Source: Pseudoselenomonas ruminantium
GTDB taxonomy: Bacteria > Bacillota > Negativicutes > Selenomonadales > Selenomonadaceae
Length of the DNA stretch: 64,000 bases
Direction of reading: 5' to 3'
NCBI RefSeq assembly: GCF_900113715.1
Contig: NZ_FOQK01000014.1
Coordinates: forward strand, 1-64,000
In this document: in pieces, positions 1 to 64,000 of the stretch
Position numbering within the stretch: position 1 is the first letter of the stretch
How the letters are laid out: every line of letters starts with the position of its first letter
The notes under the pieces: generated by a model
Database searches by the model: none
What the model saw: the letters and a program-made list of their open reading frames with translations, nothing else
What the model was told of the DNA's origin: nothing
Position numbers and translations under genes: made by a program

Positions 1-63
1 ACGTCCCAAGAATCAAGCCTGCAAGGCGCAGATGATTGGCTGACGTTGACCGCTAAGAACTAA
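1..63 (+). CDS. C-terminal fragment of an upstream gene, unknown
   Basis: The first frame is open from the window edge to a TAA and would encode about 20 residues ending in DDWLTLTAKN. A strong Rho-independent hairpin follows about 45 bases later, which suits the end of a gene. The other two plus frames also close within 45 bases, so the choice of frame is uncertain. Nothing in the fragment is recognisable. Confidence 0.25.
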   Translation, partial: TSQESSLQGADDWLTLTAKN

Positions 64-108
64 AATGTTCGACATTCTTCTGTATAGTTTTGAGTATACA
101 TCGCTAAA

Positions 109-134
109 GCGAGCCAGTCGGCTCGCTTTTTTTG
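109..134 (+). terminator. Rho-independent terminator
   Basis: A seven-base-pair stem GCGAGCC/GGCTCGC with an AGTC loop is followed by eight T residues. It would end transcription of whatever gene enters from the left edge. Confidence 0.8.
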
Positions 135-160
135 TTTCGGAGTATTTTGCCTATGAAAAA

Positions 161-186
161 AGCCCTCCCGCAGGAGAGCTTTTTTT
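161..186. terminator. bidirectional terminator
   Basis: The stem AGCCCTCC/GGAGAGCT has an A run before it and a T run after it, so it can work on either strand. On the minus strand it lies directly after the stop of the SpeD-like gene. Confidence 0.75.
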
Positions 187-188
187 CA

Positions 189-647
189 TTACTGATGATT
201 GCGACGTGCCAAGGCACGGATGACTTTCGCGCCAGTATTGTGGATCTTGCGCAGTGGTGCAACCTTCGTCGTGACTTTCGGTTTGATTTCCTTAGCGACG
301 CCGAAGTTGCCGCGCTTGAGGACTGTCGTCTTGGTCTTGTCCGGCTTGAAGAAGTTGCGGATCTCTTGAGCTACCATATCCGGCTCAGCATCCTCGTGAC
401 AGAGGAACACGTCAAGAGCAACGTACTTCAAATCGGTATAGATATGAAGAGAAAGATGACCGTCTGTCAGCAAGGCAATGAGGACATAATGATCATCGGC
501 AAGCTGCTGGACATCCAACTTGACAAGCTGGTGTCCGATGCGTTCAAGTGCAGCTTTCATATTCTCCTGGATAAGTTCTATGTCAGTGAGTTTATTGTTT
601 TTGCAGTTGAATAAATCGGCCGTTAAATGACGGGCTAATATTTTCAC
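189..647 (-). CDS. SpeD-like protein (AdoMet decarboxylase fold) lacking the pyruvoyl Ser
   Basis: The 152-residue protein starts with GTG, preceded by AAAGGAGC. Residues 1-115 follow the short bacterial S-adenosylmethionine decarboxylase fold: ARHLTADLFNC at the N-terminus, GHLSLH in the middle and ALDVFLC after it. In active class 1b enzymes Ser63 of the ESHLxIH motif cleaves itself to form the pyruvoyl cofactor. Here residue 63 is Gly (TDGHLSLH), although His68 and Cys83 sit at the same numbers as in the Thermotoga enzyme. A basic tail of about 40 residues follows. Normal self-processing looks impossible, so the role is unknown: a dead paralogue, a regulatory subunit, or a new activity. 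It has its own promoter and no polyamine gene beside it. Family assignment is confident; function is not. Confidence 0.75.
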   Translation of the reverse strand: MKILARHLTADLFNCKNNKLTDIELIQENMKAALERIGHQLVKLDVQQLADDHYVLIALLTDGHLSLHIYTDLKYVALDVFLCHEDAEPDMVAQEIRNFFKPDKTKTTVLKRGNFGVAKEIKPKVTTKVAPLRKIHNTGAKVIRALARRNHQ

Positions 648-701
648 TATTTCTTACGCTCCTTTTAATATGCTAGGATGACGATAAAACATATACACTA
701 T

Positions 702-731
702 ATTATAGTTGATTGCAGGGGATGGCGTCAA
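702..731 (-). promoter_or_regulatory. sigma-A promoter of the SpeD-like gene
   Basis: Read on the minus strand, TTGACG and TATAAT are separated by 18 bases. The -10 box lies about 55 bases upstream of the GTG start. Confidence 0.7.
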
Positions 732-752
732 GAGGGCGCCTGTTTACCTGCC

Positions 753-2090
753 CTAACGGAAATCATAGTCGTCTTGATGAGAATTACGTTCCAATGGGTA
801 ATCCAGTTCGATGGTGTGAAGAACCAGTACGAAGTCAGGATGCGTCTCATTGATATATCTGCGGATACTCCCTTTGAACCAGCGGGGATCGATGATATCC
901 ATCTGCCTTACGCAGAGAGCCAGAAAGGGAGCCACACTGTTGGCAAAGGAGTCCTTGATCATGAGAATTTTAACATCTGCCACTTCAGGCGCAAAGTTCT
1001 CGATACGAATCAGGGAGCAATCGGCATAGTTGTAAGCCGCATAGGGATTGGAACCGTAAAAATCTTTATGCTCCAGTTCGTGTATGTCGTAGGTGATAGA
1101 AAAATCCCCATAAGTATCAATGCCCAGTCCGGGAATTTCGTAATGCAGGCAGGTGGGGAAAAGGGGATAAAGAAGCATAAAATCGTCGGGCTTAGCCAAA
1201 ACGGTGGTCATCCGCTTACCCTGGCTGCCCAGGAAGTAAGCCGGATAATGTTCCTGCCGATAGCTGGCCAAAGACAGCCGGTCTTTGGGGAAAGGGATAT
1301 CACCTGCAGTTTCCAGCCATTGGGCGATATGCGTAGCGGCCCAGAGGCCGGTGGTGGGCAGCCAGTGATGGTCTGTCCGAAAGAATAACTGATGGTAAGG
1401 TGTGTCAGGAAAATCCTTGTGCATGTATGGATACAGGTCAAGGGTGGCGATATCGCGCGCCTGCAATCCCTGCAGCATCGCATCTTTTTTTTGCAGACTG
1501 AAATCCAGCTGGCCGATGAAAGTGCTATCTGTTTCCGTGTCTAGGGCAGGCGGATTGGGAACGAACAGGAATTTTGCGCCCTGCTGCTTACAAAAATCAG
1601 CTAAGGAAGCTGTTTCGTTAATGTACTCCTGAATGTCAAAGGGCAGAGTGGGGAAAAAGAGCCAGCCATCGGCCAGCACCTGTACGCTGCCGATGGTCAG
1701 CGGACGGATATTCCAGCCAATGAGCTGGTCATAGCGCCGGCCAGTTTCTACGATGTTCGTGTAACCGGGGAAATAAGTTTCGCTCCAGCTGGCAATGCGG
1801 GCCTGATCTTCCCGTATTTTGTTTTCCTGCTGACGTATTTCTGTCAGTAAGGAGCGCTCCGGCTGTGGTTCAAGGAAAGGATAGAGACCAGCCCAGTCAA
1901 TATCTTTTTCCCGAGGATGGATACGTTCGGGCAGACGCCAATTATCCCAAAGAATTAGCCTGGTCAGCGCGTTGTCCCATTTACAGTGGTCAATCAGAAC
2001 TACCACGGTAAACCAGCGGATAAATATCATGGCAAAAGCCAGCACTAAAAGCCCAGCGCAAAAACGCATCATATAGTCACGAATGCTCAT
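753..2090 (-). CDS. DHHW-family (AlgJ/AlgX-like) SGNH acyltransferase partner
   Basis: A 445-residue protein with one N-terminal membrane segment (about residues 10-33) and a large extracytoplasmic domain. It carries TDHHW at residues 239-243, the signature of the DHHW family of SGNH-type proteins that work with MBOAT acyltransferases. A KDSFANS segment near residue 385 probably holds the active-site Ser. It begins nine bases after the MBOAT stop, with its GAGG ribosome site at the end of that gene, so the two are translationally coupled. By analogy with AlgI/AlgJ and PatA/PatB it would O-acetylate an exported polysaccharide or peptidoglycan. The substrate cannot be read from the sequence. 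Confidence 0.8.
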   Translation of the reverse strand: MSIRDYMMRFCAGLLVLAFAMIFIRWFTVVVLIDHCKWDNALTRLILWDNWRLPERIHPREKDIDWAGLYPFLEPQPERSLLTEIRQQENKIREDQARIASWSETYFPGYTNIVETGRRYDQLIGWNIRPLTIGSVQVLADGWLFFPTLPFDIQEYINETASLADFCKQQGAKFLFVPNPPALDTETDSTFIGQLDFSLQKKDAMLQGLQARDIATLDLYPYMHKDFPDTPYHQLFFRTDHHWLPTTGLWAATHIAQWLETAGDIPFPKDRLSLASYRQEHYPAYFLGSQGKRMTTVLAKPDDFMLLYPLFPTCLHYEIPGLGIDTYGDFSITYDIHELEHKDFYGSNPYAAYNYADCSLIRIENFAPEVADVKILMIKDSFANSVAPFLALCVRQMDIIDPRWFKGSIRRYINETHPDFVLVLHTIELDYPLERNSHQDDYDFR

Positions 2091-2099
2091 AGCTATACC

Positions 2100-3494
2100 T
2101 CAAAAGTTAAAATAGATAAAGGGATTATAATTCCCCGCTACAGTAGCAATAAGGGAAAGCAGAAAGAGAATCGTAGCCAGACAAGGCTCGGCCACTGAGT
2201 GCCAACAGCGCCAGTGCGCAGCAAGCCAAGGATAGAGGGGAAGAGAAAAAGCCAGCCCCATAAGCCAGATCAGCCAGCCGTTGCTGAGAAAATGTACAGC
2301 CCGTTCATCAAAGAGCGGATTACCGGCCTGTCCCCACATCATGCTTAGATAAGACAGGCTTTGTTCAAGATCAGGAAACTGGAATATCACCCAGGCAGTA
2401 ATGACAGCCAGCAACGTGTAGAGATGACCGAAAATACCAATATGATCAGTAAAGCTGGTAAACTTTTCCAGAATCAGCAACAGAAAATAAATCAGTCCCC
2501 AAACTAAAAAGGTCCAATTGGCGCCATGCCAGAAGCCTGTCAGCGACCAAACGATAAAGAGGTTTAAGGCCAGACGTCCACGGCTGCACCGGCTGCCGCC
2601 GAGCGGAATATAGACATAGTCCCGGAACCATGAGGACAGAGAGATATGCCAGCGGCGCCAAAATTCCGTTACACTGCGGGAAATATAGGGATAGTTGAAA
2701 TTTTCCCGGAAATGGAAGCCAAACATTTGCCCCAGTCCGATGGCCATATCCGAGTAGCCGGAGAAGTCAAAGTAAATCTGAAGCGTGTAAGCGATAGCAC
2801 CGAGCCAGGCTGCTGATACGGAAAGGGGCTCCTGTCCTGCTATGAAGCGGCTGTTCATAGCAATGACTGCCAGGTAATTGGCCAGCAGTACTTTTTTGGC
2901 TAAACCGTAACTGAAGCGTATCATGCCGGCGGTGAAATCCTGCCGGGTTTCCTGGCGGCTCACGATTTCCCGTTCAATGTCAGCATAACGCACAATCGGG
3001 CCGGCAATAAGCTGAGGAAACAAAGCAATGTAGAGGCCGACATGCAGCACATTCTGCTGGGCCTGAGCCTTCCCGTAATAGATATCGAGAAGATAGGAAA
3101 GAAGCTGGAAGGTAAAGAAAGAAATTCCAATGGGCAGGGCCAGCTGGATCGCAGAAAAATCTTTTTGCAGCAAAAGTCCCAGCTGAGTGGCCGCAAAGGT
3201 AAGATACTTAAAGACGAACAGCATGCTCAAATGAAAGGCGGCGCCAAGAGAAAGCCATAGCTTGCGTTTCCTTGGCGTAGCTGCTGCTGTCATCCGGAGG
3301 CCAACCTGCCAGCCGGCGATGATGGAAATAAGCATCAACCAGATAAAGAAAGGCTCACCCCAGCCGTAAAAAAGAAGGCTGGCGATGAGCAATAATACAT
3401 TGCGGAATTTCCGGCTTTGGCAAAATGGATTGTAGTAAAGCAGAAGTATCATTGGCAGGAATATAAACAAGAATATATTGGAAGAAAAAACCAT
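2100..3494 (-). CDS. MBOAT membrane O-acyltransferase (AlgI-like)
   Basis: A 464-residue polytopic membrane protein with the AlgI-type signatures YFDFSGYSDMAIGLG, FWRRWHISLSSWFRDYVYIPLGG and GFWHGANWTF; the last contains the conserved MBOAT His. It should pass acyl groups across the membrane to the DHHW partner encoded next. An open frame extends 14 codons further upstream, but the ATG at 3494 is chosen because a GGAGGA site lies eight bases before it and the resulting N-terminus is the usual MVFSSNIFLFIFLP. It lies in the same orientation as lgt, 129 bases downstream of it. The pair is visibly less GC-rich than the housekeeping genes around it. Confidence 0.9.
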   Translation of the reverse strand: MVFSSNIFLFIFLPMILLLYYNPFCQSRKFRNVLLLIASLLFYGWGEPFFIWLMLISIIAGWQVGLRMTAAATPRKRKLWLSLGAAFHLSMLFVFKYLTFAATQLGLLLQKDFSAIQLALPIGISFFTFQLLSYLLDIYYGKAQAQQNVLHVGLYIALFPQLIAGPIVRYADIEREIVSRQETRQDFTAGMIRFSYGLAKKVLLANYLAVIAMNSRFIAGQEPLSVSAAWLGAIAYTLQIYFDFSGYSDMAIGLGQMFGFHFRENFNYPYISRSVTEFWRRWHISLSSWFRDYVYIPLGGSRCSRGRLALNLFIVWSLTGFWHGANWTFLVWGLIYFLLLILEKFTSFTDHIGIFGHLYTLLAVITAWVIFQFPDLEQSLSYLSMMWGQAGNPLFDERAVHFLSNGWLIWLMGLAFSLPLYPWLAAHWRCWHSVAEPCLATILFLLSLIATVAGNYNPFIYFNF

Positions 3495-3622
3495 GAAGCT
3501 TCCTCCTTCGCATATTACGTTGCATGAAAGAATCATTGGTTATGTTCTACAAAAAATAGAGAAAATCCTGCCCTGGTTTTGCAAGTGGAACCTCGTGCTG
3601 CTTTATGTTTGTGTCCAGTCTG

Positions 3623-4405
3623 TTAAATGGTTTGCTTGCGTGTTTTCCAGGCCAGAGCGATAAAGCATAGGAAGGCAAGCGTAAAGGCAACGAAGCTGGT
3701 GGTCTGTGCACTGGTCATAAAGGCCAGTGTCTTTTCGGCATAATCGCCGCGGAGAAATTCAAGACCGAAGCGAGCGGCACTGTAGAGCATGACATAGAGG
3801 GCAAAGCACTGCCCTTTGACGTGTTTGGTACAGCGATACATGAGCAGCAGGGCGAAGATGACGACGTCGAGCTGTCCCTCCCAGATCTCGGCGGGCCAGA
3901 GTGGCTGTGTGCCATAGGTATGGGCAGCCAGTGTCGTGGCAGGATAAACAATGCCAAAGGAGCTGCCAGTCGGTGCGCCGAAGGCATCACCGTTCAAGAG
4001 ATTGGCACAGCGTCCCAAAGCCTGGCCGAGGATGATGGCCGGAGCCAATACGTCCATAAGCCGAAGGGTGTCGAGTTTATGATGGCGGCAGTAGAGGATG
4101 CCGGTAATCACGCCGAGGGTTACGCCGCCTTGGATGGCCATGCCGCCCTGCCAGACATTGAATAATTCGGTCAGGTGCTCGCTGTAGTAATTCCAGTCAA
4201 AGAAGAAAACGTCCCAGAGACGGGCTCCGAGCAACCCGGCGATGCCGCAATATATGCCCATGTCGACAATGTGTTTTTCATAGCCGCAACGTTCCTGTTT
4301 CGCAAGGAAGTAGCCGACGCCAGTTGCCAGAATGATGGAAAGCGACAGAACAAGTCCGTAGGAGCGGACCGGAAAGTCGCCGATGAAGAATAGATATTGA
4401 TGCAT
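3623..4405 (-). CDS. lgt: prolipoprotein diacylglyceryl transferase Lgt
   Basis: A 260-residue polytopic inner-membrane enzyme that moves diacylglyceryl from phosphatidylglycerol to the lipobox Cys of preprolipoproteins. It shows the family pattern: FPVRSYGL near the N-terminus, GARLWDV, GGMAIQGG, LGRCANLLNGDAFG and RFGLEFLRGD. About seven hydrophobic segments are visible. The start is the ATG at 4405, with GGGAGG nine bases upstream; a 19-codon extension upstream looks unlike a Lgt N-terminus. The lipoprotein-like cyclophilin in this window is a possible client. Confidence 0.93.
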   Translation of the reverse strand: MHQYLFFIGDFPVRSYGLVLSLSIILATGVGYFLAKQERCGYEKHIVDMGIYCGIAGLLGARLWDVFFFDWNYYSEHLTELFNVWQGGMAIQGGVTLGVITGILYCRHHKLDTLRLMDVLAPAIILGQALGRCANLLNGDAFGAPTGSSFGIVYPATTLAAHTYGTQPLWPAEIWEGQLDVVIFALLLMYRCTKHVKGQCFALYVMLYSAARFGLEFLRGDYAEKTLAFMTSAQTTSFVAFTLAFLCFIALAWKTRKQTI

Positions 4406-4467
4406 ATAGGCCTCCCAGGGATCAGCAGCTGCCAGGCAGCTGGATATTCGTTGTTGAAACACTGTTA

Positions 4468-4496
4468 ATTATAGCTTACGCGCGCTTAAATTTGAA
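4468..4496 (-). promoter_or_regulatory. promoter of lgt
   Basis: Read on the minus strand, a perfect TATAAT has a weak TTCAAA 17 bases upstream. A 17-base perfect palindrome (CAGCTGCC-A-GGCAGCTG, 4426-4442) lies in the leader just before the lgt ribosome site and would form a hairpin there. Confidence 0.5.
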
Positions 4497-4518
4497 GGAA
4501 AGGTTTTTGAAAAAAGAA

Positions 4519-4547
4519 TTGAATTATGTCTTCTCGTATGTTACAAT
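4519..4547 (+). promoter_or_regulatory. promoter of the ileS T-box transcript
   Basis: TTGAAT and TACAAT are separated by 17 bases. The T-box leader begins immediately downstream. Confidence 0.6.
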
Positions 4548-4559
4548 AAGTGCTGTTAA

Positions 4560-4800
4560 CATGTAAATGCGTGGATGAAGAGAGTACATCTTCAGCGAAA
4601 GTTCAAGCGAACCGGGGTAGGTGCGAGCCGGAAGCGAGTAGCGAGGGTAGAAAATCACTTCGGAGCAGCAGGCTGAAAGAATGCGAGTAGGCCGGGCCGG
4701 TATTCCCCGTTACGGAATAGCGTATGATGGTACGTGAAAAATAGGTGGTTTTAGTGTAGGTAATACAGCCTGCATCCTGTTTTGGGATGCAGGCTTTTTC
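4560..4800 (+). ncRNA. T-box leader, isoleucine-specific
   Basis: This is a tRNA-sensing leader. Stem I contains the AGAGAGTA segment and the distal GGTGCGAGCCGG loop. Its 3' side reads GAAAATCACTTCGGAGC, which places the specifier codon ATC (Ile) at 4654-4656. The T-box proper is a divergent form, AGGTGGTTTTAGTG, at 4743-4756. The competing terminator has the ten-base-pair stem GCCTGCATCC/GGATGCAGGC (4768-4794) followed by T5. Uncharged tRNA-Ile would stabilise the antiterminator and switch on ileS. Confidence 0.9.
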
Positions 4801-4821
4801 TATTAGGAGGAGGAATCCGCT

Positions 4822-7800
4822 TTGTACAGTAAGGTAGACACCAACCTGAACTTCGTGGAACGCGAGCAGGAAGTCCTGAAGTTCTGGAAAGACAACAACA
4901 TCGCCCAGAAAGCTATCGATCAGCGTGAAGGCTGCGATACGTTCACGTTCTATGATGGCCCGCCGACGGCTAACGGCAAGCCGCATATCGGTCACGTCCT
5001 GACGCGTGTCATCAAAGATATGCTGCCGCGTTTCCAGTCCATGAAAGGCAAGAAAGTTCTGCGCAAAGCGGGCTGGGATACCCATGGCCTGCCGGTTGAG
5101 CTCGAGGTCGAGAAGGCTGTCGGCATCAACGGCAAGGAGCAGATCGAGGAGTACGGCATCGAGCCGTTCATCAAGAAGTGCCGTGAATCGGTTTGGAAGT
5201 ACAAGGGCATGTGGGAAGAATTCTCCGATGTCGTCGGCTTCTGGGCGGATATGGACAATCCGTATATCACCTACGAGAACAACTTCATCGAGTCCGAGTG
5301 GTGGGCGCTCAAGGAAATCTGGAACAAGGGCCTCCTGTATAAAGGGTATAAGGTTGTTCCGTATTGCCCGCGCTGCGGCACGCCGCTTTCGAGCCATGAG
5401 GTTGCGCAGGGCTATAAGGATGTCACCGAGCGTTCGGCGATGGTCACGTTCAAGGTCAAGGATGAGGAGAACACGTACTTCCTGGCTTGGACAACGACGC
5501 CGTGGACACTGCCTTCCAACTTGGCATTGTGCGTCAATCCGGATGTCGATTATGTAAAACTCCGTGTCAATGGTAAAATCTACATCCTTGCGGAGGCGCT
5601 CGTAGAAAAAGTATTTGAAGATGTTGAGGGCGAGCGTGAGGTTCTCGAGAAGTTCAAAGGGCAGGCTCTCGAGGGACGTGCTTATGAGCCGCTCTATCCG
5701 TTTGCCAGTGATGCCATTGCCAAACAGCCGGGCAAAAAGGCGCATATCGTAACCTGCGATGGTTATGTCACGACCGAAGATGGTACGGGTATCGTCCACT
5801 TAGCCCCGGCTTTCGGTGAAGACGATAACCGCGTCTGCCAGAAGTACAACATCGCGTTTGTCAATCTCGTCAACAGCAAGGGCGAACTCACCGAGGAGAC
5901 AGACTGGGCCGGTGTATTCGTCAAGAAGGCTGACCCGATGATTCTGGAAGACCTCAAGAACAAAGGCTTGCTCTTCAAGGCACCGGAATTCACGCATAGC
6001 TATCCGCACTGCTGGCGCTGCGATACGCCGCTGCTCTACTATGCGCGTTCGACCTGGTTCATCAAGATGACCGATGTCAAAGACGAACTCGTCGCCAACA
6101 ACAACACGGTCAACTGGATCCCGAAATCCATCGGCAAGGGCCGTTTCGGCGACTGGCTCGAGCATGTACAGGATTGGGGCCTGTCCCGCAACCGCTATTG
6201 GGGTACGCCGCTGCCGGTCTGGGAGTGCGAATGCGGCCATCAGCATACGATCGGTTCCATCGAGGAGCTCAAGTCCATGTCGGACAACTGCCCCGAGGAA
6301 ATCGAGCTCCATCGTCCGTTCATCGATAAGGTAACCATCAAATGCCCGCAGTGCGGCAAGGAGATGCATCGCGTCTCCGAGGTCATCGACTGCTGGTTCG
6401 ACTCGGGTTCGATGCCCTTTGCCCAGTGGCATTATCCGTTCGAGAACAAGGACATCTTCGAGAAGCGCTTCCCGGCGGACTTTATCTCTGAGGCTGTTGA
6501 CCAGACCCGCGGCTGGTTCTACTCGCTGATGGCTATCTCGACGCTGCTGTTCCACAAGGCACCGTACAAGAATGTCATCGTCCTTGGCCATGTCCAGGAT
6601 AAGGATGGCCGCAAGATGAGCAAGTCGAAGGGCAATGCCGTCGATCCGATGGATGCACTGCGCCAGCATGGTGCCGATGCCATCCGCTGGTATTTCTATG
6701 AGAACAGTGCTCCGTGGCTGCCGAACCGCTTCCATGATGATGCGGTGCAGGAAGGCCAGCGCAAATTCATGGGCACGCTCTGGAATACCTATGCTTTCTT
6801 CGTGCTCTATGCGAATATCGACCAGTTCGATGCAACGAAGTACACGCTGGACTACGATAAGCTCAGCGTCATGGACAAGTGGGTACTGTCGCGCCTCAAC
6901 ACGATGGTCAAGGAAGTCGACAACGACCTGTCCAATTACCGCGTAACCGAAGCCGCCAAGGCTCTGCAGGATTTTGTCGATGAGCTTTCCAACTGGTATG
7001 TCCGCGGCAGCCGCAGCCGTTTCTGGGCTAAGGGCATGGAGCAGGACAAGATCAATGCCTATATGACGCTCTGGACGGCGCTGGTCACGACGGCCAAGAC
7101 GGCAGCACCGATGGTTCCGTTCATCACGGAGTCCATCTATCGCAACCTCGTTTGCAGCATCGACAAGCAGGCACCGGAGTCCGTGCATCTGGCTGATTTC
7201 CCGGCAGTCAACGAGGCCTGGATCGATGAAGAGCTCGAGGCCAACATGGAACTCGTACTCGAGATCGTCGTGCTCGGCCGCGCATCGCGCAATGAGACGA
7301 ACATCAAGAACCGCCAGCCGGTTGCCAATATGTTTGTCCATGCTGGCCGTGAGCTGCCGGAGTTCTTCCAGAAGATTGTCGAAGATGAGCTCAATGTCAA
7401 GGCTGTGACCTTCAAAGACGATATGGAAGAATATCTCACCTACAGCTTCAAGCCGCAGTTCCGTGTACTCGGGCCGAAAGTCGGCAAGCAGATCGGCGAG
7501 ATCAAGGCAGCCCTTGGCAAACTCAATGGTTCCAAGGCTAAGGCTGAGCTTGACAGCACGGGGACGCTCAAACTGTCGCTTGCTAGCGGCGAGGTCACGC
7601 TGACGCCGGAGGACGTCGAGGTCTCGATGGCACAGAAAGAAGGCTTCAACTGCCAGCGTTACAATGGGGTGACGATTGCGCTCGATACGACGCTTACCGA
7701 AGAGCTGCTTGAGGAAGGGTTCGTCCGTGAGATCATCAGCAAGGTCCAGACCATGCGCAAGGAAAACGGCTTTGAGGTCACCGACCATATCACGGTCAGC

Positions 7801-7956
7801 CTCAGTGGCAATGAAAAACTTGCAAGCATCGTCAAGAAGAACGAAGCATATCTCAAGGAAATCACGCTGGCTGACACGGTGGTCTATGGCAGCCTTGAAG
7901 GTCAGAAAAAAGAATGGAATATCAACGGCGAGATGCTGACACTTGCTGTGAAGTAA
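4822..7956 (+). CDS. ileS: isoleucyl-tRNA synthetase, IleRS2-like
   Basis: A 1044-residue class I aminoacyl-tRNA synthetase that charges tRNA-Ile with isoleucine and edits valine. It has HIGH at residues 55-58 (GPPTANGKPHIGHVL), the editing-domain start GWDTHGLPVE, the segment DWGLSRNRYWGTPLP, and KMSKS at residues 598-602. The overall pattern matches the eukaryote-like IleRS2 branch common in Clostridia, not E. coli-type IleRS1; I see no C-terminal zinc finger. Several IleRS2 enzymes are naturally insensitive to mupirocin (family knowledge). The start is TTG, after TAGGAGGAGGA. A terminator follows the gene. Confidence 0.97.
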   Translation: MYSKVDTNLNFVEREQEVLKFWKDNNIAQKAIDQREGCDTFTFYDGPPTANGKPHIGHVLTRVIKDMLPRFQSMKGKKVLRKAGWDTHGLPVELEVEKAVGINGKEQIEEYGIEPFIKKCRESVWKYKGMWEEFSDVVGFWADMDNPYITYENNFIESEWWALKEIWNKGLLYKGYKVVPYCPRCGTPLSSHEVAQGYKDVTERSAMVTFKVKDEENTYFLAWTTTPWTLPSNLALCVNPDVDYVKLRVNGKIYILAEALVEKVFEDVEGEREVLEKFKGQALEGRAYEPLYPFASDAIAKQPGKKAHIVTCDGYVTTEDGTGIVHLAPAFGEDDNRVCQKYNIAFVNLVNSKGELTEETDWAGVFVKKADPMILEDLKNKGLLFKAPEFTHSYPHCWRCDTPLLYYARSTWFIKMTDVKDELVANNNTVNWIPKSIGKGRFGDWLEHVQDWGLSRNRYWGTPLPVWECECGHQHTIGSIEELKSMSDNCPEEIELHRPFIDKVTIKCPQCGKEMHRVSEVIDCWFDSGSMPFAQWHYPFENKDIFEKRFPADFISEAVDQTRGWFYSLMAISTLLFHKAPYKNVIVLGHVQDKDGRKMSKSKGNAVDPMDALRQHGADAIRWYFYENSAPWLPNRFHDDAVQEGQRKFMGTLWNTYAFFVLYANIDQFDATKYTLDYDKLSVMDKWVLSRLNTMVKEVDNDLSNYRVTEAAKALQDFVDELSNWYVRGSRSRFWAKGMEQDKINAYMTLWTALVTTAKTAAPMVPFITESIYRNLVCSIDKQAPESVHLADFPAVNEAWIDEELEANMELVLEIVVLGRASRNETNIKNRQPVANMFVHAGRELPEFFQKIVEDELNVKAVTFKDDMEEYLTYSFKPQFRVLGPKVGKQIGEIKAALGKLNGSKAKAELDSTGTLKLSLASGEVTLTPEDVEVSMAQKEGFNCQRYNGVTIALDTTLTEELLEEGFVREIISKVQTMRKENGFEVTDHITVSLSGNEKLASIVKKNEAYLKEITLADTVVYGSLEGQKKEWNINGEMLTLAVK

Positions 7957-7974
7957 GTATCGGTTGATGCTTAG

Positions 7975-8002
7975 GGCCTTCCCTGCGGGGAAGGCCTTCT
8001 TA
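7975..8002 (+). terminator. terminator after ileS
   Basis: The perfect stem GGCCTTCCC/GGGAAGGCC has a TGCG loop and an imperfect T tract (TTCTTATT). Confidence 0.7.
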
Positions 8003-8089
8003 TTGAAAACTTTTTGCTGCTGGCAGGAAAAGTGCGTGGCAATCAAGAACAGATATAGAGGAAAGCTAGGACCTAAGGGAGGCTCATTC

Positions 8090-8461
8090 GTGGCAGAGGA
8101 TAGAATAGACGATATCGCCAGCACAAAGGTACAGGAACATGTCCATACGCATGTCTTAGCGGATGGTACCACCATCCAGCATACGCATGGTCATCTGCAC
8201 AGCCATACGCAGACGAAAGCGGTGCTCAACCGCATGTCGCGGCTTATCGGCCATCTGGAGGCCATCAAGCGCATGGTGGAGGAGGGCCGTGACTGCAGCG
8301 AGGTGCTTGTGCAGCTTTCTGCGGTGCGCAGTGCGATAAATGGTGTCAGCAAGATCATTCTCAAAGACCATCTGGAGCATTGTGTTGTCGATGCTGTCAA
8401 AGAGAATGATAAAGATGCGATTGCCCAGCTCAACAAGGCAATCGATCAATTCATGAAATAG
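8090..8461 (+). CDS. CsoR/RcnR-family metal-sensing repressor with His-rich N-terminus
   Basis: A 123-residue DUF156 (CsoR/FrmR/RcnR) four-helix regulator. The GTG start at 8090 is set by AAGGGAGG eight bases upstream. Residues 18-40 are His-rich (HVHTH...HTHGHLHSHT). The helical core starts near residue 45 with RMSRLIGHLEAIKRMVEEGRDC. Cys69, His94 and Cys98 (KDHLEHC) correspond to the Cys-His-Cys copper site of CsoR. The His-rich arm resembles the N-terminal metal ligands of nickel/cobalt sensors, so the metal is uncertain. No metal exporter or chaperone gene is adjacent; the next gene is an Hpt protein 25 bases away. Confidence 0.85.
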   Translation: MAEDRIDDIASTKVQEHVHTHVLADGTTIQHTHGHLHSHTQTKAVLNRMSRLIGHLEAIKRMVEEGRDCSEVLVQLSAVRSAINGVSKIILKDHLEHCVVDAVKENDKDAIAQLNKAIDQFMK

Positions 8462-8486
8462 TGCAAAGGGTTGGGAGGCGGATCTC

Positions 8487-8855
8487 ATGGAACAGATGCA
8501 GATAAAGGCAACACTCAAACAGGCAGGTGTGGATTACGATAAAGGGCTGGAGCGTTTTATGGGCAATGTGGCGCTTTATCATAAATTCCTGCTCAAATTC
8601 CTGGTGGATGGTTCGTATGCGGATTTTGTAAAGGAACTGGCAGCCGGAGATCTCGTCCTGGCAGAAAAGAGCGTTCATACGCTCAAGGGGACATCGGGCA
8701 ACTTGAGCCTCATGCGGCTGTTTGAAGCGGCGGACGCAACGGTGCAGGCAATCCGGACCGGACAGGGCAGCGAGGAGATCAAAGAGCTGGCGGAAAAAGT
8801 CGGCGAAAGCTATGAGGAAACCTGTCAGGCTATCCGTCTCAGCATCGGCGAATGA
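8487..8855 (+). CDS. stand-alone Hpt (histidine phosphotransfer) domain protein
   Basis: A 122-residue protein that is almost entirely one Hpt domain. The SVHTLKGTSGNL motif places the phospho-accepting His at residue 64. Such proteins relay phosphate between a hybrid histidine kinase and a response regulator. No kinase or regulator is encoded in the window, so the partners are elsewhere. It is probably cotranscribed with the metal regulator before it, and a strong terminator follows. Confidence 0.85.
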   Translation: MEQMQIKATLKQAGVDYDKGLERFMGNVALYHKFLLKFLVDGSYADFVKELAAGDLVLAEKSVHTLKGTSGNLSLMRLFEAADATVQAIRTGQGSEEIKELAEKVGESYEETCQAIRLSIGE

Positions 8856-8864
8856 TCAAAAAAC

Positions 8865-8899
8865 AAAAAGCCTTCTTCCATCGCGGAGAAGGCTTTTTG
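8865..8899. terminator. bidirectional terminator after the Hpt gene
   Basis: AAAAAGCCTTCT pairs with AGAAGGCTTTTT across a ten-base loop. Confidence 0.85.
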
Positions 8900-8985
8900 T
8901 TTTGGCGCGGTTTCTGTGACACATGTTACGGTAATTATCGGGAAAATCCGTTATCCTAATGCTTGTCGATTTTACAGGAAAACAT

Positions 8986-9015
8986 TTGTATTTACGCTGT
9001 AAATAATGATAGAAT
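8986..9015 (+). promoter_or_regulatory. promoter of the acyl-CoA thioesterase gene
   Basis: TTGTAT and TAGAAT are separated by 18 bases, about 45 bases upstream of the ATG. Confidence 0.5.
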
Positions 9016-9059
9016 CATAATGAGATGGTAAGACAAGTTACCCGTAGGAGGTTATTCAT

Positions 9060-9590
9060 ATGGCGCAGAATAGAATCGTAATCAGCCAGGTCATGATGCC
9101 GAGCCAGACCAATCCCAATGGCAATGTCCATGGCGGCGAGATCATGAAGATGATGGACTCGACGGCCTATGCAGCGGCGCGCCGCTATGCCCGTTCCAAT
9201 GTGGTCACGGCCCGTGTCGATGAGCTGGAGTTCCATCTGCCCATCCTGATTGGCGATCTTGTGACCTGCACGGCGGAGATTGTGTTTGTGGGGCATAGCT
9301 CGATGGAAGTAGCAGTGAATGTCGATGTCGAGGATCTCGATCAGGAAGGCAAGCCGCAGCGTGCGCTTACGGCCTATTTCACGATGGTGGCTTTGGATCG
9401 CAACTCGCGCCCCAAACCGGTGCCGCCGCTCATCCTAGACACGGAGGAGGCCAAGCGGGCGTTTGAAGAGGGCCGCGAGCGCTATGAGGCGCATAAGGAG
9501 CGGAAAAGAATCCAGCGTGAGAAGGAAAAAGCCCGCCTGGCGGCGAAGAAGTCACCGAGAGAGCCGGAAGATGATCCGCGCAAAAAATAA
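9060..9590 (+). CDS. hotdog-fold acyl-CoA thioesterase
   Basis: A 176-residue cytosolic protein of the YciA/BFIT-type hotdog thioesterases, which hydrolyse acyl-CoA to free acid and CoA. It shows NPNGNVHGGEIMKMMD (residues 18-33), the conserved loop and helix that bind CoA and carry the acidic catalytic residue, then ARVDELEFHLPILIGDLV. After about residue 125 comes a highly charged Lys/Arg/Glu-rich tail, longer than usual and probably extended. The gene has its own promoter and a GGAGG site. Acyl specificity cannot be told. Confidence 0.88.
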   Translation: MAQNRIVISQVMMPSQTNPNGNVHGGEIMKMMDSTAYAAARRYARSNVVTARVDELEFHLPILIGDLVTCTAEIVFVGHSSMEVAVNVDVEDLDQEGKPQRALTAYFTMVALDRNSRPKPVPPLILDTEEAKRAFEEGRERYEAHKERKRIQREKEKARLAAKKSPREPEDDPRKK

Positions 9591-9619
9591 AAATAGTTTA
9601 CAGTTTTACAGATAAATGC

Positions 9620-9648
9620 TTGCAAAATGTATTTTTATGTGATATTGT
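9620..9648 (+). promoter_or_regulatory. promoter of the leuA T-box transcript
   Basis: TTGCAA and TATTGT are separated by 17 bases, immediately before the T-box leader. Confidence 0.6.
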
Positions 9649-9654
9649 AGTATG

Positions 9655-9922
9655 CAACACAGGGAAATGCATAGCAGAGGAATAGTACGTATCAGAAAGC
9701 TCCCAGCGAGTTGTCGGTTGGTGCAAGACAATAGTGGCATGATATGGAACTCGCCTTGAAGCAGCCCGCTGAACGCCGCAAGGCAAGTAAACCGGGACGG
9801 AGCCTGACCGTTAGCACAGGAGGACTTGATGGAGTCCGTATGAGGTGCCGGCAGGCACGAATTGGAGTGGTAACACGTAAGCTAGCCTTTCGTCTCTTGG
9901 AGATGAAGGGCTTTTATTTTTA
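9655..9922 (+). ncRNA. T-box leader, leucine-specific
   Basis: This is a tRNA-sensing leader before leuA. The stem I 3' side reads ATATGGAACTCGCCTTGAAGC, giving specifier CTC (Leu) at 9750-9752. The T-box motif is GGAGTGGTAACACG, around 9864-9877. The terminator stem AGCCTTTCGTCTC/GAGATGAAGGGCT lies at 9884-9912 and is followed by a T-rich stretch. The specifier matches the gene controlled. It fills the 347-base gap between the thioesterase gene and leuA. Confidence 0.88.
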
Positions 9923-9936
9923 GGAGGGATTCGCAG

Positions 9937-11607
9937 ATGATGAATTATCAGAAGTACAGCAAGGGTTATTTCATGCCGCCAGAGATCGACCTGGAATGGG
10001 CGAAGAAGGATGCCCCGGACCATGCGCCCATCTGGTGCAGTGTGGATATGCGCGATGGCAATCAGGCGCTCATCACGCCGATGAACCTCGAAGAAAAGCT
10101 GGAATTCTATAAGATGCTCATCAAAGTCGGATTCAAGGAGATCGAGGTCGGTTTCCCGGCGGCGTCGGAGACCGAGTATGAGTTCCTGCGCCGTTTGGTC
10201 GAGGATGACCTGATTCCCGATGATGTGACGATCCAGGTACTCACGCAGGCCCGTGAGCATATCATCCGCAAGACCTTCGAGGCGCTCAAGGGCGTCAAGA
10301 ATGCCATTGTCCATGTCTACAACTCGACGTCGGTCGCTCAGCGCCAGCAGGTCTTCCGCAAGTCGAAGGAGGAGATCAAGCAGATGGCCGTCGATGGGGC
10401 CAAACTCCTCAAGCAGCTGACCGAAGAGGCCGGTGCTGACTATCGCTTCGAGTATTCGCCTGAGTCCTTTACAGGCACGGAGCCAGAGTATGCGCTCGAA
10501 GTCTGCAATGCAGTGCTCGATGTCTGGCAGCCGACGGCTGACCGCAAGGCCATCATCAATCTACCGGTGACCGTAGAGATGAGCATGCCCCATGTCTATG
10601 CGATGCAGGTGGCGTATATGAACAAGAACCTCAAATACCGTGAGAATGTCGTGCTGTCCCTGCATCCGCACAACGACCGTGGCTGCGGTGTCGCCGATAC
10701 CGAGATGGGCCTGCTGGCTGGCGCTGACCGTGTCGAGGGCACGCTGTTCGGCAATGGCGAGCGCACGGGCAACGTCGATATCGTGACCGTTGGCATGAAC
10801 ATGTTTGCCCTTGGCGTAGATCCTGAGCTGGACTTCTCGCATATGTCCGAGCTGGTCGAGACCTATGAGAGCCTCACGCGCATGCAGGTCAGCTATCGTC
10901 AGCCGTATGCAGGCAAGCTCGTCTTTGCCGCCTTCTCGGGCTCGCATCAGGATGCCATCGCCAAGGGCATGAAGTGGAAGGAAGAGAAGAACCCCGACAA
11001 GTGGACCCTGCCGTATCTCTACATCGACCCGAAGGATGTCGGGCGCGAGTATGATGGCGATGTCATCCGCATCAACAGCCAGTCTGGCAAGGGCGGCGTC
11101 GGCTTCATCATGGAGCAGAAATACGGCATCGAGATGCCGAAGAAGATGCGCGAGGACTTCGGCTACTGCGTCAAAGGTGTTTCGGACCACAAGCACAAGG
11201 AACTCATGCCGGATGAGATCTTCCAGATCTTCCAGAATGAGTATGTCAACGTCACGACGCCGTATGAGCTCGACGACTTCATGCTCAAGAAGGAGCCGGA
11301 CGGCACGCGTTCCGGCACGGTGGATCTCAAAGTCGATGGCAAGAAGGTCACGTTCCTGGCCAAGGGCAATGGACGTCTGGATGCAGTGTCGAATGCATTG
11401 CAGCAGAATCTCAATATCTCGTACAAGGACCTGACGTATAGCGAGCATGCCCTGGAGGTCGGCCAGAATTCCCGGGCAATGGCCTATATCGGCATCACGT
11501 CGGATGACGGCCATATCACCTGGGGCGCTGGCATGGATACCGATATCATCACGGCCTCCTTCCATGCGCTGTTCAGTGCCATCAACCGCATGAAAGCGGG
11601 AAAATAA
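9937..11607 (+). CDS. leuA: 2-isopropylmalate synthase
   Basis: A 556-residue enzyme of the first leucine-specific step, condensing acetyl-CoA with 2-oxoisovalerate. The HMGL-like TIM barrel is seen in WCSVDMRDGNQAL (residues 33-45; the DRDG-type metal and substrate motif reads DMRDG), GFKEIEVGFPAASETEYEF, and the metal-binding SLHPHNDRGCGVADTE. The C-terminal LeuA regulatory domain (about residues 430-556), where leucine feedback acts, is present. The length and sequence match the long actinobacterial/yeast-like LeuA type. It is controlled by the leucine T-box and stands alone; other leu genes are not nearby. Confidence 0.95.
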   Translation: MMNYQKYSKGYFMPPEIDLEWAKKDAPDHAPIWCSVDMRDGNQALITPMNLEEKLEFYKMLIKVGFKEIEVGFPAASETEYEFLRRLVEDDLIPDDVTIQVLTQAREHIIRKTFEALKGVKNAIVHVYNSTSVAQRQQVFRKSKEEIKQMAVDGAKLLKQLTEEAGADYRFEYSPESFTGTEPEYALEVCNAVLDVWQPTADRKAIINLPVTVEMSMPHVYAMQVAYMNKNLKYRENVVLSLHPHNDRGCGVADTEMGLLAGADRVEGTLFGNGERTGNVDIVTVGMNMFALGVDPELDFSHMSELVETYESLTRMQVSYRQPYAGKLVFAAFSGSHQDAIAKGMKWKEEKNPDKWTLPYLYIDPKDVGREYDGDVIRINSQSGKGGVGFIMEQKYGIEMPKKMREDFGYCVKGVSDHKHKELMPDEIFQIFQNEYVNVTTPYELDDFMLKKEPDGTRSGTVDLKVDGKKVTFLAKGNGRLDAVSNALQQNLNISYKDLTYSEHALEVGQNSRAMAYIGITSDDGHITWGAGMDTDIITASFHALFSAINRMKAGK

Positions 11608-11635
11608 AAATTTAAAAGTATTCTTCAGCAAAAGA

Positions 11636-11644
11636 TGATATAAT
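11636..11644 (+). promoter_or_regulatory. extended -10 promoter of the hydrolase operon
   Basis: TGATATAAT is an extended -10 element (TGn-TATAAT). No good -35 box is seen. It lies 38 bases upstream of the hydrolase ATG. Confidence 0.5.
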
Positions 11645-11682
11645 GGAATCGCATTTTTCTAAAGAACATGAAGGGTGATTCC

Positions 11683-12645
11683 ATGAAGAAGACTATCATA
11701 TCCTGTCTCCTGACGGCTGTCATCACCTTGGTGGCCGCTACGACGGTTTTCGTCATGGGGGCAGGATATTTTATTGGCAATTATGCTGTGCACTTCGGGC
11801 TGGAGCGTGGCACGGCGGAGAATCCGCAGGAACCGCCGCGTGCTTATGCGCTTTTGATGCCGCCTGAGGCAAGGCAGTTCAATAAACCGGAATATGAGAA
11901 TGAAGTATGGGACTTGCAGGCAGCGGACGGCCTGCAGCTTGAGGCTACGCATTTTTCTCCCAGGCAGGACAGCGAGCGCTGGGTGATTATCGCGCATGGC
12001 TATGGCTGCACCCAGCAGAATTCTTGGTATATCGCCGAAAATTATCTGCTGATGGGATATCATGTATTGACGCCGGATTTGCGGGCCTCAGGCAACAGTG
12101 AAGGCAAGTACCTGACGATGGGCTATAAAGAGGGCGGAGATATTGCGGCCTGGGCCCGGCTGATCGCCAGGCGTCATCCGCAGGCCAGGATTATTCTGCA
12201 TGGCGTGTCGATGGGGGCTGCGACGGTGATGATCGCTGCAGCGCGTGAGGATCTGCCAACGCAGACTGTGGCCTGTATCGAGGACTGCGGGTATACGAGT
12301 GCGTTTGACCTGTTGGTCCATCAGCTGACTGTCTCGTTTAATCTGCCGGCGTTCCCCGCGATGAATCTTTTGGATTGGCGCTGCCAGAAAGTCGCAGGCT
12401 TCAGCTTGCATGATGCTGAACCGGTAATGGCCGTGCGGCGGTCGAAGCTTCCCATCCTGTTCATCCATGGTAAGAAAGATACGCTGGTGCCGGTGGAGAT
12501 GGCTGAGAAACTTTACAAAGAGGCGCGAGTGCCAGAAAAGAAATTACTGCTGATCGATGGTGCTATCCATGCAGCGTCGTCACAGAAGGATCAGGAACGT
12601 TATTTCCAGACGGTCAGTGACTTTGTCCGGCCGTATATGTATTGA
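11683..12645 (+). CDS. membrane-anchored alpha/beta hydrolase
   Basis: A 320-residue protein with an N-terminal membrane anchor or uncleaved signal (residues 4-30) and an extracytoplasmic alpha/beta-hydrolase domain. The nucleophile elbow is GVSMGA (Ser), the acid is likely Asp in HGKKDTLVP, and the base is His in GAIHAAS. HGYGCTQQN supplies the oxyanion hole. It resembles the YqkD/BAAT-type family of uncharacterised serine hydrolases. The ATG at 11683 is preferred over one five codons upstream because GAAGGGTG precedes it. It heads a tight run ending at the GIY-YIG gene. Substrate unknown. Confidence 0.85.
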   Translation: MKKTIISCLLTAVITLVAATTVFVMGAGYFIGNYAVHFGLERGTAENPQEPPRAYALLMPPEARQFNKPEYENEVWDLQAADGLQLEATHFSPRQDSERWVIIAHGYGCTQQNSWYIAENYLLMGYHVLTPDLRASGNSEGKYLTMGYKEGGDIAAWARLIARRHPQARIILHGVSMGAATVMIAAAREDLPTQTVACIEDCGYTSAFDLLVHQLTVSFNLPAFPAMNLLDWRCQKVAGFSLHDAEPVMAVRRSKLPILFIHGKKDTLVPVEMAEKLYKEARVPEKKLLLIDGAIHAASSQKDQERYFQTVSDFVRPYMY

Positions 12646-12657
12646 GGGAGGAACTAT

Positions 12658-13101
12658 ATGAAGGCAGTGGTAACCCGGGTGAAGTCGGCGGCGGTGCGGA
12701 TCGATGGCAAGGTCAATGGTGCGATCGAGCAGGGATTTCTCGTGCTGTTGGGGATCGGCCCGGAGGATGATGGGGAAACATGTGCCCATCTGGCCGAAAA
12801 GATTGCCAATGTGCGCGTGTTTTCCGATGAGGCTGGCAAGATGAACCGGAGCATCGATCAAGTGGGCGGCTCCTTCTTGGTCATCTCGCAGTTCACGCTT
12901 TACGCGGACCTCAAGAAACGGCGGCCGGGCTTCAGCCATGCGGCTAAGCCTGACTTGGCAGAGCCGCTCTACGAGCAGTTCATGCAGGAGCTGCGGGCGA
13001 AGGGCTTTGCGGTGGCGCATGGGGAGTTTGGTGCTGATATGCAGGTCGAGTCCATAAACGATGGGCCTGTGACGCTGCTGTTTGATACGGAGGAAGTATG
13101 A
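12658..13101 (+). CDS. dtd: D-aminoacyl-tRNA deacylase
   Basis: A 147-residue enzyme that removes D-amino acids, and glycine from tRNA-Ala, mischarged on tRNA. Both family signatures are present: SQFTLYAD (the SQFTL oxyanion motif, about residue 78) and NDGPVTLLFDT (the GPVT motif, about residue 133). Length and start match the family. The stop overlaps the start of the aminopeptidase gene by four bases (ATGA), so the two are coupled. Confidence 0.95.
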   Translation: MKAVVTRVKSAAVRIDGKVNGAIEQGFLVLLGIGPEDDGETCAHLAEKIANVRVFSDEAGKMNRSIDQVGGSFLVISQFTLYADLKKRRPGFSHAAKPDLAEPLYEQFMQELRAKGFAVAHGEFGADMQVESINDGPVTLLFDTEEV

Positions 13102-14336
13102 GCATGAACAAAGAGTTATTGCAGAAATATGCCCAGCTCGTCGTGAAGGTCGGCGTCAATCTGCAGCAAGATCAGATTCTCGTCATCAATTCGCCCATCG
13201 AGTGTGCGGATTTTGCCCGCACGATAGCGGAGGAAGCCTTCGCGGCGGGGGCACACGATGTCGTCGTGAGCTGGGGCGATGAGCTGCTGGCCCACATCCG
13301 CTACGCGGGCGGCAAGAAGGAGCTCTTCACGGAGTTCCCTGAGTGGCGGCGCAAGTTCTATACGGATTATGCCGAGCAGGGGGCGGCCTTCGTATCCATC
13401 GCGGCCCGCGATCCGGAAATCTTCAAGGATATCGATCCGGAAAAACTCAAGCTCTCGCAACAGGCGGCCGGGGCGGCGCTCCTGGAGTACCGCGCGCGCC
13501 TTATGAACAACCGCAATACCTGGTGTGTGGTTTCGGTGCCCACCAGGAGCTGGGCGCAGAAGGTCTTCCCCGCTGTCTCAGCCGATGAGGCTGTGGCAAA
13601 GCTCTGGCAGGCTATCTTCCAGACGGTACGCATCGAAGCGGGCACGGATACGGTGGCTGTCTGGCAGGAGCATATCGCTTTCCTGCAGAAGGCGGCCAAG
13701 TTCATGAACGATAATGCGTTTGTATCGCTGCACTATACGAATGACAGCGGTACTGACCTTACCGTCGAGCTGCCCGAGGGACATATCTGGGCTGGCGGTG
13801 CTGAGGACTCAGAGCTCGGCGTGCAGTTTGCGGCCAATATGCCGACGGAGGAAGTCTACACGCTGCCGAAGCGTGAGGGCGTCAACGGCACTGTGGCAGC
13901 GTCCAAGCCGCTGAACTTCAACGGCAATCTGATCGAAGGGTTCAAGCTGACCTTCCAGGAAGGGAAAGTCGTGGATTACTCGGCCGAAAAGGGTGAGGAG
14001 ATCCTCAAGGGGCTGCTCGAGACCGATGAGGGTGCGCGCTATCTGGGGGAGGTGGCGCTGGTGCCGTACGATTCGCCGATCTCCCAGAGCGGTATCTTAT
14101 TCTACAATACGTTGTTCGATGAGAATGCGTCGTGCCATCTGGCTCTGGGCAAGGCCTATCCGACCTGCATCGAGGGCGGCGAGTCGATGGACAGCGTGAC
14201 GCTCTTGCAGCATGGTGTCAATGATTCGCTGCTGCACGAGGATTTCATGATTGGTACACGTGATTTGGATATCGTCGGCACGACAAAGGACGGCCGGCAG
14301 GTACAGGTATTTAAAGATGGCAATTTTGCCTTTTGA
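13098..14336 (+). CDS. M29-family aminopeptidase
   Basis: A 412-residue cytosolic metallo-aminopeptidase of the M29 (AmpS/aminopeptidase T) family, which removes N-terminal residues using two metal ions. Features seen are an N-terminal domain with VVKVGVNLQQDQ, and a C-terminal catalytic domain with EGHIWAGG, LPKREGVNGTV, the FYNTLFDENASCHLALGKAY segment containing a metal-binding Glu and His, and a terminal HEDFMIGTRDLDIVG. It starts inside the dtd stop (ATGA). Specificity cannot be told. Confidence 0.93.
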   Translation: MSMNKELLQKYAQLVVKVGVNLQQDQILVINSPIECADFARTIAEEAFAAGAHDVVVSWGDELLAHIRYAGGKKELFTEFPEWRRKFYTDYAEQGAAFVSIAARDPEIFKDIDPEKLKLSQQAAGAALLEYRARLMNNRNTWCVVSVPTRSWAQKVFPAVSADEAVAKLWQAIFQTVRIEAGTDTVAVWQEHIAFLQKAAKFMNDNAFVSLHYTNDSGTDLTVELPEGHIWAGGAEDSELGVQFAANMPTEEVYTLPKREGVNGTVAASKPLNFNGNLIEGFKLTFQEGKVVDYSAEKGEEILKGLLETDEGARYLGEVALVPYDSPISQSGILFYNTLFDENASCHLALGKAYPTCIEGGESMDSVTLLQHGVNDSLLHEDFMIGTRDLDIVGTTKDGRQVQVFKDGNFAF

Positions 14337-14361
14337 GTGGCAGGAAGGGAAAGAGGTTGTT

Positions 14362-15021
14362 ATGAAACAGGAGTTATTGCGCCAAGGGATGCGCATGGTA
14401 CTGGTATTGATGGCGGCAGTGGTCATGCTGATTTCGCCGGAGGCCGAGGCAGCAAAGCCGGTGGCAGCAGATTTTGCCTGCCGGCAGGTTTCGCTGGGGG
14501 CGGATAAGGATGCCGTGGAGAAGGTGTTCGGCAAGCCGGTTTATGACCGCACGGTACGCATCCAGGATGTACTGGTCAAGGAATGCGACTATGCAGATGA
14601 CTACACGATCGGCTATTCCGTGGCGACGGGTGAGGTCATCGACATCATCGTCAAGAATAAGCAGTATGAGGCAAGAGGCGGTGTCCGCTATGGTGCGACG
14701 CCGGCCTTGATCCAGAAGGTCTATGGCAAGCAGAAGGCCCAGAACATCATGGGGAATAAGTTTTATGTCTATGACAATCCAAAGAACAAGTTCCAGCATT
14801 TGATGCTGCAAGTCAATATGGACAATGATTCGCTGGTGGTCATGCGCATCACCGGGCTGCCGATGAACGATGAAGAGATCGAGGCGCTGATGCAGGAGCG
14901 TCCGGAACTCTTTGAAGAGCCGGAAGATAAGAGCGTATCGCTGAATATGGCGGGGAAGGAAATCGATATGTCTGATCTGCCGGCAGCTCAGCCGGTTAAG
15001 CTGGGAGGTTTGACGGAATGA
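14362..15021 (+). CDS. secreted protein with two BLIP/SmpA-like repeats, unknown function
   Basis: A 219-residue protein with a clear signal peptide, cleaved near AEA-AKP at about residue 33. The mature part has two related units. The first runs QVSLGADKDAVEKVFGKPV to YSVATGEVIDIIV; the second runs GVRYGATPALIQKVYGKQK to LVVMRITGLP. The G-x-(T/K)-x3-(I/V)-x2-V-(Y/F)-G-K pattern resembles SmpA/BLIP-like folds of envelope proteins; that resemblance is inference. The ATG at 14362 is chosen for its GGAAGGGAAAGAGG site and the signal peptide. It is coupled to the YitT gene by an ATGA overlap. Confidence 0.75.
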   Translation: MKQELLRQGMRMVLVLMAAVVMLISPEAEAAKPVAADFACRQVSLGADKDAVEKVFGKPVYDRTVRIQDVLVKECDYADDYTIGYSVATGEVIDIIVKNKQYEARGGVRYGATPALIQKVYGKQKAQNIMGNKFYVYDNPKNKFQHLMLQVNMDNDSLVVMRITGLPMNDEEIEALMQERPELFEEPEDKSVSLNMAGKEIDMSDLPAAQPVKLGGLTE

Positions 15022-15917
15022 TTCAGCTGCGGATGCTGGAGCATCGCCTGCTGCGTTATGCAGGCATCACGCTGGGCTGCTTGATTGCCAGCTGCTCCAT
15101 CAATCTGTTCCTGGTACCGTCGCACTTGCTGACAGGCGGCGCGACGGGCATTGCTATCATTGTTTACTATCTGGCCCAGCTGCCCATCGGTCTGCAGACC
15201 TTTGCCTATAACCTGCCGCTGCTGGCAGCGGCTTGGAAGACCCTGGGGCGCGGCTATACCTTTGATGTCATCATTGGCACGGCGATCTTCTCGTTCTGCC
15301 TGGATTTCACGCGCTTCCTCAACGCCTATGCACCAGTCAACGATATCATGCTCGCAGCCATCTTCGGCGGCGTCTTCAATGGCATCGGCTATGGACTGGT
15401 ATTCCGCATGAACGGCAGTACCGGTGGCTTTGATATCATTGGCGCGATCGTCAAGAAGTATTATTCGCTCAACATGGGCGGCGTCATCTTCGGCTTCAAC
15501 TGCGTCATCATGCTGGTGGCAGGCTTCCTGTTCGGCGTGGCTCCGGCCATGTTCACGCTGATCTGCATGTATATGAATGCGATGGTTACCGACAAGGTCA
15601 TCGCGGGCTTCAACAGCCGCAAGGCGGTGCTGATCGTCTCAAATCGTTCGGAGCACATCGCGGAGGCCATCATGGAGGTAGGTCGCGGCGTCACCTTCCT
15701 GCACGGGCAGGGAGCCTTCACGCGGCGGGAGCGCAATGTCGTCTTCGTCGTCGTGACGCTTACCCAGGTCGCGAAAATCAAGATGATCGCCAATGCCATC
15801 GACAGCGATGCATTCATGATCATCATGTCGGCCAACGAGGTCATGGGGCGGGGGTTCAGCTCGCCGGGCATACGCGTGGGGAATGTCATCAAGCGTTATG
15901 AAGGGAAGGATACATAA
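15018..15917 (+). CDS. YitT-family membrane protein (DUF161/DUF2179)
   Basis: A 299-residue protein with five or six membrane segments carrying the YitT signatures (SINLFLVPSHLLTGGATGIAIIVYY and GFDIIGAIVKKY) and a soluble C-terminal DUF2179 domain (about residues 210-295: ISNRSEHIAEAI-type start, GRGVTFLHGQGAFTRRE, ending SANEVMGRGF). The molecular function of this widespread Firmicutes family is not established. It is coupled at both ends (ATGA before, TAATG after). Confidence 0.92.
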   Translation: MIQLRMLEHRLLRYAGITLGCLIASCSINLFLVPSHLLTGGATGIAIIVYYLAQLPIGLQTFAYNLPLLAAAWKTLGRGYTFDVIIGTAIFSFCLDFTRFLNAYAPVNDIMLAAIFGGVFNGIGYGLVFRMNGSTGGFDIIGAIVKKYYSLNMGGVIFGFNCVIMLVAGFLFGVAPAMFTLICMYMNAMVTDKVIAGFNSRKAVLIVSNRSEHIAEAIMEVGRGVTFLHGQGAFTRRERNVVFVVVTLTQVAKIKMIANAIDSDAFMIIMSANEVMGRGFSSPGIRVGNVIKRYEGKDT

Positions 15918-16639
15918 TGGATCTGTCAGTCACGTATCTGCTGAACAGCGGCTTTATCGTGGAACTCGGCCGCACGCTGCTCGTCTTTGATGATTTCGAG
16001 GATCAGCAGGATCTGGTGGGCCAGGCCATCCGTGCGGGCAAGCATGAGGCGGTGTACCTCTTTGCCTCCCATGCCCATTTCGATCATTTCGATGCGCATA
16101 TCCTGAGCTACCAGCATGAGGCGGCGCGCTATGTATTCGGCTATGACATAAGGCGGACGAAGCGCGGCCGGATGTTCCCGCAGGAAAAGGTCACCTATAT
16201 GCGTCCCTATGAGGAATGGGAAGATGGCTGTCTCAAGGTGGAATCCTATGATTCCACCGATGTCGGGGTAGCCTTCCGGGTCACGGAAAAGGCCACGGGG
16301 AAAAGCATTTTCCATGCAGGTGATTTCAACTGGTGGGATTGGACCGGAGAGACGGCAGAGAACCGCAAGCTCGCAGAGAATGCCTTCCGCAAGCAGCTGA
16401 AGCGGATTGAAGGCATGCAGGCGGCACTGGCATTCTTCCCGGTCGATGGCCGTCTCGGTCCGATGCAGGACAAGGGCGCCCGGGAATTTGTCCGCGTGAC
16501 GGATATTGGTGCGCTCATCACGATGCATGACCTCACGGAATCCGGCTGGCAGCCAGCAGCGGACTTTTTCCCCGTAGGGCGCAGCTTTCCCGTCTGGTCG
16601 CCGCAGTATCCGGGGGAACAGCGGACGTTCTCCGTCTGA
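15917..16639 (+). CDS. MBL-fold metallo-hydrolase
   Basis: A 240-residue metallo-beta-lactamase-fold protein. It has the metal-binding SHAHFDHFD motif (about residue 50), a further ligand in FHAGDFNWWDW, and TMHDLTESGW near the C-terminus. It resembles the UlaG/YtkL-like MBL hydrolases that act on small molecules. The start overlaps the previous stop by one base (TAATG). Substrate unknown. Confidence 0.88.
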   Translation: MDLSVTYLLNSGFIVELGRTLLVFDDFEDQQDLVGQAIRAGKHEAVYLFASHAHFDHFDAHILSYQHEAARYVFGYDIRRTKRGRMFPQEKVTYMRPYEEWEDGCLKVESYDSTDVGVAFRVTEKATGKSIFHAGDFNWWDWTGETAENRKLAENAFRKQLKRIEGMQAALAFFPVDGRLGPMQDKGAREFVRVTDIGALITMHDLTESGWQPAADFFPVGRSFPVWSPQYPGEQRTFSV

Positions 16640-16678
16640 AGGATTTGTGGTTGAAATGGCAGGAGGTTATAAGGTAAA

Positions 16679-17251
16679 ATGAAGAAGATATTGATTATGC
16701 TGCTCGCAGGTATCATGATGCTGACTAGCGGATGCCTGGCCGTGGGCAGTGCAGACAATGGAGGAAACAAGAAAGTGGCTAATCGCATTGCAGTAATCCA
16801 GACGAATAAGGGTACGATTGAAATCGAGCTTTTCGAGGACAAGACGCCGATTACGACGAAGAATTTCATCGATCTGGCACAGAAGGGCTTCTATGATGGC
16901 ATCATTTTCCATCGCGTCATCGATGGGTTTATGATCCAGGGCGGCGATCCGACTGGCCTTGGTACGGGCGGCCCGGGCTACACGATCGAGGATGAGTTCC
17001 GCGATGATTTGACGTTTGGTGGCGAGGGCATCCTGGCGATGGCCAATACGGGCATGCCACATACGGGCGGCAGCCAGTTCTTCATCACGCTGGCCAAGAC
17101 GCCGTGGCTCAACAATCATCATACGATTTTCGGCAAGGTCGTAAAGGGCATGGATGTTGTCCGCGACATCGGCCATACGCAGACTGGTTTCCAGGATCGT
17201 CCGGTCCATGACGTCGTGATGGAAAAAGTCACCATCAAAGAAGCAGAATAA
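16679..17251 (+). CDS. cyclophilin-type peptidyl-prolyl isomerase, probable lipoprotein
   Basis: A 190-residue protein. Residues 1-19 form a lipoprotein-like signal ending LTSGC, so Cys19 would be lipidated after Lgt action and the protein exposed outside the membrane. The cyclophilin domain follows from about residue 35: FHRVIDGFMIQGGDPTGLGTGGPGY, ILAMANTGMPHTGGSQFFI and HTIFGKVVKGMDVV. The catalytic Arg (FHRV) and the QFFI segment are intact. It should speed proline isomerisation in exported proteins. Confidence 0.92.
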   Translation: MKKILIMLLAGIMMLTSGCLAVGSADNGGNKKVANRIAVIQTNKGTIEIELFEDKTPITTKNFIDLAQKGFYDGIIFHRVIDGFMIQGGDPTGLGTGGPGYTIEDEFRDDLTFGGEGILAMANTGMPHTGGSQFFITLAKTPWLNNHHTIFGKVVKGMDVVRDIGHTQTGFQDRPVHDVVMEKVTIKEAE

Positions 17252-17535
17252 TGGCTGCTGCCTACACCTATATCCTTGTATGTGGGGACGGCAGCCTCTA
17301 TACCGGTTGGACGAATGACCTGGAAAAACGGGTAAAGACGCACAATGCCGGGCAGGGCGCGAAGTATACGCGCTCGCGCCTGCCTGTGCGTCTTGTCTAT
17401 TTCGAGGCCTTTGCGGACAAACGCGAGGCGCAGAGCCGTGAGTATCAGATAAAGAAGCTTACGCGTGCACAGAAGCTGGCGCTCATTGACAAGGGTTCAA
17501 AAAATAATTATAATGAATTAGTTACCATAGAATAA
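17251..17535 (+). CDS. GIY-YIG domain protein (YhbQ/YazA, UPF0213)
   Basis: A 94-residue single-domain GIY-YIG protein: YTYILVCGDGSLYTGWTNDLEKRVKTHN supplies the two tyrosines and the Arg of the nuclease fold, and KREAQSREYQIKKL supplies the conserved Glu. Members are predicted structure-specific nucleases of unclear role. The start shares one base with the cyclophilin stop. The promoter of greA lies inside its last 17 codons. Confidence 0.9.
   Translation: MAAAYTYILVCGDGSLYTGWTNDLEKRVKTHNAGQGAKYTRSRLPVRLVYFEAFADKREAQSREYQIKKLTRAQKLALIDKGSKNNYNELVTIE
17486..17514 (+). promoter_or_regulatory. perfect consensus promoter of greA-lysS
   Basis: TTGACA and TATAAT are separated by 17 bases, an exact match to the sigma-A consensus. 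It lies inside the 3' end of the GIY-YIG gene and would drive greA and lysS independently of the upstream operon. Confidence 0.8.
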
Positions 17536-17565
17536 TCATATGAATTTGCAAAGGGGCGTTTCTAC

Positions 17566-18042
17566 ATGGCAGATAAAAAGGTCATGCTGACCGAAGACGG
17601 CTATAATAAACTGGTGGAAAAAGTAAACTATCTCAAGAGCGTACGCCGCATTGAGATTGCCGAGCGCCTGAAGGCAGCAATTGCCCTCGGTGACCTTTCG
17701 GAGAACTCCGAGTACGATGATGCGAAAAACGAGCAGGCCTTCCTCGAGGGTGAGATCCAGGAACTCGAGGCCAAGATCCGCAACTCGGACATCATCAAGG
17801 CCGGCAGCGGCGACGTCGTCCAGATGGGCTCGAAGGTTGTCGTCCTCGATGTGGAATTCGCCGAAGATGGTCCGCAGACGTTCATGATTGTCGGTTCGAC
17901 GGAGGCTGATCCGGACGAGGGCAAGATTTCCAATGAGAGCCCGCTCGGTCAGGCACTGCTCGGTCAGAAGGTCGGCACGACGGTTGACGTGCATGCGCCG
18001 GCTGGCATCATCCAGTACAAGATTGAAGAAATCAAAGGCTAA
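17566..18042 (+). CDS. greA: transcription elongation factor GreA
   Basis: A 158-residue factor that enters the RNA polymerase secondary channel and stimulates cleavage of backtracked RNA. The N-terminal coiled coil (residues 8-75) contains GDLSENSEYDDAKNEQAFLEG, whose acidic tip residues act at the active site. The C-terminal FKBP-like domain ends ISNESPLGQALLGQKVG. Length is typical. It is preceded by AAAGGGG and probably cotranscribed with lysS, 33 bases on. Confidence 0.97.
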   Translation: MADKKVMLTEDGYNKLVEKVNYLKSVRRIEIAERLKAAIALGDLSENSEYDDAKNEQAFLEGEIQELEAKIRNSDIIKAGSGDVVQMGSKVVVLDVEFAEDGPQTFMIVGSTEADPDEGKISNESPLGQALLGQKVGTTVDVHAPAGIIQYKIEEIKG

Positions 18043-18075
18043 GAATCGCAGGAATAGATAGGAGAATTCGCTTTT

Positions 18076-20004
18076 ATGGCAGAGAATAAGGAAAATCAGC
18101 AGGGCCAGGAGCAGGATCTCAACGAGATGCTCAAGGTCCGCCGCGAGAAGATGGAAGCGTTCAAGGAAATCGGTGTAGCTCCGTTCGGCCATCGCTATGA
18201 GGTCACGGACTATGCTGCCGACATCAAGGCAAAGCATGATGGACTTGAAGGCGACGAAGAAGGGCCGGAGGTAACGATCGCTGGCCGTCTTATGGCTATC
18301 CGTGGCCATGGCAAGGCTTCGTTCTGCACGCTTAACGACCGCACGGGTAACATCCAGGTCTACTTCAAGGTCGACGTGCTCGGCGAGGAGAAGTACAAGC
18401 AGCAGTTCCGCAAGCTCGATATCGGCGATATCGTCGGCATCCGCGGCGTCGTCTTCAAGACGCATCGCGGCGAGGTCACGGTACGTGTTGAAGATTTCGA
18501 TCTGCTGAGCAAATCCCTGCGTCCGCTGCCGGAGAAATTCCATGGCCTGCAGGATGTCGATATCCGCTACCGTCAGCGCTATCTCGATCTCATCATGAAC
18601 CAGGATGTCCGCGACACGTTCCGCAAGCGCACGCAGATTATCCGCGCAGTCCGCGAGTATCTCGATGCGCGTGACTATCTGGAAGTGGAGACGCCGGTCC
18701 TGTCGACGATTGCCGGTGGTGCAGCGGCCCGTCCGTTCATCACGCATCACAATACGCTGGGCATCGACCTCTACCTGCGCATCGCCACGGAGCTCAACCT
18801 CAAGCGCTTGATCGTCGGCGGCCTTGACCGTGTCTATGAGATCGGCCGCATCTTCCGCAACGAGGGCATGGATGTCCGCCATAACCCGGAGTTCACGTCC
18901 ATCGAGTTCTATCAGGCCTTTGCTGACTATCAGGACATGATGGACCTGACTGAGGGCATCGTGGCCAATGCCGCAGAGAAAGTCCTCGGCACGACGGTCA
19001 TCAACTACCAGGGCGTCGAGATCGACCTTTCAAAGGTAAAACGCATCAGCATGAACGATGCGGTAAAAGAGGCTACGGGCAAAGACTTCATGGCTTGCGA
19101 GACGGTCGAAGAAGCCCGCAAGCTGGCCGATGAGATCGGTGTGCCGTATGAGCAGCGTCATGGCATCGGCGGCATCCTCAACGCTGCGTTTGAGGAAAAG
19201 GTCGAGGAGACGCTGATGCAGCCGACCTTCATCACGGGGCATCCGACGGAAATCTCGCCGCTGGCAAAACGCAACGCTGACGACCCGCGCATCACGGACC
19301 GTTTCGAGTTCTTCATCTATGGCCGCGAGCTGGCCAATGGCTTTACGGAGCTCAACGACCCGATCGACCAGAAGGGCCGTTTCGAGGATCAGCTCAAGCA
19401 GCGTGAAGCTGGCGACGATGAAGCCCATGGCATGGACGAAGACTTCGTCACGGCCCTGGAGTACGGCCTGCCGCCAACGGGCGGTGTCGGTATCGGCATC
19501 GACCGTCTTGTTATGCTGCTGACCGATGCTGCTTCGATCCGCGATGTCCTGCTGTTCCCGACGATGAAACCGCTGGGGACGCCGGCACCGCTGGCTGAGG
19601 CACCGGCAGCTGCTGTACCGGAGAAGATTGACTTTTCGAAGGTTGAGGTCGAGCCGCTTTACGAGGATATGGTCGACTTCGATACGTTCTGCAAGTGCGA
19701 CTTCCGCGCCGTCAAAGTCAAAGACTGCGTTGCTGTCAAGAAGAGCAAGAAGCTCCTGCAGTTCACCCTCGATGATGGCACGGGCACGGATCGCACGATC
19801 CTTTCCGGCATCCATGCCTTCTACGAGCCGGAGCAGCTCATCGGCAAGACGCTCATGGCCATCGTCAACCTGCCGCCGCGTGCCATGATGGGCATTGAGT
19901 CTTGTGGCATGTTGATTTCCGCCGTCCACACGGAGGAAGGCGAGGAGAAACTGCACCTGCTGCAGCTCGACCCGCATATCCCGGCTGGCGCAAAAATGTG
20001 CTGA
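18076..20004 (+). CDS. lysS: lysyl-tRNA synthetase (class II) with fused C-terminal tRNA-binding domain
   Basis: A 642-residue enzyme that charges tRNA-Lys. It has an N-terminal OB-fold anticodon domain ([18 protein letters not shown]), class II motif 2 ([19 protein letters not shown]) and motif 3 ([14 protein letters not shown]) ending near residue 500. A short Ala/Pro-rich linker then leads to about 110 residues of Trbp111/EMAPII type ([17 protein letters not shown]...[17 protein letters not shown]). Standard LysS is about 490-500 residues. This extra tRNA-binding module is usually seen in MetRS or as a free protein. Confidence 0.96.
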
Positions 20005-20006
20005 AT

Positions 20007-20081
20007 GGTCAAACTTGACATTTGACTTTTGACCGGTCAAATCTGACTTTTGTTGGATTTGACCGGTCATTTTATTTGACT
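20007..20081 (+). promoter_or_regulatory. operator-like cluster of TTTGACY heptads
   Basis: Repeats of TTTGACY or its complement occur at 20007-20013, 20021-20027, 20028-20034, 20035-20041, 20058-20064, 20065-20071 (partial) and 20075-20081. Two of them form the 14-base perfect palindrome TTTGACCGGTCAAA at 20028. The last copy overlaps the -35 box of the helicase gene. This looks like a repressor site array; the regulator is unknown. Confidence 0.55.
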
Positions 20082-20102
20082 TGTCAACTGGTATGATATA
20101 AT
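20076..20102 (+). promoter_or_regulatory. promoter of the helicase-nuclease gene
   Basis: TTGACT and TATAAT are 15 bases apart, a short spacing that may make it weak or regulator-dependent. Confidence 0.5.
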
Positions 20103-20153
20103 AGGGCGTGATAATGGTACGGGAAATGCTTGTCATAAAAGAGGTGTTTTGTC

Positions 20154-23100
20154 ATGAAGAAAGATTTGGCGCCGGGTATATATGAACAGGTCATCAACGA
20201 GGGAATTGCTCAAGGCTTGACAAAAATCGATATGAGCCGTGTCCAAATTGATGCGATGGATATAGAAGAGGCTTCAGGGATACTGACGGGCTATTTAAAG
20301 GAAATCATTAAGAAGGGCTTGGATCATACAGCGGATCAGCATGACAAGGCAGAGCGGCTTAGGGCACAGATTGCACTGGCTAATGATATTATTGCGTTGA
20401 TAAAGGCCAGAACCGAAAATGAGGATTTGCAGGATGAACTCGTGGAGGGGGCAGGTAAGCAGCTTTTGGGAATTGCACCGGAAAATTCGTTGCAGCAGGT
20501 GAAAAAGAAGTGTGAGTTGCCGCGCCCAGAGACTTCATTGATTGAAACCTCGCTCTTCACTGGGGCGCAAAAAGAGCCCTCGATGTTTCATGAATTGAAA
20601 AAGGAAATCTTATCTGCCGACCGCATTGATATGTTGGTGTCCTTTATCAAATGGAGCGGGCTGGTCATGATTATGGATGAGTTGGAAACTTTTTGCCAAC
20701 GTGGTGGACAGTTGCGGCTGATTGCCACCTCGTATATGGGGGCAACAGATGTAAAGGCCATCGACAAGTTGGCAGAGCTTACGAATTCCTCTGTGCGCAT
20801 TTCTTATGATACGAAGCGTACGCGCCTGCATGCCAAGGCGTATGTTTTTTATCGGGATACCGGTTATGACACGGCTTATATCGGTTCTTCCAATTTGTCG
20901 CATGCGGCTATCTCCAATGGGCTCGAATGGAATGTCAAGATTACGGCGTATGATTCTCCAGCGACTATGGAAAAGGTAAAGGCGACCTTTAATTCCTATT
21001 GGCATGCACCGGAATTCGAACCTTATACCCAGGCAGACCATGACTATTTGAATGAAGCCATTGAGCGGGAACGGCACCCGGATTGCTTCCGTGAGAAAGC
21101 CAGCACGTATTTATTTACCATTCGTCCCTATGCGTATCAGCGTCAGATGCTGGATGAACTTCAGATTGACCGCAAGATTCAGGGAAATTTCTGCAATTTG
21201 GTGGTGGCGGCAACAGGAACGGGAAAAACGGTGCTGGCAGCCTTTGATTATAAGCGGTTTTGTGAGCAAAATCCTGGAAAGCCCAACCGCCTGCTTTTTA
21301 TCGCCCATCGCGAGGAAATTTTAGATCAAAGCCGCCAATGCTTTCAGGCAATTTTACAGGATGCAAATTTCGGCGGGAAATTTGTGGGTACATCGAGGCC
21401 GCAGACCCAGTCGGAATTCGAGCATTTATTCATGTCGATTCAGACTTTCAATGCGCAGGCTTGGTATCATAAGACAACGGCAACTGCTTATGACTATATC
21501 GTAATTGACGAAGCCCACCATGCGGCATCGCCTTCCTATCAGGAATTACTTAGCTACTACCAGCCTAAAATCTTATTGGGACTCACGGCGACGCCGGAGC
21601 GCATGGATGGGCAGGACATTACCAAGTATTTTGGCGGACATATCGCCACGGAGCTTCGGTTGCCTGAGGCTATTGAGCGGGGGATGCTTTGCCCCTTTCA
21701 CTATTTTGGCGTCACCGATGTGGTAGACTTGTCTTCGCTCCAATGGGAGCGCGGCAGTTATCGCCGGAGTGAGCTGAATCGTGTCTACGTCTTTGAACAT
21801 GAAAAGGCACGTCGGCGGGCCCATTTGATTATCCAGAGTGTCAAGCGCTATGTCACTAATCTTATGGAAGTTCACGGCGTTGGGTTCTGCGTTTCGCGGG
21901 AACACGCTAAGTTTATGGCCGATTTCTTTAATGAACAGAATATCCCATCTATCGACTTGTCGGGGCTTAGCCAGGATGACGTGCGGCGGGAGGCTAAAAC
22001 TGCCTTGCAGCAAGGAAAAATCCGGTTTATTTTTGTGGTGGATTTGTACAATGAGGGTGTGGATATTCCCAATATCGATACGATTTTGTTTTTGCGGCCC
22101 ACAGAGTCCCTTACCATTTTCTTGCAGCAGCTCGGCCGTGGTCTGCGGCTGGCCGATGACAAGGATTGTTTGACGGTGCTGGATTTCATTGGACAGGCCA
22201 ATAAAAAATATCGCTTTGAGGAAAAGTTCCGGGCTTTGCTGGGAAATACCCGCCGCGGGGTAGCAGAGGAAATTCGCACGGGGATTACTTCGGTGCCCCA
22301 TGGCTGCTACATTCAGCTTGAAGAAAAAGCCCAGCAGTTTGTACTGGATAATATCAAAGGGCAGTTGAATAATAAACGGGGCCTGGTGCAGAAAATCCGG
22401 GAGTTTTTCCAGGAGGCAGGACAGCCTCTGACGTTGGAAAACTTCTTGCGCTACTACAAGCTTGATATTGCCAAAATCTATCGAAAGGGTGCCAAGGAGT
22501 CCTTTCATCGTCTTTGCGTACTGGCGGAGGCGTTGCCGAATTTCGTGGAACCTGAGGAAGAAAAACTTACGGCGGCTTGCTTACGGTTTGCTGCCATTGA
22601 CTCAGCCGAGTGGCTGCGGTTCTTATTGCGGATTTTGCCGGAGCTTCCGCGTCTTTCGGCGAATCGTTTCTCTGTCCGGGAAGAGCGGCTGCTGCAGATG
22701 ACCTATTATACGATTTGGAACGACAGCCTTGCGGAGGAATCGGCACGGGAACAGATTTATGAGCGGCTGCAAAGTTTGGGGGAAAATCCGACCATGTTAG
22801 CGGAGATTCAGGAAATTGCCGCTTATCGTCTAAAGCATTTACAGGTCATTGGGATGCCGAACCGGTTGTCCTTCGACTGCCCACTGGAAGTGCATTGTCA
22901 CTATACCCGTGACCAGCTCTGTGCGGCCATGGATATGTTTAAACCGACAACCCTGCGGCAGGGTGTTTATTATCACAAGGAAAAACATTGTGATATCTTC
23001 CTTATCACACTAAACAAGAGTGAAAAGGATTATTCGCCTTCGACGATGTATCAGGATTATTCGATGAGTGAGTGGTTATTTCACTGGGAGTCGCAGAGTA

Positions 23101-23342
23101 CGACTTCCGATACTTCACCGACAGCCCAGCGTTATTTTCAACATAAAGAAAACAAGCATCAGATTTTGCTATTCGTTCGTGAATACAAGGAAGATGCTTC
23201 GGGAGCTGCGCCCTTTATGTTCCTTGGCACAGCTAATCACGTCAGCCATTCAGGCAGTAAACCGGTGCAAATTATATGGAAGCTCGATGACCCAATACCA
23301 GCAAAGTTCTTGAATACGACGAATAAGCTGGTGGTGGAATGA
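20154..23342 (+). CDS. PLD-nuclease / SF2 helicase / DUF3427 fusion, probable defence protein
   Basis: A 1062-residue multidomain protein. Residues about 1-130 are helical. Residues about 150-300 are a phospholipase-D-like nuclease domain with HAKAYVF near 226 and IGSSNLSHAA near 247. Residues about 330-700 are a superfamily 2 helicase: Walker A ATGTGKT (about 352), DEAH in VIDEAHHAAS (about 450), LTATPERMDG, and motif VI QQLGRGLRL (about 656). The remainder matches the DUF3427-type C-terminal region. Such fusions recur in restriction and phage-defence settings (family knowledge), so a DNA-targeting defence role is inferred. The gene is visibly AT-richer than its neighbours, stands alone between lysS and thiT, and is bracketed by near-identical 16-base sequences. 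Confidence 0.85.
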   Translation: MKKDLAPGIYEQVINEGIAQGLTKIDMSRVQIDAMDIEEASGILTGYLKEIIKKGLDHTADQHDKAERLRAQIALANDIIALIKARTENEDLQDELVEGAGKQLLGIAPENSLQQVKKKCELPRPETSLIETSLFTGAQKEPSMFHELKKEILSADRIDMLVSFIKWSGLVMIMDELETFCQRGGQLRLIATSYMGATDVKAIDKLAELTNSSVRISYDTKRTRLHAKAYVFYRDTGYDTAYIGSSNLSHAAISNGLEWNVKITAYDSPATMEKVKATFNSYWHAPEFEPYTQADHDYLNEAIERERHPDCFREKASTYLFTIRPYAYQRQMLDELQIDRKIQGNFCNLVVAATGTGKTVLAAFDYKRFCEQNPGKPNRLLFIAHREEILDQSRQCFQAILQDANFGGKFVGTSRPQTQSEFEHLFMSIQTFNAQAWYHKTTATAYDYIVIDEAHHAASPSYQELLSYYQPKILLGLTATPERMDGQDITKYFGGHIATELRLPEAIERGMLCPFHYFGVTDVVDLSSLQWERGSYRRSELNRVYVFEHEKARRRAHLIIQSVKRYVTNLMEVHGVGFCVSREHAKFMADFFNEQNIPSIDLSGLSQDDVRREAKTALQQGKIRFIFVVDLYNEGVDIPNIDTILFLRPTESLTIFLQQLGRGLRLADDKDCLTVLDFIGQANKKYRFEEKFRALLGNTRRGVAEEIRTGITSVPHGCYIQLEEKAQQFVLDNIKGQLNNKRGLVQKIREFFQEAGQPLTLENFLRYYKLDIAKIYRKGAKESFHRLCVLAEALPNFVEPEEEKLTAACLRFAAIDSAEWLRFLLRILPELPRLSANRFSVREERLLQMTYYTIWNDSLAEESAREQIYERLQSLGENPTMLAEIQEIAAYRLKHLQVIGMPNRLSFDCPLEVHCHYTRDQLCAAMDMFKPTTLRQGVYYHKEKHCDIFLITLNKSEKDYSPSTMYQDYSMSEWLFHWESQSTTSDTSPTAQRYFQHKENKHQILLFVREYKEDASGAAPFMFLGTANHVSHSGSKPVQIIWKLDDPIPAKFLNTTNKLVVE

Positions 23343-23402
23343 AGAACGGATAGCGAATCGAGGAGATTGTGGATAGAGGCAAATCCTCAACCGCGACAGA
23401 TG

Positions 23403-23418
23403 TTGACAAGTCAACTGG
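23403..23418. repeat. 16-bp repeat copy downstream of the helicase gene
   Basis: TTGACAAGTCAACTGG differs in two of 16 bases from TTGACTTGTCAACTGG at 20076-20091, in the same orientation. The two copies bracket the helicase gene. Confidence 0.6.
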
Positions 23419-23448
23419 CTGGAAATTGGGGGGGTTCTTTTTCAAGGA

Positions 23449-23568
23449 CAAAATAAAAGAACCCCGAAGACTCAAGGATGTGTACTGCCCCCCATAAGTT
23501 AGACCTAGAAAATCTAACTTTATGGGGGCACTACATGTATGTGAGCCTTTCGGGGTTCGTTTATTTTG
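23449..23568. repeat. long imperfect palindrome with IS3-like ends, also terminator-like
   Basis: Two arms of about 55 bases pair around a nine-base centre. The inner 23-base arms (23481-23503 and 23513-23535) share 19 of 23 positions and start TGTACTGCCCCCC / TGTAGTGCCCCC, resembling the terminal repeats of IS3-family (IS150-group) elements. The outer arms (GAACCCCGAA ... TTCGGGGTTC with a T-rich flank) look like a terminator for thiT on the minus strand. No transposase is present. A plausible reading is a tiny IS-derived element inserted in the loop of a terminator. Confidence 0.6.
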
Positions 23569-24088
23569 ATAGGACGAGTTCTGCCGTCAGCCGTTTGAGC
23601 GGCAGCAGTCTTAAGATCAGGCAGCAGATGGCAAAGTCGGGGACTAGCGTTGTGGCGTTGTAGGTAGCGGAGTAGAGGATCGGTGACATGCCCTCGGGGG
23701 CATAGGCGGCAAAGAAGATGACGCCGGAAAGGAAATGGCAGAGGAATTTCAGGGTGAAGGCAGCTGTGACGCCGAGATAGAGATGGCTGCGGAACAAGGC
23801 GACGATGGCCATGACCATGTAGGGCAGGGGATAGTCGAGCAGCACCTGCACCGGATGATAGATGAAGGGATTGAGCAGCAGGCCGATGAGGCCGCAGAGG
23901 AAGCCGGCGAGCAAGGTGATCTTGCTGCCATGGGTGCGGGCCAGCAGGATCAGCGGCACCATGGTGCCCAGGCTGATTTCACCGCCCTGCGGCAGCTGGA
24001 ACAGATGGAACTGGGCGAGGACAATCGTGATGGCTGACATCATGGCAGCCTGTATAAGGATGCGTGTGGAAAGATTCTTATGATTCAT
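23561..24088 (-). CDS. thiT: thiamine ECF transporter substrate-binding subunit ThiT
   Basis: A 175-residue membrane protein with six hydrophobic segments. It carries ThiT hallmarks: GGEISLGTMVPL, the HPVQVLLDYPLPY segment, and FLCHFLSGVIFFAAYAPEGMSPILYS followed by YNATTLVP. It binds thiamine and works with a shared EcfT/EcfA module encoded elsewhere. The ATG at 24088 has AAAGGAGTG upstream. The stop codon lies inside the long palindrome. No TPP riboswitch is visible in its short leader, which is unusual for thiT. Confidence 0.9.
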   Translation of the reverse strand: MNHKNLSTRILIQAAMMSAITIVLAQFHLFQLPQGGEISLGTMVPLILLARTHGSKITLLAGFLCGLIGLLLNPFIYHPVQVLLDYPLPYMVMAIVALFRSHLYLGVTAAFTLKFLCHFLSGVIFFAAYAPEGMSPILYSATYNATTLVPDFAICCLILRLLPLKRLTAELVLSK

Positions 24089-24120
24089 ATTAGGTCACTC
24101 CTTTGGGAACAATATCTTCT

Positions 24121-24150
24121 ATTATAACGCAAAAAGCGAAACGCTCACAA
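24121..24150 (-). promoter_or_regulatory. promoter of thiT
   Basis: Read on the minus strand, TTGTGA and TATAAT are separated by 18 bases. It diverges from the cbiT promoter about 35 bases away. Confidence 0.65.
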
Positions 24151-24186
24151 TGGTTTTGCCGCGATTGTGCTGAAAGCTATCAGACA

Positions 24187-24215
24187 TTGAGGTTTTCCGC
24201 GTAATTTGGTATGAT
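24187..24215 (+). promoter_or_regulatory. promoter of the cobalamin operon
   Basis: TTGAGG and TATGAT are separated by 17 bases, 50 bases before the cbiT ATG. The leader is too short for a cobalamin riboswitch. Confidence 0.55.
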
Positions 24216-24264
24216 AGATACGTATTGTTATAAGACAAATCAGAATGATGCAGGAGGCTTGGCG

Positions 24265-24843
24265 ATGGATTATTTGGGTCTGGATGATGAGGCTTTTATC
24301 CGCAAGAATGTGCCGATGACGAAGCAGGAGATACGCATCCTCAGTTTGGTCAAGGCGAGAATCAAGCCGGATGCGGTCATTTACGACATCGGTGCTGGTA
24401 CGGGCTCGCTCTCCATCGAGGCGGCCCGCATGGCGCCGCAGGGGACGGTGTATGCCTTGGAGCGCAATCCCGAGGGCGTCAGTCTCATCCGTGCCAATGC
24501 GGCGAATTTCTCCGTGGGCAATCTCAAGGTCATGGAGACGGAGGCGCCAGCTGGCATGGAGAACCTGCCTGCGGTGGACACGGTGTTCATCGGGGGCAGT
24601 GCGGGCAGGCTGGCGGATATCCTTGCGGTGGTGACGCCGAAGCTCAAGGCAGAGGGGCGCATCGTGCTCAACTGCATCACGGTGCAGACGCTCATGCAGT
24701 GCATCGAGTATATGCGCAGCCATGCGGATATCTATGCGTATGAGGCGATACAGGTGCAGATCAGCCGTCTGCAGCAGGTGGGGCCGTATGATATGGCTAA
24801 GGCCTTGAACCCCATCTATATCGTGACCTGCTGGAAGAAATAA
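24265..24843 (+). CDS. cbiT: cobalt-precorrin-6B C15-methyltransferase (decarboxylating), CbiT
   Basis: A 192-residue SAM-dependent Rossmann methyltransferase with the SAM loop DIGAGTGSLSIEAA (about residue 40) preceded by PMTKQEIRILSLVKARI, typical of CbiT. It methylates C15 and decarboxylates the C12 acetate of the corrin ring. The ATG at 24265 is chosen for the CAGGAGG site just upstream; an earlier ATG lies within the -10 box. CbiT is often fused to or beside CbiE; here CbiE is absent. It is the first gene of the operon. Confidence 0.9.
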   Translation: MDYLGLDDEAFIRKNVPMTKQEIRILSLVKARIKPDAVIYDIGAGTGSLSIEAARMAPQGTVYALERNPEGVSLIRANAANFSVGNLKVMETEAPAGMENLPAVDTVFIGGSAGRLADILAVVTPKLKAEGRIVLNCITVQTLMQCIEYMRSHADIYAYEAIQVQISRLQQVGPYDMAKALNPIYIVTCWKK

Positions 24844-24879
24844 CAACAATCAGATACTTGACGGAAGAGGGAATTGGAT

Positions 24880-25635
24880 ATGGTACATATCGTTGGTGCG
24901 GGTCCTGGCGATCCGGAGCTTATCACAGTCAAAGGTCAGCGCTATCTGCGCGAGGCGGATGTGGTCATCTATGCGGGCTCGTTGGTCAATCCGGCGCTGC
25001 TGGAGCTTTGCAAGCCGGGGGCAGAGATCCACAACTCGGCGTCGATGACGCTGGATGAGGTCGTAGCTGTCATCGAGAACGCGGAGCAGAAGGGGCAGGT
25101 GACGGTGCGCCTGCACACGGGTGATCCTTCGGTTTACGGTGCCATCCAGGAGCAGATGGATGCCTTTTCCAAGAAGGGCATCGCTTACGATATCGTTCCC
25201 GGCGTGAGCAGCTGCTTTGCCACGGCCGCAGCGCTCAAACAGGAGTATACGCTGCCGGGCATCTCGCAGACGGTCATCATCACGCGCAACGAGGGCCGCA
25301 CGCCAGTGCCTGAGGCAGAGAAGCTGCGCAGTCTGGCGAAGCATCAGTCGACGATGTGCATTTACCTGTCGATCGCGATGCTCGACAAGGTCGTAGAGGA
25401 GCTCATCGCTGGCGGCTATGCGCCGGATACGCCGATCGCGATCGTCCAGCGGGCTTCGTGGCCGGAGGAGAAGATCGTGCGGGGGACGCTGGCAACCATC
25501 GTCAAGGATATCGAGGGCAAGAATATCGACCGCACGGCCATGATCGTCGTCAGCCGTTGCCTGGGCGCAAGCTATGATCTTTCGCGCCTGTATGCGCCGG
25601 AGTTTTCCCATATGTTCCGTGAGGCCAGCAAATGA
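24880..25635 (+). CDS. cbiF: cobalt-precorrin-4 C11-methyltransferase CbiF
   Basis: A 251-residue tetrapyrrole methylase. It begins MVHIVGAGPGDPELITVKG and contains VIYAGSLVNP, RLHTGDPSVYGAIQEQM and GVSSCFATAAAL, the CbiF/CobM pattern. It transfers methyl from SAM to C11. The ATG at 24880 is preferred over a TTG two codons earlier because of its spacing to GAGGG. The stop overlaps cbiG by four bases. Confidence 0.94.
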   Translation: MVHIVGAGPGDPELITVKGQRYLREADVVIYAGSLVNPALLELCKPGAEIHNSASMTLDEVVAVIENAEQKGQVTVRLHTGDPSVYGAIQEQMDAFSKKGIAYDIVPGVSSCFATAAALKQEYTLPGISQTVIITRNEGRTPVPEAEKLRSLAKHQSTMCIYLSIAMLDKVVEELIAGGYAPDTPIAIVQRASWPEEKIVRGTLATIVKDIEGKNIDRTAMIVVSRCLGASYDLSRLYAPEFSHMFREASK

Positions 25636-26747
25636 GATTAGCCGCTTTTGCCTTGACAGCCAAGGCGTATGAATTAGCCAAGACCTTCCAGCGCAGCCTA
25701 GATAATCCGATGACCGTCTATGTGTCGGCCAAGGTGGCACCCCCGACGGTTGCTGCCGAGACGGGGGCGGGGATAAAGACCTTTGCCAAGCTCGAGGAAG
25801 CGGTGGCCGAGACGTTTACCGCTTATGACGGGCTTGTGTTCATCATGGCAGCGGGAATCGTCGTACGGACGATCGCGCCCCTGCTGCAGGATAAGCTCCA
25901 GGACCCTGCCGTGGTCGTTTTTGATGAACGCGGCCAGCATGGCATCAGCCTGCTTTCGGGTCATATCGGCGGCGCCAATGTGCTGACGCAGCAGCTTTGC
26001 CAGGCTGTGGGAGCATCGCCGGTCATCACGACGGCGACGGACGTCAATCAGTGCCAGGCACCGGATGCCCTGGCGGCTAAGCTGTGCCTGCGCCCCTGGC
26101 CGAAGGTGCGCATCCGCACGCTCAATTCGGCGGTACTTGAGGGGCAGGAGGTATGCTGGCGGATAGACAAGACACTGCCCCACAGCGTCTTCTATAAGAG
26201 GCAGCTGGAGCAGGCTGGCCAGACCGCCGAGCTCTGCGTGACCAGCCAATGTCTGCAGTTTTGTGCCGAGGAGAAGGATAGACCTTGGGCGGTCATCCTG
26301 TCGGAGCCGAATCTGCCAGCTCTGCCAGAGCTGCCGCAGAATGTGCTCTGCCTGACGCCGCGCCGGCTCATTGCTGGTGTCGGCTGCCGCCGCGGGACGC
26401 CGGCTGCCTTGGTCATGGGCGCTTTGGATATGGCGTGCCGCATGATCGGCCGTGACCGTTCGTTCATTGATGCCTTGGCGAGTACGGTCGTGAAGCGCCA
26501 TGAGGCGGGGATTTTGTTTGCGGCAGATAGTCTGGCACGGCCGGTGCATTTCTACGACCATGCGCAATTGCAGGCGATGATTGCACGGTATCAGCTGGAG
26601 GAGTCTGACTTCGTGAAGGAGAATATAGGCATCGGCAATGTCTGCGAGGCCGCAGCCTATTGCTGCGTCGGCGAGGCCGGCGGGCGGCTGGCGCTGCGCA
26701 AGACGAAATTCGAGAAAGTGACGGTAGCATTAGTATGGGAAAAATAA
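25632..26747 (+). CDS. cbiG: cobalt-precorrin-5A hydrolase CbiG
   Basis: A 371-residue protein. The N-terminal and central parts include GLVFIMAAGIVVRTIAPLL, DPAVVVFDERGQHGISLLSGHIGGAN and the C-terminal GVGCRRGTP domain of CbiG. It opens the ring A lactone and releases the two-carbon fragment, the step that defines the anaerobic route. The ATGA start overlaps cbiF; its 3' end overlaps cbiH by 13 bases. Confidence 0.93.
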   Translation: MRLAAFALTAKAYELAKTFQRSLDNPMTVYVSAKVAPPTVAAETGAGIKTFAKLEEAVAETFTAYDGLVFIMAAGIVVRTIAPLLQDKLQDPAVVVFDERGQHGISLLSGHIGGANVLTQQLCQAVGASPVITTATDVNQCQAPDALAAKLCLRPWPKVRIRTLNSAVLEGQEVCWRIDKTLPHSVFYKRQLEQAGQTAELCVTSQCLQFCAEEKDRPWAVILSEPNLPALPELPQNVLCLTPRRLIAGVGCRRGTPAALVMGALDMACRMIGRDRSFIDALASTVVKRHEAGILFAADSLARPVHFYDHAQLQAMIARYQLEESDFVKENIGIGNVCEAAAYCCVGEAGGRLALRKTKFEKVTVALVWEK

Positions 26748-27490
26748 CAGTGATCGGTATTGGCCCTGGCAGCCTTGAGGATATGACGCCGCGGGCGCGC
26801 AAAGCCATCGAGGCAGCTGCGGTCGTAGCCGGGTATAACACGTATATCAAGCTCATCGAGCCGCTGCTGGCTGACAAGCAGGTGATCGGCACGGCGATGA
26901 TGCAGGAGATCGAGCGCTGCCGCATGGCAGTCGATGAGGCGGCAGCCGGCCGTGACACCGTAGTCGTATCCAGTGGTGATGCGGGCGTTTATGGTATGGC
27001 TGGCCTGGTGCTGGAACTCATCCTCCAGCGTGAGGAAAGCCAGCGTCCGGCATTTGGCGGCATCATTGCGGGGGTCTCGGCAGTGAATGCGGCGGCGTCG
27101 GTGCTCGGCGCACCGCTGATGCACGATTTCGCCGTCATCAGCCTGTCGAATCTGCTGACGCCTTGGGAGCTTATCCGCAAGCGCATCGAGATGGCAGCCC
27201 AGGGCGACTTCGTCACGGCGCTCTACAATCCGAAGAGCAAGAAGCGCGTGCAGAACATCGAGGAAGTCCGCGAGATCATGCTGAAGCACCGCGACCCGCA
27301 GACGCCGGTCGGCATTGTCACGGCAGCCAGCCGCGACAAGGAAGCGAAGGTCATCTCGACGCTGGCTGATTTCACCAAGGAGGATATCAATATGTTCTCG
27401 ATGGTTATCATCGGCAATAGCCAGACCTATGTCAAAGAGGGCTGGATGATCACGCCGCGTGGCTATGAGAATAAGGAGAACGGTTTATGA
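26735..27490 (+). CDS. cbiH: cobalt-precorrin-3 C17-methyltransferase CbiH
   Basis: A 251-residue tetrapyrrole methylase starting MGKITVIGIGPGSLEDMTPRA, with VVAGYNTYIKLIEPL, VSSGDAGVYGMAGLVLE, DFAVISLSNLLTPWELI and TALYNPKSKKR, the CbiH/CobJ pattern. It methylates C17 and contracts the ring. The true ATG is at 26735; the frame is open further upstream only because it shadows cbiG. It overlaps cbiJ by four bases. Confidence 0.94.
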   Translation: MGKITVIGIGPGSLEDMTPRARKAIEAAAVVAGYNTYIKLIEPLLADKQVIGTAMMQEIERCRMAVDEAAAGRDTVVVSSGDAGVYGMAGLVLELILQREESQRPAFGGIIAGVSAVNAAASVLGAPLMHDFAVISLSNLLTPWELIRKRIEMAAQGDFVTALYNPKSKKRVQNIEEVREIMLKHRDPQTPVGIVTAASRDKEAKVISTLADFTKEDINMFSMVIIGNSQTYVKEGWMITPRGYENKENGL

Positions 27491-28254
27491 TTTTTGTTGC
27501 CGCTGGTACGCAGGATGGCCGGGAGCTGTCGAAGTACCTGCTGGAGCATGGTTATGATGTAGCGGCCTCTGTGGTCACAAGCTATGGTGAGCAGCTGCTG
27601 GCTGACTGCCGGGGGCGCAATCTCATCATCAATGACCAGCCGCTGGACCGGGAGGGGATGCAGGCCTATCTGGCTGACCATCATATACGGCTGCTGGTCG
27701 ATGCCAGCCATCCCTATGCCGTCAACATTTCGGCCAATGCGATGGAGGCTTGCCAGCTGCTGGGCATTCCCTACGTGCGCTATGAGCGTGACCTCACAGC
27801 CGTGGACTACGATCAGGTCACGGTCGTGCACAGCTATGAGGAGGCGGCGGTGGCAGCGGCCAAGCTGGGGCGCCGTATCTTCCTGACGACGGGCAGCCGC
27901 AATCTGGTGAAGTTCACGACGGCTGAGGCCCTGGCAAGGTGTGAACTCATCGCTCGCGTGCTGCCCTCGGCGGAGGTCATCAGCCTCTGCGAGAGCCTTG
28001 GTCTCACACCGGGGCAGATTGTTGCCATGCAGGGGCCATTTTCCAAGCAGCTCAACAAGGAGCTTTTCCGGAAATACCGTGCCGATGTCATCGTGACGAA
28101 GAACAGCGGGTCCATCGGCGGCACCGATACGAAATTCGCAGCTGCCGAGGAACTGGATCTGCCGGTGGTCGTCATTGACCGGCCGGCCATGACCTATGGC
28201 AATATCGGCAGAACCTATGAAGATATCTTGAGATTCGTAGAGGAGCATTATTGA
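27487..28254 (+). CDS. cbiJ: cobalt-precorrin-6A reductase CbiJ
   Basis: A 255-residue NAD(P)H-dependent reductase with the CbiJ/CobK pattern: IFVAAGTQDGRELSKYL, LVDASHPYAVNISANA, YVRYER, FLTTGSRNL, QGPFSKQLN and VTKNSGSIGGTDTK. It reduces the corrin macrocycle between CbiG/CbiH action and CbiT. It is coupled to cbiH by ATGA and followed one base later by cbiC. Confidence 0.94.
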   Translation: MIFVAAGTQDGRELSKYLLEHGYDVAASVVTSYGEQLLADCRGRNLIINDQPLDREGMQAYLADHHIRLLVDASHPYAVNISANAMEACQLLGIPYVRYERDLTAVDYDQVTVVHSYEEAAVAAAKLGRRIFLTTGSRNLVKFTTAEALARCELIARVLPSAEVISLCESLGLTPGQIVAMQGPFSKQLNKELFRKYRADVIVTKNSGSIGGTDTKFAAAEELDLPVVVIDRPAMTYGNIGRTYEDILRFVEEHY

Positions 28255-28255
28255 G

Positions 28256-28891
28256 ATGGACTTTATCAAACAGCCAATGGAAATCGAATCACGCAGCATG
28301 GAGATCATCGCGCCGCATCTGCAGGCCTTCAATCTCGATGAGAAGACGACGAAAGTCTACAGCCGCATCATCCACGCGGCTGGTGATGTGGAATACGCCC
28401 CGATCATCCGTGTCGGCGAGGGGGCAATCGATGCAGCGATTGCAGCCCTGGCCGGTGGCTGTGATATCTATACCGATGTCGAGATGGTCCGCACGGGCAT
28501 CAACAAGCGCAAGCTGGCTTCGTTTGGCGGGCAGGTGCATTGCCTGATTGCCGATGAAAAGGTGGCAGCTGCGGCCAAGGCGGAGGGCATCACGCGTTCG
28601 ATGGCGGCCATGCGCACCTTCGGGGCTGCGCTGGATGGCAATATCGTCGCCATCGGCAACGCGCCGACGGCGCTCTTCGAGGTGCTGCGGCTCATCCGTG
28701 AGGAGGGAGTCCGTCCCGCCTGTGTCGTCGGCATCCCCGTAGGCTTTGTCGGTGCCGCGGATTCCAAGCAGGCACTGGCCGAAAACGGTCTGGTGCCGTA
28801 TATCACCGTTGCGGGCACCAAGGGCGGCAGCCCCATTGCGGCGGCGGCCATCAATGCCATGATGTATTTCATCAACAACGAGCGAGGCTGA
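28256..28891 (+). CDS. cbiC: cobalt-precorrin-8 methylmutase CbiC
   Basis: A 211-residue protein that moves a methyl group from C11 to C12 to give cobyrinate. It has IESRSMEIIAPHL, the catalytic-His segment RIIHAAGDVEYA, DVEMVRTGI and VGIPVGFVGAADSKQAL, all family signatures. It starts one base after the cbiJ stop and probably relies on coupled translation. Confidence 0.95.
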   Translation: MDFIKQPMEIESRSMEIIAPHLQAFNLDEKTTKVYSRIIHAAGDVEYAPIIRVGEGAIDAAIAALAGGCDIYTDVEMVRTGINKRKLASFGGQVHCLIADEKVAAAAKAEGITRSMAAMRTFGAALDGNIVAIGNAPTALFEVLRLIREEGVRPACVVGIPVGFVGAADSKQALAENGLVPYITVAGTKGGSPIAAAAINAMMYFINNERG

Positions 28892-28894
28892 GCG

Positions 28895-29473
28895 ATGAAC
28901 GGGACAGAGACAGGCAGGATCGTGCTGGTGACTGGCGGTGCCCGGTCGGGCAAGTCGACGTTCGCGGAGAAGCTGGCTGCGCAGAGCGGCCAGCGGATTG
29001 GCTATATCGCCACGGCACAGATCTACGATGAGGAGATGCGGTTCCGGGTCGCCCTGCATCAGCAGCGGCGCCCGGCCAACTGGCAGACCTATGAGGCGCC
29101 GTTTGGGGCAGAGGAAGCCATCCAGGCGGCCTGCCAGCAGAACGATGTCATCCTGTTTGACTGCATCACGCTGTATTTGAGCAACCTGCTCTGCAGCCTG
29201 CCCGAGGCAGAGCTTGCGGCCCAGGATAAGGTCTACGCGCTGACCCGTCAGAAGGTCGGAGCGCTCATCACGGCAGCGGAAGCGGCGGCCGAGCGGGGCT
29301 TGACGGTCATTTTCGTTACCAATGAAGTGGGCGCGGGCATTGTTCCGGAGAACAAGCTCAGCCGCATCTACCGGGATATCAGCGGGCTGGCCAATCAGCA
29401 GATTGCGCAGGCCGCAGCAGATGTATACGCAGTCATAGCAGGCATTCCAGTAAACATCAAGGCACTAGCTTAA
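28895..29473 (+). CDS. cobU: adenosylcobinamide kinase / cobinamide-phosphate guanylyltransferase
   Basis: A 192-residue bifunctional P-loop enzyme of nucleotide-loop assembly. It has GGARSGKSTFAEKLA (Walker A, residues 12-26), IATAQIYDEEMRFRVALHQQRRP containing the guanylylated His, ILFDCITLYLSNLL, and VTNEVGAGIVPENKLSRIYRD. It phosphorylates adenosylcobinamide and adds GMP. It starts three bases after the cbiC stop. Confidence 0.95.
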   Translation: MNGTETGRIVLVTGGARSGKSTFAEKLAAQSGQRIGYIATAQIYDEEMRFRVALHQQRRPANWQTYEAPFGAEEAIQAACQQNDVILFDCITLYLSNLLCSLPEAELAAQDKVYALTRQKVGALITAAEAAAERGLTVIFVTNEVGAGIVPENKLSRIYRDISGLANQQIAQAAADVYAVIAGIPVNIKALA

Positions 29474-29485
29474 GGAGGAACCCAC

Positions 29486-31021
29486 ATGTCGAACGCGATC
29501 ATGCTCATGGGAACGAGCTCCCATGTCGGCAAAAGCATCATAACCACAGCCCTCTGCCGCATCTTCCATCAGCAGGGGCGCAAGGTCGTCCCGTTCAAGG
29601 CGCAGAATATGGCCTTGAACTCCTATGTCACCAAAGATGGCAAGGAGATGGGGCGCGCGCAGGTCGCGCAGGCTGAGGCGGCTGGTCTTGAACCGATGGT
29701 CGACATGAATCCGGTCCTTTTGAAGCCGACGGGCAACAGCTGCTCCCAGGTCGTTCTGAACGGCGAGCCCATCGGCAATATGAGTGCCCGGGAGTATCAC
29801 AAGGGGTACAGCCTCAAGGCCTTTGACGCCGTAAAAGCTGCACTGGGACGCTTGCAGGCTGGTTTCGACACGCTGGTGATCGAGGGCGCGGGCAGTCCGG
29901 CCGAGGTCAATCTCAAGGCCAATGACATCGTCAATATGCGTGTGGCCAAATATCTCCAGGCGCCGGTGCTGCTGATTGCCGATATCGATCGCGGCGGTGC
30001 GCTGGCGTCCCTGGTCGGGACGCTGGAGCTTCTCGACGAGGAGGAGCGGGCTCTCGTCAAGGGGCTGGTCATCAACAAGTTCCGTGGCGATGTGAGCCTG
30101 CTGACGCCGGCTGTCGATTTCCTCGAGCAGAAGACGGGCAAGCCGGTGCTCGGCATCGTGCCGCATATCGAATCCCTGGGCATCGACGATGAGGACTCGG
30201 TATCGCTGGAGGAGAAGCAGGCAGTGCCCCAGGATGCGCCCCTGAGTATCGCGGTCATCCAGACGCCGAAGCTCTCGAACTTCACGGATTTTGACAGTCT
30301 GGCGGCCGAGCCGGACGTGGCCCTCTACTATGTCAAGGCAGCGGAGGAGCTGGGGAATCCGGACCTCATCCTGCTGCCGGGCTCGAAGAACACGACGGAG
30401 GACCTGCTTTATCTGCGTGAGTCAGGCATCGAGGCAGCTATCCGCCGGCAGGTGGAGCAGGGTACGCCGCTTTGGGGCATCTGTGGCGGCTATCAGATGC
30501 TGGGCCGTGCGATCTGCGACCCGCTGCATACGGAGTCAGCCCATGACCGTGTGGCAGGCATGGGATATCTGGCGATGGAGACGACCTTTGCGGCTGCCAA
30601 GCTTACGACCCAGGTGACGGCTGACTGCGTCAAGCTGCCCTTCCTGGGACAGACGCTTACGGCAGACGGGCTGCCAGGCTATGAGATCCATATGGGCAAG
30701 ACGGAGTTTGGCGAAGAAATCCAGCATCCGTTCCATATCACGGCCAAGGCCGATGCTGCCTTTGATGGCTGGGACGGAGCCTATGCTGTGGCCGGACAAG
30801 GCGAAGTCGTGGGCACGTATATCCATGGCATCTTCGATCATGACGGCTTCCGCCGCCAGATGCTCAACGCGCTGCGGGCGCGGAAGGGGCTGGCGGCGCT
30901 CGGCATCCAGCGCAATGTGCGGGCAGAGAAGGAGCGGGCGTATGACCATCTGGCCGAGGTGGTGCGTCAGAGCCTTGACATGGAGAAACTTGCGCAGATC
31001 ATGGGGGAGAAGACATGCTGA
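29486..31021 (+). CDS. cbiP: cobyric acid synthase CbiP
   Basis: A 511-residue glutamine-dependent amidotransferase that amidates four side chains of adenosylcobyrinate diamide. It begins IMLMGTSSHVGKSIITTALCR (ATP loop) with FKAQNMALNSYVTKDGKEMGRAQ. The C-terminal glutaminase domain has LWGICGGYQMLG with the catalytic Cys, and its His in YIHGIFDHDGF. It is preceded by AAGGAGG and overlaps cbiB by seven bases. Confidence 0.96.
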   Translation: MSNAIMLMGTSSHVGKSIITTALCRIFHQQGRKVVPFKAQNMALNSYVTKDGKEMGRAQVAQAEAAGLEPMVDMNPVLLKPTGNSCSQVVLNGEPIGNMSAREYHKGYSLKAFDAVKAALGRLQAGFDTLVIEGAGSPAEVNLKANDIVNMRVAKYLQAPVLLIADIDRGGALASLVGTLELLDEEERALVKGLVINKFRGDVSLLTPAVDFLEQKTGKPVLGIVPHIESLGIDDEDSVSLEEKQAVPQDAPLSIAVIQTPKLSNFTDFDSLAAEPDVALYYVKAAEELGNPDLILLPGSKNTTEDLLYLRESGIEAAIRRQVEQGTPLWGICGGYQMLGRAICDPLHTESAHDRVAGMGYLAMETTFAAAKLTTQVTADCVKLPFLGQTLTADGLPGYEIHMGKTEFGEEIQHPFHITAKADAAFDGWDGAYAVAGQGEVVGTYIHGIFDHDGFRRQMLNALRARKGLAALGIQRNVRAEKERAYDHLAEVVRQSLDMEKLAQIMGEKTC

Positions 31022-31956
31022 CGGCTATCCTGGCTTTTTTCATCGATACGGTCATGGGCGACCCCAACAGCCGCTGGCATCCCGTCGTGCTGATGGGGAA
31101 GCTCATCGGCGGCCTGGAGCGGCTTTTTTACCGGGCCGAAGACAGCGACGGCAAGAAATATGCGATGGGCGCGATGCTCGTGTTGATTACCCTGCTTGTG
31201 TCTTATGAGGCAGCTGCGGCAATCATGATGCTCTCCTATCATATCCCCTGGGAGTGGGGCACGACGGTGGTGGGAGCCTTGCTGCTGGCCTTCACCATTT
31301 CCCCAAAAAGTCTTGCCAAGGCGGGCAAGGGCATCTACACGCTGCTCCTCCTCGGCGAGCTCGAGGAGGCCCGCAAGAAGGTGGGCTGGATCGTTGGCCG
31401 TGATACGGAGGAGCTTACCGATGCCGAAATCGCACGGGCGACGGTGGAGACCATCGCGGAGAACACGGTGGATGGCATCATAGCGCCGCTGTTCTTCTTC
31501 GTGCTCGGCGGTGTGCCCTTGGCCGTGCTTTACCGTGCGGCCAATACGATGGATTCGATGATTGGCTACAAGAACGACAAGTATCTCTATTTTGGACGGG
31601 CGGCGGCCAAGCTCGATGATGTGCTGAACTACATTCCCGCCCGCATCACGGGGGTCCTGTTCATCTTTGCGGCCTGCCTGCTGGGGTTTGACTACAAGAA
31701 TGCTTATGAGATGATGCTGCGCGATGCTGCCAAGCATCCAAGCCCGAATGGCGGCTATGCCGAGGCGACGGTGGCCGGTGCCCTGCATATCCGCCTGGGC
31801 GGCATCAATTCGTATTTCGGCAAGAAGTCGCTGCGTGCGTATATGGGCGAGGCCATTGAGCTGACTGCGCCCAAGCATATCATGGAATGCATCCGCATGA
31901 TGTACACCGTGACTGTGATGTTTATCATTATTACCTATGCGATGTTTGGGTTATGA
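31015..31956 (+). CDS. cbiB: adenosylcobinamide-phosphate synthase CbiB
   Basis: A 313-residue polytopic membrane protein that joins the aminopropanol arm to cobyric acid. Signatures are DTVMGDPNSRWHPVVLMGKLI near the N-terminus, AETIAENTVDGIIAPLFF-type (here VETIAENTVDGIIAPL), MDSMIGYKNDKY, DDVLNYIPARITG, and SPNGGYAEATVAGALHIRLGG. The start lies inside the end of cbiP. Confidence 0.95.
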   Translation: MLTAILAFFIDTVMGDPNSRWHPVVLMGKLIGGLERLFYRAEDSDGKKYAMGAMLVLITLLVSYEAAAAIMMLSYHIPWEWGTTVVGALLLAFTISPKSLAKAGKGIYTLLLLGELEEARKKVGWIVGRDTEELTDAEIARATVETIAENTVDGIIAPLFFFVLGGVPLAVLYRAANTMDSMIGYKNDKYLYFGRAAAKLDDVLNYIPARITGVLFIFAACLLGFDYKNAYEMMLRDAAKHPSPNGGYAEATVAGALHIRLGGINSYFGKKSLRAYMGEAIELTAPKHIMECIRMMYTVTVMFIIITYAMFGL

Positions 31957-31998
31957 TAGGAGTGATAAATATCACTAACATCTAGGAGGACATTATCC

Positions 31999-32766
31999 AT
32001 GAAATCATTCATCACTGCTTTGCAATTCCTGACGCGTATCCACGTGAAGAACCAACCAGATCTGACCATCGAGGATTTCGGCCGTAGTACGAAGTTCTTC
32101 CCGCTGGTCGGTGCGATCCTCGGTCTTATCTATCTGCTGGCGACCTGGTGCCTGATCGCTGTGTTCGGCTGGGCGAATTTTGTCACGACGATCTTGGTCC
32201 TGCTGCCGGTTCTCGTAACGGGCGGGCTGCTGCTCGATGGCTACATGGATACGGCTGATGGTGTCTTTTCGGCCCGGGACCGTGAGCGCAAGCTCGAAAT
32301 CATGAAGGACAGCCGCGTTGGCTCTTTCGGTGTCATCGCGCTCGTCGCCCTCATGATGGTCAACTGGACGGTGCTGCGCGATATCAAGCTCGTGCTCATC
32401 ATGACGGCCTTGTTCATCATGCCGATCATCGGCCGCATGGCCATGGTCATGGTCATCGCCTTCTTCCCCTATGCCCGCAAGGAAGGCATGGGCAAGGCCT
32501 TTGCGGATATGGCCGATAAGGAGACGGTAGCCATTGCTGGCATGACGACAATCCTGTTTGTCGTGCCCTGGGGGCAGGCGGCGATCGCGGCGCTGGCTGC
32601 GGGGCTGGGCTTTGCCTGGCTGCTGGGGGCCTGGCTGACGAGCAAGCTCGGCGGGCTGACCGGCGACACCTATGGGGCGATCGAGACGTTGACCGAGACC
32701 ATGGTGCTCGTCGTATTCTTAGTGACTTCCTGGATTCCAGGTGGTCTGCATATTTTATGGCGCTGA
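31999..32766 (+). CDS. cobS: adenosylcobinamide-GDP ribazoletransferase CobS
   Basis: A 255-residue polytopic membrane enzyme that attaches alpha-ribazole (phosphate) to adenosylcobinamide-GDP, the last step of cobalamin assembly. Family signatures are FITALQFLTRIHVKN, FFPLVGAILGL, GGLLLDGYMDTADGVFS with the catalytic acidic residues, MKDSRVGSFG, and LGGLTGDTYGAIETLTE. It has a strong GGAGG site. A 16-base near-palindrome (AGTGATAAATATCACT) lies in the 42-base gap from cbiB. Confidence 0.95.
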   Translation: MKSFITALQFLTRIHVKNQPDLTIEDFGRSTKFFPLVGAILGLIYLLATWCLIAVFGWANFVTTILVLLPVLVTGGLLLDGYMDTADGVFSARDRERKLEIMKDSRVGSFGVIALVALMMVNWTVLRDIKLVLIMTALFIMPIIGRMAMVMVIAFFPYARKEGMGKAFADMADKETVAIAGMTTILFVVPWGQAAIAALAAGLGFAWLLGAWLTSKLGGLTGDTYGAIETLTETMVLVVFLVTSWIPGGLHILWR

Positions 32767-32796
32767 GGAAGGCGCCCCTTAGGAGCGTTTGAATTT

Positions 32797-33687
32797 ATGG
32801 AAATCACTGTCCGTGTCCCCGGTTCCTGCGGCGAGCTGCTGCAGGGCGAGCTGCAAGGCGAGCCGTTTCTGGTCACTTGCCCGATTGGCTGCTATACGAC
32901 GGTGCGCGTTTCGGATGCCTTGGCGGGCATCCACGGGCTGGGCCGCAAGTCGCTGATGGCCTTGGAGAAGACGCTGACGAGTCTCGGCAAGGAGGAGCTT
33001 CCCTGGGGAATCCGCCTGGAGTCGAGCCTGCCGCGCGGCAAGGGCATGGCTTCGTCGAGTGCTGACATTGCAGCGACCATCGCCGCGGTGGCGCTGGCTT
33101 TTGGCTATCAGCCGTATTGGGAGGAGATCATGCGGCTGGCTGTGGATATCGAGCCCACGGATGGTGTTTTCTGTCCTGGTGTCGTGTGCATCAATCATAT
33201 GGATGGGCGAATGCTGGCAGGCTATCGGGGCCTGCCGGCTTTTCGTATCTCTGTTTACGATACGGGCGGTGAGGTGGATACCATCCGCTATCATGAGACA
33301 ATGGCAATGTCGCCGGCTGGCAGCGCGTCGGCTGCGGCGATGGAGCAGTTCCAGCGCGGGGTGCAGCTGCGCGATGAGGCGCTGCTGGCGGCTGCGGCGA
33401 CGACCAGTGCGCTGGCCAATCAGCGGCTGCTCCCAAAGGAAGGCTTGGAGGAGCTGCTGGCCTTTAGCCGGCGTCTTGGTGCGCATGGACTGAATGTGGC
33501 GCACAGCGGTACTGTGGTCGGTGTGCTGTGGCCGGCAGGCTTTGCGGATGATGAGCTGCGGCAGGCGGAACGTTGCATAGGGAAGCGCTTCCCGCAGCTG
33601 AAGTTCCTGTTGCGCTCGCGCCTGCAGGGCGGCGGCATCTGGATGGCGGCAGGCGATGACGGACAGTGGCAGGGATTGTTTGCGTGA
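32797..33687 (+). CDS. pduX: L-threonine kinase PduX (GHMP family)
   Basis: A 296-residue GHMP-family kinase. VPGSCGELLQGELQGEPFLVTCP at the N-terminus and PRGKGMASSSADIAAT (the GHMP ATP loop, about residue 83) are the PduX hallmarks. It makes L-threonine O-3-phosphate, the substrate of the CobD decarboxylase encoded two genes on, and so supplies the aminopropanol arm. Its presence in the operon supports de novo synthesis of the lower-loop linker. Confidence 0.92.
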   Translation: MEITVRVPGSCGELLQGELQGEPFLVTCPIGCYTTVRVSDALAGIHGLGRKSLMALEKTLTSLGKEELPWGIRLESSLPRGKGMASSSADIAATIAAVALAFGYQPYWEEIMRLAVDIEPTDGVFCPGVVCINHMDGRMLAGYRGLPAFRISVYDTGGEVDTIRYHETMAMSPAGSASAAAMEQFQRGVQLRDEALLAAAATTSALANQRLLPKEGLEELLAFSRRLGAHGLNVAHSGTVVGVLWPAGFADDELRQAERCIGKRFPQLKFLLRSRLQGGGIWMAAGDDGQWQGLFA

Positions 33688-33702
33688 CAGGAGGAAACAA
33701 AG

Positions 33703-35085
33703 ATGGTACAGAAGCAGGAAAAGGCGGTATTGCCGCGGCTCGTCATAGCTGCGACCCAGTCCGGCTCAGGCAAGACGACAATCGTTACGGGTCTGCTCGC
33801 GGCACTGCGGGCGCGCGGGCTGGTGGTGCAGTCCTTCAAGGTGGGACCGGATTATATCGATCCTGGCTATCACGCCCTGGCCAGTGGCAGGCCGGCACAT
33901 AATCTGGATACCTGGCTGACGCCAGCCGAGATCGTACCGGCCTTGTTCGCGGCTGAGGCCGCTGGCGCTGACCTGGCTGTGATTGAGGGCGTCATGGGAC
34001 TCTACGATGGCGGCCGCCAGGGGGTGAGCTCGACTGCTGCCATTGCCAAGCTGCTGGACGCACCCGTGCTGCTGGTGATCGATGCCAAATCGATGGGGGC
34101 ATCGGCGGCGGCGATAGCCCAGGGCTTCCGTGACTATGATCCGGAAGTGAAGCTGGCAGGTGTCATCCTGAACCGGCTGGGGTCTGACACGCATGAGGCG
34201 ATGATCCATGAAGCCATGGCTGCTATCGGCATCGAGGTCTACGGTGCCCTGCGCCGTGATGATGCGCTGCGGATGCCTGAGCGCCATCTGGGCCTGCTGC
34301 CCGTACAGGAAAACGAGGAGCGGCAGGTTGTGCAGGCAATGGGGCAGGCAATCGGCCGCCAGCTTGACATCGCGGCGATAAGACGGCTGGCGCAGCAGGC
34401 GGCACCACTCGCCGTCCCTGGGCTGGCGGCAGCTGATGCGCCGGAGAAGCGCTGCCGCATCGGCGTGGCACGCGATGAAGCGTTTTCGTTCTATTACCCG
34501 ACGAGCCTGCAGGTCTTGGAGCGCCTGGGGGCAGAGCTGGTACCCTTCAGCCCGTTGCACGATACGGCCCTGCCAGCCGTCGATGGCCTGCTGCTCGGCG
34601 GCGGATTCCCCGAGATGTTTGCCCCGCAGCTGGCAGCGAATGCAGCCATGCGCCTGGCAATCCGCCAGCAGGCGGAGGCGGGCATGCCTATCTATGCCGA
34701 ATGTGGCGGGTATATGTACCTGTTTGCAGAGCTGCAGGATTTTGCGGGGGACTGCTATCCGATGGCCGGCGTGTTTTCTGGGCGGGCCGTGATGACGAAG
34801 AAATTGCAGATGGTCGGCTACGTGACGGCTGAGCAGAAATGTGATACGATACTAGGAGAAAAGGGCATGACCCTTAAAGGTCACGAATTCCATTTTTCGC
34901 TGGAACAGGAGAACGGGGAGCTGGAGCGTCCCTTTGCCTTCACGAAGCTGCGCAACGGAGCTGTCTATGCAGCGGGCCAGCAGGCTGGGCAGGCATTGGG
35001 CAGCTATCTGCATCTGCACTTTGCCGGCTGTCCGGCGGCGGCAGCGTCCTTTGTCCGCCGGTGCGAGAAATGGCATGCTAGGTAA
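33703..35085 (+). CDS. cbiA: cobyrinate a,c-diamide synthase CbiA
   Basis: A 460-residue glutamine amidotransferase acting on the a and c carboxylates of cobyrinate. It has ATQSGSGKTTIVTGLLAAL (ATP loop), FKVGPDYIDPGYH, EGVMGLYDG, and a C-terminal class I-like glutaminase domain with YAECGGYMYL (catalytic Cys) and KGHEFHFS. It starts 15 bases after pduX with AGGAGG. Confidence 0.95.
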   Translation: MVQKQEKAVLPRLVIAATQSGSGKTTIVTGLLAALRARGLVVQSFKVGPDYIDPGYHALASGRPAHNLDTWLTPAEIVPALFAAEAAGADLAVIEGVMGLYDGGRQGVSSTAAIAKLLDAPVLLVIDAKSMGASAAAIAQGFRDYDPEVKLAGVILNRLGSDTHEAMIHEAMAAIGIEVYGALRRDDALRMPERHLGLLPVQENEERQVVQAMGQAIGRQLDIAAIRRLAQQAAPLAVPGLAAADAPEKRCRIGVARDEAFSFYYPTSLQVLERLGAELVPFSPLHDTALPAVDGLLLGGGFPEMFAPQLAANAAMRLAIRQQAEAGMPIYAECGGYMYLFAELQDFAGDCYPMAGVFSGRAVMTKKLQMVGYVTAEQKCDTILGEKGMTLKGHEFHFSLEQENGELERPFAFTKLRNGAVYAAGQQAGQALGSYLHLHFAGCPAAAASFVRRCEKWHAR

Positions 35086-35097
35086 GAGGTGGCAGAC

Positions 35098-36165
35098 ATG
35101 GAAAAGTTCGAACATGGCGGGAATATCTATCGGGAGGACGTGCCTGCTGGTGACTGGCTGGATTTTTCAGCCAATATCAATCCGGCGGGACTGGCACCTT
35201 CGGTGCGGGCCGCTTTGCTGGCGGCAGTAGACGATGTGATAAATTATCCCGATCCCGAGGCAAGGGAACTCAAGGCAGCCTTGGCGGAGCGCTATAACGT
35301 GCCCGCGGAGCAGCTCGTGCTGGGAAATGGTGCGGCAGAGCTTTTTTATCTGTTCCTGCAGACCGTTCGGCCGCGGCGTGTGCTGCTGCCGGTGCCGTCG
35401 TTCAGTGAGTATGAGCGGGCGGCGCTGGCAGCGCGTTGCAAGGTGAGCTGTTTTGCCCTCAGTGCCGAGAATGATTTCCGCATCGATTGGGAGGAGATGC
35501 TGGCGGCGCTGCCGGTGACGGACTGCATCATCCTGGGCAATCCCAACAATCCGACGGGCACGCTGGTGACGCGCAACGAGCTGGTACGCCTGCTGGAGGC
35601 GATCAAGGATGGCACGCAGTGGCTGGTCGTTGACGAGTCCTTCCTGGGTTTCCTGCTCTTTGACAGCCGCTATACGGTGCGCGATTTGGTGGCGGAGTAC
35701 CCGCGGCTGTTCGTCGTGCAGTCGCTGACGAAGTTCTATGCCTTGCCGGGGCTGCGTCTGGGCTTTGGCGTAGCGCAGGAAGAGCTGGCTAGGCGCCTCA
35801 ATGCTGGCAAGGATGTCTGGAATGTCAACCTTCTCGCGCAGAAGGCGGGGGTGGCGGCGCTGGCGGATACGGAGTATCAGCAGCAGAGCCGCCAGCAGCT
35901 CATCGAAGAGATGCAGCGTCTGTACAAACGCATCGACGGCCTGCGCGGCATCAAGGCTTTCCAGCCAAGTGTGAACTTCATGCTGCTGGATGTCTCGGGA
36001 ACGGGGCTCAGCAGCAGTGGATTTACGGCAAGATTGCGGGCGCGGGGGATTCTCGTGCGCGATTGTGCCAATTATACAGGCATCGAAGACGATTGTTATG
36101 TGCGCATTGCCATCCGCCGGCCGGAGGAGAACGATCGCCTGCTTGCCGTACTGGAGGAATTTTGA
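35098..36165 (+). CDS. cobD: L-threonine-O-3-phosphate decarboxylase CobD
   Basis: A 355-residue PLP enzyme of the class I/II aminotransferase fold. It begins HGGNIYRE and has WLDFSANINPAGL, GNGAAELFYLFL, NPNNPTGTLV, VDESFLGFL and SLTKFYALPGLRLGF (the PLP-binding Lys). With PduX it makes (R)-1-amino-2-propanol phosphate. The related histidinol-phosphate aminotransferase is excluded by its place in the operon and the CobD-like N-terminus. The ATG at 35098 follows AAGAGGTGG; an earlier GTG three codons upstream is less likely. Confidence 0.9.
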   Translation: MEKFEHGGNIYREDVPAGDWLDFSANINPAGLAPSVRAALLAAVDDVINYPDPEARELKAALAERYNVPAEQLVLGNGAAELFYLFLQTVRPRRVLLPVPSFSEYERAALAARCKVSCFALSAENDFRIDWEEMLAALPVTDCIILGNPNNPTGTLVTRNELVRLLEAIKDGTQWLVVDESFLGFLLFDSRYTVRDLVAEYPRLFVVQSLTKFYALPGLRLGFGVAQEELARRLNAGKDVWNVNLLAQKAGVAALADTEYQQQSRQQLIEEMQRLYKRIDGLRGIKAFQPSVNFMLLDVSGTGLSSSGFTARLRARGILVRDCANYTGIEDDCYVRIAIRRPEENDRLLAVLEEF

Positions 36166-36168
36166 TTC

Positions 36169-36786
36169 ATGGTGAAAGTTGTATTCGTCCGTCATGGACA
36201 GACGGAATGGAATGTCAGTGGCCGGTATCAGGGGCAGTCGGATGTGGCCCTGTCGGCGGCGGGACTGGCGCAGGCTGAAAAGCTGGCTGCGGAGTTTCCC
36301 GTGGCGAAGCTTGACGCAATCTATGCCAGCGACCTGGTGCGTGCGCGCGTCACCGCTGAGACGGTGGCGCAGAGATTCGGCTTGCCCGTCCAGCTGGAGC
36401 CGGCTTTCCGGGAACTGAGCTTTGGGGACTGGGAAGGCCTGACCTATGAGGAGATCGTGGCTGCATGGCCCGATGCCATGCGCAACTTCCTGGCGCATCC
36501 GGATATCCTGGAGGTGCCTAACGGCGAGTCGTTCCCCGCTGTGCAGCAGCGGGCGCTGGAACGGCTGCACGAGCTGCTGGCTAAGCATGAAGGCCAGACC
36601 ATCATGATCGCCGCCCATGGTGCCGTGCTGCGGACGATGCTGGCGGCGGCGCTGCACATGCCGCTGCAATATCTGTGGAGCATCCGGCAGTTCAACACGG
36701 CGGTCAACATCGTGCGTTACGATGCAGACGGCAATCCGACGGTAGAGTTATTGAACAGCACAGCTCATCTAGGTGAGCTCAGATAA
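36169..36786 (+). CDS. cobC: histidine phosphatase, probable alpha-ribazole phosphatase CobC
   Basis: A 205-residue phosphoglycerate-mutase-like phosphatase with the catalytic VRHGQTEWN (His at residue 9), SDLVRARVTAETV, ELSFGDWEGLTYEEI and AAHGAVLRTML (second His). By position in the operon it should dephosphorylate alpha-ribazole 5'-phosphate or adenosylcobalamin 5'-phosphate. Sequence alone cannot exclude another small phosphoester. Confidence 0.82.
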   Translation: MVKVVFVRHGQTEWNVSGRYQGQSDVALSAAGLAQAEKLAAEFPVAKLDAIYASDLVRARVTAETVAQRFGLPVQLEPAFRELSFGDWEGLTYEEIVAAWPDAMRNFLAHPDILEVPNGESFPAVQQRALERLHELLAKHEGQTIMIAAHGAVLRTMLAAALHMPLQYLWSIRQFNTAVNIVRYDADGNPTVELLNSTAHLGELR

Positions 36787-36804
36787 AAGGAAGAAGGTTT
36801 GGAC

Positions 36805-37728
36805 ATGAAGGTTTTAGTGACAGGCGGAGCAGGGTTCATCGGTTCCCATTTGGTGCGGCAGCTGCTGGCTGCAGGCAATGAAGTCACCGTGCTTGACAAT
36901 GTCAGCACGGGCGACTGGGGACACTTGCCAGCAGGCTGCGAGGAGTGGGAGATGGACATCCGCTCGCAGGAGATCATCCCGCGCATCATGAAGGCGCGCT
37001 TTGATGCCATCGTGCATCTGGCTGCCCAGACGATGGTCAACGTCTCGATCGATGATCCGGCGTTCGATGCGATGCAGAATGTCGTCGGCACCGTGAATGT
37101 GCTGGAGGCTGCCCGCAAGAGCGAGGTCGGCCGTGTCATCTTTGCTTCGACTGCTGCCGGCTATGGCGACGTGGCGGAAACAGAGCTGCCCATCAAGGAG
37201 CAGCAGGCACTGCAGCCGATGTCCTTCTATGGGCTCAGCAAGGTGACGGTGGAGAAGTATCTGGCGATGTACAAGGAAGTCTTTGGCCTGGATTATGTTG
37301 CGCTGCGCTTTGCCAACGTCTATGGTGAGCGCCAGGGAGATACGGGCGAGGGCGGTGTCATCAGCATCTTCGCGAAGCGGGTCGCGGCCGGCAAGGGCAT
37401 TACGATCTATGGTGACGGTGAGCAGACGCGTGACTTCATCTATGCGGGGGATATCGCTGCGGGCATCTGCGCGGCCCTGGCAACGGAGAATGTCAATGCG
37501 GTCTATAACCTGAGCACCAGCACAGAGACCAGCCTCAACGAGCTTGTGAAGATCATGGAGGATATCACCTGGAAGAAGGTCGATGTGTCCTACGGTGCTG
37601 TCCGCACGGGGGACATCCGCCGCTCGGTGCTGGATAACAGCATGGCTGTCCAGAATCTTGGCTGGAAGCCGCAGACGAGCCTCAAGAAGGGCCTCAAGAA
37701 CACCATCGGCTATTTCAAGGGGGAATGA
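36805..37728 (+). CDS. NAD-dependent nucleotide-sugar epimerase/dehydratase, GalE-like
   Basis: A 307-residue extended short-chain dehydrogenase with the NAD loop VTGGAGFIGSHLV, HLAAQTMVNVSI, FASTAAGYGD (Ser/Thr), the catalytic YGLSK, and RFANVYGERQ. It resembles UDP-glucose 4-epimerases of Firmicutes. It sits 18 bases after cobC, at the end of the cobalamin operon, with no obvious link to that pathway. ATG 36805 is chosen over a TTG two codons earlier. Substrate uncertain. Confidence 0.85.
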   Translation: MKVLVTGGAGFIGSHLVRQLLAAGNEVTVLDNVSTGDWGHLPAGCEEWEMDIRSQEIIPRIMKARFDAIVHLAAQTMVNVSIDDPAFDAMQNVVGTVNVLEAARKSEVGRVIFASTAAGYGDVAETELPIKEQQALQPMSFYGLSKVTVEKYLAMYKEVFGLDYVALRFANVYGERQGDTGEGGVISIFAKRVAAGKGITIYGDGEQTRDFIYAGDIAAGICAALATENVNAVYNLSTSTETSLNELVKIMEDITWKKVDVSYGAVRTGDIRRSVLDNSMAVQNLGWKPQTSLKKGLKNTIGYFKGE

Positions 37729-37729
37729 T

Positions 37730-37768
37730 GCTTATCCACAGGATCGCTGTGAATAAGCTGGCATTTTT
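37730..37768 (+). terminator. operon terminator built from two opposed DnaA-box sequences
   Basis: GCTTATCCACAG pairs with CTGTGAATAAGC (one mismatch) across a five-base loop and is followed by a T-rich tract. The left arm contains TTATCCACA, the exact DnaA-box consensus; the right arm contains its one-mismatch relative TTATTCACA on the other strand. Confidence 0.6.
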
Positions 37769-37792
37769 CTCGGAGAAAATGTAAAAAATCCC

Positions 37793-37821
37793 TTGACTTG
37801 TTGCGTTTTTATGAGTAGAAT
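37793..37821 (+). promoter_or_regulatory. promoter of rplM-rpsI
   Basis: TTGACT and TAGAAT are separated by 17 bases. A leader of about 100 bases follows before rplM; it could hold an L13-type autoregulatory structure, but I could not identify one with confidence. Confidence 0.7.
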
Positions 37822-37929
37822 ATTTCTATGTGATGTTACGGACTCAGGCATCCATTAGCCCCGGAAGCCGTTTTCGAGAGCGTCATATACCGATAAAATA
37901 AGAATTGAAATCATTAGGGGGGAAATCGC

Positions 37930-38370
37930 ATGAAGACAACGTTTATGGCAAATGCATCCAATATCGAGCGCAAATGGTATGTTGTAGACGCTGAAGGCCA
38001 GACTGTCGGCCGCCTCGCAGCTGAAGTCGCAAAAGTTCTTCGCGGTAAAAATAAACCGACCTTTACTCCGCACGTTGATACGGGTGATTACGTCATCGTC
38101 ATCAATGCAGAGAAAGTAAAATTCACGGGTAAGAAACTGACGGACAAGACCTACTTCCGTCATTCCGGTTACCAGGGTGGCACGACGTTCACGTCCGCTG
38201 GCCTGATGCTCGAGAAGTTCCCGGAGCGCGTTCTGGAGCACGCTATCAAAGGCATGCTGCCGCACAACCGCCTCGGTGCTCAGATGTACCGCAAGCTCAG
38301 CGTTTACGCTGGCAGCGAGCATCCGCATGCAGCTCAGAAGCCGGAAAAGCTTGAGCTGAACATTCGCTAA
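37930..38370 (+). CDS. rplM: 50S ribosomal protein L13
   Basis: A 146-residue ribosomal protein with [43 protein letters not shown] and [21 protein letters not shown]. It assembles early in the large subunit. It is cotranscribed with rpsI from its own promoter and has a GGGGGG ribosome site. Confidence 0.97.
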
Positions 38371-38394
38371 TCTGGAAAGGGAGGAACATTCTAC

Positions 38395-38787
38395 ATGGCA
38401 CAAGTAAGCTACTACGGCACTGGCCGCAGAAAATCTTCCGTTGCCCGTGTTCGTCTGGTTCCGGGCGAAGGCAAAGTTACGATCAATGGTCGTAGCATGG
38501 AAGAGTATTTTGGTCTGAAGACTCTCGAACTCATCGTTCGTCAGCCGCTCAACCTTACGGAGACTGTTGACAAGTATGACGTCATCGCAAACGTTGCAGG
38601 TGGCGGTGTAACTGGTCAGGCAGGCGCCATCCGTCACGGTATCACCCGTGCACTCATGGAGATGGATGCTGATCTTCGTCCGGCCCTCAAGAAGGCTGGT
38701 TTCGTAACGCGTGACCCGCGTGAGAAAGAGCGCCGTAAATACGGTCTCAAGAAAGCTCGTAAGGCTTCCCAGTTCTCGAAACGTTGA
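38395..38787 (+). CDS. rpsI: 30S ribosomal protein S9
   Basis: A 130-residue small-subunit protein: [19 protein letters not shown] at the N-terminus, [19 protein letters not shown], and the extended basic tail [16 protein letters not shown] whose terminal Arg reaches the P-site tRNA. It is partner of rplM, as in most bacteria, and followed by a strong terminator. Confidence 0.97.
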
Positions 38788-38808
38788 TCCGTTTTATACG
38801 AACAATAT

Positions 38809-38838
38809 ATCCGCAGCTTCGGCTGCGGATTTTTTTTG
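38809..38838 (+). terminator. terminator after rpsI
   Basis: The stem ATCCGCAGC/GCTGCGGAT has a TTCG tetraloop and is followed by T8. Confidence 0.92.
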
Positions 38839-38847
38839 TCGCGGGGC

Positions 38848-38886
38848 AAAAAAAGAACCAGCAAGCGTACTTGCTGGTTCTTTTTT
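38848..38886. terminator. bidirectional terminator
   Basis: The 11-base-pair stem GAACCAGCAAG/CTTGCTGGTTC is flanked by A7 and T6. It serves the minus-strand small gene that follows and backs up the rpsI terminator. Confidence 0.9.
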
Positions 38887-38904
38887 GCTGTTGATGATTG
38901 CTGC

Positions 38905-39111
38905 TTACTTTTTCAGCGCCTCTTTGAGGATTTCCGTCAGGGCTTTCTGTGAGATACGCATCATGTCAGAGAGCAGAGCGTTGTACAGATCGCCACCGTC
39001 CGTTACGCCACGGCCATTTTCCGTGATGAAGAATTTTTTCGGATGATCTTCTGCTTTGTAGGCCTCGTCAAGTTTTTCCTGGACAAGTTTCTCAATTTCC
39101 TGTTCTGTCAT
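38905..39111 (-). CDS. small acidic hypothetical protein
   Basis: A 68-residue protein starting MTEQEIEKLVQEKLDEAYKAED, mostly helical and highly charged, ending in KEALKK. The ATG at 39111 is chosen because AGAGGTG lies seven bases upstream; a GTG three codons earlier overlaps that site. No known domain is recognised. It has its own terminator on the minus strand, which supports a real gene. Confidence 0.65.
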   Translation of the reverse strand: MTEQEIEKLVQEKLDEAYKAEDHPKKFFITENGRGVTDGGDLYNALLSDMMRISQKALTEILKEALKK

Positions 39112-39350
39112 TAAAGACACCTCTTTCCTAAAATCTAAATATATTATACGACATTGTGTGATGTTTTTCCTTGTTTTTTCTAAAAATAAATGAAATTAAT
39201 CTTTTCAGCTGCTTTCCATTGAATTTGAATCACAATTTAATTGCTACTTAAAACTAATTTAAATACAAGCCCTTATACTGTAACCATAGCAAGCAACCGA
39301 AGCAAGGCTGTTTGCCTGGAGCAAGCGAGTACAGAAAGGTGATGGATAAT

Positions 39351-40085
39351 ATGAAAAGCATGAAGAAAAAACTGTTAGCAGGTGTAGTGGCCGGTGCGGT
39401 CCTTACGGGGGTAGGCCTCAATGCGACGAGCGTGAAGGCTGCTGAGAACATGCAGCGCCAGACGCCGCCGCCGATGCATCAGCAGGGACAGATGGGACAG
39501 CATCCGCCGGTCCAGATGAGTGCGGATGAAGCAGCGAAGAACATCCATGAAACGTTTGGCGTCGATGAGGCTGAGGTAAAGGCAGCCATCACGGCGCACA
39601 AGGATTTCCGCGATATCGGCCAGGCAGCGATGCTCTCCAAGATCAGTGGCAAATCCTTCAAGGATGTGCTGGGCATGAAGACCGAGAAGAACAACTGGCC
39701 GGAGATCGGCAAGAGCCTTGGCGTGACGCGCGAGCAGGTGGAGACGCAGATGCTCACGATGCAGGCCATGCACATCGAGAAGAAAGCGAATATCGGCAAG
39801 GACAGAGTCCTGGCGCTGCTCAAGAACGGCTACCAGGCACGGGACATCGAGTGTGCGGGTCTGCTGGCCAAGGCTGCGGGCAAGGACGTACAGGCTGTCC
39901 TGGACATGAAGAAGATCAACAATCGTTGGACGGACGTTGCTGCGGAGCTGGGTGTGGACAAGAACGTGCTCAGACCTGAGAAAGGGGCACGCCCAGGCCA
40001 TGGACCGCAGGGCGGCCCGCCGGCCGAGGGCATGATGGGAGCTCCGGACGGTGCGCCTCAGGGCGAGCCGCAGCCGGCTGAATGA
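39351..40085 (+). CDS. secreted protein with internal repeats and Pro/Gly-rich tail, unknown function
   Basis: A 244-residue protein with a signal peptide (KKKLLAGVVAGAVLTGVGLNATSVKAAE, cleaved near residue 31). The mature part opens with a Gln/Met/His/Pro-rich stretch. It then carries two copies of a helical unit: one with FKDVLGMKTEKNNWPEIGKSLGVT and one with VQAVLDMKKINNRWTDVAAELGVDK. It ends in a Gly/Pro/Met-rich tail. The ATG at 39351 follows GAAAGGTGATG at a sound distance. No family is recognised. A terminator follows. Confidence 0.75.
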   Translation: MKSMKKKLLAGVVAGAVLTGVGLNATSVKAAENMQRQTPPPMHQQGQMGQHPPVQMSADEAAKNIHETFGVDEAEVKAAITAHKDFRDIGQAAMLSKISGKSFKDVLGMKTEKNNWPEIGKSLGVTREQVETQMLTMQAMHIEKKANIGKDRVLALLKNGYQARDIECAGLLAKAAGKDVQAVLDMKKINNRWTDVAAELGVDKNVLRPEKGARPGHGPQGGPPAEGMMGAPDGAPQGEPQPAE

Positions 40086-40100
40086 TTGCATATGGTATGG

Positions 40101-40132
40101 CTGTCACACGCTTCTGCGTGTGGCAGTTTTTT
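40101..40132 (+). terminator. terminator after the secreted repeat protein
   Basis: CTGTCACACGC pairs with GCGTGTGGCAG across a TTCT loop and is followed by T6. Confidence 0.9.
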
Positions 40133-40204
40133 GTTTGGAAGCATCGTTCTATACGTTAATGGAATAATGTCTGCATTTTTTTGCTGAAAAATGTAAAATA
40201 TGTA

Positions 40205-40233
40205 TTGACAAGAAAAACAAAAGCGTGTAGTAT
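40205..40233 (+). promoter_or_regulatory. promoter of the trp operon
   Basis: TTGACA and TAGTAT are separated by 17 bases, directly before the T-box leader. Confidence 0.75.
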
Positions 40234-40239
40234 ATGAAA

Positions 40240-40566
40240 CATCGACGGGTTAACAACTTTACAGTCGATAACAAAGATAAATCGGCGAACGGGAAATAGT
40301 AGGAATGCAGGTCGCTGTCAAGCGAGCCGGAGACTGGGGAACCAGTGGTGTGAAGTCCGGTCAGCGAGGTGTTTTGAATGGTCCCGCGAGAGTCCACCGA
40401 AAACAGCCTGGGCTGTAAGTAGGCTGGAACGGCTGCCTCCGTTAACGGGCTACGGCATCGGCTCTTTGGGCCTGCGCCGGAATGAGGTGCGTCTTTGACG
40501 TATGAAAACGGGTGGTACCGCGAAGTAGATTCGCCCCGACTGGATTTTTCCAGCCGGGGCTTTTGT
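40240..40566 (+). ncRNA. T-box leader, tryptophan-specific
   Basis: This long leader fills most of the 500-base gap before trpF. The stem I 3' side reads TTGAATGGTCCCGCGAGAG, giving specifier TGG (Trp) at 40379-40381. The canonical T-box GGGTGGTACCGCG lies at 40510-40522. The terminator stem GCCCCGACTGG/CCAGCCGGGGC (40533-40560, one bulge) is followed by T4. Uncharged tRNA-Trp would allow read-through into trpFCBA. Confidence 0.95.
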
Positions 40567-40588
40567 ATTACATATAGGGGATGAGCAG

Positions 40589-41218
40589 ATGAAGGTAAAG
40601 ATGTGTGGGATGAAATCGTTGCTGGCAGCCAAGGTTGCCGAGGAAGCCGGAGCAGATTTCATCGGGTTTATTTTCTGGCCGCAGAGCCATCGTTATATTG
40701 AGCCGGAACATGCAGCCGTCATCGCCGGGCAGTTGCAGCAGGCTTGGAAGACAGGCGTCTTCGTCGATGAGGATATCGAGAAGGTCAACGAGATTGTCCA
40801 GCAGGTACATCTTGACTTCGTCCAGCTCCATGGACATGAGAACGCGGCTTATGCCCGCAAGGTGCAATGTCCCGTGATCAAGGCGTTCCATTACGATGAT
40901 GGATTCAGTGCGCAGGCAGCCAATGAGTTCCCTGCCGAAATGATCTTGATCGATACTTACCGTCCGGGGCAGCCGGGGGGTACGGGGGAAACCTTTGACT
41001 GGCGGGATGCCGCGGAAGAGATAGCCAAAGTGGAGAAACCCGTGCTGATTGCCGGTGGCATCAATACGGGGAATCTGCGGACGGTGGCGCGTATCTTTCA
41101 TCCGTATGGTGTGGATGTATCGGGCGGTCTCGAGGAGAACAAGGAGAAATCAATCAGCAAGATACAGGCTTTCATGCGTCGCGTACGGAGCCTGCCACGC
41201 GGGAGGAAACGTCATTGA
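40589..41218 (+). CDS. trpF: phosphoribosylanthranilate isomerase
   Basis: A 209-residue TIM-barrel enzyme converting N-(5-phosphoribosyl)anthranilate to the ribulose form. Signatures are KVKMCGMKSLLAAKVAEEAGADFIGFIFWPQSHR, VQLHGHE, LIDTY and AGGINTGNLRTV. It is the first gene after the Trp T-box, an unusual place. Its stop overlaps the TTG start of trpC. Confidence 0.94.
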   Translation: MKVKMCGMKSLLAAKVAEEAGADFIGFIFWPQSHRYIEPEHAAVIAGQLQQAWKTGVFVDEDIEKVNEIVQQVHLDFVQLHGHENAAYARKVQCPVIKAFHYDDGFSAQAANEFPAEMILIDTYRPGQPGGTGETFDWRDAAEEIAKVEKPVLIAGGINTGNLRTVARIFHPYGVDVSGGLEENKEKSISKIQAFMRRVRSLPRGRKRH

Positions 41219-42015
41219 AAGATATTTTAGGCGAAATTGTCGAAAAGAAAAAAGCTATCGTAGCTGAGGCCAAGCGGAAAATGCCCCTGGCGGAAGTGAA
41301 GGCACGCATGCAGCCGGGGACATTCCGCATGAGCAAGGTCTTCAAGAAAGATGCATGGAATCTCATTGCAGAGTGCAAGCTCCAGTCGCCAGCCAAGGGG
41401 CGGCTGAACCAGACGCACACGGTGGAGCAGCTGGCGGCTATCTATGCAGCCAACGGTGCCAGTATGCTATCCGTGCATACGGATCCCCATTTCCTGGGGT
41501 GCAATGAAGATTTCTGCAAGGTGCGCAAGCTCGTGGAGCTGCCACTGCTGCGCAAGGACTTTGTCATCGATGACTATCAGTTGTATGAGGCGCGGATGCT
41601 GGGGGCCGATGCTGTGCTGCTGATTGCCCGCATCCTGTCCCCAGAACAGCTCAAGGAATATCTCTATACGGCTTGGAGCCTGGGCATGGATGCGCTGGTC
41701 GAGGTGCATGATGAGGCGGATATGGCCGCAGCCCTGACGACACCGGCAGAATTCATCGGTATCAACAACCGCAACCTCAAGACCTTCACGACGTCGATCG
41801 AGCAGACGCTGCAGCTTCTGCCCTATGCCGACAAGGAACGGGTGCTGATCAGCGAAAGCGGCGTGCTTTGTGCAGACGATGCCAGGGTATTGCGTGAGGC
41901 TGGCTGCGATGGCATCCTGGTCGGTGAAGGCTTGGTGAGGGCTGGTGATATCGGTGCGATGACGAATGCGCTGGCGGATATCGATGCAGGCAATGACAGG
42001 AAAATGATGGCATAA
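41215..42015 (+). CDS. trpC: indole-3-glycerol phosphate synthase
   Basis: A 266-residue TIM-barrel enzyme closing the indole ring. Signatures are [16 protein letters not shown] (variant of ECKxxSPSKG), [56 protein letters not shown] and LISESGV. The start is TTG, with GGGAGG upstream and a four-base overlap with trpF. Several barrel residues are conservative variants, but the catalytic Lys/Glu pattern is kept. Confidence 0.95.
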
Positions 42016-42028
42016 GGAGATAGACAGA

Positions 42029-43219
42029 ATGAATACCAAGGGAAGATTTGGCCAGTATGGCGGGCAGTATGTGCCGGAAATCGTGATGCCGGCGCTCAAT
42101 GAGCTTGAGGCCGCTTACCATAGATATAAGAACGATCCGGAATTCACGGAGCAGTTCCGCGCGTTGCTGCGCGAATACGCAGGGCGTCCGACGAATCTCT
42201 ACTACGCAGAGAAACTGACCGCGCATTATGGCCGGGCGAAGATTTTCCTCAAGCGTGAGGACCTGCTGCACACGGGAGCCCATAAGATCAACAATGCGCT
42301 GGGGCAGGCGCTGCTGGCTAAGCTCATGGGCAAGAAACGCATCGTGGCGGAGACGGGGGCCGGCCAGCATGGTGTGGCTTCGGCTACCGTTGCTGCGCTG
42401 TTTGGCATGGAGTGCCATGTGTTCATGGGGGCTGTGGATGTCGAGCGGCAGAAGCTCAACGTGTTCCGCATGAAGCTGCTCGGCGCCAAGGTCATCCCCG
42501 TTTCAAGCGGCACGGGAACCCTCAAGGATGCGACGAGCGAGGCCATCCGCTATTGGGCGACGAATATCACCGACACCCATTATATCATCGGCTCGGCTGT
42601 CGGCCCCCATCCGTATCCGACGATCGTGCGCGACTTCCAGAAGGTCATTGGCGAGGAGATCCGCGAGCAGATCAAAGCGCAGACCGGGGGACTGCCGGAT
42701 TATCTGGTCGCCTGCGTCGGCGGCGGCAGCAATGCCATCGGCACATTCTACGATTTCCGCAAGGACAGTGCTGTCAGGAAGTTTGGTGTCGAGGCAGGCG
42801 GACGCAGTGATGGGGTGGCGGATAATGCCAAGACGCTCTCCGGTGCTGGTGAGCCGGGAATCCTGCATGGTGCCTTCAGCTACCTGCTGCAGACGCCTGA
42901 TGGCCAGGTCGTCGAGGCGTATTCGATATCCGCAGGTCTTGACTATCCGGGGGTAGGGCCGGAACATTCCTACTATAAAGATGAGAACATCGTCAAATAT
43001 GTATCGGTCACGGATGAAGAGGCCTTGGCGGCCTTCCAGCGCTTGTCGCAGATCGAGGGCATCATTCCTGCCTTGGAGAGCTCCCATGCGTTGGCGTACC
43101 TTGAGAAACTGATGCCGGAAACAAAAGCTGGCGAGTCCGTAGTCGTATGCTTGTCGGGCCGTGGCGATAAGGACGTAGCCATGGTGGCCAGGGCACTGGG
43201 GGAGGATATCGAGTTATGA
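42029..43219 (+). CDS. trpB: tryptophan synthase beta subunit
   Basis: A 396-residue PLP enzyme joining indole to serine. It has [32 protein letters not shown] (PLP Lys in HKIN), [20 protein letters not shown] and the C-terminal LSGRGDKDV. It pairs with TrpA, encoded four bases overlapping downstream. Confidence 0.97.
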
Positions 43220-44010
43220 ACCGTATTGAGGCGAAGATGGCAGCGCTCAAAGCTGCTGGCAAAAAAGGCATTTATATCTATATCACCTGCGGCGCGCCGG
43301 ATGTGGCGACGACAATCGAGGCAGTCCGGCAGGCTGAGCAGAATGGCGCTGATCTCATCGAACTCGGGCTGCCGTTCTCTGATCCGATGGCCGATGGCCC
43401 GGTCATCCAGACCGCATCGGTGGTGGCGCTCAAGAATGAGATGACGCTGGCCAAGGAGCTGGAAATCCTGCGCGAGATCCGCAAGTTCTCGGATATCCCC
43501 TTGGTGGGTATGGGGTATATCAACAATATGTACCACTATGGATTTGCGAGATTCGTCAAGGATTTCCAAGCTGCTGGCATGGATGGCATCATCGTGCCGG
43601 ATGTCCCGCATGAGGAGTCGGAAGAGATGCGCCGGATCTGCCAGGAGAATGATTTCGTGCTGGCGGAATTCATCACGCCGGGCACGACGGAGGCGCGTAT
43701 GCAGGATACCTGCAAGGATGCACGCGGTTTCATCTACTGTGTCTCCAACAATGGTGTCACAGGGGTCAAGAAGGTGGACTACCGTGTGATCGGCGGCGTT
43801 TGCGACAAGGCGCGCAAGTATACGGATACGCCGCTGGCGGTGGGCTTTGGCATCGGCTCGGCTGAGGCGGCTGTGGAAGCCGCTGCGCATGCGGATGCTG
43901 TCATCGTGGGCAGTGCTGTGGTCAAGCGCCTGCTCGACCATGAGCTTACGGAAGCCATGGCCTTGGTCCATGAGATGCGCGTGGCGCTCGATGCGAATTA
44001 TGCGCAGTGA
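43216..44010 (+). CDS. trpA: tryptophan synthase alpha subunit
   Basis: A 264-residue TIM-barrel lyase splitting indole-3-glycerol phosphate. It has the catalytic Glu in [19 protein letters not shown] with the loop 2 Asp, [23 protein letters not shown] and [10 protein letters not shown]. It starts in the trpB stop (ATGA) and ends the trpFCBA block. Confidence 0.96.
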
Positions 44011-44087
44011 AAACAGAGAAAAGGATTTTTAGAAGCGATGACGAATAGTTATTTCTAGGAAATTCGATTCCAGAAAGGAAGATAGCT

Positions 44088-44354
44088 ATGATCGTCACTG
44101 ATATAAAAACCGTAGATGCGGCCGAAGATCTCATTCGCCGCCATACGCAGAACCGTCCGGAAAAACCAAGGAGCGTACAGGAGATATCGGCCCGCTACCG
44201 GCAGGCGATAAAGCAGTATCAGGTACTCATGCATGCGGAGATCGATAACCGCGAGCAGCGAGTCATGCTGTATTCGGAAATCAAGACGCTCGGCTGGTGT
44301 TTGGGACGCGACGAGCATAAGGTGGTAAAGGATATCAACACGCCGCAGCCATGA
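44088..44354 (+). CDS. small hypothetical protein between trpA and trpE
   Basis: An 88-residue, soluble, highly charged helical protein (MIVTDIKTVDAAEDLIRRHT at the start; YRQAIKQYQVLMHAEIDN in the middle). AGAAAGGAAG lies seven bases before the ATG. No family is recognised. It sits 77 bases after trpA and is followed by a strong terminator ahead of trpE, so it lies in the middle of the trp locus. It could be unrelated cargo or a trp-linked regulator; nothing decides. Confidence 0.65.
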   Translation: MIVTDIKTVDAAEDLIRRHTQNRPEKPRSVQEISARYRQAIKQYQVLMHAEIDNREQRVMLYSEIKTLGWCLGRDEHKVVKDINTPQP

Positions 44355-44371
44355 CGGCGTCCATCCGGTGA

Positions 44372-44413
44372 AAGCCCCTGCCTGGTGATAAGACGCCAGG
44401 CAGGGGCTTTTTC
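44372..44413 (+). terminator. terminator or attenuator between the small gene and trpE
   Basis: The stem AAGCCCCTGCCTGG/CCAGGCAGGGGCTT has a ten-base loop and is followed by T5. It lies 19 bases before trpE, so transcription of trpEG must read through it or start within a very short space. Confidence 0.9.
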
Positions 44414-44431
44414 TGGATGGGAGTGAGACAT

Positions 44432-45934
44432 ATGAAGCTTGAGCCAGCGTGTGCTGACTTTTGCCGGTTGGCAAAGACGAAGAATCTCATCGCTGTGTCG
44501 GCAGAACTCAATATGGATATGGATACGCCAGTGTCGGTATATTATAAGCTGGTCGATGAGCACAAAGGCTTCATCCTGGAGTCGGTCGACACGACGCATC
44601 AGCAGTTCGGCCGCTATTCGTTCATCGGAGCAGAGCCGTTTGCACGGCTGCAGGTCTTCAAGAACCGCTTGATGATCAAGGAAAATGATTTGATGAAGAC
44701 CATCGAGGGCAATCCGGTCGCAGCGATCCGCCAGTACATGGCACGGTTCCAGCCGGCCATCGAGGATGCGGCGATCCCTCTGGCCAATGGTGGACTGGTG
44801 GGGTATTTCAATTATGAGATCGTTGGGACCTTTGACCGGGTGCGGGGCTTGGACATCGGGGAGGAGGATCTCTTGGGGCAGTTCATGCTCTGCCGCATCC
44901 TGGTTGTCTACGATGCGCTGCGCAACCGGGCAAGGATTGTCTGCTTTGCTGACATCAAGGCTGGCGAAGAGCCTGAGGCTCTGTACCACAGCATCGAGGC
45001 GAAGATAGAAGCTTTGCAGCAGAAGCTCGCAGCGCCGGTGGCCTTGCGGGCAGCAAAGCCTGCAAAGCGCCAGGAACCTGTGGATTTCCTCGGGAAGTAT
45101 GGGCAAGTGCCTGAGGATTTCCTCACGGCGATCCGCAAGGCCAAGGAGCATATCTTTGCCGGAGATATCTTCCAGATTGTGCCTTCGCGTCAGTTCCGGC
45201 AGAAAATCACCAAGCCCTGCTTTGATTTCTACCGCCGGCTTCGGCAGGTGAATCCGTCCCCCTATATGTTTTACCTTAACTTTGGCCGCGTGAAGCTTGT
45301 CGGCGCTTCGCCGGAGATGCTGGTCAAGGTGACCGGTGGTACCGTCTATACTTATCCGATTGCCGGTACGCGCCGCCGGGGCAGGACGGCCGCAGAGGAC
45401 AGCGAGCTGGCGGCAGGCCTCAAGGCGGACAGCAAGGAGGTTGCAGAGCATTCGATGCTCGTGGATCTGGCGCGCAACGATATCGGCCGCATCAGCGAGC
45501 CGGGCTCGGTCCGCGTGACCAAGCTCAAGCAGGTCGAGTATTTCAGCCATGTCATGCATATGGTTTCTGAGGTGGTGGGCAAGATAAAAGCGGGCTATAC
45601 GCCGATGGATGTGCTCAAGGCGACGTTCCCGGCGGGAACAGTCAGCGGGGCACCGAAGCTGCGGGCGATGGAAATCATCCATGCGCTTGAGCCGGTGAAG
45701 CGCGACACATATTCGGGGACAGTCGGCTATATGGACTTTGCCGGCAATATGGATATGTGCATCACCTTGCGCACGATGCGCATCGAAAACGATGACACGG
45801 CCATCATCCAGTCGGGGGCTGGCATCGTGGCTGACTCGGTGGCCGAGAAGGAATACCAGGAGATCCTGCAGAAATCCAAGGCGCTGTTTGAGGTAGTAGA
45901 GGAGGTGGAAAACGATGTTGTTGCTTTTAGATAA
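44432..45934 (+). CDS. trpE: anthranilate synthase component I
   Basis: A 500-residue chorismate-using enzyme that makes anthranilate with TrpG. The N-terminal part has the tryptophan feedback site pattern (GFILESVDTTHQQFGRYSFIG). The catalytic part has FQIVPSRQF, NPSPYMFYL, SPEMLVKV, PIAGTRRRG, HSMLVDLARNDIGR, GTVSGAPKLRAME and GAGIVADSV. ATG 44432, with GGGAGTGA upstream, is preferred over one five codons earlier that falls in the terminator T tract. It overlaps trpG by 20 bases. Confidence 0.95.
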   Translation: MKLEPACADFCRLAKTKNLIAVSAELNMDMDTPVSVYYKLVDEHKGFILESVDTTHQQFGRYSFIGAEPFARLQVFKNRLMIKENDLMKTIEGNPVAAIRQYMARFQPAIEDAAIPLANGGLVGYFNYEIVGTFDRVRGLDIGEEDLLGQFMLCRILVVYDALRNRARIVCFADIKAGEEPEALYHSIEAKIEALQQKLAAPVALRAAKPAKRQEPVDFLGKYGQVPEDFLTAIRKAKEHIFAGDIFQIVPSRQFRQKITKPCFDFYRRLRQVNPSPYMFYLNFGRVKLVGASPEMLVKVTGGTVYTYPIAGTRRRGRTAAEDSELAAGLKADSKEVAEHSMLVDLARNDIGRISEPGSVRVTKLKQVEYFSHVMHMVSEVVGKIKAGYTPMDVLKATFPAGTVSGAPKLRAMEIIHALEPVKRDTYSGTVGYMDFAGNMDMCITLRTMRIENDDTAIIQSGAGIVADSVAEKEYQEILQKSKALFEVVEEVENDVVAFR

Positions 45935-46484
45935 CTACGATTCGTTCACCTACAATGTCTACCAACTCTTGTCGGAACTTGGGGCTGAGGTCGAGGTCAT
46001 ACGCAACGATCAGACGACCGTAGAGGAAATCCGCCGCCGCGGCTATGCGGGCATTGTGCTTTCACCGGGGCCGGGGGTACCGGCGGAGGCCGGCATCACA
46101 GAGCAGGTGATTGCCGGGCTGAAGGGCGAGCTGCCGATGCTGGGCATCTGCCTCGGCCATCAGGCCATTGGCGAAGTCTTTGGCGGCCAGGTGGTGCGGG
46201 CTGGCGAAATCGTGCATGGCAAGACTTCGCCGCTGAAGCATACCGGTCAGGGCTTGTATGCCGGACTAGCCCAGGGAATCCCGATTGGCCGCTATCATTC
46301 GCTGGTGATCGACCGGGAGACACTGCCGCCGTGCTTTGCCGTTACCAGTGAGCTGGCCGATGGCATGGTCATGGGAATCCGCCATAAGGAATATGATATC
46401 GAGGGGATACAGTTCCATCCCGAGTCCATCCTGACGCCGGATGGACGCACGATGATGCAGAATTTCCTGGCGCGTCTGGGCTGA
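45915..46484 (+). CDS. trpG: anthranilate synthase glutaminase component (TrpG/PabA)
   Basis: A 189-residue class I glutamine amidotransferase supplying ammonia to TrpE. It has LLLLDNYDSFTYNV, LSPGPGVP, GICLGHQAIGEVFGG with the catalytic Cys, and the His-Glu of IQFHPESILT. In many Firmicutes the same subunit also serves PabB; no pab gene is here. It is the last gene of the trp block and is followed by a terminator. Confidence 0.95.
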   Translation: MLLLLDNYDSFTYNVYQLLSELGAEVEVIRNDQTTVEEIRRRGYAGIVLSPGPGVPAEAGITEQVIAGLKGELPMLGICLGHQAIGEVFGGQVVRAGEIVHGKTSPLKHTGQGLYAGLAQGIPIGRYHSLVIDRETLPPCFAVTSELADGMVMGIRHKEYDIEGIQFHPESILTPDGRTMMQNFLARLG

Positions 46485-46500
46485 GGAGGAAAGATTATCT

Positions 46501-46530
46501 GGCCTTCCCTGCGGGGAGGGCTTTTTCTTT
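46501..46530 (+). terminator. terminator after trpG
   Basis: GCCTTCCC pairs with GGGAGGGC across TGCG and is followed by T5. It closely resembles the hairpin after ileS. Confidence 0.85.
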
Positions 46531-46590
46531 TGCCTGAGTGTGCTATAATAGAAGCCGTCATGCTTTTTATGATGGTGAAAGGAAACATTC

Positions 46591-48231
46591 ATGCGAAATA
46601 TACTGACCAAGGCGGGAATCCTGGTGCTGCTGTTCCTGATGCTGCTGCCAGCTGTTCCCGTGGCCGCGGGCAGGCATAAGGCTGACCAGGCGGCAAAGCC
46701 GAAGGCCAGGATCTTGTTTGTGCCGCAGGACAACCGGCCGACATCCTGCGAGCAGACCGCTGATGTGGTACGCAAGCTCGGCTATGAAGTGGTGATGCCC
46801 GACAAGGAATTGCTGGGCGGGCTCAAGAAACGCGGCAATCCCGAGCGTCTGTGGCAATGGACCAAGGAGCAGGCGCCGAAGGCCGATATCGCGGTGATTG
46901 CGACGGACTCGCTGCTCTACGGCGGTCTGGTAGCCTCGCGCAAACACAATACACCGCTGCCGGTACTGCAGGAGCGGGCTGGCAGGCTGGCGGAGCTGCA
47001 TCGGGACAATCCTGGCCTCAAGCTCTACGCCTTTGCGTCGCTAATGCGCACGCCGCGCAGCGGCGAGGCGTCGGGCGGTGAGGACCCGGATTATTATATT
47101 GATTACGGGGCCAAGATCTTCCGCTACACGGGTCTTATGGACAAGGCTGAGATGCGCGGGCTCAGTGCCGCCGAGGCGGATGAGGCGATGGAACTGGAGT
47201 CGGCAATCCCGGACTGGGTGCTGGCCGATTGGATGAAGCGCCGGCAGCATAATGTCGATACGACGAAAATGCTCATCGACGACGTGCGCGCTGGTGCCAT
47301 GGAGTATCTGCTGGTGGGCAAGGACGACAATGCGAGCTTGTCGCAGACCCATCGCGAGAGCCGCTGGCTGAAGACTTATGCCGAGGGGATTCCGGCCGAG
47401 CACTTCCAGCTGGTAGCGGGCATCGATGAACTGGGCCTGCTGCTTATGAGCCGGGCCGCCAATGCCTGGGAACATGTCGTCCCGCAGGTGGCAATCCGGT
47501 ATAATGAAGGCATGGGCGGCCGGACAATACCGACGTATTCGGATGAACGCGTCGAGGCGACATTGCAAACGGATCTGCAGATTGCGGGGGGAAGGCTTGT
47601 GGCGGAACCGGCGAAGGCGGATTTCACGCTGCTGGTGAATACGAATCCGGATGGCGTCACTGGCGAGGCCAACCATATCCGCGACTGGGAGCAGGCGCCG
47701 CTGAACAACGGGCAGGATCGTGCGGGAACCAATGCTTTCCTGCGGCAGCTGCGGGAGCTGCTGCACAAGGGCTATGCCGTAGGCGTAGCTGATATAGCCT
47801 TCACGAACGGTGCGGACAATGCGCTCATGCGCCACTTGGAACAGGAGAACCTGTTGTTCTCCCTGCGTTCGTATGCCGGCTGGAATACAGCGACCAATAG
47901 CCTGGGTTTTTCCCTGGCTCAGGGCATGCTCGCTGCGCGCATGCCCAAAGCGGCGGCCAACGCACTGCTATTGACCCGCTATCTGGACGATTGGGGTTAT
48001 CAGGCCAATGTGCGCACGGCACTGGCCATGGAGATTGAACAGTTGGAAGATCCGCAGGTATATCTCTATCTGGGCGATTATGAGCCGTATATGGTGGAGC
48101 AATCGACGGCACTGCTGCAGGCGTTTGCCCGCGAGCATCTGCCACAGCTGCATAGGCCGGAGACATTGCAAGTGACATTCCCTTGGCAGCGCATGTTCAT
48201 TGCGGATATCCGCTATGATGCGCAGAACTGA
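46591..48231 (+). CDS. exported DUF4127 protein, unknown function
   Basis: A 546-residue protein with a signal peptide (LTKAGILVLLFLMLLPAVPVAAG, cleaved near residue 27). The mature protein begins RILFVPQDNRPTSCEQTADVVRKLGY, the opening of the DUF4127 family, and continues with ATDSLLYGGLVASR, LLVGKDDNASLSQTHRE, VAGIDELGLLLMSRA and SYAGWNTATNSLGFSLAQG. The Asp/His/Asn-rich conserved segments suggest an enzyme acting outside the membrane, but no activity is established. It lies alone, after a TATAAT box near 46544. Confidence 0.88.
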   Translation: MRNILTKAGILVLLFLMLLPAVPVAAGRHKADQAAKPKARILFVPQDNRPTSCEQTADVVRKLGYEVVMPDKELLGGLKKRGNPERLWQWTKEQAPKADIAVIATDSLLYGGLVASRKHNTPLPVLQERAGRLAELHRDNPGLKLYAFASLMRTPRSGEASGGEDPDYYIDYGAKIFRYTGLMDKAEMRGLSAAEADEAMELESAIPDWVLADWMKRRQHNVDTTKMLIDDVRAGAMEYLLVGKDDNASLSQTHRESRWLKTYAEGIPAEHFQLVAGIDELGLLLMSRAANAWEHVVPQVAIRYNEGMGGRTIPTYSDERVEATLQTDLQIAGGRLVAEPAKADFTLLVNTNPDGVTGEANHIRDWEQAPLNNGQDRAGTNAFLRQLRELLHKGYAVGVADIAFTNGADNALMRHLEQENLLFSLRSYAGWNTATNSLGFSLAQGMLAARMPKAAANALLLTRYLDDWGYQANVRTALAMEIEQLEDPQVYLYLGDYEPYMVEQSTALLQAFAREHLPQLHRPETLQVTFPWQRMFIADIRYDAQN

Positions 48232-48270
48232 AGAGCAGCGGGAGCAATCCCGCTTTCTTTTCAGTTTTAA

Positions 48271-48307
48271 AGTCAAAAGGTCAGAAATAATATTTGACTT
48301 TTTGACT
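48271..48307 (+). promoter_or_regulatory. 37-bp dyad operator of TTTGACY heptads before clpB
   Basis: AGTCAAA (48271) and GGTCAGA (48279) are mirrored by TTTGACT (48293) and TTTGACT (48301). Each pair is offset by eight bases and there is a seven-base centre. The 48293 copy contains the -35 box. The heptads resemble CtsR half sites, but classic CtsR repeats are offset by ten. Confidence 0.6.
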
Positions 48308-48321
48308 TTAAGCAGTATAAT
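48294..48321 (+). promoter_or_regulatory. promoter of clpB
   Basis: TTGACT and TATAAT are separated by 16 bases and embedded in the heptad dyad. Confidence 0.7.
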
Positions 48322-48378
48322 AAGAATTAGAAACGGAACCGTTCGAAGGATAGCATGAGATTACGGAGGAAATAGATT

Positions 48379-50952
48379 ATGGGACAGGAAAGATATACGG
48401 CGAAGACCATGGCGGCCTTGCAGTCGGCACAGCAGCTGGCAGCCATGCGCTACCATCAGGAGATCAGCTCAGCGCATGTATTGCTCGCGCTGGCCAAGGA
48501 GCCGGAGGGGCTGCTGGCGACGATCTTTGCAGACTGCCAGACGGATATGCCGATGCTCAAGGCCCGGCTGGAGCAGGTATTGAACAAGATCCCGAGCGTC
48601 AAGGGCTCGGACCGTCTGGGCATGGGCATGGATATGGTACGCGTTCTGGGGCGGGCGGAAGAGCTGGCCAAGGCGATGAAGGATGACTATGTATCGACGG
48701 AGCATCTGCTGCTGGCGGTTGTCAGTGATGGCAGTGACGAAGTGCAGTCCATCTGCCGGGAGTTCAAGCTCACGAAGAGCAGCATCCAGAGCTCGATCAA
48801 GAAGAATCGCAAGCAGAATGTCACGAATGAGAACCCGGAGGAAGGCTATAAGTCGCTGGAGAAATTCGGCCGCGACCTCACGGAGGCAGCGCGCCATGGC
48901 AAGCTCGACCCTGTCATTGGCCGTGACGAAGAGATCCGCCGCACGATCGAGATCCTGTCACGCCGCACCAAAAACAATCCGGTGCTGATCGGCGAGCCGG
49001 GTGTCGGCAAGACCGCAATCGTCGAAGGGCTGGCCCGCCGTATCGTGGCAGGGGACGTGCCGGAGTCCCTGAAGAACAAGACGCTGTACTCCCTCGACAT
49101 GGGGGCGCTGATCGCCGGTGCCAAGTTCCGCGGTGAATTCGAGGAGCGCCTCAAGGCGGTGCTGAACGAAATCGTCAAATCCGACGGCCAGATCCTGTTG
49201 TTCATCGATGAAGTGCATACGGTAGTCGGTGCCGGCGCGGCAGAGGGCGCTATGGATGCGGGCAATCTCTTGAAGCCCATGATGGCACGTGGCGAGCTCA
49301 GATGCATCGGCGCGACGACCCTCAACGAGTACCGCAAATACATTGAAAAGGATACGGCCCTGGAGCGGCGCTTCCAGCCGGTTATGGTCGGTGAGCCGTC
49401 GGTGGAAGATACGATTTCTATCCTGCGCGGGCTCAAGGAGCGCTATGAGGTGCATCATGGTGTCCGCATCCGCGATGCTGCGCTGGTATCGGCAGCCGTG
49501 CTCTCCGACCGGTATATTTCGGACCGCTTCCTGCCCGACAAGGCCATCGATCTTGTCGATGAGGCGGCAGCTAAGCTGCGCACGGAGATTGAGTCGATGC
49601 CAGGACCGCTGGATGAGATCCGGCGCAAGATCATGCAGCTGGAGATCGAAGAGCAGGCTTTGAAGAAAGAAAACGACGAGGCATCGAAGGCGAAACTGGA
49701 TTCGATTGCCAGTGAAAAGGCGGCGCTGCAGCAGCAGGAAGGAGAGCTCCAGGCGAAATGGGAGAGCGAGAAGCAGGCCATCCTGCGGGTCCGCGCGATA
49801 AAGAAAGAAATCGATGAAGTGAACAGCCAGATGGAGGCGGCTGAGCGCGCCTATGACCTCAACCGCATGTCGGAGCTCAAATACGGCAAGCTGCCCGAAT
49901 TGCAGAAGAAGCTGGCGGATGAGGAGAATATCATCGCTGCGAAGTCCAAGGATGAGCAGCTGCTCAAGGAGGAGGTCGGCGAGGAAGATATCGCGAAGGT
50001 CGTCAGCCGTTGGACGGGGATTCCCGTGGCCAAGATGATGACAGGAGAGCGCGAAAAGCTGATCCATCTCGAAGAAGGGCTCCATACGCGGGTCGTTGGC
50101 CAGGATGAGGCTGTCAAGGCTGTCAGCGAGGCCATTTTGAGAGCGCGGGCGGGAATCAAAGACCCCAACCGTCCAATCGGCTCCTTCATTTTCCTTGGCC
50201 CCACTGGTGTCGGCAAGACTGAGCTGGCCAAGACGCTGGCTGAGTCGCTGTTTGACGATGAACGCAGCATGATCCGCATCGACATGAGCGAGTATATGGA
50301 AAAGCATAGCATTGCCCGCCTGATCGGTGCGCCTCCGGGCTATGTCGGTTATGATGAGGGCGGCCAGCTGACCGAGGCTGTGCGCCGCCGTCCGTACAGT
50401 GTTATCCTGCTCGATGAGATCGAGAAGGCGCATCGCGATGTGTTCAACGTGCTGCTGCAGATCCTCGATGATGGGCGGCTTACCGATGGCAAGGGCCGTG
50501 TGGTCAACTTCAAGAACACGGTCATCATCATGACGAGCAATCTCGGTTCCCAGGAAATCCTCAACAAGGATTATGAGGAAGCCAAGGCAGCCGTGGACAG
50601 TATCCTCAAGGAATACTTCCGGCCGGAGTTCCTGAACCGCGTGGACGATATCATCGTCTTCAAGGCGCTGCAGAAGGAGCAGGTCAAGAATATCGCCGCT
50701 ATCCTCCTGCAGAAACTCGGCGAGCGGTTGCAGAAGCAGGTCAGGATCACCTTGGGCTGGGATGAAGCGGCTCTGTCGGCTCTGGCTGAGCAGGGCTTCG
50801 ACCCGAACTTTGGCGCCCGGCCGCTGCGCCGCCTGCTCGTGCATACCGTTGAGACGGAACTGTCCAAGTCCATTATCCGCGGGGATGTACAGGAGGGCGA
50901 CACGGTGGCTATCGGCTTTGCAGATGGCGCGTTCACCTTCACCAAAGCATGA
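48379..50952 (+). CDS. clpB: ClpB disaggregase (Hsp100)
   Basis: An 857-residue hexameric AAA+ chaperone that, with DnaK, pulls proteins out of aggregates. It has the N-domain (residues 1-145), NBD1 with Walker A GEPGVGKT (about 207), a long coiled-coil middle domain (about 405-525) that marks ClpB rather than ClpC, and NBD2 with GPTGVGKT (about 607) and pore loop GYVGYDEGG. There is no ClpP-binding tripeptide loop that I can see. The heptad dyad at its promoter suggests heat-shock repression. Confidence 0.97.
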
Positions 50953-50965
50953 TGCTGCACATAGA

Positions 50966-51008
50966 AAAAACGGTGGCTGGAGTGATCGATCACTCCAGCC
51001 ACCGTTTT
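50966..51008. terminator. bidirectional terminator between convergent genes
   Basis: The perfect palindrome AACGGTGGCTGGAGTGATC/GATCACTCCAGCCACCGTT has A and T runs at its ends. It serves clpB and the deacetylase gene. Confidence 0.95.
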
Positions 51009-51009
51009 G

Positions 51010-51855
51010 TTATGGCGTGGGGATGAATCTGGCGAGGAAGGTATGATTCCCGTCCAGAAGGTCCTTATGCAATTTTGCCAGCGGGGCGAAGATCGGAGAG
51101 TACTGCAAGCGCAGCTTGAAGCGCAGGAACGTGTGGTTCGTGCAGCCGAAGATGGGCACGCGGTTGAGTACGTAGCGGTTATCGCCTTGGCCGGCGAGGC
51201 CGTAGTTGACGGTGAAAGCGCCCTTGTAGCCGGCGTCTTTCACCCGCTGCTGCAGCTCCTCATCATAAGAGCCGCAAGGGTAGGCAAGGAAGTTTATCGT
51301 CTTGCCGAGCTTCCATTCCAAAGCTTTTTTTGACCCGTCAAGCTGATTCCAGGTTTCTTCGGGGCTCGTGCTGTCGAGCTGGGCATGGGAGAGGGTGTGG
51401 CTCTCGAAGTTGATGAGCCCGCTCTCCTGCATCTCCGCTGCCTGGGACCAGGTCAGATAATTGGGATAGGTGCTGACGTAGTCAGAGATAAGGAAAATGG
51501 TGCCGCGCAAGTTGTATTTCTCCAGGATGGGGAAAGCATTGCGGTAATTATCGGCATAGCCGTCGTCGAAGGTGATGATGACAGGTTTATCCGGCAGCGG
51601 CCGTCCCTCGTCCCAGGCGGAAATCATCTCGTCCGGTGTGATGGTGTGGTAGCCATTGTCAGCCAGATACTTCATCTGCGTTTCGAACTGGTCTGTGTGT
51701 ACGGTCAGCGCGTTCTCGTCGCGATCATTGATCTGATGGTAGTTTAATACGGGAACGGAATCTGCTGCACCATGCATGAGATAGAGGCAGCCGCCGATTC
51801 CTGCAAGCAGAACGGCTAGCAAAACTCCACCCAGCCGTTTTAGCCATGTTGCCAT
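51010..51855 (-). CDS. polysaccharide deacetylase, membrane-anchored
   Basis: A 281-residue protein with an N-terminal anchor (residues 6-27) and an extracytoplasmic NodB-type (CE4) domain. It has ITFDDGYADN (catalytic and metal Asp pair, about residue 95), the metal-binding SHTLSHAQLD, LAYPCGSYDE, and a late AGYKGAFTVNYG. It removes acetyl groups from a cell-wall or secreted polysaccharide; which one is unknown. ATG 51855 is preferred over an in-frame GTG three codons earlier that touches the AAAGGA site. Confidence 0.9.
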   Translation of the reverse strand: MATWLKRLGGVLLAVLLAGIGGCLYLMHGAADSVPVLNYHQINDRDENALTVHTDQFETQMKYLADNGYHTITPDEMISAWDEGRPLPDKPVIITFDDGYADNYRNAFPILEKYNLRGTIFLISDYVSTYPNYLTWSQAAEMQESGLINFESHTLSHAQLDSTSPEETWNQLDGSKKALEWKLGKTINFLAYPCGSYDEELQQRVKDAGYKGAFTVNYGLAGQGDNRYVLNRVPIFGCTNHTFLRFKLRLQYSPIFAPLAKLHKDLLDGNHTFLARFIPTP

Positions 51856-51893
51856 GAAAGACACATCCTTTTGTTGATTTTAATATCCTGTCT

Positions 51894-51922
51894 AATATAT
51901 ACCAATGCGGCAAGCATGTCAA
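51894..51922 (-). promoter_or_regulatory. promoter of the deacetylase gene
   Basis: Read on the minus strand, TTGACA and TATATT are separated by 17 bases. Confidence 0.7.
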
Positions 51923-51953
51923 ATGATAAAAGGGCGCTGCGCCGCTCTGCAAG

Positions 51954-51986
51954 CAAAAATCCGCTGACGCTGGTGTCAACGGATTC
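51954..51986 (-). terminator. terminator after the NlpC/P60 gene
   Basis: Read on the minus strand, AATCCGTTGAC pairs with GTCAGCGGATT around a short loop and is followed by T5. Confidence 0.75.
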
Positions 51987-52030
51987 GTATGCATCGGTAT
52001 GTAGATCGGTTAAGGAACCCGGGGCGGAGC

Positions 52031-52702
52031 TCAGCCGATGACGCGGCAGGCACCGGCATAGTGGGCAACGCGGTAATCGCGGGACAGGGAATCGTAAGCG
52101 ATGCCGTGCGTGCTGGAGGCGTGGATCATCTGACCGTTGCCCACGTAGATGCCGACATGGGAGATATTCACGTAATCGCCCGCGAAGAAGACGAGGTCGC
52201 CAGGTTGCAAGTCGGCTTTGTTGACCGGGTGGCCAGCGGAGATCTGGATATCAGCAGTCCGTGGCAGGTTGATGCCGTGCTTGGCGTAAACGTACTGGAC
52301 GAAGCCGGAACAGTCAAATCCGTTCGGTGAGGATCCACCCCATACATAAGGCACACCAAGGAATTGCTGTGCCGTACCGACGATAGCGCTGATGCCGGCC
52401 AGATATGACTTGTGCTGCACGAACGTTGGCATAGCGCGGTGCAGGAGTGCCTGATAAGACTGGTCACCGACAAGCCCATCGGCAGTCAGATGATGATCGC
52501 GCTGGAATTGGCGGACGGCCTCCTGAGTTGCCGGGCCGAAGTCACCATCGACGCTGACATCGTAACCAGAGCTGGCAAGTGCCTGCTGGATCTCACTGAT
52601 CTCCTGTCCGGTATCACCGAGACGGAAGGCTGCGGCGTCGCAGACAGCAGGAACGGACAGGCAGAATGTGGCGGCTAATAAAAGACGACCTAACTTATGC
52701 AA
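52031..52702 (-). CDS. secreted NlpC/P60 peptidoglycan hydrolase with PG-binding domain
   Basis: A 223-residue protein. A signal peptide (cleaved near residue 23) is followed by a peptidoglycan-binding type 1 domain (residues about 28-90: LGDTGQEISEIQQALASSGY, DGDFGPATQEAVRQFQRDH) and an NlpC/P60 domain (about 105-223). The catalytic Cys is in GFDCSGFVQYV and the His in ISHVGIYVG. It likely cuts D-Glu-diaminopimelate bonds of wall peptides. It has its own promoter and terminator. Confidence 0.93.
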   Translation of the reverse strand: MHKLGRLLLAATFCLSVPAVCDAAAFRLGDTGQEISEIQQALASSGYDVSVDGDFGPATQEAVRQFQRDHHLTADGLVGDQSYQALLHRAMPTFVQHKSYLAGISAIVGTAQQFLGVPYVWGGSSPNGFDCSGFVQYVYAKHGINLPRTADIQISAGHPVNKADLQPGDLVFFAGDYVNISHVGIYVGNGQMIHASSTHGIAYDSLSRDYRVAHYAGACRVIG

Positions 52703-52775
52703 GGGAAATCCTCCTTAATAATATAGTTGATGTTTCATAAATAAGAAAGAATAGGTTCCAATCAAAACCGAGCCC

Positions 52776-52805
52776 ATTATATCATGTTAGCACCTGACAG
52801 GTCAA
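52776..52805 (-). promoter_or_regulatory. promoter of the NlpC/P60 gene
   Basis: Read on the minus strand, TTGACC and a perfect TATAAT are separated by 18 bases. Two GGTCA-type heptads (52800, 52809) overlap the -35 box. Confidence 0.7.
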
Positions 52806-52936
52806 ATAGGTCATAACTTTGCCGAGCATATCCTGGACAAAGGGGCTTTCATTCGCTGCGGATTCGTTTTATAATAGATGGGTGCATTTGATTAGGAAAT
52901 GAAGGCAATCTAAAAATAAAGGAGATATTGCGATTT

Positions 52937-53809
52937 ATGCAAAGAAATGATTTGTGCTGGTGTGGCAGCGGCAAGAAGTATAAGAAATGCCATGAGGACT
53001 TTGACGAGCGTCTGAGCGAGATGAAGTTCGATGTATTCCTGGGACAGTGCCGCCCCCCGAAGAAAATCATCAACAATGCGCATGACATCGAGTGCATCCG
53101 CAAGGCAGGCGTCATCAATGATGGTGCGCTGGATCTGGCGGGGACGATGATCAAGGCGGGCATGGACACGGCGACGATCGACAAGGCCGTGCATGACTAT
53201 ATCGTGGAGCGCGGCGGCTATCCGTCCTGCTTGAATTATGAGGGCTTCCCGAAGAGCTGCTGCATCTCCCTCAATGAGGTAGTCTGCCATGGCATCCCGT
53301 CACCGAAGACCATCCTCAAGGACGGCGATATCCTGAACATCGACATCACGACGACGCTGGACGGCTATTATGCGGATGCCTCGCGGATGTTCATGGTCGG
53401 CGAGGTCAGCCCTGAGGCGGAAAAACTCGTGCGCGTGACGAAGGAGTGCATGGAGCTCGGCATCGCTGCTGCCAAACCGTGGCATTTTGTCGGTGACATC
53501 AGCGCGGCTTGCGGCAACCATGCCCATGCCAATGGCTATACGGTCGTCACGGACCTCGGCGGCCATGGCGTAGGCAAGGATTTCCATATGGAACCGTTTG
53601 TCGCCCATGAAGGCGAAGCCAATACGGGCATGCTGCTCGTGCCGGGCATGGTGCTCACGGTGGAGCCGATGATCAATATGGGCAAGAAGAATGTCACGGT
53701 CGACGCCAAGGATAACTGGACCGTGCGGACGAAAGATAAGAGCCTGTCAGCCCAGTGGGAGAAGACGATTCTCATCACGGAGACGGGGACGGAGGTATTG
53801 TCGTCGTAA
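52937..53809 (+). CDS. map: methionine aminopeptidase with N-terminal SEC-C zinc motif
   Basis: A 290-residue type I methionine aminopeptidase. Residues 1-20 hold the SEC-C motif (LCWCGSGKKYKKCH), which binds zinc and is found at ribosome-interacting proteins. The M24 catalytic domain follows: NYEGFPKSCCISLNEVVCHGIP, DIDITTTLDGYYADASRMF (metal Asp pair), GHGVGKDFHMEP (His) and LTVEPMI (Glu). It removes the N-terminal Met of nascent proteins. ATG 52937 is used; a TTG three codons earlier is too close to GGAG. It is coupled to the next gene through TAATG. Confidence 0.94.
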   Translation: MQRNDLCWCGSGKKYKKCHEDFDERLSEMKFDVFLGQCRPPKKIINNAHDIECIRKAGVINDGALDLAGTMIKAGMDTATIDKAVHDYIVERGGYPSCLNYEGFPKSCCISLNEVVCHGIPSPKTILKDGDILNIDITTTLDGYYADASRMFMVGEVSPEAEKLVRVTKECMELGIAAAKPWHFVGDISAACGNHAHANGYTVVTDLGGHGVGKDFHMEPFVAHEGEANTGMLLVPGMVLTVEPMINMGKKNVTVDAKDNWTVRTKDKSLSAQWEKTILITETGTEVLSS

Positions 53810-55122
53810 TGACTACGTTCAAGGAATTAGGAATCAGCGACAGCGTCTGCGAGACGCTGCGCTATAAGGGCATCAAGGAGGCTACGCCGGTACAGGAGGC
53901 AGCTATCCCGCTCGTGCGGGCTGGCCGTGATGTCATCGCGCAGGCGCAGACCGGCACGGGCAAAACGCTGGCCTTTCTGCTGCCAATCCTCGAGAAGATC
54001 AAGCCGCAGGCTGAAGTAGCACAGGCCCTTGTGGTGACACCGACCCGGGAGCTGGCCATCCAGATCGCCAAGGTAGCAGCGCTCGTCGGTGAGGCCTCGG
54101 GGGTGAGCTCGCTGGTCATCTACGGCGGCCAGGACATCGAGCGGCAGAAGCAGAAGCTCCGCCGTCATCCGCAGCTCATCATCGGCACGCCGGGGCGTTT
54201 GCTGGACCATCTGCGCCGGGGTACGATTGACTTGTCAAAAGTCAACAAGGTAGTGCTGGATGAGGCCGATGAAATGATGCGGCTCGGCTTCATCGAGGAT
54301 GTCGAGGTGCTGCTCAAAGCTGCGGCAAACGACCGCCAGCTGACGCTGTTCTCGGCGACTATGCCGGACCGCATCAAGGCCTTGGCGCATCAGTATATGC
54401 GCGCCCCGGAGAATATCAAGATCAAGAGCGAGCATGTCACGCTTGATGCCATCGAGCAGGTCATCATCAATACGACCGAAGAGGTGAAGATCGATCGTCT
54501 CTGTGAGTGTATCAACAGTGACAATCCTTATCTGGCCATGGTATTCTGCCATACGAAGCAGCGTGCGCATATGGTCACGATGGCGCTGGCGGCCCGCGGC
54601 TATCTGGTCGACGAGCTGCATGGCGACCTGTCACAGGTACAGCGGGCACTGGTGCTCAAGCGGTTCCGCAAAGCAGAGCTGCAGATCCTTTGCGCGACGG
54701 ATATCGCAGCCCGCGGCCTTGACATCGAGGGCGTTACGCATGTATTCAACTATGATATTCCCCATGACGCCGAGAGCTATATCCATCGCATCGGCCGTAC
54801 GGGCCGGGCTGGGCAGCAGGGTAAGGCGGTGACCTTTGTGAATGCCCGCCAGTACGATCTGCTGCGCCGCATCGAGTCGGGCATCAAGAACCGCATCCGC
54901 AAGGAGCACTCGGAGCGCCATCATCGCCGGCAGGAGAAGCAGGCCAAGATCCTGCAGGAAATCCGCGAGAAACGCGAAGAGAAGAAAAAGAAGAGCAAGC
55001 CGCTCTCCAAATACGCCAACCGCAAGGGCAATGCGCATAAGGGGCGCAATGACCGCAGCCGCCGCGTGAAAGCCAAGACGAAGACGAATCTGGGACACCG
55101 TGCCAAGATGGGGCGTCATTGA
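53809..55122 (+). CDS. DEAD-box ATP-dependent RNA helicase (CshA-like)
   Basis: A 437-residue helicase with Q-motif segment TPVQEAAIPL, AQTGTGKTLAF (Walker A, about residue 50), PTRELAIQI, VLDEADEMM, SATMP, and HRIGRTGRAGQQG. A Lys/Arg-rich tail (from about residue 370) would bind RNA. The family unwinds rRNA and mRNA in ribosome assembly and RNA decay. The ATG shares a base with the map stop, so the earlier in-frame codons are map shadow. Confidence 0.95.
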   Translation: MTTFKELGISDSVCETLRYKGIKEATPVQEAAIPLVRAGRDVIAQAQTGTGKTLAFLLPILEKIKPQAEVAQALVVTPTRELAIQIAKVAALVGEASGVSSLVIYGGQDIERQKQKLRRHPQLIIGTPGRLLDHLRRGTIDLSKVNKVVLDEADEMMRLGFIEDVEVLLKAAANDRQLTLFSATMPDRIKALAHQYMRAPENIKIKSEHVTLDAIEQVIINTTEEVKIDRLCECINSDNPYLAMVFCHTKQRAHMVTMALAARGYLVDELHGDLSQVQRALVLKRFRKAELQILCATDIAARGLDIEGVTHVFNYDIPHDAESYIHRIGRTGRAGQQGKAVTFVNARQYDLLRRIESGIKNRIRKEHSERHHRRQEKQAKILQEIREKREEKKKKSKPLSKYANRKGNAHKGRNDRSRRVKAKTKTNLGHRAKMGRH

Positions 55123-55138
55123 CAATATTGTATGCAGA

Positions 55139-55173
55139 ACTCCCGGGGTTTATGGAATCCCGGGAGTTTTTTT
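55139..55173 (+). terminator. terminator after the DEAD-box gene
   Basis: ACTCCCGGG pairs with CCCGGGAGT across a loop of about 11 bases and is followed by T7. Confidence 0.92.
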
Positions 55174-55279
55174 GCGGGGATAATTGTCATAAATTTTTCA
55201 AAAAAATAATAATACAAGCAGGAATATGATAAAAAAAGCCGAAGTATATCCCTGTAACCAAATTAAAGGGGGAGATTCC

Positions 55280-56569
55280 ATGATCGGTATCAAAAATGTT
55301 ATTGCCATTGTTTGCGGCGGTGGACCGGCGCCAGGCATCAACAGCGTTATCTCAGGTGTAGTCAATGAGGCAACCCGCCATGGCTGGGATGTACTCGGAA
55401 TCTATGACGGCTTTTCACGTATCGGCCGTGGCGAGAAGAACTATGTCCGCCTTGAGCCGAAAAACATCAGCCGTATCCACCTGACGGGCGGCTGCATCCT
55501 CAAGATGTCGCGCTTCAATCCGACGAAGAAAGAGTCCGATCTGCGCACGGTCGTCGAGACGCTCACAGAGCTTGGCGTCACGCATCTTGTGACGATCGGT
55601 GGCGATGAAACGGCCTACAGCTCGGCGGCGGTATCGGAGTACGCACGCAAGATGGGCCGTACGATCAATGTTGTCCATGTCCCGAAAACCATCGACAACG
55701 ACCTGCCGCTGCCGGAAGGCGTTCCGACCTTCGGCTTTGAGACAGCCCGGGCCTTTGCTACGACGGAAATCGAAAACCTCATGGAAGATTCCCGCACGAC
55801 GAATAACCGCTGGTATTTCACGATTGCCATGGGCCGCACGGCTGGCCATCTGGCTCTCGGTATGGGCCGCAGCGCCGGAGCAGCACTTACGGTCATCCCC
55901 GAGGAGTTCCCCGAAGAGAAGATCCCTCTGCAGCAGGTGGTAGACATCATCACTGGTTCGATCGTCAAACGTTATCTGACGGGCAAGAATTACGGCGTGG
56001 CAGTCATTGCCGAGGGTGTCATCGAGAAGATCGCGCCGGAGGACTTCAAGAAGCTCGGTACGGTGGTCACTGATGAGCATGGCCATATCCGCTACAGTGA
56101 GCTCGACTTTGGTGAGATTCTCAAGCAGGCTGTCCTGGCCGAAGTCAAGAAGCTCGGCATCAAGATTTCCGTCATCGATAAGGAGATTGGCTATGAGCTC
56201 CGCTGCACGGCACCGATTGCTTACGATATCGACTATGCGCGCTCGCTCGGCTATTCGGCAGTCAAGTTCCTCATGGCTGGCGACAGCGGTGCCCTGATCA
56301 CGATCCAGGACAACAAGGCAGTGCCGATGCGCTTTGAGGATATCAAGGACCCGGCAACCGGCAAGACCATGGTCCGCAAGGTCAACATCGAGTCGATCCA
56401 GTACAAGATCGCCCGCGGCCTCATGATGCGCTTGGAAAAAGAAGACCTGAACGATCCGGGCCTTGCCAATGCATATCGCATGGAACCCAAGGAGTTCAAA
56501 GAGCGTTATATGTATCTCTTTGATGCACCGGAAGAGGCTGAGGCCAGCCAGGCAGAACCCAAGAAATGA
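55280..56569 (+). CDS. 6-phosphofructokinase, probably PPi-dependent type
   Basis: A 429-residue phosphofructokinase. The nucleotide or PPi loop is CGGGPAPGIN, the second signature is IGGDET, and the catalytic segment is PKTIDNDLPLPEG. In ATP enzymes these read GGDGS and PGTIDND; Lys in PKTIDND and an acidic residue after GGD are marks of PPi-using enzymes (usually GGDDT). Here that residue is Glu, an uncommon variant. The length (over 400) also suits the PPi/long group. It would phosphorylate fructose 6-phosphate reversibly with PPi. ATG 55280 follows AAAGGGGGAG. Confidence 0.88.
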   Translation: MIGIKNVIAIVCGGGPAPGINSVISGVVNEATRHGWDVLGIYDGFSRIGRGEKNYVRLEPKNISRIHLTGGCILKMSRFNPTKKESDLRTVVETLTELGVTHLVTIGGDETAYSSAAVSEYARKMGRTINVVHVPKTIDNDLPLPEGVPTFGFETARAFATTEIENLMEDSRTTNNRWYFTIAMGRTAGHLALGMGRSAGAALTVIPEEFPEEKIPLQQVVDIITGSIVKRYLTGKNYGVAVIAEGVIEKIAPEDFKKLGTVVTDEHGHIRYSELDFGEILKQAVLAEVKKLGIKISVIDKEIGYELRCTAPIAYDIDYARSLGYSAVKFLMAGDSGALITIQDNKAVPMRFEDIKDPATGKTMVRKVNIESIQYKIARGLMMRLEKEDLNDPGLANAYRMEPKEFKERYMYLFDAPEEAEASQAEPKK

Positions 56570-56597
56570 AGTCCTATATAATAGAATAGAACGCAGA

Positions 56598-56636
56598 TTT
56601 AGCAGGGGATTTTCTTTCCCTGCTAAATTTTTTTTA
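56598..56636 (+). terminator. terminator after the phosphofructokinase gene
   Basis: TTTAGCAGGG pairs with CCCTGCTAAA across a ten-base loop and is followed by T8. Confidence 0.92.
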
Positions 56637-56731
56637 TTTTTTTTGGTAAAAAGGGGTTGACGAACCCCAGGCGATGCTCTATAATAATTTCTTGTCAGCC
56701 AGTGATGCGCAAGCGTCACAAGCGATAACAT

Positions 56732-56807
<76 letters not shown>

Positions 56808-56846
56808 AATTGATTATTACCAACATTTCGAGATAATACACATTAT

Positions 56847-56922
<76 letters not shown>

Positions 56923-56935
56923 AAATGCTGGAATC

Positions 56936-57011
56936 GCTGATATAGCTCAGTCGGTAGAGCGTATCCTTGGTAAGGATAAGGTCACCAGTTCAATCCTGGT
57001 TATCAGCTCCA
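56936..57011 (+). tRNA. tRNA-Thr (GGT)
   Basis: A 76-base tRNA: the acceptor GCTGATA pairs with TATCAGC, followed by T and CCA. The anticodon loop TTGGTAA gives anticodon GGT, reading ACC/ACU. Confidence 0.95.
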
Positions 57012-57019
57012 TATATTCT

Positions 57020-57096
57020 GGCGGCGTAGCTCAGTTGGCTAGAGCATGCGGTTCATACCCGCAGTGTCAGGAGTTCAAATCTCTTCGCCGCCACCA
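57020..57096 (+). tRNA. tRNA-Met (CAT), elongator
   Basis: A 77-base tRNA: acceptor GGCGGCG pairs with CGCCGCC, then ACCA. The anticodon loop TTCATAC gives CAT. It lacks initiator marks. A tRNA-Ile2 (lysidine) identity is less likely given the acceptor and anticodon stems. Confidence 0.92.
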
Positions 57097-57108
57097 ACTT
57101 TATCAATG

Positions 57109-57134
57109 AACCCCTGTTGCAGGGGTTTTATTTA
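57109..57134 (+). terminator. terminator after the tRNA cluster
   Basis: AACCCCT pairs with AGGGGTT across GTTGC and is followed by a T-rich run. Confidence 0.85.
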
Positions 57135-57180
57135 TGTATAGTGTCCCGAAATAAAATTTCACCTTGTCAAGGTTTCCTAG

Positions 57181-57209
57181 TTGACAGTCTAAGGCAAGTG
57201 TGCTAAATT
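57181..57209 (+). promoter_or_regulatory. promoter of rpmG-secE-nusG-rplKA
   Basis: TTGACA and TAAATT are separated by 17 bases. The region around the -10 box (GTGTGCTAAA) resembles that of the rpoB promoter (GGGTGCTAAA). Confidence 0.75.
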
Positions 57210-57266
57210 GTATTAGTGACATTGTGAAAGAGTCATAGTTTCTGAGCGTAAGGGGTGTAATAAGAG

Positions 57267-57416
57267 ATGCGCAACAATATCACGTTGGAGTGCACGGAGT
57301 GCCATAGCCGTAACTACCGTACCAACAAGAACAAGAAGAACAACCCGGATCGTCTGGAGTTCAATAAGTACTGCAAGTTCTGCAAGAAGCACACGCTGCA
57401 CAAAGAGACGAAATAA
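57267..57416 (+). CDS. rpmG: 50S ribosomal protein L33
   Basis: A 49-residue protein, [17 protein letters not shown] at the start and [16 protein letters not shown] at the end. The two CxxC pairs make the zinc-binding form of L33. AAGGGG lies upstream. It is first in the secE-nusG operon, as in many Firmicutes. Confidence 0.96.
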
Positions 57417-57446
57417 TCGCTTTAGCGGGTTGAACGGAGATGTGAA

Positions 57447-57626
57447 GTGACTGTGAAGAAATTCATAGACGAAGTAATCGCCGAGATGAAAAAAGTATCC
57501 TGGGCAACCAAAAAGGAGCTTTTCAACTACACCGTGGTTGTAGGCATCGCTGTTGCGATTGTTTGTGCCCTGATTTGGTTCTGTGATACGGTCTTTGCAA
57601 GATTGTTCCACATCATTTTAAGGTAA
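57447..57626 (+). CDS. secE: preprotein translocase subunit SecE
   Basis: A 59-residue, single-span SecE: FIDEVIAEMKKVSWATKKELFNYT is the conserved amphipathic stretch, followed by one membrane helix (VVVGIAVAIVCALIWF). It clamps SecY in the translocon. The GTG at 57447 is chosen because GGAG lies seven bases upstream; a second GTG two codons on is possible. Confidence 0.95.
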   Translation: MTVKKFIDEVIAEMKKVSWATKKELFNYTVVVGIAVAIVCALIWFCDTVFARLFHIILR

Positions 57627-57642
57627 GCAGGGTGAGATAAGC

Positions 57643-58194
57643 ATGGCAGACAAGGACGAGATGGATCTTCGTCAGGATAATCCTGGCAGAGCATGGTATG
57701 TAATCCATACCTACTCAGGCTACGAGAACAAGGTGAAAGCCAATCTCGAGCGCCTGATTCACACGGCCAACATGAGCGACATGATCTTCAATGTCGTCGT
57801 TCCGGTAGAGGATGAGGTCGAAATCAAGGACGGCAAGAAAAAAGTCGTTCCGAGAAAAGTCTTCCCAGGCTATGTGCTGGTTGACATGATTGTCGATGAG
57901 CATTCCTGGTACGTTGTGCGCAACACCACCGGTGTAACGGGTTTTGTCGGTTCCGAGAAACACCCGATTCCGCTTACTGATGCTGAAGCGAAACGTATCT
58001 TGAAATCCATGGGCGAGGAAGAGCTCAAACCCGAGCTGGATGTATCCGTCGGGGATGTGGTTCGCATCAACTCGGGTGTTTTCGAGAACTATACGGGCGC
58101 CGTTACTGAGATCGATCAGGAAAAAGGCCGCTTGAAGGTTCTGGTAGAGGAAACCCCGATTGACCTTGGCTTCGATCAGGTCGAAAAGCTCTAA
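57643..58194 (+). CDS. nusG: transcription termination/antitermination factor NusG
   Basis: A 183-residue factor with NGN domain (AWYVIHTYSGYENKVKANLE, FPGYVLVDM, NTTGVTGFVG) and C-terminal KOW domain (VGDVVRINSGVFENYTGAVTEID). It binds RNA polymerase and links it to Rho or ribosomes. It begins 16 bases after secE. Confidence 0.97.
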   Translation: MADKDEMDLRQDNPGRAWYVIHTYSGYENKVKANLERLIHTANMSDMIFNVVVPVEDEVEIKDGKKKVVPRKVFPGYVLVDMIVDEHSWYVVRNTTGVTGFVGSEKHPIPLTDAEAKRILKSMGEEELKPELDVSVGDVVRINSGVFENYTGAVTEIDQEKGRLKVLVEETPIDLGFDQVEKL

Positions 58195-58234
58195 TTGAAG
58201 CCACTAAAATCCATTTTTGGGAGGTGTAAATACA

Positions 58235-58660
58235 ATGGCAAAGAAAGTTTCTAAGATTGTCAAGCTCCAGGTTGTTGCTGGTAAAGCTAATCCGGCTCCT
58301 CCGGTAGGTCCGGCTCTTGGTCAGGCTGGTGTCAACATCATGGGCTTCTGTAAGGAATTCAACGAGAGAACCAAGGCACAGGCTGGTCTTGTCATCCCTG
58401 TTGTCATCACGGTTTTTGAGGATAGATCCTTCACGTTCATCACCAAGACTCCGCCGGCTGCTGTCCTTCTGAAGAAGGCTGCTAAGATCGACAAAGCTTC
58501 TGGTGAGCCGAACAAGAACAAAGTTGCTAAGCTGCCGCGTGCAGAGGCAATGAAGATTGCTGAGAGCAAGATGGCTGACCTCAACGCTGCTGACATCGAG
58601 GCTGCTACCCGCATGATCGAGGGTACGGCACGCAGCATGGGTATTGAAATCGTTGACTAA
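58235..58660 (+). CDS. rplK: 50S ribosomal protein L11
   Basis: A 141-residue protein with [34 protein letters not shown], the Pro-rich switch near the GTPase centre, and the C-terminal rRNA-binding domain. ATG 58235 has GGGAGG upstream; an earlier in-frame TTG overlaps that site. Confidence 0.97.
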
Positions 58661-58724
58661 TGGTTGATGATTTCATCCCGTGGGAGGCATTCACCGTTAT
58701 TACCACGAGAGGAGATTACTTACA

Positions 58725-59408
58725 ATGGCTAAAGCTGGTAAGAAATATCAGGACGCTTGCAAGCTCGTAGAAGCTGGCAAGGTCTACACGGCTGCTGAGG
58801 CTATGGATCTCGTCAAGAAGACGGCTACGGCGAAATTCGATGAAACCATCGAGCTGCACGTACGTCTCGGCGTTGATCCGAAATACGCTGATCAGCAGGT
58901 CCGCGGCGCTATGGTCCTGCCGCATGGCACGGGTAAATCCAAGCGCGTACTCGTCTTCGCAAAAGGCGAGAAAGTAAAGGAAGCAGAGGCAGCAGGTGCT
59001 GACTTCGTTGGTTCCGATGAAATCGTCCAGAAGATCCAGGGCGGCTGGCTCGACTTCGACGTCGCTGTCGCTACTCCGGACATGATGGGCACTGTCGGTC
59101 GTCTTGGTAAGGTCCTTGGTCCTCGCGGCCTCATGCCGAACCCGAAACTGGGCACGGTTACGATGGATCTCACGAAGGCTATTTCCGAGATTAAAGCAGG
59201 TAAAGTCGAGTACCGTACCGACAAAGCTGGTAATGTACATTGCCCGATCGGTAAGGCATCCTTCGACGCTGAGAAGCTTCAGCAGAACTTCCAGGCCCTG
59301 ATTGATACACTGAACCGTGTAAAACCGGCTGCTGCTAAAGGCCAGTACATGCGCTCCATTACGGTCAGCGCAACGATGGGCCCTGGCATCCCGGTTCAGA
59401 TTGGCTGA
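58725..59408 (+). CDS. rplA: 50S ribosomal protein L1
   Basis: A 227-residue protein forming the mobile L1 stalk. Signatures are [62 protein letters not shown] and the terminal [13 protein letters not shown] 58725 follows GAGAGGAG. The stop is followed by the L10 leader. Confidence 0.97.
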
Positions 59409-59419
59409 TCCAGTCTGAT

Positions 59420-59576
59420 TAGGTTCAACGAGGCTCCGGTCTCCACAACTGTATAACGATGGCTGTAGACAGCAGGTTTGATTCTATCATCTAACGACGA
59501 TTCGTCGCCTGCCGAGGCCGGAGCTCACTGAATTTGAATATTCAACCTCCGGCGTACGCAGCCGGAGGTTTTTTTA
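59420..59576 (+). ncRNA. L10(L12) ribosomal protein leader with terminator
   Basis: The roughly 200-base gap between rplA and rplJ carries a structured leader, as is standard for L10 operons: a long interrupted pairing (GAGGCTCCGG near 59430 with the CCGGAGCTC near 59517), then a terminator AACCTCCGGC/GCCGGAGGTT (59544-59570) followed by T7. L10-L12 binding would set read-through. The assignment rests on position and layout. Confidence 0.75.
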
Positions 59577-59616
59577 CAGGCTTTAAAATCCAAAGTGGAC
59601 AGGAGGTGAAATTAAA

Positions 59617-60156
59617 GTGGCAAACTTAACGAAAAAACAGGCTATCGTCGCTGAGCTCAAAGACCAGCTGACGAATGCTAAAGGTGTAGTTCTGACGAGC
59701 TACAAAGGTCTGACGGTTGCTCAGGACACGGAACTCCGCCGCGAGCTCCGCGCTGCTGGCGTAACGTATCATGTTGTCAAGAACACGATGCTCCGTCTGG
59801 CTGCTAAAGAAGCTGGTATCGAGGGCTTTGATGAGCATCTCGAGGGCACGACGGCTTTCGCATTCTCCACGGAGGATGCTATTGCTCCGGCAAAAGTCAT
59901 CTGCGGCTTCATCAAGAAGAACAAACTGGACGAGAACGAGGTTCTGACGATCAAAGTTGGTACGGTCGAGGGCAAAGTCATCGACGCCAAAGAGGTCAAA
60001 GCTCTGGCTTCGCTGCCGTCCCGCGAGGAACTCATTGCCAAGATGCTGGGCAGCATGAACGCCCCGATTTCCAACACGGTCAACGTGCTGCAGGGTGTTA
60101 TCCGCAATGCTGTTTATGTGCTTGACGCTGTTCGCGCTCAGAAGGAATCCGCATAA
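59617..60156 (+). CDS. rplJ: 50S ribosomal protein L10
   Basis: A 179-residue stalk-base protein: NLTKKQAIVAELKDQLTNAKGVVLTSYKGLTVAQ and LRRELRAAGVTYHVVKNTMLRLA. The C-terminal helix recruits L7/L12 dimers. The start is GTG, after a textbook AGGAGGTGA. Confidence 0.96.
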   Translation: MANLTKKQAIVAELKDQLTNAKGVVLTSYKGLTVAQDTELRRELRAAGVTYHVVKNTMLRLAAKEAGIEGFDEHLEGTTAFAFSTEDAIAPAKVICGFIKKNKLDENEVLTIKVGTVEGKVIDAKEVKALASLPSREELIAKMLGSMNAPISNTVNVLQGVIRNAVYVLDAVRAQKESA

Positions 60157-60219
60157 TCTGCGTTTCCCTCTTATATAATTAATGAAGAAATAAAGAAAGA
60201 TTTTTGGAGGTATATTCAA

Positions 60220-60588
<369 letters not shown>

Positions 60589-60608
60589 TTTCAGTCTTTG
60601 ACTTTTCA

Positions 60609-60636
60609 AGGACCATCCCTATGGGATGGTCCTTTT
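60609..60636 (+). terminator. terminator after rplL
   Basis: AGGACCATCCC pairs with GGGATGGTCCT across TAT and is followed by T4. Confidence 0.92.
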
Positions 60637-60673
60637 TCTTATGCAAAAAAATCTGATAGTCCAGCAGAAATGC

Positions 60674-60702
60674 TTGACATGATAAGGAAAGGGTGCTAAA
60701 CT
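60674..60702 (+). promoter_or_regulatory. promoter of rpoB
   Basis: TTGACA and TAAACT are separated by 17 bases. Confidence 0.75.
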
Positions 60703-60718
60703 AAGAAACTACAGGAAA

Positions 60719-60775
60719 ATGAATAGGGATAACTATGCGCAAGCGGAAAGGAACTGGAAGCAAGGTGTAAAATGA
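60719..60775 (+). CDS. possible 18-residue leader peptide before rpoB
   Basis: ATG at 60719 opens MNRDNYAQAERNWKQGVK and stops at TGA 60773-60775, inside the leader hairpin. The upstream AGGAAA is very close to the ATG, so translation is uncertain. It is noted because its end overlaps the terminator stem. Confidence 0.25.
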   Translation: MNRDNYAQAERNWKQGVK

Positions 60776-60814
60776 TCTCATACCTTGTTTTTTTTCTTGT
60801 TCCAGTATTCCGCT
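60743..60814 (+). promoter_or_regulatory. nested-hairpin attenuator in the rpoB leader
   Basis: An inner stem CAAGGT/ACCTTG (60761-60787) is followed by T8, terminator-like. An outer stem pairs GCGGAA (60743) and CTGGAA (60754) with TTCCAG (60801) and TTCCGC (60809), enclosing the terminator and its T run. Confidence 0.55.
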
Positions 60815-60885
60815 CTTGTTTGTGTGGTCTGATCCCTGCATTTCAAAGATCATTCTAGTATAAATCAGGCTAAGGGGTGAAGGAT

Positions 60886-63800
60886 TTGTTATTTAATCCT
60901 GTGCCGGTGGGCAAGAGAACCAGGTATAGCTATGCCAGAATCAAGGAAGTCATGGAAATGCCGCATCTGCTGGATATCCAGCGGAACAGCTACAAGTGGT
61001 TCCTCGATGAGGGTTTGCAGGAAATTTTCAACGACATTTCGCCGATCAAGGACTTCTCCGAGAATCTCGTGCTGTCCTTTGAGAGTTTTTCGCTTGGCGA
61101 GCCGAAATACGGCCTTGACGAGTGCAAAGAGCGCGATGTAACCTATGCGGCTCCTATCCGTGTAAATGTCCGTCTCATCAACCGTGAGACCGGTGAAATC
61201 AAGGAGCAGGAAGTCTTCATGGGCGATTTCCCACTCATGACGGATACGGGTACGTTCATCATCAATGGTGCTGAGCGTGTTATCGTCAGCCAGCTGGTTC
61301 GTTCGCCGGGCGCATATTATGGTGAGGAGATCGATCCGACTGGTAAGCATCTATATAATGCAACGGTCATTCCAAACCGTGGTGCCTGGATCGAGCTCGA
61401 GACGGATGCGAACGATGTTGTTTCGGTTCGCATTGACCGCACGCGTAAGATGCCGGTCACGTATTTCATCCGCGCCCTTGGCTTTGCTACCGACGAGGAG
61501 ATCGTAGAGCTCTTCGGTGAAGATCCGCGCATCATGAATACCCTTGAGCGCGATGGTGAAGAAGTCAAATCCCAGGGCAAGGCTGTCATCGAGATCTATA
61601 AACGCCTCCGTCCGGGCGAGCCGGCCAATGAGGACAATGCTACGCAGCTCCTCAATTCGCTGTTCTTTGATCCGAAGCGTTATGATCTGGCTACGGTCGG
61701 CCGTTATAAACTCACGAAGAAGCTGGGCTGGAAGCGCCGTATCCTCGGCAAAGTCCTCGCCGAGCCGATCGTTGATAAAGAGACGGGCGAGATTGTCATT
61801 CCGCAGGGCGTAGTCGTCACGGAAGACATGATCGATGCTGTGGATGTTGAGCGCGAGCGGCAGATCTTCGGTGAGGGTGGCCTCATCACGCTGTACGCCC
61901 TGCAGAAGGACGGCAGCAAGGTCAAGATGCTTTGCAGCCCGACGCTTGATATCCATGACCGTACGATCACGAAAAATGATATCATTGCTTCGATCAATTA
62001 CCTGCTGAACCTCATGGATGGTTTCGGCAACACGGATGATATCGACCATCTGGGCAACCGCCGCGTCCGTGCGGTAGGTGAGCTGCTGCAGAATCAGTTC
62101 CGCATCGGTCTTTCCCGTATGGAGCGTGTCGTCCGCGAGCGCATGACGATTCAGGACGTTGACGTCATCACGCCGCAGGCACTCATCAACATTCGTCCGG
62201 TTGTCGCTGCCATCAAAGAGTTCTTCGGTTCTTCGCAGCTGTCCCAGTTCATGGACCAGCACAACCCGCTGTCCGAGCTGACGCATAAACGCCGTCTGTC
62301 GGCACTGGGACCGGGCGGTCTGTCCCGTGAGCGCGCAGGCTTCGAGGTCCGCGACGTACACAACTCCCATTATGGCCGTATGTGTCCGGTAGAGTCTCCT
62401 GAGGGTCCGAATATCGGTCTTATCGGTTCGCTGGCTACCTATGCCCGTGTCAACCAGTTCGGCTTCATGGAGACGCCGTATCGCCGTGTCGACAAAGAGA
62501 CGCATCAGGTCACGGATGAAGTCCGCTACCTGACGGCTGACGAAGAGGATGAGCTCGTCATCGCGCAGGCCAATGAGCCCCTCGATGAAAATGAGTGGTT
62601 CATCAATGAGCGTGTAACGGCTCGTTATAACGAAGAAACCGGTCTGCATAACCGCGATACCGTCGATTACATGGACGTTAGCCCGCGCCAGGTCTTCTCG
62701 ATTGCAACGGCAATGATCCCGTTCCTCGAGAACGACGATGCGAACCGTGCCCTGATGGGTGCGAACATGCAGCGTCAGGCAGTTCCTCTGCTCCGCACCC
62801 AGGCACCGCTGGTCGGTACTGGCATGGAGTACAAAGCTGCCTGCGACTCTGGCGTCATGATCCTTGCCAAACATGCTGGTACGGTTGAGCGTGTAACGGC
62901 TGACTTCATCGATGTCCGCCGTGAAGATGGTCAGCTTGACCACTATAAACTGCAGAAATTCCTGCGTTCCAACCAGGGCACCTGCATCAACCAGGTTCCT
63001 ATCGTATACAAAGGCGACAAGGTTGTCGAGAAGCAGCCGATTGCCGATGGCCCGGCTACGGACCATGGCGAGCTGGCTCTTGGCTACAACATCATCGTTG
63101 CCTACATGCCTTGGGAAGGTTACAACTACGAGGATGCTGTCCTCCTGTCGGAGAACCTCGTAAAACGCGACCTCTACACCTCGATCCATATCGAAGAGTA
63201 TGAGTGCGATGCGCGCGACACGAAGCTTGGTCCTGAGGAAATCACCCGCGATATCCCGAACGTTGCGGAAGAGGCTCTCAAAGACCTCGACGAAGAGGGT
63301 ATCATTTCCATCGGTGCTGACGTACGTCCTGGCGATATCCTCGTCGGTAAGGTCACGCCGAAAGGCGAGACGGAGCTTACGGCAGAGGAGCGCCTGCTGC
63401 GCGCTATCTTCGGTGAGAAGGCTCGTGAAGTCCGCGATACGTCCCTGCGTGTGCCGCATGGTGAGCAGGGTAAGATCGTTGACGTCAAGATCTTCAGCCG
63501 CGAGAACAACGATGAGCTGCCGCCAGGCGTCAACCGTCTTGTCCGCGTCTACATCGCACAGAAACGTAAGATCTCCATCGGCGATAAGATGGCAGGTCGT
63601 CACGGTAACAAGGGTGTCGTTTCCCGCATCATGCGTCAGGAAGACATGCCGTTCCTGCCGGATGGCACGCCGGTCGATCTCGTGCTGAATCCGCTGGGCG
63701 TTCCGTCGCGAATGAACATCGGTCAGGTGCTCGAGGTTCATCTCGGCATGGCTGTCAAAGTCCTCGGTCAGCAGATCAAGGACGGCGATCCGACGGTTGA

Positions 63801-64000
63801 GCAGCGTCTCCGCGATGCCGGCTACGACTTCGATAAATACGGCATGCCGAAACCGGATGTCGCTGGTATCCATATCGCAACGCCGGTCTTCGACGGTGCG
63901 AAAGATGACGATGTCTGGGGTACGGTCAAAGCTGCTGGCCTGCCGGCTGACGGCAAGACGGTCCTCTACGATGGCCGTACGGGTGAGCCGTTCGAGAACC
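60886..64000 (+). CDS. rpoB: DNA-directed RNA polymerase beta subunit, truncated by window end
   Basis: The frame is open for 1038 codons to the window edge, where about the last 150-200 residues are missing. The start is TTG, with AAGGGGTG six bases upstream, giving [16 protein letters not shown]. The rifampicin region is wild-type in pattern: [31 protein letters not shown] (about residues 449-483). Also seen are [19 protein letters not shown], and [19 protein letters not shown] near residue 900. It is probably followed by rpoC. Confidence 0.97.

What the first reader, a model, noticed from the sequence alone, without database searches (positions are those of the whole stretch)
20154..23342. 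Solitary PLD-helicase-DUF3427 protein, likely a one-gene defence system
One gene combines a PLD-type nuclease, a DEAH helicase and a DUF3427 region, is AT-richer than its flanks, and is inserted alone between lysS and thiT in a region of core genes. No methyltransferase or specificity subunit is present, so it would act by itself, unlike type I/III restriction. This is the best candidate here for a little-described system.
Basis: partly seen in the sequence, partly recalled or inferred. Interest (0 to 1): 0.7.

Follow-up and report, generated by a model that had tools for sequence, protein, structure and literature searches.

The report
SauUSI-like restriction enzyme behind lysS
The gene most likely makes a one-protein enzyme of a known kind that shreds foreign DNA carrying chemically modified bases, and it sits at a chromosomal spot where some related bacteria carry other cargo, including another restriction system.

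Summary
In detail: one intact 1062-codon gene (20154-23342, +) with PLD nuclease, SF2 helicase and DUF3427 parts, 48.3% G+C against 56-59% around it, alone between lysS and thiT. PADLOC mREase_IV matches at 2e-226; a family profile aligns with SauUSI (7clg) from nuclease to reader; the modelled C-terminus takes the SRA fold, SauUSI first (Z 12.4). It belongs to a longer subfamily with about 120 extra N-terminal residues and a fixed, slightly different base pocket. The place is a swap site: relatives carry type I genes, sugar-uptake genes or no restriction gene there, and the gene shows signs of transfer between species. Unasked but notable: such enzymes often lie beside a NudG/MutT-like nucleotide hydrolase (within 500 bp in 13 of 48 long-form and 11 of 15 short-form loci; about 0.4% expected). 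The window holds none.

The parts
20154..23342 (+). Gene for a 1062-aa PLD-helicase-DUF3427 protein, SauUSI-like type IV restriction enzyme (long-form subfamily)
20154..20522 (+). N-terminal extension (residues 1-123), mostly helical in a low-confidence model, opens with a conserved GxYEQVIN-like motif; lies outside the stretch that aligns with SauUSI 7clg
   Evidence: no Pfam match in this part
20601..21002 (+). PLD-type nuclease domain (residues 150-283); H226, K228, N247, E258 conserved in 38 of 38 long-form (window included) and 15 of 15 short-form sequences
21120..22223 (+). SF2 helicase-like ATPase (residues 323-690): Walker A G355/K358/T359, DEAH 452-455, T478/T480, Q658, R662/R665
22224..22859 (+). 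Coupler region (about residues 691-902), helical in the full-length model, aligned with the SauUSI coupler by the profile
22860..23339 (+). Target-reading domain (about residues 903-1062), SRA fold; D968 and W978 align with SauUSI D858 and W868 of the flipped-base pocket
20030..20069 (+). Intrinsic terminator of lysS (TGACCGGTCAAATC..GATTTGACCGGTCA, then T run), present in all six sequences aligned (window and five relatives); left edge of the swap site
20076..20102 (+). Promoter-like TTGACT - 15 nt - TATAAT with TG before it (extended -10), just after the lysS terminator; G018, G019 and G010 have a near-identical stretch. The pattern scan does not list it (it allows spacers of 16-18)
   Evidence: inference
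23343..23560 (.). Right edge of the variable interval; no blastn match (1e-10) to the G001, G002 or G018 loci, apart from a short GTTGACAAGTCAACTGGCTG shared with G001 (23402 here, L013 9720), seen by eye

Best explanation
A stand-alone type IV restriction enzyme of the SauUSI kind. Working model by analogy with SauUSI: two copies pair through their PLD domains and share the nuclease site; the C-terminal SRA domain flips a modified cytosine out of incoming DNA; this switches on the helicase-like motor, which moves along the duplex; colliding or stalled enzymes cut both strands and shred the DNA between sites. No methyltransferase is needed, because unmodified host DNA is not a target. Shown here: gene, domains, catalytic residues, a predicted SRA fold, swap-site location, signs of horizontal transfer. 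Inferred: dimerisation, ATP-driven shredding, phage or plasmid restriction. Unsettled: which modification and which sequence context are read.
For: PADLOC mREase_IV PDLC03659 covers residues 124-1052 at 2.3e-226, PDLC03658 151-778 at 1.2e-89. phmmer hits 7clg at 9.3e-87; the 7-sequence profile aligns 144-1025 with 7clg 42-920 at 1.1e-119. Foldseek and VIA put SauUSI first for the C-terminal model (VIA Z 12.4, 132 residues, rmsd 2.8, 21% identity), followed by SRA domains of KRYPTONITE, SUVH5/6, AbaSI, PvuRts1I, MspJI and UHRF1. Nuclease residues H226, K228, N247, E258 and the motor motifs checked do not vary in 38 of 38. Mobility at the site. Relatives occur in plasmid, phage and viral-contig records.
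Against: No activity tested. In the pocket, SauUSI Tyr-831 falls opposite V938 (37 of 38) or a neighbouring residue, so the exact substrate may differ. The host G000 itself carries two full-length C5-cytosine methyltransferases and a partial third at a contig end, so an enzyme that cut all 5mC would be suicidal. Carriers do not avoid C5 methyltransferases: at E 1e-40, 10 of 41 carriers against 92 of 398 genomes of the phylum sample. The full-length model was poor (mean pLDDT 57), the C-terminal one moderate (69), and Foldseek's own superposition on 7clg was loose (TM 0.55, rmsd 14.4).
Confidence: 0.88

Rival explanations
1. Same architecture, but the reader domain senses something other than 5mC/5hmC (another base modification, or a narrow context), because the long-form pocket is fixed and differs from SauUSI.
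For: V938 in 37 of 38 long forms where 8 of 15 short forms have Tyr; Y969 and H1032 in 38 of 38 long forms but 1 and 2 of 15 short forms; the long form is one side of a fully supported branch; the host and 9 further carriers hold C5 methyltransferases.
Against: D968 and W978, which align with the residues that read and stack the flipped cytosine in SauUSI, are kept in 38 of 38 (short forms: 12 and 10 of 15). The alignment around V938 is uncertain by one or two columns, and position 940 is aromatic in 35 of 38.
Confidence: 0.3
2. A multi-gene or abortive defence system (Mokosh, DISARM, NgoAVII/CglI-like, type I R subunit) of which this is one subunit.
For: PADLOC matches to PbeA (2.8e-37), REase_I (3.9e-21), MkoB (4.6e-7), ZacB and DrmC (7.7e-6) models.
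Against: Those matches are about 190 to 220 orders of magnitude weaker than the mREase_IV match. No partner was found among eight window neighbours or seen by eye next to the Selenomonas copies. Reader, motor and nuclease are in one chain.
Confidence: 0.04
3. A chromosomal DNA-repair or housekeeping helicase-nuclease.
For: The helicase part matches RadD (1.1e-26).
Against: 93 bits against a RadD cut-off of 720. A relative at E 1e-60 occurs in only 12 of 22 genus genomes, the long form in 7 of 22, two of these broken (G014, G016) and a remnant in G020. Signs of horizontal movement.
Confidence: 0.03

Closest known systems
SauUSI (Staphylococcus aureus, PDB 7clg), type IV restriction enzyme
   Same: Single chain, PLD nuclease - SF2 motor - helical coupler - SRA reader in the same order; HxK nuclease motif; pocket Asp and Trp; described as sufficient on its own
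   Different: Window protein has about 120 extra N-terminal residues; the acidic residue after HxK (E126 in SauUSI) is Tyr in it and in 21 of 38 long forms (Glu in 1); other pocket residue where SauUSI has Tyr-831; reader 21% identical by structure; specificity unknown
PADLOC mREase_IV model PDLC03659
   Same: Covers residues 124-1052 at 2.3e-226
   Different: The match starts after nearly all of the N-terminal extension. I did not learn which proteins the model was built from; the search for DUF3427 returned two papers and their passages name SauUSI as the tested member
NgoAVII and CglI restriction systems
   Same: PLD nuclease plus SF2 motor (passage)
Type I restriction HsdR (3h1t; EcoAI family model)
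   Same: Related helicase-like motor
   Different: PLD-type nuclease, no methylase or specificity subunit beside it; far below the EcoAI cut-off (118 of 550 bits)

Membership tests
SauUSI-like type IV restriction enzyme | N-terminal PLD-type nuclease with HxK motif and conserved N and E | tested here: met
   (38 of 38)
SauUSI-like type IV restriction enzyme | Central SF2 helicase-like ATPase with Walker A, DExH and motif VI | tested here: met
SauUSI-like type IV restriction enzyme | C-terminal SRA-fold reader (DUF3427) | tested here: met
   Pfam DUF3427 2.2e-26; SauUSI first by fold, Z 12.4, on a model of moderate confidence (pLDDT 69)
SauUSI-like type IV restriction enzyme | Pocket residues for a flipped modified cytosine (Y831, F841, I842, D858, W868 in SauUSI) | tested here: inconclusive
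   D968, W978, F949, I951 match; at the Tyr-831 position Val, or a shifted alignment
SauUSI-like type IV restriction enzyme | Single gene without its own methyltransferase | tested here: met
   eight neighbours scanned, no DNA methyltransferase found
SauUSI-like type IV restriction enzyme | ATP-dependent cleavage of modified DNA only | not testable with these tools
   needs protein or phage assays
Type I restriction-modification | HsdM and HsdS beside the motor subunit | tested here: not met
   none among the eight neighbours scanned
NgoAVII/CglI-like | Separate PLD-B3 and helicase subunits | tested here: not met
   nuclease, motor and SRA-fold reader in one chain

The most novel reading that the evidence does not exclude
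SauUSI-type enzymes are in many lineages two-part systems: the modification-dependent nuclease plus a NudG/MutT-like nucleotide hydrolase that removes modified dCTP (5-methyl- or 5-hydroxymethyl-dCTP) from the pool, either to keep host DNA from becoming a target or to starve phages of modified nucleotides. The long-form subfamily of the window gene has a fixed, different reader pocket, and in the window's own clade the nuclease works without an adjacent partner.
Probability: 0.3. Interest if true: 0.65.

Novelty: new member of a known kind. Interest (0 to 1): 0.33.

Why it matters
It turns a suspected new system into a named one and marks the stretch behind lysS in this group of Selenomonas genomes as a place where restriction cassettes are exchanged. 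The neighbour survey raises a testable question that bears on modification-dependent enzymes in general: how does a cell that cuts modified DNA keep modified nucleotides out of its own genome? A recurrent nucleotide-pool cleaner next to the nuclease would be a direct answer.

Tried and rejected
Considered and dropped: (1) The palindromes upstream (TGACCGGTCA twice) as operators: they are the arms of the lysS terminator, present in all six sequences aligned. (2) Avoidance of C5 methyltransferases as support for 5mC targeting: no avoidance (10 of 41 carriers, 92 of 398 in the sample, both at E 1e-40). (3) The full-length structure model (mean pLDDT 57): not used for claims on fold; a 203-residue C-terminal model was used instead (pLDDT 69). 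(4) A defence-island test by neighbours: apart from the NUDIX gene, the 11 other families seen in three or more loci within 4 kb looked to me like same-genus synteny or generic groups (regulators, recombinases and the like), by eye. (5) The palindrome at 23486-23530 as a repeated mobile element: its 32-base core occurs once in the genome with up to 3 mismatches. (6) NUDIX partners as NudG proper: the 10 of 25 that I scanned fall below the cut-off of every NCBIfam family listed; 19 of 25 score higher against E. coli NudG than MutT, 6 the other way.

Literature on the NUDIX pairing: searches in the held library (open-licence PMC papers only). One figure legend (PMC7641849, passage) mentions MutT homologs beside SauUSI homologs in Streptococcus; in those listings I found no paper that follows it up, which is a statement about that library and those terms only. 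One search (Selenomonas ruminantium, restriction-modification) gave four papers, none on this locus by its listing. Papers: PMC3874153, PMC7159879, PMC7641849, PMC12707154, PMC5567051, PMC9146914, PMC5389931 and PMC12839542: passages; PMC7913695: abstract, passages and part 4 of 8 of the text; all others: listings only.

Not in the NUDIX count: L031, L032 and L037 (same genes as L015, L023, L024), L138 (no match), L013 (no such gene), L039 and L040 (partial or distant), L081, L096 and L097 (short contigs), and three weaker hits that I did not fetch (G160, G398, G443). Kept although broken, partial or cut close by a contig end, among them L024, L035, L100, L101, L110, L112, L117, L124, L126, L130, L133 and L137, so misses are counted generously. 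One search, a cruder motif count, gave 12 long-form loci within 60 bp. The short-form gene ends are estimates; the NUDIX gene of L151 lies 19 bp from the matched stretch, and it is not among the 11.

Full report
What is there. The window holds one intact gene at 20154-23342 (+), 1062 aa, with PLDc_2, ResIII/Helicase_C and DUF3427 matches in that order. Its G+C is 48.3% against 58.3% for lysS and 56.8% for thiT. Eight neighbours scanned are housekeeping or cobalamin-pathway genes by Pfam.

What it is. PADLOC's strongest match is mREase_IV, PDLC03659, residues 124-1052 at 2.3e-226. The best solved relative is 7clg, which Foldseek's table names as SauUSI. A profile of seven relatives aligns 144-1025 with 7clg 42-920, so nuclease, motor, coupler and reader are colinear. 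A model of residues 860-1062 (pLDDT 69) has SauUSI as first structural match, Z 12.4 over 132 residues, followed by SRA domains of plant SUVH proteins, AbaSI, PvuRts1I, MspJI and UHRF1.

Residues. In 38 long-form sequences (window included) H226, K228, N247, E258, G355, K358, T359, D452, E453, H455, R662, R665, D968 and W978 do not vary. D968 and W978 align with SauUSI D858 and W868, which the structure paper places at the flipped cytosine. Where SauUSI has Tyr-831, 37 of 38 long forms have Val, with an aromatic residue two positions on in 35 of 38 (Y, W or F); the alignment cannot say which residue takes the place. The acidic residue that follows HxK in SauUSI (E126) is Tyr here and in 21 of 38.

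Two subfamilies. Of 299 genomes in a phylum sample, 40 have a DUF3427 match at E 0.001 or better (39 over the cut-off). The matches fall into strong full ones (ORFs mostly near 950-1010 aa) and weaker partial ones (intact ORFs mostly near 1045-1110 aa, the window's kind). On a tree of 53 sequences (38 long, 15 short) each kind is one side of a fully supported branch, although A_L153 has a long branch and the tool warns of it. The long form has an extra N-terminus opening with a GxYEQVIN-like motif. Its function is unknown; the model there is too poor to use.

The site. One search found lysS in 16 relatives of the genus; I fetched the flank of 12 and listed the first ORFs behind lysS. G001 has hsdR-hsdM-hsdS directly behind lysS (Pfam) with thiT on the far side; G002 has a glucosamine-isomerase and PTS genes, then thiT; G018 has a 532-aa gene, a 95% copy of the window gene, then a peptidase-like gene (by eye); G019 has a 520-aa relative of the 532-aa gene, a 188-aa gene and the same peptidase-like gene, no restriction gene seen; G010 has hsdM-hsdS behind its 544-aa relative; in G015 lysS is followed by a 207-aa gene and then cbiT-cobM, and its 65% homologue lies elsewhere (L023); the other six (G008, G012, G005, G011, G017, G004) show other genes in the first six ORFs listed and no match to the window gene. 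So the clear swaps are in five close relatives; in the more distant ones the surroundings differ too much to call it the same site. The lysS terminator is present in all six sequences aligned, and the promoter-like stretch after it in the window resembles G018, G019 and G010 more than the closest relatives G001 and G002. Between window and G018 the restriction gene differs at 19.8% of third codon positions, lysS at 32.7%; first and second positions are alike (3.3% and 2.9% against 4.0% and 3.0%). I read this as import of the cassette with the end of the lysS region by homologous recombination; the recombination step is inference.

In the genus search (22 genomes) a relative at E 1e-60 occurs in 12, and the long form in 7 (G000, G018, G015, G016, G003, G011, G014), two of them broken (G016 by a stop, G014 in pieces), with a remnant in G020.

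A recurrent neighbour. A NUDIX hydrolase gene lies within 500 bp of 13 of 48 long-form and 11 of 15 short-form loci; within 3 kb, 15 of 48 and 12 of 15. In the 56 genomes, NUDIX domains occur 358 times in about 164 Mb (summed), so about 0.4% of places would have one that near. The gene sits upstream, downstream or convergent, and on the tree its presence needs 13 changes. It was the only family shared by more than five loci in the neighbour clustering (25 loci). The loci were not drawn as a controlled sample and I ran no control set of other type IV genes. The neighbours lie between E. coli NudG and MutT in sequence. PMC5389931 (passages) lists an E. [quoted passage not shown] the E. coli record itself names NudG a 5-hydroxy-CTP diphosphatase. 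The window holds no such gene in its 64 kb, the five other sequences of its clade have none in the flanks held, and G000 has 4 NUDIX domains elsewhere. The idea that the hydrolase keeps modified dCTP out of host DNA, or starves phages of it, is inference.

Results against a plain 5mC reading. G000 encodes two adjacent full-length C5 methyltransferases next to genes that match PADLOC type II restriction models, and carriers do not avoid C5 methyltransferases (10 of 41 against 92 of 398 at E 1e-40). The enzyme must therefore read a context that host methylation does not make, or another mark. From memory, this gene set resembles LlaJI, whose sites would not fit S5mCNGS; I did not test that.

Mobility elsewhere. 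In the plasmid collection 332 records match and 10 have one place covering at least 80% of the query; 8 of the 25 listed match from within the first ten residues, most on replicons of 0.2-2.6 Mb, some of which may be chromosomes. In the phage collection 2577 records match, mostly by the helicase; 4 cover at least 80%, three of them from residue 5-7, all short unannotated faecal records. One scan of viral contigs gave three long-form loci, two of them partial, and one weak match; the two partial ones lie behind runs of recombinase-like genes (L100, L101, label by eye).

Verdict. A real gene of a known kind: a SauUSI-like type IV restriction enzyme of a longer subfamily, for which the searches made (listings and the passages named) showed me no biochemistry. 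The swap site and the NUDIX pairing are the parts worth following.

Noticed in passing
L033 1152-1559, L099 11078-11551, L100 8458-8844, L103 3650-4036, L131 7386-7769, L134 7433-7819, L139-L147 and others: NudG/MutT-like NUDIX genes lie beside SauUSI-like genes far more often than expected (within 500 bp in 13 of 48 and 11 of 15 loci; about 0.4% expected).
   Followed up: partly
L160 3020-8498 (G000 contig 23): Two adjacent C5-cytosine methyltransferases with a 347-aa and a 498-aa protein that match PADLOC type II restriction models; resembles LlaJI from memory.
   Followed up: partly
window 23486-23530: Near-perfect palindrome TGCCCCCCATAAGTTAGA..TCTAACTTTATGGGGGCA, like two abutting insertion-sequence ends (recalled); its core occurs once in the genome.
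   Followed up: partly
L015 13120-14718, L016 7706-9268, L017 8091-9725: A 520-544-aa gene directly behind lysS in three relatives; the L015 copy has no Pfam match at E 0.001 and no PADLOC match at 1e-10; not behind lysS in the window.
   Followed up: no
G003:C23, G009:C42, G010:C1, G018:C21, G006:C143, G013:C38 (L029, L030 fetched for two): A shorter relative (open frames of 809-812 aa), 35-37% identical over PLD and helicase, in six genus genomes; no match to the window protein's reader domain was reported.
   Followed up: no
L100 1272-6183, L101 3104-7885: Runs of three recombinase-like genes directly upstream of long-form genes on contigs called viral, pointing to integrative elements as carriers (label by eye).
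   Followed up: no
window 18076-20004 and relatives: LysS comes as a form of about 642-645 aa with a C-terminal tRNA-binding domain in some species and as a form of about 502 aa in others of the same genus.
   Followed up: no
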